Assembly: GCA_018970045.1 (NCBI GenBank)
Contig: JAGWXC010000003.1
Span: forward strand, 1-39,398
DNA: 39,398 bases
Direction: 5' to 3'
From: Planctomycetota bacterium
Lineage (GTDB): Bacteria > Planctomycetota > Phycisphaerae > Phycisphaerales > SM1A02
A program made the position numbers and the translations under genes. Numbering within the stretch: position 1 is the stretch's first letter; each line of letters begins with the position of its first letter. Under the pieces are notes generated by a model. The model was not told the DNA's origin. It saw only the letters and a list, made by a program, of their open reading frames with translations, and searched no databases. Below are positions 1 to 39,398 of this stretch, piece after piece.

Positions 1-525
1 GGCCATGGCCGGGCCGAGATCGCTGCCGCCAATGCCGATGTTGATGACATGGCGGATGCGCTTGCCCGTTGAGCCAAGCCACGCGCCGGTGCGCACGGCC
101 GTGCTGAAGTGCGCCATGCGCCCGAGCGTGCCGTGCACGTCAGGCACCACATTGCACCCTTCGACCTCGATCGTCGCGGCGGCCGGTGCGCGCAGCGCGG
201 TGTGCAGCACCGAGCGACCCTCGGTCCAGTTCAGGCGCGCGCCCGCGAGCATGGCTGCGAAGCGCTCCGGCACCTGACGTTCTCGAGCGAGCTCGAGCAA
301 GAGGGCCATCGTCGTCGGCTGCATGAGCTGCTTGGACCAGTCGAGCGTCCATCCGGCGCCTGTGGCGGTGCAGCGTGCGGCGCGTCCGGGCTCAGCGGCG
401 AACGCAGCGCGCAGGTCGAGAGGCTCGATGTGCTGACGATGTGCGAGGACGGCCTTCCACGATGCGCAGTCGCACAGTCGGCTGCGAAGCGGAAGGGAAC
501 AGGCATCGGTTGTCGCACGCGACAT
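1..525 (-). CDS. pgi: glucose-6-phosphate isomerase, N-terminal part (cut by window edge)
   Basis: Interconverts glucose 6-phosphate and fructose 6-phosphate in the cytoplasm (glycolysis, gluconeogenesis). The 175 visible codons read open to the first base of the window. They contain two family signatures: NWTEGRSVLHTALR near residue 97 and INIGIGGSDLGPAM near residue 163. The TEGR region and the GIGGSDLGP loop help form the sugar-phosphate site. The C-terminal two thirds lies outside the window. The ATG is taken at 525 because a TACAGT hexamer ends six bases before it; no Shine-Dalgarno is present. It is divergent from transaldolase, so two sugar-phosphate enzymes share a 50-bp control region. 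Identity is secure. Confidence 0.93.
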   Translation of the reverse strand, partial: MSRATTDACSLPLRSRLCDCASWKAVLAHRQHIEPLDLRAAFAAEPGRAARCTATGAGWTLDWSKQLMQPTTMALLLELARERQVPERFAAMLAGARLNWTEGRSVLHTALRAPAAATIEVEGCNVVPDVHGTLGRMAHFSTAVRTGAWLGSTGKRIRHVINIGIGGSDLGPAMA

Positions 526-575
526 GGCCTGACTGTACCCCGGTCATGGCCAGCGCCGCGGGTACAGTTGATCCC
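526..575. promoter_or_regulatory. divergent pgi/tal promoter region with 9-bp inverted repeat
   Basis: The 50 bp between two start codons holds a perfect 9-bp inverted repeat: ACTGTACCC at 532-540 and GGGTACAGT at 560-568. Each arm contains a TACAGT on its own strand (532-537 minus, 563-568 plus). Each hexamer lies six (pgi) or seven (tal) bases from the ATG, as expected of -10 boxes for leaderless mRNAs. No good -35 is visible on either side. The arms could also be operator half-sites. Confidence 0.6.
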
Positions 576-1640
576 ATGAAGCAGACCGCCTTGCTCAATC
601 TCCTTGGCCAGAGCCCCTGGCAGGACAACATCACCCGCCGCATGCTCGACGATGGCTCGCTCGCGCGCACGATCGACGAGCTCGGCATCACGGGCCTGAC
701 GAGCAACCCGACGATCTTCGAGAAGGCGATCGGGTCGGGTTCCGAGTACGACGCGCAGGTCAAGGCGTGCGCAGCACGCGGGCTCGATGCCGATGCAACC
801 TTCTTCGAGCTTGCGCTCGAGGATCTCTGCCGAGCGTGCGATCTGTTCCTGCCGATCCATCGCCGTACCGGGGGTGTGGATGGCTGGGTGAGCCTCGAGG
901 TGAGCCCGCTCCTGGCCAACGACACGCAAAGCACGGTCGAGGCGGCGGTGGCGCTGCACGCGCGGGCGGGTCGCCCGAATCTCTTCATCAAGGTGCCGGG
1001 CACGCCTGAGGGGCTGCCGGCGATCACCGAGCTCATCGCTCGTGGCATCCCGGTCAACGTGACGTTGCTCTTTGACGTGGCGCAGTACGAGGCCACGGTG
1101 CTGGCGTACATCAAGGGGCTGGAGCAGCGCGTGGCAGCGGGGCTGGCTCCGGACACCTGCAGCGTGGCAAGCGTCTTCATCAGTCGGTGGGACAAGGCCA
1201 CGGCGAGCCTGCCCGAAGGCCTGCGCAACCGGGTCGGCATCGCGATGGGGCGAGCGTGCTACGACCGGTTCCTGGATCTCTTCTCGGGCGATCGGTTCGA
1301 GGCGCTGCGGGGCAAGGGCGCGCGGCCTCAGCGCCTGCTCTACGCGAGCACGGGCACGAAGGACCCGGCTCTGCCGAAGTCGTTCTATGTCGAGGCGCTC
1401 TGCAGCCCGGGCACGGTCAACACGATGCCTGAGGATGCTCTGCATGGCTTGGCCAATGCGGGCACACTCAAGGCATGCTTCGTGCCCGGTGATCCGGCGA
1501 CCGCCGAGGTGTTGAAGGGAGCGATGGCGCACGGCATCGATCTCGCCAAGCTGGCCCATCAGCTCCAGACCGAAGGTCGCGATGCCTTCATCGCGAGTTG
1601 GCATGCGCTCCTCAAGAGCATCCAATCCAAGCGTGGATAA
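576..1640 (+). CDS. tal: transaldolase
   Basis: Transfers a dihydroxyacetone unit between sugar phosphates in the non-oxidative pentose phosphate pathway; cytoplasmic. The 354-residue protein carries the N-terminal GITGLTSNPTIFEKAI block (binding strand of the barrel), a central VNVTLLF, and NLFIKVPGT in which Lys139 is the expected Schiff-base lysine. Length and motifs fit the longer transaldolase type found in actinobacteria and cyanobacteria rather than the ~320-residue E. coli type. The open frame extends upstream, but ATG 576 is chosen because it starts the conserved region and has TACAGT seven bases before it. Divergent from pgi, which supports a shared carbohydrate role. Confidence 0.94.
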   Translation: MKQTALLNLLGQSPWQDNITRRMLDDGSLARTIDELGITGLTSNPTIFEKAIGSGSEYDAQVKACAARGLDADATFFELALEDLCRACDLFLPIHRRTGGVDGWVSLEVSPLLANDTQSTVEAAVALHARAGRPNLFIKVPGTPEGLPAITELIARGIPVNVTLLFDVAQYEATVLAYIKGLEQRVAAGLAPDTCSVASVFISRWDKATASLPEGLRNRVGIAMGRACYDRFLDLFSGDRFEALRGKGARPQRLLYASTGTKDPALPKSFYVEALCSPGTVNTMPEDALHGLANAGTLKACFVPGDPATAEVLKGAMAHGIDLAKLAHQLQTEGRDAFIASWHALLKSIQSKRG

Positions 1641-1655
1641 GCGCCAAAAGCGAAG

Positions 1656-1681
1656 CCGCCCCAGGCGAAGGCCCAGGGCGG
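1656..1681. terminator. possible bidirectional terminator hairpin
   Basis: CCGCCC at 1656-1661 can pair with GGGCGG at 1676-1681. The hairpin lies 15 bp after the tal stop and just beyond the 3' end of tRNA-Leu on the other strand. There is no T-tract, so this is a weak call. Confidence 0.35.
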
Positions 1682-1684
1682 GAA

Positions 1685-1768
1685 TGCGGTTGAGAGGACT
1701 TGAACCTCCACGGGTTTTACCCCACTAGAACCTGAATCTAGCGCGTCTGCCAATTTCGCCACAACCGC
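1685..1768 (-). tRNA. tRNA-Leu (anticodon CAG)
   Basis: A class II tRNA folds on the minus strand. Acceptor GCGGTTG pairs with CAACCGC, the anticodon loop TTCAGGT has CAG in the middle (reads CUG), a long variable arm follows, and the T loop is TTCAAGT. The discriminator is A. CCA is not encoded. The stretch reads as a fake short ORF through the tRNA. Confidence 0.95.
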
Positions 1769-1781
1769 AAGTGGGGCGACG

Positions 1782-1787
1782 AGTATA
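1782..1787 (-). promoter_or_regulatory. -10 box of tRNA-Leu
   Basis: TATACT on the minus strand ends 13 bases before the tRNA 5' end, so initiation would fall about seven bases before the mature RNA. No convincing -35 is seen. Confidence 0.55.
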
Positions 1788-1868
1788 GCGATCCGATCAC
1801 ACGAAGGAAAGGCAGTTATCCGTGTGCGCTGAACCGCTGGCTCCACGGGACGCCGCGTGACGAAGCAG

Positions 1869-1901
1869 GCAGCCCCGCCCGGTGTGGCCGGACGGGGCTG
1901 C
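1869..1901 (-). terminator. terminator-like hairpin after recA
   Basis: A perfect 9-bp stem (GCAGCCCCG with CGGGGCTGC) around a 15-base loop sits about 20 bases past the recA stop codon. It has no T-run, as is common in GC-rich genomes. Confidence 0.6.
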
Positions 1902-1920
1902 GTGGGGATGCGTGGTCAGC

Positions 1921-3279
1921 TCACTCGCTCTTGCTCTTCACGAGCGGCGCGTTGGGGTTGGCTGCGCGGAACGCCAGGACGCCCTTGCGGATCTCGATCA
2001 CGAGGTCGCGGTTCTCGCGCAGGAACTGCTTGGATGCTTCGCGGCCCTGGCCGAGGCGAACATCCTTGAAGCTGAACCAAGCGCCGCTCTTCTCGACCAC
2101 GTTGGCGTTGACGGCCAGATCGAGCAGGTCACCGACCCACGAGATGCCCTCGTCGAACATGATGTCGAACTCGGCTTCGCGGAAGGGGGGAGCGATCTTG
2201 TTCTTGACGATCTTGGTGCGCACGCGGTTGCCCACGTTGCGCTCGCCATCCTTGATGGCGCCGATGCGACGGATGTCGACGCGAACCGAGGAGTAGAACT
2301 TGAGCGCACGGCCGCCGGTGGTGGTTTCGGGGCTGCCGAACATGACGCCGATCTTTTCGCGCAACTGGTTGATGAAGATCACGATGGTCTCGCTCTTGGC
2401 GATGGCACCGGTGAGCTTGCGCAGAGCCTGGCTCATGAGGCGAGCCTGGAGGCCAACGTGGCTGTCGCCCATTTCGCCTTCGATTTCGGCGCGCGGGATG
2501 AGTGCGGCCACCGAGTCGACGACGATGACATCGACGGCGTTCGAGCGCACCAGCATTTCGCAGATCTCAAGCGCCTGTTCGCCGGTGTCGGGCTGCGACA
2601 CGAGCATTTCATCCAGGTTCACGCCCAACTTCTTGGCCCATGACGGGTCGAGCGCGTGCTCGGCATCGATGAAGGCCGCCGTGCCACCCGTGCGCTGCGC
2701 GTTGGCGACGACGGTGAGGGCCAGCGTGGTCTTGCCGCTGGACTCGGGGCCGAACACCTCGATGATGCGGCCGCGCGGCAGGCCACGCCCGCCCAGCGCC
2801 AGGTCGAGGCTGAGCGCGCCGGTGGAGACCGCGGGGATGGGCGTGATGTTCTCGCCGTCGAGCTTCATGATCGAGCCCTTGCCGAAGGACTTTTCGATCT
2901 GGCCCATGGCCGCTTCGAGTGCCTTGAGCTTGCCCTTGGAATCGAGCCCGTTGGTGCGCGGATCACCCGCGGAGGCATCGGAGACGAACGGCTTGGGTTC
3001 GACGGTGCGGCTGCCGGCATCGCCAGCGGCCGGTGCCTTGCCTGCGGTGGGTGCGGTGACGGATACGGTGGACGGCTTGGCCATGCTGCTCCCCTGAGTG
3101 GTGCTGCCTTCGAGGCGCGCAGGCGAGGAGGCCGACGAGGCATCCGTGCCTGCTGCGGTTCGAGTTGTAACGGCTTTCGCCTGCTCTGGCGCGCGGGTTG
3201 CGGCGCGTGCGACGGTTTCGGCGGGCTTGCTGGCGGTGGTGGTCTTGCTGGCGGTTTGGGCTGCGGTGGGGGCTGACAT
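1921..3279 (-). CDS. recA: recombinase RecA with long N-terminal extension
   Basis: Forms ATP-dependent filaments on single-stranded DNA for recombination and triggers LexA autocleavage in the SOS response. The core occupies about residues 117-452 of 452. Walker [10 protein letters not shown] is at 177-185, followed by [10 protein letters not shown] and the INQLREKIG loop. Before the core lies a ~116-residue Ala/Thr/Ser/Pro-rich region absent from ordinary ~350-residue RecA proteins. Its codons keep the high third-position GC of real coding DNA. ATG 3279 is chosen because AAAGGA precedes it by seven bases; a GTG at 3294 lies inside that Shine-Dalgarno region. A second candidate, ATG 3084 (residue 66) after AGGGGAG, would leave a shorter extension. 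Promoter carries a LexA box. No intein. Confidence 0.95.
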
Positions 3280-3347
3280 GGTGAGTCCTTTCACGAGGTG
3301 GTCACGTTGGGTTGGGACGGGAGGTCCGATTCCGTTCGGTAGGTGTT

Positions 3348-3377
3348 AGGGTAGACCGAACACATGTTCGGTGTCAA
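3348..3377 (-). promoter_or_regulatory. SOS promoter of recA with LexA box
   Basis: On the minus strand, -35 TTGACA (3372-3377) and -10 TACCCT (3348-3353) are separated by 18 bp. The spacer contains CGAACACATGTTCG (3357-3370), which matches the CGAACN4GTTCG LexA site of Gram-positive and many other bacteria. LexA binding here would directly block polymerase. The predicted start near 3341 leaves a ~60-base leader that carries the Shine-Dalgarno. Confidence 0.85.
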
Positions 3378-3487
3378 GCGAACGGATCGAGGCGGGCAGT
3401 GTGACGCCCGGAGGAGCAACATCCGGGGAACCCGCGGAAAATTCGGTGGTGATTCCTGCCCTGATTCGCTCGCAGAGCGACCTGGGC

Positions 3488-3493
3488 TAAGGT
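3488..3493 (+). promoter_or_regulatory. possible -10 box of the metalloprotease gene
   Basis: TAAGGT ends six bases before ATG 3500, the spacing seen at other leaderless-type starts in this window. The hexamer itself is a weak -10, and its AAGG could instead act as a poor Shine-Dalgarno. Confidence 0.35.
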
Positions 3494-3499
3494 AAGCCC

Positions 3500-5701
3500 A
3501 TGCCGCTCCCCACGACCCTCGCTGCCTTGGTTCTCGGACAGTTGACGCCTTGGATCGGCCAACCGATCCCCAGTCCGATCGTTCGTGAGGATGTGGAACT
3601 CGCCCCCGCGCTTGCCCAAGCCGCTTCGGTCGTGCGCATCGACCTGCCGGCGTGGGCCGCCACGCGGGCCAACGAGCTGCAGCGCTGGCAGGGGGTGCCC
3701 ATCGCGCCCGGTCGCAACGTCGACCTCACCCTGACCCGAGTGAACCCCTTCACCGACGATGCCACGATCGTCGATGCGCAAGGCGAGAAGACCGAAGCGG
3801 TGATCGACGCTCCGACCGTCGATTGCTTCATGGGTTCGGTCGACGGTGAACCGGGTTCACGCGCGTACATCGCCATCAGCGAGTTCGGTCACTACGGCTA
3901 TGTGCTGGCGCAGGGCCGCACGTTCATCCTCTCGAGCGGTGACTTCGGCTCGAACCTGCCCACGCTCTTCTATGACCTCGGTGCACTGCCGCCTGGCCTC
4001 GTGCCCACACCGACCTTCACGTGCTCGGAACTCACGGTGCCCGGCGCCAAGCCGCCGGTGACCACGCCCGTCGATGGCTCGCTCGCGGGCTCGCCGTGCC
4101 GACAGGTGCGTATCGCCGTCGAGACCGATCACGAGTATCTGCAGTCGCTCTTCGGCGGCAGCACGACGGCGGCGACCGCCTACACCGCGGTCCTCATGGG
4201 CGCCGTGAACGAGCTCTACGTGACGGCGCTCAACACGCGCATCGGCGTGAACTACCTGCGCCTGTGGAGCACGCCGAACGATCCGTGGTCGGCGACCTCC
4301 ACGGGTGCCGAACTTGGCGTCTTCCGTGACTACTGGGCGGCGAACATGGGCTCGCAGCCCCGCGAACTCGCCCACTTCCTCTCCGGGCGCGGACTCGGCG
4401 GCGGCGTGGCCTGGCTCAGCGTCGTCTGCAATCCTGATTACGGCTTCGGGCTCAGCGCCAACCTCGGTGGGTCCTTCCCGTATCCGATCATCAACAACTC
4501 GGATGCGAACTGGGACATCATGGTCGTGGCACACGAGATCGGCCACAACTTCGGCACCACGCACACGCACAACTTCAGCCCGCCGGTCGATGGCTGCGGC
4601 TCGAATCCGCAGGATTGCGCCGTCGCCGACCAGGATCTGGGCACCATCATGAGCTACTGCCACATCTGCCCGGGTGGCCTCGCCAACGTGCGCATGGAGT
4701 TCCACCCGGTCTGCATCACGGCCATGCATGGGCACCTCGATGGCAACGGCTGCGCGGAGGAAGGCTCGTCGCGCCCGCCGCAGACGATGATCGATGCGAT
4801 CACGGCACTGCCAGGCCAGCCGGTGACCTTCGATCCGCTCGCCAACGACATCCCGATCAACTGCGAGGCGATTTCGCTGCGCTTCTATGCGCCGACCACC
4901 GCGCTCGGTGGTGTGGTTGAGCGCGTCGGCACGACCGGTTCGGTCCTGCGCTACACGGCACCAGCGGGCAGCGCCGGCAACGATGTGATTGCCTATGCGA
5001 TCGAAGAGGCTTCGGGCGCCACCGCGACCGGTGAGATCCGCGTGCAGGTGAAGCCGGTGCGAGCCGCCACGCCGGTGCAGGGCGACGTGCCCGCGCTCCT
5101 GGTCGACTACTACAACCTGAGCGCGGCGCCGCCATCGGTGCTGCCTGACTTCACGCAGCTCACGCCGTATCGAAGTTTCTCGTCGGCCACCGTGAACTAC
5201 GCGTCGACCGGCGGCAACTTCGCCGACAGCCAGCGCGCGGACACCGTCGGCGCGGTGTGGACCGGCTGGATCAACGTGCCGACCTCTGCGGACTGGACCC
5301 TCTTCATCGAGAGCGATGATGGTTCGCGGCTGTGGATTGGCGACCAGATGCTCATCGACAACGATGGCCTGCACGGGATGGTCGAGCGTTCAGGCACGAT
5401 CGCGCTGGCTGCGGGCAAGCACCCCGTGCGCCTGGCCTTCTTCGAGAATGGCGGCGGTGCCGGCATGATCCTGCGGTGGCAGGGGCCGGGCGTGGCGAAG
5501 GCCGTGATCCCGGCGTCGGCGCTCACGCGCGGCGGCACCGTGAACCGCAGCGACATCAACCTGGATGGTCGTGTCGATGGTGGTGACCTCGGCCTCCTGC
5601 TCGCTGCGTGGGGCACGGCCAATGCCGCCGCCGACATCGACCAGAGCGGCACCGTGGACGGCGCCGACCTCGGCACGTTGCTGAGCGCGTGGACTGGTTG
5701 A
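3500..5701 (+). CDS. secreted reprolysin-like zinc metalloprotease with PA14 and dockerin-like domains
   Basis: Predicted extracellular protease of 733 residues. The N-terminus is hydrophobic but lacks a clear basic n-region, so it is only a tentative signal peptide. The catalytic motif HEIGHNFGTTH starts at residue 345 (HExxHxxGxxH) and is followed by a Met-turn, IMSYCH, near residue 384; this is the metzincin/M12B pattern. A cadherin-like/Big_9-type segment (about 435-520, with DPLANDIP and LRYTAPAGSAGND) follows. Then comes a PA14 domain (about 532-672, with IESDDGSRLWIGDQ). Last are two Ca-binding dockerin-like repeats (about 684-732, DGRVDGGDLG and SGTVDGADLG). The tail closely matches the one on the unlinked secreted protein at 23748-24641. 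PA14 suggests glycan binding; substrate unknown. Confidence 0.87.
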   Translation: MPLPTTLAALVLGQLTPWIGQPIPSPIVREDVELAPALAQAASVVRIDLPAWAATRANELQRWQGVPIAPGRNVDLTLTRVNPFTDDATIVDAQGEKTEAVIDAPTVDCFMGSVDGEPGSRAYIAISEFGHYGYVLAQGRTFILSSGDFGSNLPTLFYDLGALPPGLVPTPTFTCSELTVPGAKPPVTTPVDGSLAGSPCRQVRIAVETDHEYLQSLFGGSTTAATAYTAVLMGAVNELYVTALNTRIGVNYLRLWSTPNDPWSATSTGAELGVFRDYWAANMGSQPRELAHFLSGRGLGGGVAWLSVVCNPDYGFGLSANLGGSFPYPIINNSDANWDIMVVAHEIGHNFGTTHTHNFSPPVDGCGSNPQDCAVADQDLGTIMSYCHICPGGLANVRMEFHPVCITAMHGHLDGNGCAEEGSSRPPQTMIDAITALPGQPVTFDPLANDIPINCEAISLRFYAPTTALGGVVERVGTTGSVLRYTAPAGSAGNDVIAYAIEEASGATATGEIRVQVKPVRAATPVQGDVPALLVDYYNLSAAPPSVLPDFTQLTPYRSFSSATVNYASTGGNFADSQRADTVGAVWTGWINVPTSADWTLFIESDDGSRLWIGDQMLIDNDGLHGMVERSGTIALAAGKHPVRLAFFENGGGAGMILRWQGPGVAKAVIPASALTRGGTVNRSDINLDGRVDGGDLGLLLAAWGTANAAADIDQSGTVDGADLGTLLSAWTG

Positions 5702-5767
5702 CTGGGAGCGTTCCCTCGCAGCGCGGCGCCGGCCCGCCCGGCTTCACCGCTGTGAGGGTTCATCCAT

Positions 5768-5810
5768 GCGGATCACTGCGGATCACTGCGGATCACTGCG
5801 GATCACTGCG
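5768..5810. repeat. 10-bp tandem repeat, four copies
   Basis: GCGGATCACT is repeated four times without change, ending in a partial GCG. It lies in the gap between the metalloprotease stop and the stop of the convergent amidohydrolase. The rest of the 5702-5815 gap shows no gene or clear terminator. Confidence 0.9.
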
Positions 5811-5815
5811 CTGCT

Positions 5816-7015
5816 TCAGGCGCTCGGTGCGAGCGCCATCGCGCACATGGCCATCACGCCCGTGGCGATCGCGTCGTCGTTGAAGTCAAAGTGTGGTGAG
5901 TGCAACGGGTGCACGGGTGCGCCCTCGCGGCATGTGCCGAGCACGATGTAGCACGCGGGCACGCGCAGGCCGTAGTAGCTGAAGTCCTCGGCTCCCATGA
6001 CGGGCGCAGGCATCGTGCGGTTGTTCGCGCTGCCGACCGCGCGTGAGAGCTGGCGGCTGGCGAGCTCGGTGAGCGCCTCGTCGTTCACGGTCACGGGGTA
6101 GCCATCGCGAAACGCTACGGTCGCCGTGCAGCCGTGCGCGAGCGCGGTGTTCGTGGCCACGTGCTTGATGCGCTCCTTGACCTCGGTGCGGGTCGACTCG
6201 CGCAGGGTGCGCATGGTGCCCAGCAGGTCGACGCGTTCGGGCATGACGTTGCCGGCGGTACCGCCGTGGATCGAGCTGATGCCCACGACCGCGGCATCGA
6301 GCGGATCGAGCGTGCGCGCCACGATCTGCTGCAGCGCGACGACGATGGCACTCGCCGCCAGCACCGCATCGCGGCCGGTGTGCGGCATGGCGGCGTGCGA
6401 GCCCGTGCCGTGCACGGCGATCTTGACCTCATCGGCGCTCGCCATGACGGGCCCCGCGCGCAGCGCGACCGCGCCGGTCTCGAGCCATGGCCAGCAGTGC
6501 AGGCCCATGATGCGATCGACCGGCGGACCGAGCACCGATCCATCGAGCGCACCGCTCTCGATCATGTGGCGACCGCCGCCGCCGCCTTCCTCGGCCGGTT
6601 GGAAGACGAGCGTGATCGGATGCGGCAGCCGACCGTCGCGGCCCAGTGCAGCGAGCACGCGGGCGGCACCGATCAGGATCGTGGTGTGGCCGTCGTGCCC
6701 GCATGCATGCATGCGGCCCGGGATCGTGCTTGCCCACGCGGCGCCGGTCGCTTCCGTGATCGGCAGGGCATCCATGTCGGCGCGCAGGGCGGTGGCTCGA
6801 TCGCCGGGTGCAGCAATGTGTGCCAGCACGCCGGTGCCGCGCGCCAGGCCGCCGCGGTGCTCGATGCCAGCGGCTGCGAGTTCACGCTGCACGACCTCGC
6901 TCGTGCGCTGCTCCTCGAACGCGGTCTCGGGGTGCGCGTGCAGGTCGCGACGCAGCGCGATGAGTGAAGGCAGTTCCTGGGCGATCAGCGCGCGCAGCCG
7001 TTCGGTCGTGGGCAT
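5816..7015 (-). CDS. M20 family amidohydrolase (IAA-amino acid/hippurate hydrolase type)
   Basis: Predicted cytoplasmic metal-dependent hydrolase of N-acyl or N-aminoacyl amides, 399 residues. Family motifs in order: LRRDLHAHPE (N-terminal), ALRADMDALPI, MHACGHDGHT (the His-Asp metal site with the conserved Cys), FQPAEEGGGG (catalytic and metal Glu pair), and GAEDFSYY near the C-terminus. A lid/dimerisation domain lies between about residues 185 and 300. The exact substrate cannot be told from sequence. The ATG has TAGGCT ending six bases upstream and no Shine-Dalgarno, so a leaderless mRNA is likely. The upstream neighbour is a separate permease gene in the same direction, 52 bp away with its own promoter-like box. 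Confidence 0.88.
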   Translation of the reverse strand: MPTTERLRALIAQELPSLIALRRDLHAHPETAFEEQRTSEVVQRELAAAGIEHRGGLARGTGVLAHIAAPGDRATALRADMDALPITEATGAAWASTIPGRMHACGHDGHTTILIGAARVLAALGRDGRLPHPITLVFQPAEEGGGGGRHMIESGALDGSVLGPPVDRIMGLHCWPWLETGAVALRAGPVMASADEVKIAVHGTGSHAAMPHTGRDAVLAASAIVVALQQIVARTLDPLDAAVVGISSIHGGTAGNVMPERVDLLGTMRTLRESTRTEVKERIKHVATNTALAHGCTATVAFRDGYPVTVNDEALTELASRQLSRAVGSANNRTMPAPVMGAEDFSYYGLRVPACYIVLGTCREGAPVHPLHSPHFDFNDDAIATGVMAMCAMALAPSA

Positions 7016-7021
7016 GGGGCA

Positions 7022-7027
7022 AGCCTA
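7022..7027 (-). promoter_or_regulatory. -10 box, leaderless type, for the M20 gene
   Basis: TAGGCT on the minus strand ends six bases before ATG 7015. Confidence 0.5.
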
Positions 7028-7067
7028 GCGGGCGGCCGTGGCTCGAGCCACGAACGCACGCCTGGCA

Positions 7068-7853
7068 TCACGCCGTGAGCATCTTGATGGCGATGCCCAG
7101 CAGCGTGAGGCCCACGATCGACTTGAGCCAGCGAGCATCGAGCCGTGCAGCGAGCATGCTGCAGACGATGGCCAGTGGCAGCGCGCCCACGAGCAGCAGG
7201 CCGAGCAGCGACCAATCGGTGCGCCCTTGCACGGCGAACGAGCCGCCCGCAACGAGCGCCACGGGAATCGCAAAGACCGTGTCGGTCGCCACCAGGCGGA
7301 TCGGCGTCATGCGAAGGGGATAGAGCGCGCGCAGCAGCACCGCGCCAATGGCCCCCGCGCCGATCGAGGTGGCGGCGATCACGGAGCCGAGGAGCGCACC
7401 AGCGACGACCGTGAGCGCAGCCTGCGGCTTCTTGAAGCGCTCGGGATCAGCCAGACGCTTGGCGGTGCTCAGCCGTTGCACCACGTGGCCAAAGAGCATC
7501 GAGAGGCCCGAAACCAGGATCAGAGCGCCCATCGTGCGCACGACGAGGACCTTCTGGTCGGGCTCGACCTTGATCGCGAGCACCGAGCCCACCACGATGC
7601 AGGCCGGGATGCTGCCGAGCCAGAGCCGCCGCACGACCTGCATGTCGACGTGCTGGCCGCGGAAGTGGATGGTGCCCGCGGCGATCTTCACGACCGACGC
7701 GAAGAGCAGATCAGTGGCGATCGCCACGACCGGATCGATGCCAAAACCCAGCACCAGGATCGGCGTCATGATCGCGCCGCCGCCCACGCCCGTGAGCCCG
7801 ACGAACGCGCCCACGAGAGCACCGGCAGCGACGACCAGCAGGGGATCAGGCAC
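7068..7853 (-). CDS. TauE/SafE family (DUF81) membrane permease
   Basis: A 261-residue integral membrane protein of the sulfite/sulfoacetate exporter superfamily. It shows the internal two-fold repeat of the family. The N-terminal half opens with GLTGVGGGAIMTPILVL and the second half has GSVIAATSIGAGAIG, each followed by ATD (AIATDLLFA and VATDTVFA). About seven or eight hydrophobic segments can be counted. The carried anion is unknown; sulfite, sulfonates and small organic acids are all possible in this family. The start is GTG 7853, with TACACT six bases upstream and no Shine-Dalgarno. No sulfur-metabolism gene is adjacent, so context does not help. Confidence 0.85.
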   Translation of the reverse strand: MPDPLLVVAAGALVGAFVGLTGVGGGAIMTPILVLGFGIDPVVAIATDLLFASVVKIAAGTIHFRGQHVDMQVVRRLWLGSIPACIVVGSVLAIKVEPDQKVLVVRTMGALILVSGLSMLFGHVVQRLSTAKRLADPERFKKPQAALTVVAGALLGSVIAATSIGAGAIGAVLLRALYPLRMTPIRLVATDTVFAIPVALVAGGSFAVQGRTDWSLLGLLLVGALPLAIVCSMLAARLDARWLKSIVGLTLLGIAIKMLTA

Positions 7854-7859
7854 GCTGCG

Positions 7860-7865
7860 AGTGTA
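7860..7865 (-). promoter_or_regulatory. -10 box, leaderless type, for the TauE/SafE gene
   Basis: TACACT on the minus strand ends six bases before GTG 7853. Confidence 0.55.
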
Positions 7866-7883
7866 AGGGAATCGCCCCGGGCC

Positions 7884-8930
7884 TCACGCCTTCAGCGACT
7901 GCATGTCGATCACGAAGCGGTAGCGGACGTCCTGGCGCAGCATGCGCTCGTAGGCCTCGTTGATCTGGTCCATGCGAATGAGCTCGATGTCGCAGGCCAC
8001 GCCGTGCTGGCCGCACCAGTCGAGCATCTCCTGCGTCTCGCGGATGCCGCCGATGCACGAGCCGGCGAGGTTGCGGCGAGGCAGGATCAGGCTGAAGGCC
8101 GCGATCTGCTGCGGATTGGGCGGCACGCCGACCATGCAGAGCGTGGCGTCGAGCTTGAGCATGGCCATGTAGGCATCGAGCGAGTGGTCGGCCGAGACCG
8201 TGTCGATGATCAGGTCGAAGCTCCCCGCATGGCGCGCCATCGCGGCCTCGTCGGTCGAGAGCACGACCTCGTGCGCACCCAGGCGCAGGCCGTCGTCGAT
8301 CTTGCTGCGCGAGGTTGTGAAGAGCACCGTGTGCGCCCCGAGCGCGCGGGCGAACTTGACGCCCATGTGGCCCAGCCCGCCCAGGCCGATGATGCCGACC
8401 TTCTTGCCCGGACCGGCGCCCCAGTGGCGCAGCGGCGACCAGGTGGTGATCCCGGCGCAGAGCAGCGGTGCCGCCTTCGCAGGATCCAGCGTGGTCGGCA
8501 CCTTGAGCGTGAACGCCTCGTCGACGACGACCTTCTCGGAGTAGCCACCGAAGGTCATGCCGCCTTGGTGCTTGTCTTCGCCGTTGTAGGTGAAGATGGC
8601 GCCGCCCATGCAGTACTGCTCGAGGCCCTTCGCGCAGTGCGCGCAGGTGCGGCAGCTGTCGACGAGGCAGCCCACCGACGCCAGGTCGCCGACCTTGAAC
8701 CGCGTGACCGATGCACCCACGCGCGTGACCCGGCCGAGGATCTCGTGGCCGGGCACGACCGGGTACTGCGTGAAGCCCCATTCGTTGCGCGCGAAGTGCA
8801 GGTCGCTGTGACAGACGCCGCAGTAGAGGATGTCGATCTCGACATCGGTCGCGGTGGGCTCGCGCCGCGTGATCGCGTGCGGGGCCAGGGGCGTGATCGG
8901 GGACTGTGCTGCGTAGGCGCGGGTCGTCAT
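7884..8930 (-). CDS. zinc-dependent NAD(P) alcohol dehydrogenase (YahK/CAD type)
   Basis: Medium-chain alcohol/aldehyde oxidoreductase of 348 residues, cytoplasmic. The catalytic zinc site is shown by CGVCHSD and VPGHEILG. The structural zinc cysteines are in CRTCAHCAKGLEQYC (C-x2-C-x2-C-x7-C). The Rossmann motif is GLGGLGHMGVKFA. The pattern matches the cinnamyl-alcohol-dehydrogenase subgroup that includes E. coli YahK, broad-range aldehyde reductases that usually prefer NADPH. The frame extends 39 codons further upstream. ATG 8930 is preferred because GAGGA lies just before it and homology begins there. A TACCCT about 30 bases upstream could be its -10, which fits a short leader with a Shine-Dalgarno. 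Confidence 0.9.
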   Translation of the reverse strand: MTTRAYAAQSPITPLAPHAITRREPTATDVEIDILYCGVCHSDLHFARNEWGFTQYPVVPGHEILGRVTRVGASVTRFKVGDLASVGCLVDSCRTCAHCAKGLEQYCMGGAIFTYNGEDKHQGGMTFGGYSEKVVVDEAFTLKVPTTLDPAKAAPLLCAGITTWSPLRHWGAGPGKKVGIIGLGGLGHMGVKFARALGAHTVLFTTSRSKIDDGLRLGAHEVVLSTDEAAMARHAGSFDLIIDTVSADHSLDAYMAMLKLDATLCMVGVPPNPQQIAAFSLILPRRNLAGSCIGGIRETQEMLDWCGQHGVACDIELIRMDQINEAYERMLRQDVRYRFVIDMQSLKA

Positions 8931-9006
8931 GCGTGGATCCTCGTTGGAGTCGGGCAAGGGTAGCGGCGCCATGTGTGAGCAGGATGTCGATTGGGCCACA
9001 TGCGCA

Positions 9007-9564
9007 TCAACTGCGCAGCGGCGCGAGCCCGACGGCCTTGCGACCATCGTTCAGCATGCCGAAGGCGTGCTTGTGGTGGCGCACGAGCCGACTGAGCTGG
9101 CTCATCGTGATGCCGAGCACGCCCGCAGCGCCGGCCACGTCGTAGCGACGCGCGACGATCACATCGAGCGCTTCGGCCAGGAGCGCCGGATAGTCCTCGT
9201 GCTCGGGATTCACGCTCATCTTCTCGCCCTGGCGACGACGGCACCAGAGCTCGCTGCACTGGTGGCGGTCTCGGTTCGTGGGGGTGCGGCAGTGCACGGC
9301 GAGCTTCAGGCGAACGCGCCAGATCGCCATGCCCTTGTTCTGTCCCTGGCTGCGCCGCTCGGTGGCCTGGGCTTCGATGCCGGTGGCCGTGTGCTGCACC
9401 CAGCAGGCCGTGTCGACGCGATTGCGGTGCTGGCCGCCGGGCCCGCTCACGCGGCCGAACTCGACGGTGCACTGCTTGAGCAGCTCGGCTTCGTCCAGCG
9501 TGGCCGGGTGCGGAGCCTGCAGCATGGTCAGGCGGGGATCGACGTAGGGAATGCGGTAGCTCAC
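9007..9564 (-). CDS. stand-alone release-factor-like GGQ protein with extra C-terminal domain
   Basis: A 185-residue class-I release-factor domain protein, related in fold to ArfB and RF1/RF2 domain 3. The catalytic loop GPGGQHRNRVDT (about residues 33-44) is followed by RRSQGQNKGMAIWRVRLKL. The tRNA-anticodon domains of RF1/RF2 are missing. From about residue 105 an extra helical region (ALDVIVARRYDVAGAAGVLG, then SQLSRLVRHH) looks like a helix-turn-helix. This arrangement is familiar to me from planctomycete annotations. It may hydrolyse peptidyl-tRNA on stalled ribosomes; this is inferred from the fold. Start GTG 9564 overlaps the tsaD stop by four bases (GTGA) and follows AAAGG, so it is translated by coupling to tsaD. 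Confidence 0.82.
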   Translation of the reverse strand: MSYRIPYVDPRLTMLQAPHPATLDEAELLKQCTVEFGRVSGPGGQHRNRVDTACWVQHTATGIEAQATERRSQGQNKGMAIWRVRLKLAVHCRTPTNRDRHQCSELWCRRRQGEKMSVNPEHEDYPALLAEALDVIVARRYDVAGAAGVLGITMSQLSRLVRHHKHAFGMLNDGRKAVGLAPLRS

Positions 9565-10643
9565 GATGCCTTTCTCTGCGGTCCACGCGCGCCGCGTGCG
9601 ATCCTGCTCATGGGTTCGGCGACGAAGCCGAGGTCGCCCGCGCCGCGTGGGGCCGGCATCAGCGCGGCAAGCCCGGCGATCATGGCGGCGTTGTCGATGC
9701 AGTGGGCCATGCTCGGCACGCGGCACTCAAGCCCGTTCGCGAGCGCCCAGGCCTCCAGCGCCGAGCGCAGCGATCGGTTGGCGCTCACGCCACCGCCCAC
9801 GAGCAGCGTGCGTGGGCGATCCCCGGGTTGCGCGAGCGCTGCGTCGAGCCCTTCGATGATGCTGGCGACCGCGGCGTGCTGGAAGCTCGCGGCCAGGTCG
9901 CGCACACGCCCAGGCGTGAGCGGCGGTGCAGCGGGGGCGGGGCGGCGCGCCGTGCCAGGCACGCCACGCGCGGCGTAGAGCAGCGCGGTCTTCAATCCGC
10001 TGAAGGAAAATTGAACGCCGTCGCGGCGCAGGAAGGCACTCGGCAGCCGCACGGCGTTCGGATCGCCGCCTTCGGCCTCGCGCTCGATCCGCGGCCCGCC
10101 CGGGTAGCCCAACCCGAGCATCGCCGCCGCCTTGTCGAAGGCCTCGCCGATCGCATCGTCGATCGTCCAGCCGATCAGGACGGGCTCCGTCGGCCCATCC
10201 ATGCGGAAGACGCTGGTGTGGCCGCCGCTGGCGACCAGGCCAAGCGCAGGCCAAGCAGGCATGGGCCGATCGAGCAGGCATGCGGCCAAGTGCGCGACCA
10301 CGTGATCGACCGGAACGACCGGCTTGCCGAGCGACCAGGCCACGCCCTTGGCGGCGCTCACGCCCACGAGCAGGCTGCCGATCAGGCCGGGGCAGTGGGC
10401 TACACCCACGCGGTCGAGGTCGGACCAGCGGACCTTGGCATCCTGCAGCGCGCGCTCGAGCGTGGGCACGATGCAGGCAAGGTGGGCGCGGCTCGCGAGT
10501 TCAGGCACCACGCCGCCGTACGGTGCGTGCAGCGCTTCCTGGCTGGCGACCACGCTCGAGCGCACGTGCAGCACGCCTGCGGTGCACTCGACCACGCTGG
10601 CGGCGGTCTCGTCGCAACTGGTCTCGATGCCCAGGACAAGCAT
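9561..10643 (-). CDS. tsaD: tRNA N6-adenosine threonylcarbamoyltransferase TsaD
   Basis: Transfers threonylcarbamoyl from TC-AMP to A37 of ANN-decoding tRNAs, with TsaB and TsaE as partners (not in the window). The 360-residue protein starts MLVLGIETSCDETA. It has the metal-binding HVVAH (His114 and His118), then GLVASGGHTS, a GYPGGPRIE nucleotide-site segment, FSFSGLKTA, and the late GGVSANRSLR and SMAHCIDNAAM blocks. ATG 10643 has TAGGCT ending seven bases before it and no Shine-Dalgarno. It is divergent from hflX across 48 bp and coupled to the release-factor-like gene, giving a small translation-quality cluster. Confidence 0.95.
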   Translation of the reverse strand: MLVLGIETSCDETAASVVECTAGVLHVRSSVVASQEALHAPYGGVVPELASRAHLACIVPTLERALQDAKVRWSDLDRVGVAHCPGLIGSLLVGVSAAKGVAWSLGKPVVPVDHVVAHLAACLLDRPMPAWPALGLVASGGHTSVFRMDGPTEPVLIGWTIDDAIGEAFDKAAAMLGLGYPGGPRIEREAEGGDPNAVRLPSAFLRRDGVQFSFSGLKTALLYAARGVPGTARRPAPAAPPLTPGRVRDLAASFQHAAVASIIEGLDAALAQPGDRPRTLLVGGGVSANRSLRSALEAWALANGLECRVPSMAHCIDNAAMIAGLAALMPAPRGAGDLGFVAEPMSRIARGARGPQRKAS

Positions 10644-10691
10644 GGCATGGAGCCTACGGCATCGCGGCGCATCGCCCCTAGAATCGGCTCC
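10644..10691. promoter_or_regulatory. divergent leaderless promoters of tsaD and hflX
   Basis: In 48 bp, TAGGCT on the minus strand (10651-10656) is seven bases from the tsaD ATG and TAGAAT on the plus strand (10679-10684) is seven bases from the hflX GTG. Neither gene has a Shine-Dalgarno. Confidence 0.6.
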
Positions 10692-12251
10692 GTGGAGCAA
10701 GGACTTCGTGACGACATCGACATCCGCCGTGAGCGCGCCATCGTGGCCAGCGTGCTTGCTCGCGAGGATGAGCACGATCCCGATCCCCTGGCCGAGTTGC
10801 GCGCGCTCGCCGACACCGCCGGCGTGCGCGTGGTCGGCGAGCTGACCCAGCGCCGCTCGAAGCCCGATCCGCACAGTTACCTCGGCAAGGGCAAGGTTGA
10901 GGCCCTCGCTGCAATGGTGCAGGAGCTGGGCGCCAAGGTGGTCCTGCTCGACAACGACCTTTCCCCGAGCCAGCTCCAGGCGCTCGAAGAGGCCGTGAAG
11001 TGCAAGGTGCTCGATCGGAGCGAGCTCGTGCTCGACATCTTCGCGGGCCGTGCGACCACGCGCGCCGCGCAGCTCCAGGTCGAGATCGCGCAGCTCGAAT
11101 ACACGGCACCGCGACTGCGCGCGATGTGGTCCCACCTGGGCCAGGTCACTGGCGGCGCACCCATGGGCGTGGGCACGCGCGGTCCCGGCGAGAAGCAGAT
11201 CGAGATCGACCGTCGGCTCGTGCAGCGCCGGCTCTCGCAGCTCAAGCGCGAGCTCGCCGAGGTGCAGCTGCGCCGTACGCGCGAAGTCGCCAGCCGCCGC
11301 GCGGATCACTTCACGGTGGGCATCGTGGGGTACACGAATGCCGGCAAGAGCAGCCTCTTCAACGCACTCACCGCCGGCGGGGCGTTCGCCAACGACCAAC
11401 TCTTCGCCACGCTGCACACGCGCGTGGAATCCTGGCAGCTCGGTGGCGGTGAGTCCTGCCTGCTCAGCGACACCGTCGGTTTCATCCGGCGGCTGCCGCA
11501 CCACCTCGTGGCGAGCTTTCGCAGCACGCTCGAGGATGCGATTGCCGCGCATGTGCTCCTGATCCTGCTCGATGCGGGCGATCCGCACGCCGAGCGCCAG
11601 CTCGGCACGGTCAACGAGGTGCTTGACGAGATCGGCGCGGGCGACCAGCCGCGGATCGTCGTGCTCAACAAGCTCGATCGTGTGGCGGAGCAGTGCGCGG
11701 AGTGGGATGCACTCAGCGATCGCGAGCGCGCTCGGCTGTCCGGGCCGGGCACGGCTGCCACGGAGGAAGGGTTCGACGGCGACGACGAGCCGTCCACGCG
11801 GCCGGGCACGAGCTGGGCCGAGTACGCCAAGGTGCACGGCGGCATCGCGGATCCGCGCGAACGCCTGGAGCGACTGCGGCGAGCGTGCCCGGGAGCGGTC
11901 GAAGTCAGTGCCCGCACGGGCGAAGGGCTCGATGCCCTGGCAGACGCCGTGCGCGCGCAGATGCTCGGGCCAGTGGTGACCGTGCGCATCCAGGTCCCAC
12001 TCTCGGCCGGCAAGGCCGTGGACATGCTGGAGAAGCGGGGCCACGCGCGTGACCGTGACTACGGCGACGACGGCACCGTGACGCTCACGGCCGACCTGGC
12101 GCGCCGCCACGTCGAGGTACTCCTTGCGCAGGGTGTGAAGGCTGTGATCGACGGCGAGCCGGCGGCGATCGCGCTCAAGCGGCTCTGGCCTGCTGAGTCA
12201 GCCGGGCCCGCTGCCAGGATCCCGCTGCACGAGCGGTTGTTCGGCGCATAG
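10692..12251 (+). CDS. hflX: ribosome-associated GTPase HflX
   Basis: GTPase that binds the 50S subunit and splits stalled ribosomes, 519 residues. The N-terminal HflX domain has DPHSYLGKGKVEAL and DRSELVLDIFAGRA; a helical linker carries GTRGPGEKQIEIDRR. The G domain shows GYTNAGKSSL (G1), LSDTVGFI (G3) and LNKLD (G4). Between G4 and the SARTGEGL region (G5) there is an insert of about 50 residues rich in Gly, Asp and Arg that ordinary HflX lacks. Start GTG 10692 is chosen from homology and the TAGAAT seven bases upstream; the open frame runs much further upstream but only antisense to tsaD. The 3' end overlaps the convergent gene by 54 bp. Confidence 0.93.
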   Translation: MEQGLRDDIDIRRERAIVASVLAREDEHDPDPLAELRALADTAGVRVVGELTQRRSKPDPHSYLGKGKVEALAAMVQELGAKVVLLDNDLSPSQLQALEEAVKCKVLDRSELVLDIFAGRATTRAAQLQVEIAQLEYTAPRLRAMWSHLGQVTGGAPMGVGTRGPGEKQIEIDRRLVQRRLSQLKRELAEVQLRRTREVASRRADHFTVGIVGYTNAGKSSLFNALTAGGAFANDQLFATLHTRVESWQLGGGESCLLSDTVGFIRRLPHHLVASFRSTLEDAIAAHVLLILLDAGDPHAERQLGTVNEVLDEIGAGDQPRIVVLNKLDRVAEQCAEWDALSDRERARLSGPGTAATEEGFDGDDEPSTRPGTSWAEYAKVHGGIADPRERLERLRRACPGAVEVSARTGEGLDALADAVRAQMLGPVVTVRIQVPLSAGKAVDMLEKRGHARDRDYGDDGTVTLTADLARRHVEVLLAQGVKAVIDGEPAAIALKRLWPAESAGPAARIPLHERLFGA

Positions 12252-13190
12252 ATCCCGCACGAGCGCCGCTGCCGCGTCGGTCGACGCCTCGCGCAGCCAC
12301 GCGCGGCCTGCGCGCGGCCAGGGCGCCATCCACGCAGCCATGCGGCAGGAAGGTTCGCGGCCTCGTGACCACAGGCCGTCGTCCGCCCGCCCGAAGGCCA
12401 CGCGCTCGCCGCGCCTGGGGAATCGATCCCACCGTTCGATCGGCGTGCCCAGGAGCGCCCAGTCGATGGCCAACTCCTGTTCAGGCATCGCAGCGATGGC
12501 GACCAGGTTGCGCTCGCCCGGCATGAACTGCGCGCACGCCTTGCGCACGAGGCGATCGATGCGATCGCGCTGGTGCCCCGGGCGCTGCACGTCGCCGGGT
12601 GCGATCGCCACGTGGCCGCCCTCCCACGGCGAGAGCACGCTCATGCGGCCGAGCACGTCACCAGCCGCTGATCGAACGAGCAGCTCATCGCCGATCGAGG
12701 CACGGCGGAGGAAGTCCTGCGCGGCCTCGACGTCGGGAGCGGAGGCGAGGAGTGGCGCAAGGGCCTCGACGGAGACGACCACGCCGCGCGGCACGCGCTC
12801 CACGCCGCGCAGTGCTGCGACGAGCTCTTCCTGCACGGCGCGCCGCCGCTCGATCGGTGCAGGGTCGTGGAGTGGATCCGGTGCCAGCGACTTCACGTGC
12901 ACCCAGAGCCGTGTGGGGCCGCGCGTGGCGACGAGGTCGCACGTGCGGCCGTCGTGCGTCGGCACGTGCAACTCCGTGGATGCACCGGCAGCGAGCGCGG
13001 CGGCGATCGCTTGGGCCTCGGCGAGCGCGCTCCACCATCCGGTCGTGGCGGGCCCGGCTCGCAGCATCGCGTGCATCGATTCGATGTGTCGCTGCGACGA
13101 GCGGCCTCGTACCGGCCCTTGGTCGCCCGACCCCGTGCCGAGCCAGGATTCGACTTGGGCAAGAAGGGCGTGGGGCGCTGATGCGGTCAC
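12198..13190 (-). CDS. hypothetical protein, 330 residues
   Basis: I do not recognise this family. It is a soluble, Ala/Arg-rich protein without signal peptide or membrane segment. Residues around 95-120 read CDLVATRGPTRLWVHVKS. The D-x12-VHVK pattern recalls a PD-(D/E)xK nuclease core with His in place of the acidic residue, but this is only a resemblance. Repeated conserved-looking stretches such as HVAIAPGDVQRPGHQRDRID and WDRFPRRGERVAFG suggest a real globular fold. Start GTG 13190 is supported by TAGGCT seven bases upstream. A longer frame to 13319 would overlap the next gene's control region. The last 54 bp overlap the end of hflX on the opposite strand. Confidence 0.65.
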   Translation of the reverse strand: MTASAPHALLAQVESWLGTGSGDQGPVRGRSSQRHIESMHAMLRAGPATTGWWSALAEAQAIAAALAAGASTELHVPTHDGRTCDLVATRGPTRLWVHVKSLAPDPLHDPAPIERRRAVQEELVAALRGVERVPRGVVVSVEALAPLLASAPDVEAAQDFLRRASIGDELLVRSAAGDVLGRMSVLSPWEGGHVAIAPGDVQRPGHQRDRIDRLVRKACAQFMPGERNLVAIAAMPEQELAIDWALLGTPIERWDRFPRRGERVAFGRADDGLWSRGREPSCRMAAWMAPWPRAGRAWLREASTDAAAALVRDLCAEQPLVQRDPGSGPG

Positions 13191-13197
13191 CGCGCAG

Positions 13198-13203
13198 AGC
13201 CTA
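13198..13203 (-). promoter_or_regulatory. -10 box, leaderless type, for the 330-residue hypothetical gene
   Basis: TAGGCT on the minus strand ends seven bases before GTG 13190. Confidence 0.5.
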
Positions 13204-13309
13204 TCGGCGCAGGCGTCTGGGTCGGCAGGGGACAAAGTTGCCCAAATCCCGGTCGTCGGGCGAAAGTCGCTCCCGGATGGGCCCGATGCATCCGGCGGAG
13301 GGAAGCACG

Positions 13310-13852
13310 ATGGACCCAATGGAACTCATCCGCAGTGTGCCGCGACTGGGCGAACTGCTCGTGGCGCAGGGCGTGATGACCGAGCGCGAAGTGGAGCGAG
13401 TGCTCTCGCGCCAGCAGCAGGATGGTCGTCCCTTCGGCGCGCTTGCCGAGGAGATCTGCGGCGTCGATCCGTCGCTCATCGAGGCCGCCTGGATCGACCA
13501 GTACCGGCAGATCCAGGCCACCTCGCGCCGGACCCTTGCGACCGCCGAGCCCGAAGCGCTCGCGCTCGTCGACGCTCGCCAAGCATGGCAGTTCCGACTG
13601 CTCCCGCTCACCATCGATGACGAGGCCTTGGTCGCCGCCACCACGACCCAGCACATGGCGCGTGCGGCGCGCTTTGCCAGCGCGGTGCTCGGCCGGACCG
13701 TCATCTTCACCATCGTCGACAGTGAAGAGCTTGCCGGGGCGCTCGAGCGCCACTACCCCATGAACGCAGCGACGGGCATGGACGCGCGGACCGTGCGCGG
13801 CGGCGTGCACCTGGACCCCCTTGGCGGTCGCCCTGAACCGAGCAGTCGGTGA
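13310..13852 (+). CDS. free-standing MshEN/GspE-N domain protein
   Basis: A 180-residue protein made only of the N-terminal domain normally fused to type II secretion/type IV pilus ATPases (T2SSE_N, MshEN). Residues ~11-34 read RLGELLVAQGVMTEREVERV plus LSRQ, an almost exact fit to the 24-residue cyclic-di-GMP motif RLGxx(L/V)(L/V)xxG...L/VxxxLxxQ. A second, looser copy follows about five residues later, ending in WIDQ. The rest (about residues 80-150: LLPLTIDDEALVAATT, then ERHYP) matches the second half of the domain. No ATPase follows. ATG 13310 has a strong GGAGG eight bases upstream. It could be a c-di-GMP-responsive adaptor; this is inference from the motif. Confidence 0.72.
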   Translation: MDPMELIRSVPRLGELLVAQGVMTEREVERVLSRQQQDGRPFGALAEEICGVDPSLIEAAWIDQYRQIQATSRRTLATAEPEALALVDARQAWQFRLLPLTIDDEALVAATTTQHMARAARFASAVLGRTVIFTIVDSEELAGALERHYPMNAATGMDARTVRGGVHLDPLGGRPEPSSR

Positions 13853-13870
13853 GGCGACCCAACAATGACG

Positions 13871-13899
13871 CGCGGCGCCCAGTGAACCTGGGCGCCGCG
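13871..13899. terminator. strong hairpin terminator, probably bidirectional
   Basis: A perfect 12-bp stem, CGCGGCGCCCAG with CTGGGCGCCGCG, closes a 5-base loop. It lies 18 bp past the MshEN-domain gene stop on the plus strand and 8 bp past the 3' end of tRNA-Phe on the minus strand. Confidence 0.75.
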
Positions 13900-13906
13900 T
13901 CGTTGA

Positions 13907-13979
13907 TGCCACCTCGCGGACTTGAACCGCGGACACCCGCATTTTCAATGCGGTGCTCTACCAACTGAGCTAAGGTGGC
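13907..13979 (-). tRNA. tRNA-Phe (anticodon GAA)
   Basis: The minus strand folds as a 73-base class I tRNA: acceptor GCCACCT with AGGTGGC, D arm GCTC...GAGC, anticodon stem CCGCA/TGCGG around TTGAAAA, T loop TTCAAGT, discriminator A. CCA is not encoded. It lies 31 bp downstream of the gene ending at 14011 on the same strand, so it may be read from that gene's promoter. Confidence 0.96.
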
Positions 13980-14010
13980 GGACCGAATTGGCCCCTGACC
14001 GGGCGGCCGA

Positions 14011-14709
14011 TCACTGCACCGCGGCAATCAGGGGGAAGCGAAGGGTACGCGCTTCCTCGACGATGTCAAGCGTGTCAAGCGTGTCAAGCGTGTCAAGCGT
14101 GTCGAGCGCTCGCGCGGGCGCCGTTCGGCATGCCGGCACACACGCGCGTGCGTGCTGGACCTGCCCGAAGAGCAGATCGGCCAGCCAACGGGAGAGTGGG
14201 CGCCGCGGATCCCAGCCGTGCAGACCCAGTTCGCCGCGATCGGTTGCTGCCTGCAGATCGGACCAGAAGCGCTCGATCTGCAGGCCGCCGTCGCGCGATG
14301 GTGACCAGGTGTTCAGCGCCTCGCGCAGTCGCCACGTGTGCTGCAGGCGCAGTTCGCTCCATGCTTGCGGTGCGTGCCGCGTGCAGCCCACCACCAGCAC
14401 GAGATCGAGCACCGACGCTCGGATCGTGTCGGCTTCGAAGACGCTGAAGCCTGCAGTGGGTTGCAGCGCGCGGACGTGGGCGACGCACGCGTCGATGCTG
14501 ACGCCCATCGATGCCGCGAAGCGGCCCGCGTCACTGAAGAACGCGCGGCGAAGCGGGGTTTCCCAGCGCTTCATGCGCGCTGCACGAGACGGCTTCGTGC
14601 ACGAGGTGCCGCGAGCACCGCGTGCGAACGACGTCGAGGATCCCCGTGATGATGATGTCCTGGCAGTGGAGGTGCGCGATGACGCGCGACGAGACGTCCT
14701 GGTCTGCAT
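14011..14709 (-). CDS. hypothetical protein, uncertain 5' part (possible frameshift)
   Basis: I do not recognise the family. From ATG 14574 onward (187 residues, beginning MKRWETPLRRAFFSDAG) the frame has clear coding character: high third-position GC and a natural composition with TIRASVLDLVLVVGC and PLSRWLADLLFGQ. It ends in a repeated Leu-Asp-Thr run. The best initiation signal is upstream: ATG 14709 with GGAG seven bases before it and a good promoter. However, the 45 codons between 14709 and 14574 are Ser/Arg/Thr-rich with poor third-position GC in this frame. The frame starting one base earlier there is strongly coding-like and continues to a stop at 14531. Either ATG 14574 is the true start or two compensating frameshifts are present. 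Confidence 0.5.
   Translation of the reverse strand: MQTRTSRRASSRTSTARTSSSRGSSTSFARGARGTSCTKPSRAARMKRWETPLRRAFFSDAGRFAASMGVSIDACVAHVRALQPTAGFSVFEADTIRASVLDLVLVVGCTRHAPQAWSELRLQHTWRLREALNTWSPSRDGGLQIERFWSDLQAATDRGELGLHGWDPRRPLSRWLADLLFGQVQHARACVPACRTAPARALDTLDTLDTLDTLDIVEEARTLRFPLIAAVQ
14065..14109. repeat. 9-bp tandem repeat inside the hypothetical gene
   Basis: GTCAAGCGT is repeated four times exactly (14065-14100), with a fifth degenerate copy to 14109. On the minus strand each copy encodes Thr-Leu-Asp, so copy-number change would keep the frame and lengthen or shorten the C-terminal region. Confidence 0.9.
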
Positions 14710-14758
14710 GGTCTTTCTCCGCGATCCGTGCGAGTGCAGGGCAGGGCCCGGCGCGCGG

Positions 14759-14786
14759 AGTCTACTTCGCGCGCGGCGCACGTCAA
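14759..14786 (-). promoter_or_regulatory. sigma70-type promoter for the 14.0-14.7 kb gene
   Basis: On the minus strand, TTGACG (14781-14786) and TAGACT (14759-14764) are 16 bp apart. The predicted start near 14752 leaves a leader of about 43 bases with GGAG before ATG 14709. Confidence 0.7.
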
Positions 14787-14787
14787 C

Positions 14788-14805
14788 TGAAACGCTTGCG
14801 TTTCA
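14788..14805. promoter_or_regulatory. 18-bp palindrome, putative operator
   Basis: TGAAACGC-TT-GCGTTTCA is a perfect inverted repeat, one base upstream of the -35 box of the next gene. It overlaps the nitrilase stop codon (TGA 14803-14805). The shape (8-bp arms ending in GCGTTTCA) resembles LacI-family operators. Its position just upstream of -35 would suit an activator or a regulator that contacts polymerase. As RNA it could form a short hairpin, but there is no T-tract. Confidence 0.55.
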
Positions 14806-15606
14806 AGGCTGCGCGTGCGTGCTGCCGAGCCAGCGCGGCTGCAGGTCCCGCAACGCACCGAAGTCGCGCCGCCAGGACTCGATCGTGTCGCGCCGTGCAG
14901 TCGCCACGAGCGCACTCGCCTGATCGTTGCCGAGCACGAGTGCATCGCCCAGGGGATCGATCAGCGCAGAACCACCGTCATACGAGAGGTTCGGATCGCG
15001 GCCCACCCGATTGCAGCAGGCGACGAAGGCTTGGTTCTCGATCGCGCGCGCACGCACGAGTGCGGCCCAGTGCGCATGCCGGCGCGCGGGCCAGTTCGCG
15101 CTGAGCGCGAAGAGCTCGGCGCCCGCAAGTGCGGCATGGCGCCACACTTCGGGGAAGCGGAGGTCGTAGCAGATGAATGGAGCGACCTTCCATCCCGCAA
15201 CGTCCACGACCATCGGCCCCGAACCCGCCGCGTAATGCTCGGTCTCGGTGCCATACGAAAAGAGGAAGGTCTTTCGGTAGGTCGCCCGGAGCGTGCCATC
15301 AGGTCCGATCACGCAAGCAGCGTTGAACACCCGGCCAGCCTCGTTCAGTGCAAGTCCGGCTTGGAGCCAGACTTGATGGCGAGCGGCCAGTTCCTGCGCC
15401 CAAGGCAGGCCCGAGGGCTCGGCGGCTCGCTCGGCCCGCATGGTGAAGCCCACGTCACACAGCTCAGGCAGGATGACGAACGAACCGGGCTCGGCCGAAT
15501 CGGCCACGAGCGAGGCGAAGGCGCGCTGGTTGGCGGGCTTGTCCTCCCATGTCAGGTCGTGCTGGAGCAGCACGATGCGGAGGTCGTTCGTGGGTGCTTG
15601 ACCCAT
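14803..15606 (-). CDS. nitrilase-family amidase (omega-amidase/C-N hydrolase)
   Basis: A 267-residue carbon-nitrogen hydrolase, cytoplasmic. The Glu-Lys-Cys triad is visible: Glu in FVILPELCDVGF, Lys in ATYRKTFLFSYG, and Cys in APFICYDLRFPE. WPARRHAHWAALVRARAIEN downstream is typical of the omega-amidase/YafV group, which hydrolyses 2-oxoglutaramate and similar amides. The substrate assignment is by resemblance. ATG 15606 lies only 11 bp downstream of tRNA-His with no promoter or Shine-Dalgarno between, so the mRNA probably arises by processing of a tRNA-mRNA transcript. The stop lies inside the 14788-14805 palindrome. Confidence 0.87.
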   Translation of the reverse strand: MGQAPTNDLRIVLLQHDLTWEDKPANQRAFASLVADSAEPGSFVILPELCDVGFTMRAERAAEPSGLPWAQELAARHQVWLQAGLALNEAGRVFNAACVIGPDGTLRATYRKTFLFSYGTETEHYAAGSGPMVVDVAGWKVAPFICYDLRFPEVWRHAALAGAELFALSANWPARRHAHWAALVRARAIENQAFVACCNRVGRDPNLSYDGGSALIDPLGDALVLGNDQASALVATARRDTIESWRRDFGALRDLQPRWLGSTHAQP

Positions 15607-15617
15607 AATCGAGGAAG

Positions 15618-15691
15618 GGAGTCCGACGGGGCTTGAACCCGCGACACCCGGGATCACAACCCGGTGCTCTGCCAACTGAGCTACGGACTCC
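15618..15691 (-). tRNA. tRNA-His (anticodon GTG)
   Basis: On the minus strand acceptor GAGTCCG pairs with CGGACTC, with the tRNA-His identity pair G-1 (15691) and C73 (15618). The anticodon loop TTGTGAT contains GTG and the T loop is TTCAAGC. CCA is not encoded. Confidence 0.96.
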
Positions 15692-15703
15692 GCGAGTGGC
15701 GGG

Positions 15704-15732
15704 AGTCTAGCGCGCTCGCACGGTCGCTGCAA
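15704..15732 (-). promoter_or_regulatory. promoter of tRNA-His and nitrilase gene
   Basis: TTGCAG (15727-15732) and TAGACT (15704-15709) on the minus strand are 17 bp apart. Initiation would fall about six bases before the tRNA 5' end. Confidence 0.75.
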
Positions 15733-15768
15733 CGGTCGGTGCGAGTGGGGCGGACCCGTTGAGCCGGG

Positions 15769-15774
15769 TACCAT
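15769..15774 (+). promoter_or_regulatory. possible -10 box of the pckA operon
   Basis: TACCAT lies 33 bases before ATG 15808, which would leave a leader of roughly 27 bases. No convincing -35 is present. Confidence 0.35.
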
Positions 15775-15807
15775 TGGCCACTTCCCGTGTGCCGGGATGA
15801 ACCACCC

Positions 15808-17388
15808 ATGACCACCACCCTTCAGGCCCGTCCGTCGTTTGGCTCCGCCACGATTCACTCCAATCTGACCGCACCGAGCCTCGTGGAGCAGGCCTTGGCC
15901 CGCGGCGAGGGCATCCTTGCGGCCAACGGTGCGCTGACCTGCGACACCGGCGAGCGCCGCGGCCGCAGCCCCAACGACAAGTTCCTCGAGGACACCGCTG
16001 GCATCCACGGCACCATCGACTGGGGCAAGGTCAACCAGCCGGTCACGCCGGCCCAGTTCGATGCCCTGCACGCCAAGGTCATGGCCTACATGTCGGCCAA
16101 GAAAGACCTCTACCGATTCGACGGCTACGCCGGCGCCGACCCGTCCTACCGCCTCAAGGTCAGCGTCTTCACCGAGGAAGCCTGGCACAGCCTCTTCGCC
16201 AAGACGCTGTTCATCAACGCACCCGAGAAGGAACTCACCGGGTTCGCGCAGGACTGGACGATCATCAACGCATGCAACCTGCGCATCGATGATCCCGCCG
16301 CGTACGGCCTGAAGACGCACTTGGGCATCGTGCAGAGCCTCGAGCGCCGCACGGTGCTGATCGTGGGCACGCGCTACGCGGGCGAGATCAAGAAGTCGAT
16401 CTTCTATGCGATGAACTACGACCTGCCGGACATGGGCGTGTTCCCCATGCACTGCTCCTGCAACGTCGCGCGCAACGACCCGTCGAACGTGGCCCTCTTC
16501 TTCGGGCTCTCGGGAACGGGCAAGACCACGCTCTCGGCCGATCCCAACCGCGACCTCGTGGGCGACGACGAGCACGGCTGGAGCGACACGGGCGTCTTCA
16601 ACATCGAGGGCGGCTGCTACGCCAAGTGCATCAAGCTCTCGAAGGAGGGCGAGCCCGAGATCTGGAACGCGATCCGCTTCGGCAGCGTGCTCGAGAACGT
16701 GGTGCTCGATCCCGCCACCCGCGTGCCCGACTACGACGACGCGTCGCTCACGGAGAACACGCGCGTCACCTATCCGCTCTCGTACATCGCCAACGCCAAG
16801 CTCCCAAGCGTGGCCGGACACCCGAAGAACGTCGTCTTCCTGACCGCCGACGCGTTCGGCGTGCTGCCGCCGGTCGCGAAGCTCACGCCCGAGCAGGCGC
16901 AGTACTACTTCCTCAACGGCTACACCTCGAAGCTCGCCGGCACCGAAGCCGGCGTCACCGAGCCGCAGCCGAACTTCAGCGCGTGCTTCGGCGGCCCGTT
17001 CATGCCGCGCCCGCCCATGGTCTACGCCCGGCTCCTGAGCGACCGCATCCGCAAGCACGGCTCGCACGTGTGGCTGCTCAACACCGGCTGGACCGGCGGC
17101 CCGTACGGCGTGGGCAGCCGCTTCAAGCTCTCGTACACGCGCGCGATGGTGACGGCGATCCTCGATGGCTCCCTGGCCAAGGTGCCGTGCGTGAAGCACC
17201 CGGTCTTCGGGCTCGAGATGCCCACCGCGGTGCCCGGCGTGCCGGCCGAGGTGCTGGACCCGCGCAACACGTGGAAGGACAAGGCCGCCTACGACGCCAA
17301 GGCCAAGGAACTCGCGCAGAAGTTCCGCGCGAACGACCAGAAGTTCGACATTGCTCCCGAGGTCCGCGCAGCAGGGCCGGTGGCCTGA
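15808..17388 (+). CDS. pckA: phosphoenolpyruvate carboxykinase (ATP)
   Basis: Converts oxaloacetate and ATP to phosphoenolpyruvate and CO2, the entry step of gluconeogenesis; cytoplasmic. The 526-residue protein has the kinase-1a loop FGLSGTGKTTLSADP, the kinase-2/metal segment GDDEHGWSDTGVFNIEGGCY, FPMHCSCN and TGWTGGPYG, all diagnostic of the ATP-dependent type. Length is normal. ATG 15808 is preferred over an in-frame GTG at 15787 because homology begins at MTTT. It heads an operon with ilvA, nadE and mutL (gaps of 3, 6 and -1 bp). With pgi and tal nearby, the window is rich in central carbon genes. Confidence 0.96.
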   Translation: MTTTLQARPSFGSATIHSNLTAPSLVEQALARGEGILAANGALTCDTGERRGRSPNDKFLEDTAGIHGTIDWGKVNQPVTPAQFDALHAKVMAYMSAKKDLYRFDGYAGADPSYRLKVSVFTEEAWHSLFAKTLFINAPEKELTGFAQDWTIINACNLRIDDPAAYGLKTHLGIVQSLERRTVLIVGTRYAGEIKKSIFYAMNYDLPDMGVFPMHCSCNVARNDPSNVALFFGLSGTGKTTLSADPNRDLVGDDEHGWSDTGVFNIEGGCYAKCIKLSKEGEPEIWNAIRFGSVLENVVLDPATRVPDYDDASLTENTRVTYPLSYIANAKLPSVAGHPKNVVFLTADAFGVLPPVAKLTPEQAQYYFLNGYTSKLAGTEAGVTEPQPNFSACFGGPFMPRPPMVYARLLSDRIRKHGSHVWLLNTGWTGGPYGVGSRFKLSYTRAMVTAILDGSLAKVPCVKHPVFGLEMPTAVPGVPAEVLDPRNTWKDKAAYDAKAKELAQKFRANDQKFDIAPEVRAAGPVA

Positions 17389-17391
17389 CGC

Positions 17392-18645
17392 ATGGCCGTC
17401 GCGACCGTCACCTTCGATGACGTGAAGGCTGCGGCGGCGCGCATCGCCGGCGGCGTCGAGCGCACCCCGTGCCGGCGAAGCTCCACGCTCAGCGACCACT
17501 TTGGCGCCGAGATCTTCTGCAAGCTCGACTACCGCCAGGCGACCGGCTCCTTCAAGGAGCGCGGTGCACGCAACGCGCTGCTGCAGCTCGATGCCAGCCA
17601 GCGCGCCCGCGGCGTGATCGCGGCGAGCGCAGGCAATCATGCCCTGGCGCTGGCGTACCACGGGCGCGACCTGGGCATTCCCGTCACGGTCTGCATGCCG
17701 CGGTTCGCTCCGCTCATCAAGCAGGTGCGGTGCAAGGAACTGGGTGCGCGCGTGGTCGTCTACGGCGACAACATCGCCGAGGCCCGCGTGCGCGCCGACC
17801 AGCTCGTCGGCATGGAGGGCCTGGCGTACATCAACGGCTTCAACGATGCGTCGATCATCGCGGGCGCTGGGACGATGGCGCTGGAGGTCTTCGAGCAGGT
17901 CGAGCGGCTTGATGCCGTGATTGTGCCCATCGGTGGCGGAGGCCTGCTGGCGGGCGTCGGCCTGGTGGCGCGCGCAGTCTCTCCCCACACCAAGATCATC
18001 GGTGTCGAACCCTTCCGGGCTGCGAGCTTCCGTGCCGCGATGGATGCGGGTCATCCGGTGCGCGTGTCGATGGAGCCCACGCTGGCCGATGGCTTGGCGG
18101 TGCCCGAGGTCGGCGACTTGGCATTCTCAATCGCGCGCGACCACGTGGACGAGGTGATCGAGGTCGGCGAAGAAGCGATCTCACTCGCGATCCTGCGCCT
18201 GCTCGAGTGGGAGAAGGGCGTGGTCGAGGGCGCGGGGGCGGCGAGCCTTGCGGCGTTCATCGCCGGCCGCGTGCCGCAGCTCAAGGGCAAGCGCGTGGCG
18301 CTGATGCTGTGCGGCGGAAACATCGATCCCACCACGCTGGCGCGCGTCATCGAGCACGGGCTGGCCGTCGATGGCCGCATCGTGCAGTTCACGGCGATCA
18401 TCAAGGACCGCCCGGGTGGGCTGGCCGAACTGGCGACCACGCTGGCCAATGCCGGCGCAAGCGTGACGCAGGTCAGCCACGACCGCGCGTTCGGCGGCCC
18501 CGACATCAGCAAGGTGCAGGTGCTCTGCCAAGTCGAGGTCCGTGGTCCCGAGCATGCGGAGCAGGTCTACGCGGCGCTTCGCGACTGCGGGATCACGGTG
18601 CTCGAGCGTTCGCGCATGGGCCTCTCGCGGTTCGGCGAGGACTGA
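17392..18645 (+). CDS. ilvA: threonine ammonia-lyase (threonine dehydratase) with C-terminal ACT domain
   Basis: PLP enzyme that deaminates threonine to 2-oxobutanoate, the first step to isoleucine. In the 417-residue protein, Lys55 in GSFKERGARN is the PLP lysine and PIGGGGLLAG is the phosphate-binding glycine loop. SAGNHALALA and AGAGTMALE are further family blocks. The last ~85 residues (IIKDRPGGLAELATTLANAG, then SKVQVLCQVEV) form one ACT-like regulatory domain. This short layout resembles the single-ACT form that is common outside enterobacteria; whether it is biosynthetic or catabolic cannot be fixed here. ATG follows the pckA stop by three bases, with no Shine-Dalgarno, indicating coupled translation. 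Confidence 0.93.
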   Translation: MAVATVTFDDVKAAAARIAGGVERTPCRRSSTLSDHFGAEIFCKLDYRQATGSFKERGARNALLQLDASQRARGVIAASAGNHALALAYHGRDLGIPVTVCMPRFAPLIKQVRCKELGARVVVYGDNIAEARVRADQLVGMEGLAYINGFNDASIIAGAGTMALEVFEQVERLDAVIVPIGGGGLLAGVGLVARAVSPHTKIIGVEPFRAASFRAAMDAGHPVRVSMEPTLADGLAVPEVGDLAFSIARDHVDEVIEVGEEAISLAILRLLEWEKGVVEGAGAASLAAFIAGRVPQLKGKRVALMLCGGNIDPTTLARVIEHGLAVDGRIVQFTAIIKDRPGGLAELATTLANAGASVTQVSHDRAFGGPDISKVQVLCQVEVRGPEHAEQVYAALRDCGITVLERSRMGLSRFGED

Positions 18646-18651
18646 GCGCGC

Positions 18652-20283
18652 ATGCGCATCGCGCCGCTCCAGCTCGATCCGGTCGTGGGGGATGTGCAGG
18701 GCAACCTCGCGCGGATCGTCGCCGCGGCACGGACCGCCGCCGCGCAGGGCGCCGACCTCGCGGTCACGAGCGAACTCGCGATCTGCGGCTACCCGCCGCG
18801 CGATCTGGTTGAGCGCGAAGGATTCGTCGAGCGGTGCGAAGCCGCCATCGCCAGCCTCGCCGCACAGGCGCCGCTGCCGCTGCTGGTCGGTTCGCCCCGC
18901 CGCGTCGGCCGTCGCGTGCGCAACGCCGTGGCGTTCCTGCGCAGCGGTTGCATCGAGGCGTGGTACGACAAGCGGCTCCTGCCGACCTACGACGTCTTCG
19001 ACGAATGGCGGCACTTCGAACCGGGTGCGGAACCGCTCGTCATCGAGCTGGCGGGCAAGCGCCTGGGCGTGCTGGTCTGCGAGGACCTCTGGCGTGCCGA
19101 CGATGCGGTCGGTCCGGGCCGGTACGCCTGCGATCCCGTGGCGGAGTGCGCGGCACGCGGCGTGCACGCGATCGTCGCGCTGAGCGCGAGCCCCTTCCGG
19201 CTGGGCAAGCACGAGCGCCAGGCCGGCATCCTGCAGGCCGCTGCGGCGCGCATCGGGGGCACGGTGGTCAGCGTGAACCAGGTCGGTGCCAACGATGACC
19301 TGGTCTTCGACGGTGCGAGCGCGCTCGTTGGTGCGCACGGCACGATCGCCGAACTGCCGCGCTTCGCCGAGTCGGTCGAGGCGCTTGAGCTCGACGGGCC
19401 CGCGCGCGCAGTCGAACCGCGTGATGCCCAGCACGACACCTTTCGTGCGTTGGTCGCCGCGATCGAGGGCTACCTGCGCAAGACCGGGCACTCCCGGGCG
19501 CTCGTCGGCCTGTCCGGCGGCATCGACAGCGCCGTCGTGGCAGCGCTCTGCGTCCGCGCGCTCGGCTCGGCCAACGTGCGTGGCGTGATGATGCCCAGCC
19601 GTTTCAGCAGCGCCCATTCGCTGTCGGATGCCCGAGCGAGCGCCCAGGCGCTTGGCATGGCCGAACCCGACCTGCTGCCGATCGCCGATGCGCACGCACT
19701 GCTCGCGGGTTCGATCGGCACCGTGGAGGCCCTTGAGGGCCTTGCCGACGAGAACCTCCAGAGCCGCCTGCGCGGGCTCACCCTCATGGCGCTCTCGAAC
19801 GCCACGGGCGCCATGGTGGTGAGCACGGGCAACAAGAGCGAACTCGCGGTCGGCTATGCCACGCTCTACGGCGACATGTGCGGCGGCATCGCGCCGATCG
19901 GCGACCTCACGAAGGGCCAGGTCTATGCGCTGGCGCGCTGGATGAACGATCATCACGTGCGCGCTGGATTCGCACGGCCACCCATCCCCAAAGGCAGCAT
20001 CACGAAGCCCCCGAGCGCGGAACTCCGGCCGGACCAGCGCGACCAGGACACGCTGCCGCCCTACGACCAGCTCGATGCGATCGTGCACGGGTTCGTGGAC
20101 CTCGAGCAGTCGCCGTCTTCGATCGCCCGCAGCACCGGGCTCGACGAGGTGATGGTGCGCCGGTGGTGCCTGGCGATCGATCGCGCGCAGTACAAGCGCG
20201 AGCAGGCGGGGGTGGTGCCCAAGATCAGCATGCGTGCCTTCGGTCCGGGCCGACGTCTGCCCCTCGCGATGCGGGAGTCCTGA
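18652..20283 (+). CDS. nadE: glutamine-dependent NAD+ synthetase
   Basis: Makes NAD+ from deamido-NAD+, ATP and glutamine-derived ammonia. The 543-residue protein is a two-domain enzyme. The N-terminal nitrilase-type glutaminase has Glu41 (TSELAICGY), Lys107 (WYDKRLLP) and Cys143 (LVCEDLW). The C-terminal ATP-pyrophosphatase domain has LVGLSGGIDSAVVAAL, STGNKSELAVGYATLYGDM and the late KPPSAELRPDQRDQD. It matches the ~550-residue bacterial type that carries its own glutaminase. It overlaps mutL by one base (TGATG). Confidence 0.96.
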   Translation: MRIAPLQLDPVVGDVQGNLARIVAAARTAAAQGADLAVTSELAICGYPPRDLVEREGFVERCEAAIASLAAQAPLPLLVGSPRRVGRRVRNAVAFLRSGCIEAWYDKRLLPTYDVFDEWRHFEPGAEPLVIELAGKRLGVLVCEDLWRADDAVGPGRYACDPVAECAARGVHAIVALSASPFRLGKHERQAGILQAAAARIGGTVVSVNQVGANDDLVFDGASALVGAHGTIAELPRFAESVEALELDGPARAVEPRDAQHDTFRALVAAIEGYLRKTGHSRALVGLSGGIDSAVVAALCVRALGSANVRGVMMPSRFSSAHSLSDARASAQALGMAEPDLLPIADAHALLAGSIGTVEALEGLADENLQSRLRGLTLMALSNATGAMVVSTGNKSELAVGYATLYGDMCGGIAPIGDLTKGQVYALARWMNDHHVRAGFARPPIPKGSITKPPSAELRPDQRDQDTLPPYDQLDAIVHGFVDLEQSPSSIARSTGLDEVMVRRWCLAIDRAQYKREQAGVVPKISMRAFGPGRRLPLAMRES

Positions 20284-22091
20284 TGCCGATCCGCCTGCTC
20301 CCGCCTGAACTCGTCAACCAGATCGCCGCTGGTGAGGTGGTGGAGCGCCCGGCGAGCGTGGTGAAGGAGCTCGTCGAGAATGCGCTCGATGCTGGCGCGG
20401 CGCGCGTGAGCGTTGAGCTCGAGGGCGGCGGCGCCGATCTGATCCGCGTCAGCGACGACGGCGGCGGCATCGCACCCGATGAGTTGCTGCTGGCGGTCAC
20501 CGCGCACGCCACGAGCAAGATCGCCAGCTTCGATGACCTCGAGGCGGTCGCGAGCTACGGTTTCCGCGGCGAGGCCCTGGCCAGCATCGGCAGCGTGGCG
20601 CAGCTGAGGATCACCAGCCGTCGTGCCGGCGATGGCCACGCGCACGCGATCGAGGTCGACGGCGGCCTGGTGAACGGGCCTCGTCCTGCTGCCGGTGCGC
20701 CGGGAACGGTCGTCGAGGTCCGTACGCTCTTCCGCAACGTGCCGGCGCGCCGGAAGTTCCTGCGCAGCCAGGCGGCGGAGACCGGTCGCGTGCACGATGC
20801 GATCGACAGCATCGCGCTCGGCGCGCCGGGCATCGGGTTCCGGCTGTCGAGCGACGGCCGCGCGATCCTGGACCTGCCGCCGCAGGATGAGCGCACGCGC
20901 TGCGTGCAGGTGCTCGGCGCAGGGCTCGCGCCCGAACTGCTCGACCTGTCGTTCGAGTTCGAGGCTCCCGAACTGCACGGGCCCATCCGCATCGGCGGCG
21001 TGGTGGGCACGCCTGCCGCGGCGAAGGCATCGGCCCGCAACCAGTGGCTGCTCATCAATGGGCGCCCGATCGAGGATCGTTCATTGCAGCACGCCGTGCG
21101 CGAGGCCTTCCGCGGCCTGATGGATCCTTCCGTGCATCCGGTGTATGCGCTCTTCATCGAGCTCGATCCACGGGGCGTCGACATGAATGTGCATCCGGCG
21201 AAGACCGAGGTTCGATTGCGGTTCCCGAGCCTCGTGCACCGGGCCATCCGCCGCGCAGTCGCGCAGGCCCTGGAGCATCGCGGGCTGGTCGTGCAGGACC
21301 GTGTCGCCGCCACGGACCACGCCGACCCCACCTTGCCGCTTCCGCTGGGCATGCCGCAGCGCACGATCGTGCACGCCGATGGCGGGATCGGCATGGTGGC
21401 ACCGCTCGCACGCCCGCAGCAGGTCACCGCCGCGGAGCTCGATCCGGCGCCGTCTGACGATGCCCGGACCGTGGCCGTTCCGGCGCACGAGCCATGCGCA
21501 CTCGATGCTTCGGCTCCCGTGCGGTTCATGCAGGTCGATCGGTCGTGGCTCGTGGTCGAGGAAGGTGATGGGCTGACCGTGATCGATCAGCATGCGCTGC
21601 ACGAACGCGTGATGTTCGAGGACCTCAGGGCCCGCATCGAGCGCAGCCCGCTCGAGCGGCAGCGCCTGCTCGTGCCTGAGCTCGTCGACTGCGGGACAGG
21701 CGCCATCGAGCGCATCGAGGCGCTTGCGCCGATCCTCGAGCGTTTGGGGCTCGAATGCACGCCCGCGGGCGCGCGGACGATTGCCGTGCACAGCATGCCC
21801 AGCTTCCTGGTGGAGCGCGGGGTCGGTGCGCAGGACTTCCTCGTCTCGGTCGCCGCGAGCGACCTGCGCGCCGATGATCCGCGCGCCGCCGAGGCGGCGC
21901 TGGCCGAGGTGCTCGACCTGATGGCCTGCAAGGCCGCGGTCAAGGCCGGTGATCGATTGACGACCACGGAGATTGCGGCGTTGCTGGCGCGCCGCGCGAC
22001 CATCGATCGCCCCGATCGATGCCCGCATGGTCGGCCCACGGCCTTCCGCCTGACGACGGCTGAGCTCGAGCGCCGCTTCGGGCGAGCGTGA
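20283..22091 (+). CDS. mutL: DNA mismatch repair protein MutL, with endonuclease motif
   Basis: Couples MutS mismatch recognition to strand removal. The 602-residue protein has GHKL ATPase motifs near the N-terminus: ELVENALDAGA, VSDDGGGI and SYGFRGEALASI. MNVHPAKTEVRL follows. The C-terminal dimerisation domain contains DQHALHERVMFE at residue 435, an exact DQHA-x2-E-x4-E, plus MACKAAVKAGD and RCPHGRPT. These are the metal-binding elements of nicking MutL proteins (human PMS2, B. subtilis), not of E. coli MutL. The organism would then rely on MutL nicking rather than MutH. The start codon overlaps the nadE stop, so it is coupled. No mutS lies in the window. Confidence 0.95.
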   Translation: MPIRLLPPELVNQIAAGEVVERPASVVKELVENALDAGAARVSVELEGGGADLIRVSDDGGGIAPDELLLAVTAHATSKIASFDDLEAVASYGFRGEALASIGSVAQLRITSRRAGDGHAHAIEVDGGLVNGPRPAAGAPGTVVEVRTLFRNVPARRKFLRSQAAETGRVHDAIDSIALGAPGIGFRLSSDGRAILDLPPQDERTRCVQVLGAGLAPELLDLSFEFEAPELHGPIRIGGVVGTPAAAKASARNQWLLINGRPIEDRSLQHAVREAFRGLMDPSVHPVYALFIELDPRGVDMNVHPAKTEVRLRFPSLVHRAIRRAVAQALEHRGLVVQDRVAATDHADPTLPLPLGMPQRTIVHADGGIGMVAPLARPQQVTAAELDPAPSDDARTVAVPAHEPCALDASAPVRFMQVDRSWLVVEEGDGLTVIDQHALHERVMFEDLRARIERSPLERQRLLVPELVDCGTGAIERIEALAPILERLGLECTPAGARTIAVHSMPSFLVERGVGAQDFLVSVAASDLRADDPRAAEAALAEVLDLMACKAAVKAGDRLTTTEIAALLARRATIDRPDRCPHGRPTAFRLTTAELERRFGRA

Positions 22092-22107
22092 ACACGCGTG
22101 CGCCAGA

Positions 22108-22734
22108 TCAGCGTTCCCGCGCAGCCGCCGCGTCGAGCACAGCCACGACCTGCAATCGACCACCGAAGACGAGTTCCCAGCCCCTCGGATAGAGGCGCAT
22201 GGGGCTGATGAGCTTCAGGATTGGCGCGTGCACGCGCGAACAGAGCGCCCTCCACTCCTGCAGCGAGTGGTAGCGGTAGAGACAGGGCACGCCGTACGGC
22301 GCGTTGGCCGCCCAGTCCATGAGCGAGATCCGTGACTGCGCGAGCGGACCCTCGCGGGCATGGTCCTTCACCACGACCATGCGGCGTGCCACGCGCAGGC
22401 ATTCCCGCAGCAGCGCCTCGTCGTCGGGTTCATGGTGCAGGACATCCGCAACCGTCACGACGTCGAACGACGCATCATCGAAGGGGAGCCTGCCGCCGTC
22501 GTAGGCGACGACCGGAATGGGCTCGCCGCCGCGCGCCACGCGCTCGACGCCCATGGGTGAGACACCCTTGGGACAGCGTGGATCGCGGACGAGGGCATCG
22601 AGCAGCGTGCCGTTGCCGCACCCGACGTCGAGGATCCGGTCGCCCGGCTGCACGAGGTTGATGAGCACGTCCACCAGGCGCCGCAGGCGCTCCGCGTAGA
22701 TGCCGCGGTGCAGCGACTTCATGATCGATTTCAA
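22108..22734 (-). CDS. class I SAM-dependent methyltransferase
   Basis: A 208-residue Rossmann methyltransferase. Motif I is ILDVGCGNGTLLDAL (about residues 34-48). LPFDDASFDVVTVADVLHHE holds motifs II-III of the UbiE/Methyltransf_11 type. The acceptor is unknown. TTG 22734 is taken as start because GGAGG lies exactly seven bases before it; ATG 22722 is an alternative. It is the last gene of the riboswitch-preceded operon, 18 bp after the BFD-like gene, and faces the end of mutL with 16 bp between. Confidence 0.8.
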   Translation of the reverse strand: MKSIMKSLHRGIYAERLRRLVDVLINLVQPGDRILDVGCGNGTLLDALVRDPRCPKGVSPMGVERVARGGEPIPVVAYDGGRLPFDDASFDVVTVADVLHHEPDDEALLRECLRVARRMVVVKDHAREGPLAQSRISLMDWAANAPYGVPCLYRYHSLQEWRALCSRVHAPILKLISPMRLYPRGWELVFGGRLQVVAVLDAAAARER

Positions 22735-22752
22735 CGCCGTGCCTCCATGGCC

Positions 22753-22962
22753 TCAGTCCTCGATGATCTCGTGGAAGACGATCTGGCCTGTGGCCAGGCA
22801 GCGGCGCAGGTAGGGCTCGCAGGAGCCGCAGCCGGTGGTGCAGCCAAGTTCGTCGGCGAGCTGGTCGAGCGACAGCGAACGGTTCTTGGCCACCTCGAGT
22901 GCGTGCTCGAAGGTCACGTCGTGGCACACGCAGCGATCGATGCGCAGTTGTTGCTCAGGCAT
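22753..22962 (-). CDS. BFD-like [2Fe-2S]-binding protein
   Basis: A 69-residue protein matching the bacterioferritin-associated-ferredoxin fold. It has CVCHD near the N-terminus and CTTGCGSC about 30 residues later, giving the C-x-C...C-x2-C cluster ligands (Cys11, Cys13 and two of the later cysteines). Family members mobilise iron from bacterioferritin or serve as small redox modules. No bacterioferritin gene is in the window. It sits six bases after the pseudopilin stop and just before the methyltransferase, so it belongs to the same operon. Confidence 0.82.
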   Translation of the reverse strand: MPEQQLRIDRCVCHDVTFEHALEVAKNRSLSLDQLADELGCTTGCGSCEPYLRRCLATGQIVFHEIIED

Positions 22963-22968
22963 GGGGGC

Positions 22969-23751
22969 TCACCGGGGATCGTATGCGGCGTCATCCTCAG
23001 AAAGGAAGCCGTTGTCGGGATGGCCCATCACGTCGGCAAGGGCCTGCGGCGTCGAGAGCGCACCGGCGCAACTCGTGCAGGCACCGTGCACGGAGCCATC
23101 GAGCCGGGCCACGTGCGAACAGCCGAGATGTCGGAACGCCTGCGCTCCGGCACAGATCATCAGCAGGTCGCCCTCGATGGTGTTCATGGGTGCTCGCATG
23201 TACTTGTTGGTGCCGCCCGCCCAGCCGGCGTCGCCGAGGATGGCGGCCTGCGTGTTGCGGCACTGCGCGCTTGCCAGGCCCAGGCGAACGTTGGACCATC
23301 CATCGAGGATCGCGCCGCCCGGGCCGACCTGCGGAAAGCGGCCCTCGGCGCCGATGAAGGTCGTGTTGTAGTTGTAGCCCGTGAAGGGATCGCCGGCGGG
23401 ATCGTTGCCGGTCCAGCTCGGGCACTGCTGCACGCGGCTCGGCGCATCAAGGTGGCGCGTGATCGAACCGGGCAGCGCCGCACGACCCGGCGCCGTGTCG
23501 AGGTCCCACGAGAGCGTGCGGATGCCGGCGCCGGACGTGGGTGCGAACATGAGCACCGCAGGGGCGAAGCGCTCCTTGTTGAGCGTGACGTACGCCTGCG
23601 ATGCACTCGCGAGTTGACGGAGATTCGATTGGCACTCCGCGCTGCGGCCACCTTCGGCAAGGGTCGACAACGCGGGCAGCACGAGCCCGATCAGGATCAC
23701 CACGATGCCGATCACCACGAGGACCTCGATGAGCGTGAAGGCACGCCTCAT
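22969..23751 (-). CDS. pseudopilin-like protein with type IV prepilin N-terminus and H-x9-DG element
   Basis: A 260-residue protein starting MRRAFTLIEVLVVIGIVVIL, a textbook prepilin cleavage/methylation site (F-T-L-I-E). A single hydrophobic helix follows, then a globular part. It should be exported, cut by prepilin peptidase and inserted in a pseudopilus or left membrane-anchored. Late in the sequence HLGCSHVARLDGSV gives the H-x9-DG element known from the large planctomycete prepilin-like (DUF1559-related) families, and the end reads GFLSEDDAAYDPR. The ATG overlaps the stop of the upstream secreted-protein gene (ATGA), so the two are translationally coupled under the riboswitch. Confidence 0.83.
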   Translation of the reverse strand: MRRAFTLIEVLVVIGIVVILIGLVLPALSTLAEGGRSAECQSNLRQLASASQAYVTLNKERFAPAVLMFAPTSGAGIRTLSWDLDTAPGRAALPGSITRHLDAPSRVQQCPSWTGNDPAGDPFTGYNYNTTFIGAEGRFPQVGPGGAILDGWSNVRLGLASAQCRNTQAAILGDAGWAGGTNKYMRAPMNTIEGDLLMICAGAQAFRHLGCSHVARLDGSVHGACTSCAGALSTPQALADVMGHPDNGFLSEDDAAYDPR

Positions 23752-24641
23752 GACCAGGCCGCCAGCAGCGCGCCGAGGTCGCCGCCGTCGACGCTGCCGC
23801 TTCCATCGAGGTCCGCCCCCGGCTCGGTCGTGCCGAACGCACTGAGCAGGATCCCCAGGTCGGCGCCATCGATCGAGCCGTTGCCATCGAGGTCACCCGG
23901 CACGGCCAGGGGAGCCACGTCGCTGAAGCCATCGATCTCGGCGCTTTGCATCGCACCAGACGGAACGCGCACGCGCACGAAGCGGATCGACGACAGGCCG
24001 AGCGGAGCAAGATCGATGCCCGCGCCGCCGCCGGAGCCGTTGTACATCGCGCGCACCGCCGACCACTCCTGGCCGATCATCGACGCGACCGTGATCGACG
24101 GATCGATCGGCCGCGTGAAGTCCGTGGGTTCGAGCCCGGGCACCGTGGCGTACGGCGATGCATCGAGCCAGCCGCACGTTGGCGCGAAGCCGTCGGCGTC
24201 CGTTCCCGGAACGACCACCCAGGTCAGGCCGTCGTGGCTCACCGAGATCTGCCCACCTTCGGCGAAGAGGCCTGATGGCGTCCCCATCGGATACGCCGCG
24301 TCGCCGAAGAAGGCGTTGCCGAAGACGATGAGGTCCACGCCGAAGGGGTTGCGTGGGTCGTCGGTCACGTCGTGGTCGAACGACACCACGAGTTCGCCAC
24401 CTGCGCCGATCGAGACCAGCTCGCTCGTCATGAAGGCAGGCTGAAACGGCGTGACGGCCTGTGGGAAGAACGGACCGCCCGTGAAGCGCGTGGGTTCGCC
24501 GAGGGCGGATGCAGCGATGGTGAAGCCGCCGGCGGGACTCGAGCCGGGCGAATACGTGATGACGCTCGAGGCGTAGGGTGATTGCGCACGCGCCAAGGTG
24601 GGCAGGGCGGCAAGCAGGACAACGATGACCAAACGATGCAT
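23748..24641 (-). CDS. secreted protein with dockerin-like tail, first gene after the cobalamin riboswitch
   Basis: A 297-residue exported protein. A signal peptide ends near LPTLARAQS (cut around residue 20). The main domain begins SSVITYSPGSSPAGGFT and contains FDHDVTDDPRNPFGVDLIVF, EGGQISVSHDGLTW and GIDLAPLGLSSIRFVRVRV. It looks like a beta-rich, perhaps metal- or ligand-binding surface domain, but I cannot name the family. Residues ~249-297 are two Ca-binding dockerin-like repeats (DGNGSIDGADLG and DGSGSVDGGDLG), as in the metalloprotease at 3500-5701. ATG 24641 follows GGAGG by five bases. The position directly behind the B12-box RNA suggests a role in cobalamin capture or use; this is inference. 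Confidence 0.8.
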   Translation of the reverse strand: MHRLVIVVLLAALPTLARAQSPYASSVITYSPGSSPAGGFTIAASALGEPTRFTGGPFFPQAVTPFQPAFMTSELVSIGAGGELVVSFDHDVTDDPRNPFGVDLIVFGNAFFGDAAYPMGTPSGLFAEGGQISVSHDGLTWVVVPGTDADGFAPTCGWLDASPYATVPGLEPTDFTRPIDPSITVASMIGQEWSAVRAMYNGSGGGAGIDLAPLGLSSIRFVRVRVPSGAMQSAEIDGFSDVAPLAVPGDLDGNGSIDGADLGILLSAFGTTEPGADLDGSGSVDGGDLGALLAAWS

Positions 24642-24696
24642 GGAAACCTCCGCGGACTCGCGCCCTGGCCCCGGGATCGCGGGGGCACGCAGCGCT

Positions 24697-24900
24697 GGGT
24701 GTCGGCAGGTCTTCCGGCTTCGGGTCTTGGCTCGACCTTCCCGAGCCGCGGAGCCCAGTGGTCTTCGTTGAGCCAAGGTGCTGGCGTGTTGGGCCAGCCA
24801 CCCGTTACGGCGGCGCGTCCGCGGTGGTGTTGCACCACGCTTCCCTCGCAGCGCACGGCGTGCTGCGATTGGCCGGACATCCGGCCAACGACCGACGTCC
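24697..24900 (-). ncRNA. cobalamin (adenosylcobalamin-type) riboswitch
   Basis: The minus strand shows the conserved order of the cobalamin aptamer. A P1 5' strand, GTCGG near 24893-24897, can pair with CCGAC near 24699-24703. Then come GAGGGAAGCG (24838-24847), GGTG, GCGGACGCGCCGCCGTAA (compare GCGGTCCCGCCACTGTAA), ACCACTGG, CGGGAAGG, and finally the B12 box AGCCGGAAGACCTGCC (about 24704-24719). A peripheral hairpin TTGGCCGG-ATGT-CCGGCCAA (24869-24888) lies at the 5' side. After the aptamer, CCGCG can pair with the CGCGG just before the GGAGG of the first gene, so translational control is plausible. TAACCT at 24903-24908 is a possible -10. Boundaries are approximate. Confidence 0.82.
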
Positions 24901-25040
24901 GAAGGTTACCGGGAACTCCGCGAGGCGTTTCTGCGAACGGTCGGGTGGGGCTTCGTTGCACTGCATCGCGATGCCCGATACCCTCCCCAAACTCGCCACG
25001 GCGCCTGCCGAGGCCACCCCACGACCACGGAGTCCGCGAC
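24901..25040. promoter_or_regulatory. divergent control region between riboswitch operon and HEAT-repeat gene
   Basis: No gene is visible. On the minus strand TAACCT (24903-24908) would start RNA at the riboswitch 5' end. On the plus strand TACCCT (about 24980-24985) could be the -10 of the HEAT-repeat gene. Neither has a clear -35. Confidence 0.35.
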
Positions 25041-27452
25041 GTGATCCAACCGCTCTCGACCGTTTCGTTGCTGCTTGCCCTTGGCCTCGTTCCTTCGGCC
25101 CTGGCGGCTCCCCTGACGGTGACGCTGCCCACGTCCGTGGTCGCTGCATCCATCGATGACCCGACCGACCCCGATGAGCCGTCGGAACCCGCCGCCGAGC
25201 CCGCGGACGAGCCGATGGATGAGCCCGCCGCCGAGCCAGCGGGCGACGCACCCTCAAGCGATGAGCCCATGGCCGATGACGCAGCGGCAACCGGGAGCGA
25301 CGACGACGCAGCCGCGTCCGACGACGCAGGTGCCGAGGGTGCTGGTGCGACGGCCGAGCAGGCCCGCCTCCTGCAGGATGTCCTGCACTATGTGCTGGTG
25401 GCCAACATCGAACTGGCCGAGGCCAGCGCTGAGAAGTTGATGGAGTCGGGCATCTCCGATCAGGACCTTGCTCTGCTCGTGCAGGAGCAGAACCTGACGG
25501 AGCGCCTTGAGCGCGCCCTCGCCCGTAGCCGCAAGATGGGTGATGGCATCACCAAGGCGATGGCCACGCTGGAGACCCGCGTGGAGAACGGTCGTCGTGC
25601 ACTGGCCCGCAATGGCCGCATGATCCAGTCTGCGGTCGACAATCTCGTCGGCTCCGGCCGCCAGCAGGTCTACGCCCGCGCCCGCCTCATGAGCGCCGGC
25701 GAGTTTGCCGTGCCCGCGCTGCTTCGTGCGGCGACTGGCATCGGCAACGACCAGCTCGCGCTGGCCGCGCAGCGCATGCTCACCCAGCTTGGCTCGGCAG
25801 CGGTGGCTCCGCTCGTGGCCGCGCTTCCGAACCTCGACGGCAGCAACCAGGTCCTCGTGTGCGAGATCCTCGGCACCATCGGTTCGCCGACGGCGGCCGC
25901 GGGCCTGCGCGCGCTCGAACTCGCCAAGGATGGTTCGCAGGAAGTGGCCTCGGCCGCTGGGCGCGCCTACACCGCCTGTGGCGGCAAGGGCGCATCGGTC
26001 TCGGCCGAGTACACCTCGCTCGCCCGCGCGCACTTCGATCGCCGCAGCGCGCTGCTGGCGCAGCCGTACGAGCCGAACAACTTTGCGTGGACGTGGGAAG
26101 GTGATGGGCTCATGCCGGTGGCCGTGCCCACCGAAGCCTTCCATGCCGTCATGGGCATGCAATCGGCACGTGCCGCGTTGCAGGCTGACTCGGGCAACGC
26201 GCAGGCGCTCGCGCTCTTCGTGGCGAACGACCTGCGCCGCGAAGCCGTCATGGGCGAATCACCTGATCCGGTCAGCGGCAATCGCGCCTACAGCGCGGCC
26301 TTCTTCGCGACCGCAGCCGGCGCAACGATTGGCCAGGATGTCCTGGCGCTTGCGCTCGGTGCCGATGACCTCGGCCTGGCGCGCACCGCGCTCATGCACC
26401 TGGGCGAGATCGCCGGCGAGCAGCGCCTGGCGCCGAGCGATGTCAGCGCGGCCTGCGAAGCACTGACCTACGGCGACCGCCGCGTGCGATTCGACGCGGC
26501 GCTGCTCTTCGGAGCCCTCGCGCCGACGAGCTCGTTCGCCTACGACTCGAGCGTGGTGCCCACTCTCGCGTCGATCCTGGCCGTCGGTGCCGACCCGCTC
26601 GCCGCCGTGATCGCGACCAGCAACGAAGACCGTGCGGCCCTGCAGCAGAAGCTCAGCGCCGCGGGATTCCGCGTGGTCGGTGGTGACTTCACGACCTTCG
26701 AGGAACTCGAGGCCGAACTTGGTTCGACGGCCGTCGACCTGCTCGTGGTGCAGATGATGGCTCCCGAGCGTGGCGGCCGTCGCCCGGCTGACGAGGCGGG
26801 CAGCCGCACCGATGTGAATGGCACCGCGCGCGCCGTGGCTGGCCTGCGCGCGAGCCGCACCATGGCCTCGGTCCCCGCACTCGTGAGCGTCGGTGCTGCC
26901 GAGAGCGGCCGCCTGCGTGCAGCGATGGGTCCCGACATGAACACGCAGCTGTTCGAGATCGGTGCGCCCGACGAGGCGTTCACGGCAGCCGTCACGAGCA
27001 TCATGGGCTCGGTCGCAGGTGGCGCGATGACTGCCGAAGATGCCTCAGGCTACGCCACGGGGGCGCTTGCAGCGCTCCGTGCGATCGCCGCAAAGCCCGG
27101 CTGCGTGCTCGATGCCGGCGTGGCCGAGCCCCAGCTGCTCGATGCAATCGCGCGTTTCGAGGGGGAGTCGCGGTTGGACGTCGCCAGCACCGTGGCCATG
27201 CTGAAGTCGGCTCGCGCGCAGTGCGCGCTGGCTGACGCAGCCCTTGCCGCCAGCGGCGATGAGCAGGCCGCGCTCCTGCGTTCGCTGGCCGCCAGCGCCC
27301 GCATGGGCGGCAATCGCCTGCAGTCCCGCCATGTCGATGGCCTGCGAGCCCTGATCAGTTCGTCCAGCGGTGACACCGCGGTGGCGGCCGGCCAAGCATG
27401 GGGCGCCTTGGATCTTCCGGTTGCCGAAAGCGTCGGCCTGATTCTGAAGTAA
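25041..27452 (+). CDS. large secreted HEAT-repeat protein with receiver-like domain
   Basis: An 803-residue exported protein of unknown function. The signal peptide is about residues 1-23 (VSLLLALGLVPSALAA). An acidic Asp/Glu/Ala/Pro linker covers about 35-110. Helical repeats resembling HEAT units follow (AVPALLRAATGIGNDQLALA; AVAPLVAALPNLDGSNQVLV). Around residues 510-655 a segment starting LAAVIATSNEDRAALQQKLS, with VDLLVVQMMAP and VPALVSVGA, resembles a response-regulator receiver fold without clear phosphoacceptor Asp. More helical repeats end the protein. Start GTG 25041 has GGAG eight bases upstream. It diverges from the riboswitch operon and reads into tRNA-Thr 15 bp downstream. Confidence 0.75.
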   Translation: MIQPLSTVSLLLALGLVPSALAAPLTVTLPTSVVAASIDDPTDPDEPSEPAAEPADEPMDEPAAEPAGDAPSSDEPMADDAAATGSDDDAAASDDAGAEGAGATAEQARLLQDVLHYVLVANIELAEASAEKLMESGISDQDLALLVQEQNLTERLERALARSRKMGDGITKAMATLETRVENGRRALARNGRMIQSAVDNLVGSGRQQVYARARLMSAGEFAVPALLRAATGIGNDQLALAAQRMLTQLGSAAVAPLVAALPNLDGSNQVLVCEILGTIGSPTAAAGLRALELAKDGSQEVASAAGRAYTACGGKGASVSAEYTSLARAHFDRRSALLAQPYEPNNFAWTWEGDGLMPVAVPTEAFHAVMGMQSARAALQADSGNAQALALFVANDLRREAVMGESPDPVSGNRAYSAAFFATAAGATIGQDVLALALGADDLGLARTALMHLGEIAGEQRLAPSDVSAACEALTYGDRRVRFDAALLFGALAPTSSFAYDSSVVPTLASILAVGADPLAAVIATSNEDRAALQQKLSAAGFRVVGGDFTTFEELEAELGSTAVDLLVVQMMAPERGGRRPADEAGSRTDVNGTARAVAGLRASRTMASVPALVSVGAAESGRLRAAMGPDMNTQLFEIGAPDEAFTAAVTSIMGSVAGGAMTAEDASGYATGALAALRAIAAKPGCVLDAGVAEPQLLDAIARFEGESRLDVASTVAMLKSARAQCALADAALAASGDEQAALLRSLAASARMGGNRLQSRHVDGLRALISSSSGDTAVAAGQAWGALDLPVAESVGLILK

Positions 27453-27467
27453 TCTCCCCGACCCCTC

Positions 27468-27540
27468 GCCGCCCTAGCTCAGTTGGTAGAGCGGAGCTTT
27501 CGTAAAGCTCAGGTCACGGGTTCGAGTCCCGTGGGTGGCT
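27468..27540 (+). tRNA. tRNA-Thr (anticodon CGT)
   Basis: Acceptor GCCGCCC pairs with GGGTGGC (one G-T). The anticodon stem GAGCT/AGCTC encloses TTCGTAA with CGT (reads ACG), and the T loop is TTCGAGT. The discriminator is T and CCA is not encoded. It starts 15 bp after the HEAT-gene stop, with no room for its own promoter in between. Confidence 0.94.
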
Positions 27541-27550
27541 TCCAGATCAG

Positions 27551-27575
27551 CGGCCCGTCCCCTGTGGACGGGCCG
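27551..27575 (+). terminator. terminator after tRNA-Thr
   Basis: A perfect 10-bp stem CGGCCCGTCC/GGACGGGCCG with a 5-base loop is followed by TTGTCGT. It lies 10 bases past the tRNA. Confidence 0.8.
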
Positions 27576-27600
27576 TTGTCGTGAGTGGGCATCGCGCACG

Positions 27601-27630
27601 TCGTGCACGCATCGTGCGCGTGGTGCACGA
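27601..27630 (-). terminator. possible terminator of the HEAT/DegT-like operon
   Basis: TCGTGCAC (27601-27608) and GTGCACGA (27623-27630) form an 8-bp inverted repeat just past the DegT-like stop codon on the minus strand. No T-run. Confidence 0.35.
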
Positions 27631-27639
27631 ACGGGCCTG

Positions 27640-28809
27640 TCACTCGCGCGACGGGGTCTCGATGCGTCCGAGCAGGAGCTCGAGCGTGGCGCACACCTGA
27701 TCGACGTCGTCGTCGCTCATCGAGGTGTACATCGGCAGCGTGATCGTGCGGTCGGCGAGGCTCTCGGCGACCGGGCATTGACCCGGGTGCGTGCCGAGCG
27801 CCGCGCGCACGTGCGGCAGAAGATGGCACGCTGGGTAGTGGTTCGCCGCACCGATGTCGTGGCGGTGCAGGCCATCGACGATGGCATCGCGCTCCATCGC
27901 GCCGAACCGATCGGACAGGCGCACCCAGAAGAGTGGCCACGAGATCGTCCCGTGATCGGGGATCGACGGCACGATGAGGTCGGACACCGCGCAGAGCCGG
28001 CGCACGTAGCGGCGGGCGACCTCGGTGCGGCGCTCCAGGATGGAGTCGAGCCGATCGATCTGGCTGGCCCCGAGGGCGGCAAGCGGCTCGGCCAGGCGCG
28101 CGTCGTAGCCGAGGCAGGCGAACTGCATGATCATGCCGACGTCAGGCGACTGGTCGGGGAACGAACGCCGATCGGTGCGGCCCTGGTTGCGCATGGCGCG
28201 GCAGAGCATGGCCAGTCGATCGTCGTTGGTCACGATGGCTCCGCCTTCGCCCATGGCGATCGGCCGGTTGGGCCCGAAGCCCAGTGCGGTGATGCGTCCG
28301 AAGCGCCCGGCATTGTCCGGCCCCAGCGTGCTGCCGAACGCCTCGGCAGCGTTCTCGACCATGGGCAGCTCGGCTCGCGCACAGACGGCGATGAGGTCCT
28401 GCAGGCCGGCGATCGCGCCGAAGATGGGGACGCCGAGCACCGCCCGCGTGCGGGGCGTGAGCTTGGTCTCGGCTTCCGTGGCGCTCATGCAGAGCGTGCG
28501 ATGGTCGGCGTCGACGAACACCGGCGTGGCGCCGACCGCGAGGACGGCGTTGGTGTTGGCCGGGAAGGCAAAGCTCGGCACCAGCACCTCGTCGCCGTCG
28601 CCGATGTCGAGCGCGCGAAGCGCGAGTTCAAGCGCCGTGGCGCCACTGGAGACGCCGATGGCGTGCGGCCGACGCGTGACGTGCGCGACCTTGCGCTCGA
28701 ACTCGAGCAGTGCACGGCCCTGCGAGAGCCGCTCGCCATGGAGCGTGTCGATGACCGCGTCGAGGTCCGCCCGAACGAGGTCGGGCTTCGAGAGAGGGAT
28801 GTTGCTCAT
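27640..28809 (-). CDS. DegT/DnrJ/EryC1/StrS-fold protein lacking the PLP lysine
   Basis: A 389-residue protein with the full fold-type I sugar-aminotransferase layout: IPLSKPDL start, IGVSSGATALELALRAL, VLVPSFAFPANTNAVL and a substrate loop near the C-terminus. Both key cofactor residues are changed. The usual E-D-A-A-E/Q block reads VENAAEAFGS with Asn153 (codon AAC) in place of the Asp that binds the pyridine nitrogen. The usual P-N/T-K-x-I/L-T-T-G-E-G-G block reads GPNRPIAMGEGG with Arg182 (codon CGG) in place of the Schiff-base Lys. Normal aminotransferase chemistry is therefore unlikely. It may be a binding or regulatory pseudoenzyme. The ATG overlaps the stop of the upstream HEAT-repeat gene (ATGA), so it is coupled. 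Confidence 0.85.
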   Translation of the reverse strand: MSNIPLSKPDLVRADLDAVIDTLHGERLSQGRALLEFERKVAHVTRRPHAIGVSSGATALELALRALDIGDGDEVLVPSFAFPANTNAVLAVGATPVFVDADHRTLCMSATEAETKLTPRTRAVLGVPIFGAIAGLQDLIAVCARAELPMVENAAEAFGSTLGPDNAGRFGRITALGFGPNRPIAMGEGGAIVTNDDRLAMLCRAMRNQGRTDRRSFPDQSPDVGMIMQFACLGYDARLAEPLAALGASQIDRLDSILERRTEVARRYVRRLCAVSDLIVPSIPDHGTISWPLFWVRLSDRFGAMERDAIVDGLHRHDIGAANHYPACHLLPHVRAALGTHPGQCPVAESLADRTITLPMYTSMSDDDVDQVCATLELLLGRIETPSRE

Positions 28810-30293
28810 GGTGTGGCCTTGAGGGATGCCTCGGTCATGGCCTTGATCGCGCGATCGGCCTGGCCCGAGCGCGACAGGAAGATCCATGCCGCCTGCGTCC
28901 TGAAGTTGATGCTGAGTTCGCTGCCGCCCGAGGCCGCCACGCCGACTTGGGCGAGGATCGCAGGGTCGACCGGATCGCTCGTGCGGGCGCGCGCCATGCA
29001 CGCCATCGAGGCGGCGCTGCGACCGAGCTTCTCGCGCGCAGCGCACGCCAGTTCGGCGGCGCGTGCATCCTTCGATTGGTAGATCGCGTTGACGAGGAGT
29101 TCCGATCCATCGCGGTCATCGCCGGCGCTCACGAGTCGAGCGGCCATGCCGGCAGGATCGATCGCGGCCAGGCGCTGCCCCGCGTCGAGTGCCATCGATC
29201 GCAGAGGGATCGATGCATCGGCCTTGAGCCCTGCGTCGACGATCGCTTCGAGCGCAGGTCGTGCCGCGGCATCGGGCATCGATCGCGATCGCTGGAGCGC
29301 CGCCTCGGCCAGGAGCCGCTGCCCGGTGCCCGCCATGGCGGCCAGCCGTTCGCCCAGCGCCGATGCATCGTTTGATGCAGCCGCATCGATCGCATTGGCC
29401 AGTGCTTCCATGGAAGGATCCCCGTTGCGGATCATGGCGGCCCAACCGACGGGCGGGGCATCGATCGACACAAGCAATTGAAGTCCGGCACGAAGGAGCG
29501 CAACCTGCGAGCGGTCAGCGGTCGCCGCACGCCAGAGTGGCTCGGCCTGCGCGGGATCGAGCTTCAGGACCGTACCCATCACGAGCAGGCGAAGGTTGGC
29601 GGGAATGCCGTCGCCCGCTGCGAGCGCGGCCAGCTTCGGCGCGGTTGCCTTGAGCGTGTACGCCTCGGCCGCTCGCGCCACCTCCTGGATCGCGGCGGTG
29701 CGGTCGCCGCCCTGCAGCCCGGCCACGCGGCTGGCGAACTGGTCCCAGCCCTGGGCATCGCCGGCCTGGAGCATGAGCGCTGCGGCGAGACCCGCGACCG
29801 CCGGCCGCTCATCGGCCAGAAGCGGGCTGATCGAGGCCGTGTCGATCGACTCGCCGGCCTGGAGCAGCACGCTGGCCAGGACCGCGCGGTCAAGCGGTTC
29901 GATGTCGTCCCAATCCATGATCTCACGCGCTGCGGCAGGCGAGAGCAACTTGAGCCCGACCGCGGCGCGCATCGCCGCCAGGCGCGTGGGCGTGTCGGTG
30001 ATCAAGCGCAGCGAGAGCGGCGTGACGCCGGCGGGGCTGGCCAGTTCGGCCTCGCCCAGCAGGCCGTCGATCGCAGCCGTCGGATCAGGTCGCTGCGCCA
30101 GCGTGTTGAAGAGCGGCGCGAGCCGAGGATCCTTCATCGATCGCAAGGCGAGCAGGGCATCGTGATGCGAACCATTGGCACGCGGGGCGATCGAACGCAC
30201 CAAGGCATCCAGGCTCGCCTGGGTGTAATCGATCTGCTCGAACTGCACGAGGGCGGCAAGCGCCATCGGACCGACCACGCCCATCATGACCAT
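28806..30293 (-). CDS. HEAT-like helical repeat protein with N-terminal hydrophobic segment
   Basis: A 495-residue protein of unknown function. Residues 1-17 (MVMMGVVGPMALAALVQ) are hydrophobic and may act as a signal or anchor, though without a basic n-region. The rest is nearly all Ala/Leu-rich helical repeats, for example DALLALRSMKDPRLAPLFNT, VAGLAAALMLQAGDAQGW and AAREIMDWDDIEPLDRAVLA, typical of HEAT/TPR-like scaffolds. ATG 30293 is chosen because TACACT ends seven bases before it; the open frame extends beyond but overlaps dnaA. It is coupled to the DegT-like gene by a four-base overlap, suggesting the products work together. Confidence 0.7.
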   Translation of the reverse strand: MVMMGVVGPMALAALVQFEQIDYTQASLDALVRSIAPRANGSHHDALLALRSMKDPRLAPLFNTLAQRPDPTAAIDGLLGEAELASPAGVTPLSLRLITDTPTRLAAMRAAVGLKLLSPAAAREIMDWDDIEPLDRAVLASVLLQAGESIDTASISPLLADERPAVAGLAAALMLQAGDAQGWDQFASRVAGLQGGDRTAAIQEVARAAEAYTLKATAPKLAALAAGDGIPANLRLLVMGTVLKLDPAQAEPLWRAATADRSQVALLRAGLQLLVSIDAPPVGWAAMIRNGDPSMEALANAIDAAASNDASALGERLAAMAGTGQRLLAEAALQRSRSMPDAAARPALEAIVDAGLKADASIPLRSMALDAGQRLAAIDPAGMAARLVSAGDDRDGSELLVNAIYQSKDARAAELACAAREKLGRSAASMACMARARTSDPVDPAILAQVGVAASGGSELSINFRTQAAWIFLSRSGQADRAIKAMTEASLKATP

Positions 30294-30300
30294 GGCGGCC

Positions 30301-30306
30301 AGTGTA
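30301..30306 (-). promoter_or_regulatory. -10 box, leaderless type, for the HEAT/DegT-like operon
   Basis: TACACT on the minus strand ends seven bases before ATG 30293. dnaA ends only 25 bp upstream. Confidence 0.55.
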
Positions 30307-30330
30307 GGGGAAGCCCCGCGGGAGGGAGGC

Positions 30331-31848
30331 TCAGGAACGAGGCGCAGCCAGCACCGAGCGGCGCACGCGGGCCACCAGTTCATCCGCACCGGATGATCCA
30401 TCGGCGGTCTCGATCGCGGCACGCTCCTCGACGAGCTTCTGCACGCGGCTGGCCGCTGCGTGAATCGTGCTGTGCGTGCTGCGGCCCATCGCCTTGGCGA
30501 TCTCGGGGTAGCTGCGGGTGGTGAACTCCCGGGCAAGCAGGGCGATCACGCCGCGCGCCAGCACCGCGCGTCGGTGGCGGCTTGCGCCCAGGCACTCGGA
30601 TCGCTCGACCCCGAGCGCCTCGCAGGTGGCGTCGATGATCGTGGGGATCCGCACGTTGGTCCTGCGCTCCCGTGCGGCGTCGGCGTCGAGCACTTGGGTG
30701 ACCGAGGACTCGTTGATCGCCTCGCCCTGCAGGCGGCGGGTATCGAGGACCGAGACCGCCGCGAGCTTGGCCACGGCGCCTTCGATCTCGCGCACGCTGC
30801 CCACGCATCGGCTGGCCACGCAGTCGATCGCCGAATCGGTGAGCCGCAGCCCCCGGCGCTGGGCGAACCGACGGACGAGCGCGTTGCGCAGGTCGCGGTC
30901 GGGGGCATCGACCTTGGCCACGATGCCCGCGAGCAGTCGGCTCACGAGTGCCTTCGAGAGCCGAGCGATCTCGCGAGGATGCTCGTCGCTCACGATCGCC
31001 ACCTTCGCGCCCATCAGCCCGACGGCATCGATCGTGTGCAGGAACTCGGCCTGCGTGGCGGTCTTGTCGGCGAGGAAGTGCACGTCGTCGATCGCGAGGA
31101 GGTCGCACTCGCGCACGCGCTGGCGGAAGGCCGAGACGGTGTTGGCGCGCAGCGCCGCGAGGAAGCCGTTGGTGAACTGTTCGCCGGTCAGGTATCGCAC
31201 CCGCGTCGAGCCGGTCGACTGGCGGGCCGAGCAGAGCGCATGCAGGAGGTGGGTCTTGCCGACGCCGCACGGGCCGTGGAGCACGAGCAGGTTCACGCCC
31301 GGCAGCGTGCCGGCCGCGAACTGCCGGGCGCTCTCGAGGGCGATCCGGTTGCTAGGCGCCGCGACGAAGTCATCGAAGGTGCGCCACTCGCTGCCGGGAC
31401 GGGTACGCCGCTCGCGCTCCGGGAGCGCCGATTCGATCGCGCGTTCCGGATCGCCACGCCGCGCACGCGCGCTCGAGGGCGTGGCCTGCTGCGGCGCGGC
31501 ACGGATCGTGACCTTGGCGCCAGCGCCACTGCGCTCGCGCATCACCGACTCGAGCACGCCCCGGTAGTGACGCTCGATCCAGTCGCTGGCGAAGGTGGTG
31601 CGCACCGCGACGTCGAGCGAACCGCCTTCGACGGCAAGCTCCGACTGGCTCTCGAACCACATCCGGAAGGGAACGTCGCCGATGCGGTTGCGGATGGCTT
31701 CGCCAAGCGCCTCGCGCTCGATGGAGGAGCCGCGCGCGTCGAAGGAGCAGGAGGTCTGGGTGTCGTTCAAGCGCGGTGCTCGTGGCAAGGGGCGGCGGGA
31801 CCCGGCAAGGACAGGGGACAGCACCGACGATGGGGGTCGTCGCTGCAC
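30331..31848 (-). CDS. dnaA: chromosomal replication initiator DnaA
   Basis: AAA+ initiator that binds DnaA boxes and opens the origin. In the 505-residue frame, domain I is about residues 40-105 (GDVPFRMWFESQSELAV). After a linker come Walker A HGPCGVGKTHLLHAL, Walker B CDLLAIDDVHFLADK and sensor segments. Domain IV ends with the DNA-binding signature YPEIAKAMGRSTHSTIHAA. The usual GGLGLGKTH loop is slightly changed. Start GTG 31848 is supported by GGAGA a few bases upstream; TTG 31770 (479 residues) is a reasonable alternative because the first 26 residues are Pro/Arg-rich and unlike DnaA. Neighbours are not the usual dnaN/recF. Confidence 0.92.
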   Translation of the reverse strand: MQRRPPSSVLSPVLAGSRRPLPRAPRLNDTQTSCSFDARGSSIEREALGEAIRNRIGDVPFRMWFESQSELAVEGGSLDVAVRTTFASDWIERHYRGVLESVMRERSGAGAKVTIRAAPQQATPSSARARRGDPERAIESALPERERRTRPGSEWRTFDDFVAAPSNRIALESARQFAAGTLPGVNLLVLHGPCGVGKTHLLHALCSARQSTGSTRVRYLTGEQFTNGFLAALRANTVSAFRQRVRECDLLAIDDVHFLADKTATQAEFLHTIDAVGLMGAKVAIVSDEHPREIARLSKALVSRLLAGIVAKVDAPDRDLRNALVRRFAQRRGLRLTDSAIDCVASRCVGSVREIEGAVAKLAAVSVLDTRRLQGEAINESSVTQVLDADAARERRTNVRIPTIIDATCEALGVERSECLGASRHRRAVLARGVIALLAREFTTRSYPEIAKAMGRSTHSTIHAAASRVQKLVEERAAIETADGSSGADELVARVRRSVLAAPRS

Positions 31849-32092
31849 GATCTCTCCGTGCCGAACACAATGTGGTGTGGACCTCGTCGTCCGTGCGAGC
31901 CGCCCACGAGAACCGGGCGTTGGTCATCCTGACCGGGCCGCACACTCTAGCCCATGTTCAGGACCTGCCAAGACGATCGTGGCGAGTTGGTGCGCATGCA
32001 TCGACAAGCCGCGTGCACGTGCGCACTTGCGTGCCGAGGATTTCCTTGGGCATGCGCGCATGCACTCGCGTGCATGCAGTGTGGACAACTCG
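31849..32092. other. dnaA-upstream intergenic region, possible origin element
   Basis: No gene is visible in these 244 bp. On the minus strand TTGTCCACA (32080-32088) matches the DnaA box form used in GC-rich bacteria, and AGGTCCACA (31876-31884) is a looser copy. Four GCATGC palindromes (31994, 32050, 32058, 32072) and other self-complementary hexamers crowd the distal half. There is no AT-rich unwinding stretch, so the origin idea is weak. Confidence 0.35.
31944..31971 (-). promoter_or_regulatory. dnaA promoter
   Basis: On the minus strand TTGGCA (31966-31971) and TAGAGT (31944-31949) are 16 bp apart. Initiation near 31937 would leave a leader of about 89 bases before GTG 31848. Confidence 0.65.
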
Positions 32093-33043
32093 TCACCGCA
32101 GCGCGTGGATGAACGCGACGCGACGCATCGTCCTGTGGAATCCGGCGTTGTGATAGAGGTGCAGCGCCGGAGCGTTCGCTTCATCGCACGCCAGGTGCAG
32201 GCTGCGCACGCCGCGGTGCTCCAGTCGCCCGATCGAGTGTTGCAGGAGGGCAGGACCGATGCCTCGGCCGCGCGCCCAGTGCGCCACGCCGAAGTACACG
32301 AGCTCCGCGGCATCGGTGCCCGGCAGCGGCGCGCACATGCTCACGGCGGCAGGGCGTCCATCCAGCCAGACCATCGTCCAGAGGTCGGGATCGACCGCGT
32401 GGGTCGCCAGGTGGCCCTCGAGGGTCTCCTGCGGCGTTCGCATGCCGGCCAGGGCGGGGCAGTCGAGTGTGGCCTCGTAGGTTGCCTGCAGGAGCGCCGA
32501 GAGGGTGGCGTGGCCCTCATCGCTGTGAACGTCGCAGGCGGTGATCGATGCCCCGGCGGGCCAACTCGCCGCCACGCGGCCCCGTCGGGGCAGGGCGCGC
32601 TCGTAGTAGCCCAGCGTGGCGAGCCGGCGCATGCCGGCGGCTTCCAGAACACGAAGTTCTCGGCCGCGCGCGGGCTCGACCAGGGCCTGGGCCATGGCGC
32701 GGCCCAACCCGTGCGCGCTGGCCAGGGCTCGTGCGAGGAGCCGCCCCAGCGCGGGGATCGCGGCATCGGACGAACCGCGCGTGAGCAGGGCGTGCAGCGT
32801 GTTGCCAGCTTGTGGGGCCAGCAGCGCCGTAGCACCGATGCAGCCGTCTGGGTCGGCGACGCACCAGGCGTGTTCGAAGAACGTTGGGTCGGCCCTGGCG
32901 TCGCGAATCAGGCGCCGAAGGACGGCCGGGTCGGGTCCAGCCAGGCGGCGGAGCGCCTCTGCCCGCTGGGAGACCGCGGGCTGGAACGGCTCACCCCAGT
33001 CAGGGGCGTGGCCAAAGAGCCCAGTTCGGTCAAGGAGCGACAC
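32093..33043 (-). CDS. GNAT family N-acetyltransferase
   Basis: A 316-residue acetyl-CoA-dependent acyltransferase. The C-terminal domain is clear: AELVYFGVAHWARGRGIGPA with the R/Q-x-x-G-x-G/A acetyl-CoA loop (RGRGIG), then ANAPALHLYHNAGFHRT. The N-terminal half looks like a second, degenerate GNAT unit (ALGRLLARALASAHGLGRAM, then LEAAGMRRLATLGYYER), so this is probably a tandem-GNAT protein. The acceptor is unknown. Start GTG 33043 has TACGCT ending six bases before it and no Shine-Dalgarno. It is divergent from the exported protein at 33098. Confidence 0.82.
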   Translation of the reverse strand: MSLLDRTGLFGHAPDWGEPFQPAVSQRAEALRRLAGPDPAVLRRLIRDARADPTFFEHAWCVADPDGCIGATALLAPQAGNTLHALLTRGSSDAAIPALGRLLARALASAHGLGRAMAQALVEPARGRELRVLEAAGMRRLATLGYYERALPRRGRVAASWPAGASITACDVHSDEGHATLSALLQATYEATLDCPALAGMRTPQETLEGHLATHAVDPDLWTMVWLDGRPAAVSMCAPLPGTDAAELVYFGVAHWARGRGIGPALLQHSIGRLEHRGVRSLHLACDEANAPALHLYHNAGFHRTMRRVAFIHALR

Positions 33044-33097
33044 GTCGAAAGCGTATCGGAGCAAGGGGGCGTGGGCGAGGATCGGTACACTTCGGCG
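33044..33097. promoter_or_regulatory. divergent leaderless promoters (GNAT gene and 33098 gene)
   Basis: In 54 bp, TACGCT on the minus strand (33050-33055) is six bases from GTG 33043 and TACACT on the plus strand (33086-33091) is six bases from ATG 33098. Confidence 0.6.
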
Positions 33098-33706
33098 ATG
33101 CTGATTCGCCCGCTGGCCATCGCGCTCCTTGCTGCTTCGTCGCTCGCCGCCCTGCCGTGGTCCGCCTCGCAGCCCGCTGTCGCTGCGGTGCTGGGCGAAC
33201 AGTGGAAGCTCGACGTTCGGCCGAAGGGCCTGCGCCTCTGGGTCGATCCGCAGGATGGCAAGGGCTACTGGTACTTCGTCTATGACGTGGTGAACCAGAC
33301 CAAGCAAACGCTGCTGTGGTCGCCCAAGATCCAGCTGCTGGACGGCGAGGGGCGCCTCATGCGTGGTGGCAACGATGTGCCGCCCCAGGTGCGCAAGGCG
33401 ATGTGCGCCTCGATGGCCGAAGAGGGCGTCGAGGACCAGTTCGCCGTGATGGACGACCTGCTGCCCGGCGAAGACAACGGCCGCACCGGCATGGTGGCCT
33501 GGCTGGCCGAAGGCACCGACGGCACCGAATTGACCGTGTTCATCGCGGGCGCTTCGAGCGAGACCGAGCAGAAAGTGCACCCCAAGACCGGTGAGAAGGT
33601 GACCCTTCGCGAAAATCTCCAGCTCGACTACGCGGTCCCTGGTGATCCGAAGGGGCGTCGTACGGAGCCTGCGATCCTCAAGAATCGCGAATGGGTCATG
33701 CGCTGA
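33098..33706 (+). CDS. exported hypothetical protein, 202 residues
   Basis: I do not recognise the family. Residues 1-30 form a signal peptide (MLIRPLAIALLAASSLAALP, cleavage probably near AVAA). The mature part is about 170 residues with YWYFVYDVVNQTKQTLLWSP, which suggests a beta-sandwich, and DLLPGEDNGRTGMVAWLAEG. No membrane segment or cysteine motif is present beyond the signal. The likely location is the periplasm or cell surface. The start has TACACT six bases upstream. It ends 150 bp before rpmA, which has its own promoter. Confidence 0.72.
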   Translation: MLIRPLAIALLAASSLAALPWSASQPAVAAVLGEQWKLDVRPKGLRLWVDPQDGKGYWYFVYDVVNQTKQTLLWSPKIQLLDGEGRLMRGGNDVPPQVRKAMCASMAEEGVEDQFAVMDDLLPGEDNGRTGMVAWLAEGTDGTELTVFIAGASSETEQKVHPKTGEKVTLRENLQLDYAVPGDPKGRRTEPAILKNREWVMR

Positions 33707-33796
33707 GGTGCCCCAATCGCGGCGGCAGTGCTCGCGCGCATCGTCGAACGGGCTGTCATGGCCCTGATAATCACGGATCGCCATCGAGGTTGGCGC

Positions 33797-33825
33797 TTCA
33801 CAAGAGCCTCGGTTGCCCCTACACT
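33797..33825 (+). promoter_or_regulatory. rpmA promoter
   Basis: TTCACA (33797-33802) and TACACT (33820-33825) are 17 bp apart. The leader of ~25 bases contains AAAGGA before the start codon. The remaining bases of 33707-33796 show nothing notable. Confidence 0.65.
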
Positions 33826-33856
33826 CCGCGACTCGCTCTCGAAAGGACTTTTCGTC

Positions 33857-34132
33857 ATGGCACACAAGAAGGGCCAGGGCTCGACCCAAAACGGCCGCGA
33901 CTCGAATCCGCAGTTCCTCGGCATCAAGCTCTATGGCGGCCAGGACGCAAAGGCTGGTTCCATCATCGTCCGCCAGCGCGGCACGAAGTGGAAGGCCGGC
34001 TTCATGACCTATCTGTCGGCCGATGACTCGGTCATGGCCAAGGTGCCCGGCACCGTGCGGTTCCGCGGCCGGATGGTCGACGTGATCCCCGCCGACCCCA
34101 GCCTGCCCCGGCTGGCCATGGACACCAAGTGA
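33857..34132 (+). CDS. rpmA: 50S ribosomal protein L27
   Basis: Ribosomal protein whose N-terminus reaches the peptidyl transferase centre. The 91-residue sequence begins MAHKKGQGSTQNGRDSNPQF and continues LGIKLYGGQDAKAGSIIVRQ and RGTKWKAG, all typical of L27. The C-terminal part (SADDSVMAKVPGTVRFRGRM) is more divergent and slightly longer than in E. coli. It has no N-terminal extension needing Firmicute-type cleavage. The usual partner rplU (L21) is not upstream, and a strong terminator separates it from obgE. Confidence 0.95.
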   Translation: MAHKKGQGSTQNGRDSNPQFLGIKLYGGQDAKAGSIIVRQRGTKWKAGFMTYLSADDSVMAKVPGTVRFRGRMVDVIPADPSLPRLAMDTK

Positions 34133-34147
34133 ATCGAACTCATCGTG

Positions 34148-34184
34148 ACGGGCGCAGCCACCACGCTGCGCCCGTTTCGTTTTT
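34148..34184 (+). terminator. intrinsic terminator between rpmA and obgE
   Basis: An 11-bp perfect stem ACGGGCGCAGC/GCTGCGCCCGT with a 6-base loop is followed by TTCGTTTTT. This is the best classical terminator in the window. Confidence 0.92.
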
Positions 34185-34260
34185 GCCCTCGGCGTGCGCG
34201 CCGTGCGCGTGGACTCATCATGTCGTGCCCAACCGCACGCGTGGCCAGGAGCGCTGAACG

Positions 34261-35280
34261 ATGTTCGTCGATCGTGCCGTCATCCATGTGCGCAGCGGCA
34301 AGGGCGGCGACGGCTGCGCCCACCTGCTGCAGCTGAAGGGCAACCCCAAGGGCGGCCCCGATGGCGGCGACGGCGGCAAGGGCGGCGATGTGGTCGTCGT
34401 GGGCGATCCGCACCTCGACACGCTGGTCGAGTTTGCCTACAAGCCGCACTGGTTCGCGAAGGATGGCGAGAACGGCCAGAAGAAGAAGTGCCACGGGTGC
34501 GATGGCAGCGACATCGAGATCCGCCTGCCGCTGGGCGCGCAGGTGATCGATCCTGAGTCGGGCGACATCGTGGCCGAGATCCTCGAGCCCGGCCAGCGCG
34601 TGGTGATCGCCGCCGGCGGTCGCGGCGGATTGGGCAACGACCATTTCAAGAGCGCCGTGCACCAGACGCCGCTCGAACGCACGCTCGGTGAGCCGTCGAT
34701 CGACAAGACCTTCGAGGTCGAGCTCAAGCTCATCGCCGACGTTGGTTTCGTGGGCCTGCCCAACGCAGGCAAGAGCACGCTGCTCAAGGCGAGCACGCGC
34801 GCGAATCCCAAGGTGGCGGACTACCCGTTCACCACGCTCGGGCCGCAACTGGGGATCCTCGATCTCGGTGACGAGCGGCGGCTCGTGCTTGCCGACCTGC
34901 CGGGCCTGATCGAGGGCGCGGCGGAGGGCGCCGGGCTGGGCCACGACTTCCTGCGGCACGTGGAGCGCACGCGGTGCATCCTGCACGTCGTCGATGCACT
35001 GCCGGTCGATGGCAGCGATCCGGTCGAGTCCTACCGAACGATCCGCCGGGAGCTCGCGGAGTTCAGTGACGAGCTCGCGCGCAAGCCCGAGCTCGTGGTG
35101 CTGAACAAGATCGACCTGCTGCCTGCCGAGGATCGAGCGGAGCTCCTGGCCGACGTGCTCGAGCGCTTCGCCAAGCGCGGCGTGAAGCCGATGATGATGA
35201 GCGGCGCGACGGGCGAGGGTGTGCGCGAGGTCATGCTCGCGGTCTGGCGCATGGCTGAGTCGGCGCGCGCGCGGGGGTGA
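34261..35280 (+). CDS. obgE: GTPase Obg/CgtA
   Basis: Ribosome-assembly GTPase of 339 residues. The glycine-rich Obg domain spans about residues 1-158 (VRSGKGGDGCAHLLQLKGNP; GGPDGGDGGKGGDVV). The G domain has GLPNAGKSTLL (G1), DLPGLIEGAAEGAGLGH (G3) and LNKIDLLP (G4). No C-terminal OCT domain is present. ATG 34261 has AGGAG nine bases upstream. It must have its own promoter because a terminator precedes it, but I see only poor candidates in 34185-34260. Confidence 0.95.
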   Translation: MFVDRAVIHVRSGKGGDGCAHLLQLKGNPKGGPDGGDGGKGGDVVVVGDPHLDTLVEFAYKPHWFAKDGENGQKKKCHGCDGSDIEIRLPLGAQVIDPESGDIVAEILEPGQRVVIAAGGRGGLGNDHFKSAVHQTPLERTLGEPSIDKTFEVELKLIADVGFVGLPNAGKSTLLKASTRANPKVADYPFTTLGPQLGILDLGDERRLVLADLPGLIEGAAEGAGLGHDFLRHVERTRCILHVVDALPVDGSDPVESYRTIRRELAEFSDELARKPELVVLNKIDLLPAEDRAELLADVLERFAKRGVKPMMMSGATGEGVREVMLAVWRMAESARARG

Positions 35281-35289
35281 GCCGGGACC

Positions 35290-36453
35290 TCACTCCGCCG
35301 GTCGCGGCACCACGGTCCCCGGTGCGGAGAGCGCTCGCACGAATCGGTGCGCGCGCAGCAGCCGAACCGCACGGTGGATGTCGGCGGCCAGTGGCGCGAT
35401 GAACTGCATCGGCTCGTTCGTGATCGGGTGGCGGAACCCGAGCATGGTCGCGTGGAGCGCCTGACGGCACAGGAAGGGCTCCGTGGACGAGCCGCCGAAA
35501 TCGGCCTCGCTTGAATGCTTGCCGCCGTAGAGATCATCGCCCACGATCGGGTAGCCGATGTGCGACAAGTGCACGCGGATCTGGTGCGTGCGGCCGGTCA
35601 GCAGCTCGAGCTCGACGAGCGATGCGCCCTCGTACTCCTCGATGACCCGGTAGACGGTGCGCGACGGCTTGCCGGTCTCGTCGTGGCGGACGGCGTACTT
35701 CTCCTTGATCGTCGGGTGCTTGCCCAGCGGCAAGTCGATCAGGTCGGCCTCGGGCTCCATGCGGCCGTGCACCAGCGCCAGATAGCGCTTGCTCGTCTGG
35801 CGGTGCTCGAACTGCTTGGCCAGGCGCCAGTGCGAGGTGTCGCTCTTGGCCACGACCATCACGCCGCTGGTGAGCTTGTCGAGCCGGTGGACCACGCCGG
35901 GGCGCGCGATGTCCTTGCCGACGCTGGAGAGCTGTCCCCCCGAGCGATGGCGGAAGTGCCACGCCAGCGCATTGATGAGCGTGCCGGTCTTGTGGCTGCG
36001 CGCTGGGTGCACGATCAGGCCGGGCTGCTTGTTCACGACGATGAGTTCGTCATCCTCGTACAGCACGTCGACCGGGATGTCCTCGGCCGGGATCTCGCTC
36101 GAGGGCGGCGGTGGCAGCATGGCCACCACGCGGTCACCCTTGCGCAACTTCGTGCTGGCCTTGGGGATCCGGCCGTTGACGGTCACGGCCTCTTCGTCGA
36201 TGAGTCGCTGCAGTTGCGTGCGCGAGAGGAACGGCACGCGATCGACGAGGTAGCGGTCGAGCCGCTTCTCGAGATCGCGCGTGAGCTCGAAGGTCACGCT
36301 GACGGGGTTGTCGTCGTCGAACTCACCGCTGGACTCGTACAGCGCAAAGAGCGCCTCGCGATCGACCTGGCCACCGGGGGCGATGAGCTGCACGGCACCG
36401 CCCGGGCCCGACACGATCGAGTCGTCATCGGGAACGCTGGTTGGGCTGGACAT
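35290..36453 (-). CDS. RluA-family 23S rRNA pseudouridine synthase (RluD-like)
   Basis: Isomerises uridines in 23S rRNA. The 387-residue protein has an N-terminal extension of about 55 acidic residues, an S4 RNA-binding domain (about 60-115: RLDRYLVDRVPFLSRTQLQR) and the catalytic domain. The catalytic Asp lies in GVVHRLDKLTSGVMVVAK, and the late blocks LLTGRTHQIRVHLSHIGYPI and CRQALHA are typical. RluD (positions 1911/1915/1917) is the closest layout, but RluC or other members are possible. The ATG has no Shine-Dalgarno. It converges on obgE with 9 bp between stops and follows the YfgM-like gene by 42 bp. Confidence 0.88.
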   Translation of the reverse strand: MSSPTSVPDDDSIVSGPGGAVQLIAPGGQVDREALFALYESSGEFDDDNPVSVTFELTRDLEKRLDRYLVDRVPFLSRTQLQRLIDEEAVTVNGRIPKASTKLRKGDRVVAMLPPPPSSEIPAEDIPVDVLYEDDELIVVNKQPGLIVHPARSHKTGTLINALAWHFRHRSGGQLSSVGKDIARPGVVHRLDKLTSGVMVVAKSDTSHWRLAKQFEHRQTSKRYLALVHGRMEPEADLIDLPLGKHPTIKEKYAVRHDETGKPSRTVYRVIEEYEGASLVELELLTGRTHQIRVHLSHIGYPIVGDDLYGGKHSSEADFGGSSTEPFLCRQALHATMLGFRHPITNEPMQFIAPLAADIHRAVRLLRAHRFVRALSAPGTVVPRPAE

Positions 36454-36495
36454 GGCGAGGCGTGCGTTGGAGCGGCGCGCCGGGCAGCTGCCGGA

Positions 36496-37365
36496 TCAGG
36501 GCGTGGCAGCGGGTGCTGCCGCGGGGGCCGGAGCCGCGGGGGCCGGAGCGGCGGGGGCGGCCGGCGCGGCCGGAGCCGTTGCAGGTGCATCGGTGGCTGG
36601 AGCGACCGGTGCGGTGGCGGGGGCGTCGGTGGCCGGCGCCGTGGCGGGGACATCAACCGCCGGGGCGGGTGCGGCCGGCGGAGCGGGCGGTTCGGGGATG
36701 AACACCGGCGTCTCGAGCGAAGCGAGCGACTCGATGCGAGCCTTGGCCTGAGCAGCGAGCTGCGGGTAGGCATCCTTCGCCAGCGCGGCGGCCTGCTCGT
36801 AACGCTCCTTGGCGAGCGCGAGCTTGCCTTCGCTCTCCGCGACGGTGGCGCGACCAAAGGCCGCCGGAATCGCGAAGACGAGATTCGTCGTGGGTGAGGT
36901 CGCCGCCGTCACGACCTGCGCGTACAGCTCATCGGCCTTGCCGAGGTACTCGGTGCGCAGTTCCGGCGTGACGGCCTTGTCAGCGTCCTCGGGCTTGCGG
37001 TCCCAGCGCACGCCGGTCTGCAGGCAGGTCATGTAGGTGTCTGCGGCGGTGAGCAGGGCCATCATCCGCACGCCAGGCTCGCCTTCGTTGCGGCTGGCGA
37101 TCTCGACCATGGCGGGCGGGATGCTCGCGCCGGCGAGTTCTTCCCACGCCAGCGCGACGGCGTTGGCCTGCTTCTGCGTCCACCAGTTCCAGCCCATGAA
37201 CGCGCACAGCACCACCAGCACGCCCAGCAGCCAGTTGGGGCCGCTGGTCTTGAGCCACTGCACGAAGTCTTCGTTCAGGCGACCTTCCGCCAGATCGGTC
37301 TGCTGCATCTGCGCGAGACGCTTGCGATCGGAGACATCCCCGGCGGGTCGTTTCTGGTCTGCCAT
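36496..37365 (-). CDS. YfgM-like membrane protein with Ala/Pro-rich tail
   Basis: A 289-residue protein with one membrane helix at about residues 43-60 (WLLGVLVVLCAFMGWNWW) after a charged cytoplasmic N-terminus. A helical periplasmic region with TPR-like spacing follows (KLALAKERYEQAAALAKDAY). This is the pattern of the YfgM/TPR_21 family, ancillary to the Sec translocon; assignment is by layout. The last ~65 residues are almost pure Ala/Pro/Thr in APATAP-type repeats, likely a flexible spacer. ATG 37365 is chosen over an upstream frame because TACACT (37376-37381) is ten bases before it, leaving only a very short leader. Divergent from the HAD gene. Confidence 0.72.
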   Translation of the reverse strand: MADQKRPAGDVSDRKRLAQMQQTDLAEGRLNEDFVQWLKTSGPNWLLGVLVVLCAFMGWNWWTQKQANAVALAWEELAGASIPPAMVEIASRNEGEPGVRMMALLTAADTYMTCLQTGVRWDRKPEDADKAVTPELRTEYLGKADELYAQVVTAATSPTTNLVFAIPAAFGRATVAESEGKLALAKERYEQAAALAKDAYPQLAAQAKARIESLASLETPVFIPEPPAPPAAPAPAVDVPATAPATDAPATAPVAPATDAPATAPAAPAAPAAPAPAAPAPAAAPAATP

Positions 37366-37375
37366 AAGGGCGGGA

Positions 37376-37381
37376 AGTGTA
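37376..37381 (-). promoter_or_regulatory. -10 box of the YfgM-like gene
   Basis: TACACT on the minus strand ends ten bases before ATG 37365. On the plus strand the overlapping TAGCAT (37380-37385) may serve the HAD gene, with a leader of about 20 bases. Confidence 0.45.
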
Positions 37382-37412
37382 GCATCGGCCGAGCCCAAAC
37401 GGGCTCCGCACC

Positions 37413-38282
37413 ATGCGTTACCGACTCCTCGTCACCGACCTCGATGGCACGCTCCTGGACCGTCGTGGGCGCGTGAGCGAGGGCAATCGCCTGGCCATCC
37501 GCAAGGCCCGGGACGCGGGGTTGGAGATCGTCGTCGCCACCGGCCGGAGCTGGATGGAAGCTCGTGCGGTGGTCGAGGAGGCCGGGATCGAGGGACTGTG
37601 CATCGCGGTCGGGGGCGCGAGCCTGCACCGAGCGACCGACGGAGGCGTGGAGCACACGTTCGACATGTGCCCGCAGGCAGCGCAGGACTGCACTCGCATC
37701 ATCAGCGAACACGGCCATGTGGCGCACGTCTTCCGCGATGCATCGCGTGCCGGCCACGACTACCTGCTCGTCGGCAGCCACGACCTGCACCCGGTGAGCG
37801 ATTGGTGGTTCAAGGAGTTCCCGGTGGCGGTGGAGCGCATCGCCTGCCCGACCTACTGGCAGCCGCACGCTCACGCCCATGCGGTGCTGCGCACGGGCAC
37901 GGTCGCCAGCGCTCGCGAGCTTCCGGCGCTGGTCGATCGACTGCGTGAGTGCGTGGGTGATGCGGTCACGATGCAGCACTGGGGCGCCGTGACGCAGGAC
38001 ATGTCGATCGGCACGCAGACGCACGTGCTGGAGATCTTCGCGGCTGGCGTCGACAAGTGGACGATGATCGAGCACGTGTGCGGCTTGCGTGGCGTGGGCA
38101 CCGACCAAGTGGCGACCGTCGGCGATGGCATGAACGATCTCGGCATGCTCCGCGCCGCAGCACTGGGCATCTCGATGGAGAATGCGCACGAGCATGCGCA
38201 TGCCGCGGCGAACGTGCGTGTGGGCCATCATGATCGCGACGGCTTCGCGGAAGCGGTCGAACTCGTGCTTGGGCATCGATAG
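37413..38282 (+). CDS. HAD-superfamily hydrolase, Cof/IIB type
   Basis: Predicted cytoplasmic phosphatase of 289 residues. Motif I is VTDLDGTLLD (nucleophile Asp9 and acid Asp11), motif II is VVATGRSW, and motif IV is VATVGDGMNDLGML. The type IIB cap lies between motifs II and III. The conserved Lys before motif IV is in AGVDKWTMIEHV. Family members act on sugar phosphates, phosphoglycolate or flavin phosphates; the substrate is unknown. The next gene starts 9 bp after the stop. Confidence 0.9.
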   Translation: MRYRLLVTDLDGTLLDRRGRVSEGNRLAIRKARDAGLEIVVATGRSWMEARAVVEEAGIEGLCIAVGGASLHRATDGGVEHTFDMCPQAAQDCTRIISEHGHVAHVFRDASRAGHDYLLVGSHDLHPVSDWWFKEFPVAVERIACPTYWQPHAHAHAVLRTGTVASARELPALVDRLRECVGDAVTMQHWGAVTQDMSIGTQTHVLEIFAAGVDKWTMIEHVCGLRGVGTDQVATVGDGMNDLGMLRAAALGISMENAHEHAHAAANVRVGHHDRDGFAEAVELVLGHR

Positions 38283-38285
38283 GAT
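38280..38285 (+). promoter_or_regulatory. -10 box, leaderless type, for the IorA-like gene
   Basis: TAGGAT overlaps the HAD stop codon (38280-38282, TAG) and ends six bases before GTG 38292. Confidence 0.45.
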
Positions 38286-38291
38286 TCACGC

Positions 38292-39398
38292 GTGATCGGC
38301 CGCGAGCACGACCCCCGTGATGCGTGGACACCGCCCCTGGCGCGCACCGACGGGGATGCGTTGCTCTCGGCGCCCGAGGCGCTCCTGAAGGGCGCGCTCG
38401 AATCGACCGTGCCGGCGGTGGCGGTCTTCGGCCCGCGGCGACCGCCGTTCGAGCCGCTCTTCCGCATGGCCGCAGACCCGGCTGCGCAGGCAGCCTTGGA
38501 TCGCAATGGTCTGCGGCTCGAGGCTTCGGTGGATGCGGTGCGGAGCATCAGCCTGGCGGCGATCGAGTCCGCCGCCGGACGCGGCGCGATCGCGCTCCTG
38601 CCCAACGACCAGCTCGATCGCGGCATGGGTGCGCTTGAGCGTCTGGCACGTGCGTGCGCCGGTCCGGTCGCGCTCGTGCTGGAGGACAATCCGCACCTTT
38701 CGCCGGCCACGTGCCCGCGCCGCATCTGCTGGCGCCTGCGCATGCCGACGCTCGAGCCATGGGATCTCGAGAGCCTGCGCCGCAGCGTCGGCCTGGCGCT
38801 GCGCATGTCGAGCGCTGCAGGCATCCCGGTGGGCATCGTGGTGCACAACACCATGCTGCGATCGTGGGCAACGCTGGCGATGCGGCCCAATCGCGTGGTC
38901 ACGATGCTCGATGCGGTCGAGCCCGAGGCGCTGGTCGTGGATGGTCGCGATCCGCTGCGCGACCTCCGGCGCGATGAGTTCAATCACGCCTGGTTCATGC
39001 CCAGCCCTGGTGAGCGCGAGCGTTACGGCATCATCGCGATCGGTCCGTGCGTGCATGCCACGCTGCACATGCTCGATGCCACGGGGTTCACCGGCCGCGT
39101 GCCGGTCTTCCGACTCGGGGCCAGCGCGCCGATCGATGAGAGCGCGCTCGAACGGTTCCTCGAGCGTTGCGAGCATGCCATCGTGGTGGAGCCACGCCCC
39201 GGCAGCACGGCACCGCGCGTGGTCGGCCTGGCACAACGGATCCGTCGCGCGCACGGCCACGCCGCGCAGGTCTGGTGGACGGAGCTTCCGCCGATCGAGG
39301 GGCATGCGAGGGTGAGGCTCGAACCCAACGAAGGCACGCGAAGCTCCACGCTCGTGCGCAAGATGATTCACCTGCTGGATGAGCTCCGTCCGAGCAAG
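38292..39398 (+). CDS. indolepyruvate:ferredoxin oxidoreductase alpha-like protein, 5' part (cut by window edge)
   Basis: The 369 visible codons stay open to the window end. The order of conserved blocks follows the pyruvate-ferredoxin-oxidoreductase-like half of IorA. LLSAPEALLKGALESTVPAV stands where IorA has its L-G-N-E-A-x-A-R-G-A-L-E-A-G start. Next come VALVLEDNPH, the region LRMPTLEPWDLESLRRSVGL, and YGIIAIGPCVHATLHMLDAT. The last is VPVFRLGASAPID followed by HAIVVEPRPG. Several positions are eroded: the Y-P-G-T-P loop reads VFGPRRPPFE. The TPP-binding domain and its cysteines would lie beyond the window. IorA-like ancestry is likely; enzymatic activity is uncertain. Confidence 0.68.
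   Translation, partial: MIGREHDPRDAWTPPLARTDGDALLSAPEALLKGALESTVPAVAVFGPRRPPFEPLFRMAADPAAQAALDRNGLRLEASVDAVRSISLAAIESAAGRGAIALLPNDQLDRGMGALERLARACAGPVALVLEDNPHLSPATCPRRICWRLRMPTLEPWDLESLRRSVGLALRMSSAAGIPVGIVVHNTMLRSWATLAMRPNRVVTMLDAVEPEALVVDGRDPLRDLRRDEFNHAWFMPSPGERERYGIIAIGPCVHATLHMLDATGFTGRVPVFRLGASAPIDESALERFLERCEHAIVVEPRPGSTAPRVVGLAQRIRRAHGHAAQVWWTELPPIEGHARVRLEPNEGTRSSTLVRKMIHLLDELRPSK

Follow-up and report, generated by a model that had tools for sequence, protein, structure and literature searches.

Does a perfect inverted repeat between two divergent metabolic genes mark an operator that serves both, or is it no more than the promoters themselves? The question is raised by a contig of a Planctomycetota bacterium of the order Phycisphaerales (JAGWXC010000003.1, assembly GCA_018970045.1), of which positions 1 to 39,398 were analysed (the window, 39,398 nucleotides), and in which the divergent genes pgi and tal are separated by a gap of 50 bp. 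A sequence-only reading had described a perfect 9-bp inverted repeat in this gap, with 19 bp between the arms; it had assigned each arm to the gene on its side as a -10 box, and had suggested that a dimeric regulator might contact both promoters and so link glycolysis and pentose-phosphate flux. The features of the locus are the following.

4-525, minus strand: N-terminal part of pgi (glucose-6-phosphate isomerase), truncated by the contig edge; ATG at 525-523; PF00342, E 6e-35 (the full-length orthologue in genome G004 has 551 aa).
532-537, minus strand: putative pgi -10 hexamer TACAGT, 6 nt before the ATG; unchanged in 9/9 genomes of the genus and always 6-7 nt from the start codon, the distance of the genome-wide TANNNT-6/7-ATG peak.
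538-540, no strand: outer CCC of the left arm, which reads GGG ahead of the pgi -10; a promoter flank that varies in the genus (GGG in six genomes, otherwise GGC, CCG and GGA).
541-559, no strand: spacer of 19 bp separating the arms (its length in the genus is 19, 20, 21 or 30 bp), without a recognisable -35 hexamer.
560-562, no strand: outer GGG of the right arm, a promoter flank (GGG in 8/9 genomes).
563-568, plus strand: putative tal -10 hexamer TACAGT, 7 nt before the ATG; the ATG is 6-7 nt away throughout the nine genomes, eight of which have TACAGT and one TAGAGT.
576-1640, plus strand: tal (transaldolase), predicted to be leaderless; ATG at 576-578; PF00923, E 1.6e-69; NCBIfam NF002881 above its cut-off.

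The repeat itself is exactly as it had been described: GGGTACAGT (560-568) is the exact reverse complement of ACTGTACCC (532-540), the arms being separated by 19 bp and in a register of 28 bp, and the pair occurs only once in the 2.49 Mb assembly. We conclude that the gap very probably consists of two independent leaderless promoters placed back to back. Both would be of the sigma70 type, their only recognisable part being the TACAGT -10 hexamer 6-7 nt before the start codon; transcription would begin at or beside the A of the ATG, giving an mRNA without a Shine-Dalgarno leader, and both pgi and tal are accordingly predicted, in their start sites as in their translation, to be leaderless. The inverted repeat would then arise from a coincidence, hexamer and G/C-rich flank being the same in the two promoters.

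The assignment of each arm to the gene on its side draws on a genome-wide signal. In bacterial leaderless genes, a TANNNT motif lies about 12 bp upstream of the start, with middle bases that carry little information in high-GC genomes (PMC3160421), and the signal has been confirmed by reporter tests in Deinococcus (PMC12340547). The genome-scale statistics reported here are pattern counts over whole genomes and over fetched stretches, with genes called by simple open reading frame filters rather than by a gene finder. Within 400 kb of G004 (68.5% GC), 357 TANNNT sites were followed by an ATG (required to open a frame of at least 80 codons) at +6 in 45 cases and at +7 in 18; most other distances gave about 3 cases each. 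Over whole genomes, TANNNT-N6-ATG was counted 246 times in G000 and 285 times in G004, compared with 28 and 34 for the control TANNNT-N15-ATG; for the hexamer of this locus, TACAGT-6-ATG occurs seven times in G000 and its reversed control not at all. A profile of 79 leaderless-type sites shows the hexamer, with C or G preferred at the third base, and contains neither a -35 box nor the GGG. The pgi and tal hexamers, at 6 and 7 nt, stand at this leaderless distance, as they do (at 6-7 nt) in all nine genomes compared, and the claim that each arm supplies a -10 box is supported. Two other readings of the gap were rejected: a canonical -35/-10 promoter, since a scan of the gap found none and the genome-wide profile has no -35; and a terminator or RNA hairpin, since a search for terminators gave none and neither arm falls within an expected transcript.

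An alignment of the gap over nine genomes of the genus (this genome and eight further ones) separates what is conserved from what is not. Of the 18 arms, 17 have TACAGT as their hexamer and one has TAGAGT, always 6-7 nt from the start codon, whereas the outer bases differ at pgi in three genomes (flanks GGC, CCG and GGA) and at tal in one (GTGTAGAGT). Both 9-mers are identical in five of the nine genomes, among which G000 and G008 share identical gaps, and the symmetry is broken in the other four. The distance between the 9-mers is 19 bp in four genomes, 20 bp in three, 21 bp in one and 30 bp in one. The spacing to each start codon is thus held while that between the arms varies, which argues for promoters and against a phased site for a dimer.

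Conservation of the outer bases, which the sequence-only reading would have counted in favour of an operator, is no higher here than at unrelated leaderless promoters. For bases -3 to -1 the mean pairwise identity is 0.68 at pgi and 0.92 at tal, compared with 0.92 at 17 other orthologous leaderless promoters, a rough baseline in which many ortholog groups have two members only; for the middle bases of the hexamer the values are 1.00, 0.92 and 0.88. The pgi and tal flanks are therefore not outliers above the leaderless-promoter baseline. Some weak extra constraint on the arms is possible, because five genomes have matching 9-mers in both arms and nearly every arm retains TACAGT. As a separate observation, orthologous leaderless promoters (G000-G007; loci L032-L039 and stretches of G004) have an identity of 0.92 at -3 to -1, against 0.70 at -6 to -4 and 0.66 after the hexamer: the three bases upstream of the -10 are conserved promoter by promoter, yet have no genome-wide consensus.

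How unusual is the symmetry? The window contains 18 inverted repeats of 9 bp with a spacer of 10-30 bp, where a first-order Markov model predicts 14.4 (sd 5.7), and a bare repeat of this kind is not significant in so GC-rich a stretch. Of these, only the pgi-tal repeat has a TANNNT within the right arm, and 40 simulations produced none, so that it is the -10-like content of the arms that is non-random, and not their symmetry. Random pairs of -10 boxes from the genus share the same hexamer in ~6% of cases and the same 9-mer in 0.42-0.47% (about 0.4-0.5%), three G000 contigs containing GGGTACAGT having been left out because they would bias the flank frequencies. Nine close divergent leaderless pairs were counted in 400 kb of G004, and 298 kb of G000 gave 11 (a few of them overlapping or doubtful); their hexamers are mostly unlike, and scaling from these stretches gives roughly 60-90 such pairs per genome. 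At the above rate of 9-mer sharing, 0.25-0.45 chance coincidences would be expected per genome, and one was found. The window itself holds two more close divergent promoter pairs of leaderless type (10643/10692 and 33043/33098), whose hexamers are unlike.

Two promoters packed this tightly may still affect each other. The footprint of RNA polymerase extends from about -55 to +20. The pgi and tal hexamers are only 25 bp apart, so that polymerase at one promoter should cover the other, and the two probably, or at least plausibly, compete for it. Work on bidirectional promoters has found that interference can arise when transcription increases, separate divergent promoters being a different class (PMC12825309). 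It is improbable, though the least so of the alternatives, that the mirrored arms add to the two promoters a weak operator or a polymerase-competition switch that, with no 5' leader involved, sets the balance between pgi and tal transcription; if they did, these 50 bp would be a minimal element controlling how flux is divided between glycolysis and the pentose-phosphate pathway. That the mirrored sequence is a switch common to both genes is unlikely because near relatives keep the boxes and not the spacing or the full symmetry, and we regard it as probably no such switch.

Slightly less credible is the proposal that GGGTACAGT is a special extended -10, read by an alternative sigma factor or defining a small regulon, and common to pgi, tal, a sugar-transport ATPase gene and cheB. 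The genome contains five copies of GGGTACAGT, four of them 6-7 nt before a start codon: the pgi and tal arms account for two, and the other two precede the start codons of cheB (GTG) and of a sugar-ABC-type ATPase gene (ATG), each by 6 nt, while the fifth is at a distance of 33 nt from the ATG of a gene whose leader is purine-rich. Throughout the genus, orthologues of cheB and of the ABC-ATPase gene retain the 9-mer in their promoters, as would be expected of a special element; but flanks of leaderless promoters are generally conserved one by one, TACAGT promoters elsewhere in the same genomes carry many others (CAC, CCA, CCG, CGG and CGC), and the 9-mer is not enriched, its five copies comparing with ten for the reversed control.

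An operator in the strict sense, with both promoters under the joint control of a dimeric regulator bound to ACTGTACCC and GGGTACAGT, has a little less still to recommend it. The locus, where metabolically related genes diverge from an inverted repeat, does resemble the operators of dimeric repressors and activators, the symmetry is perfect in more than half of the genomes, the pair is unique in the assembly, and the same 9-mer precedes the sugar-ABC-type ATPase gene and cheB. At pgi-tal, however, it is the promoter geometry that is conserved and not the arm spacing or the symmetry, and the regulator is hypothetical. Shifts of 1, 2 and 11 bp in arm spacing within the genus would rotate and displace the half-sites, with the distance to each ATG remaining fixed; the symmetry fails in four of the nine genomes; and the outer bases do not exceed the mean of the 17 leaderless promoters. 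The 9-mer elsewhere stands alone, acting as a -10 box: no ACTGTA was found within 60 bp upstream of the displayed GGGTACAGT sites at other genes, the orthologues of these genes in the genus retain the single 9-mer without a second arm, and no two-arm site of a regulon was found.

More distant relatives likewise lack the arrangement. Divergent pgi-tal pairs were found at 18 further loci in other genera of the same family, with gaps mostly of ~40-200 bp and unrelated sequence, and no trace of the inverted repeat is present in these 18 gaps; the hexamers before tal are TATACT, TACCGT, TATCCT or TAGACT, lying 7-9 nt from the start or with a longer leader (start codons at these loci are approximate). 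The gene pair is conserved in the family and the repeat is not. The divergent order is kept over many genera (loci L012-L030) with intergenic DNA that is unrelated, and in several more distant genomes pgi and tal are often co-directional. Of what the sequence-only reading had proposed, then, the -10 boxes stand, in view of their leaderless position and the genome-wide signal, and the dimeric operator falls with the variation in spacing and flanks; nor is there evidence at this locus for a shared factor coupling glycolysis to the pentose-phosphate pathway.

A bidirectional promoter, a single symmetrical -10 element firing both ways, is very improbable: the class is widespread in prokaryotes, and divergent starts, mirror-image -10 elements and a likely mutual steric exclusion make pgi-tal resemble it, but such promoters need a shared -10 element and usually have start sites 10, 18 or 23 bp apart (PMC12825309), whereas the pgi and tal hexamers are separate and their expected start sites 51 bp apart. 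Elsewhere, divergent leaderless-type starts with overlapping hexamers do occur (G004 contig C7, 117974/117997 and 618/637; L119, 1946/1969), and their start codons are separated by 23, 19 and 23 bp, distances near the 18 and 23 bp of bidirectional promoters.

Two independent leaderless promoters thus remain the preferred reading. The position, conservation and genome-wide prevalence of the promoter type can be read directly from the DNA, and it is like that of leaderless genes in Actinobacteria and Deinococcus-Thermus (PMC3160421, PMC12340547) in having TANNNT 6-7 nt before the ATG, a degenerate middle, a high-GC setting and no recognisable -35; it differs in belonging to a Planctomycetota genus, in the back-to-back placement of two promoters and in being predicted from sequence. 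TANNNT-6-ATG is strongly in excess in G000-G008, G032, G035, G052, G077 and G088 (321 in G088, against 14 at the control spacing).

As an operator, the pgi-tal repeat is ordinary and of little importance. The genus-wide comparison shows instead that, where leaderless genes are tightly packed, -10 boxes that mirror each other can look like a palindromic operator, a pitfall when regulons are predicted from motifs in high-GC genomes. A limited literature search found no description of leaderless initiation in Phycisphaerae. The promoter counts suggest that leaderless initiation is widespread in this order of Planctomycetota, and the strength of the sequence evidence for it, in this Phycisphaerae genus and in many of its relatives, merits transcript mapping.
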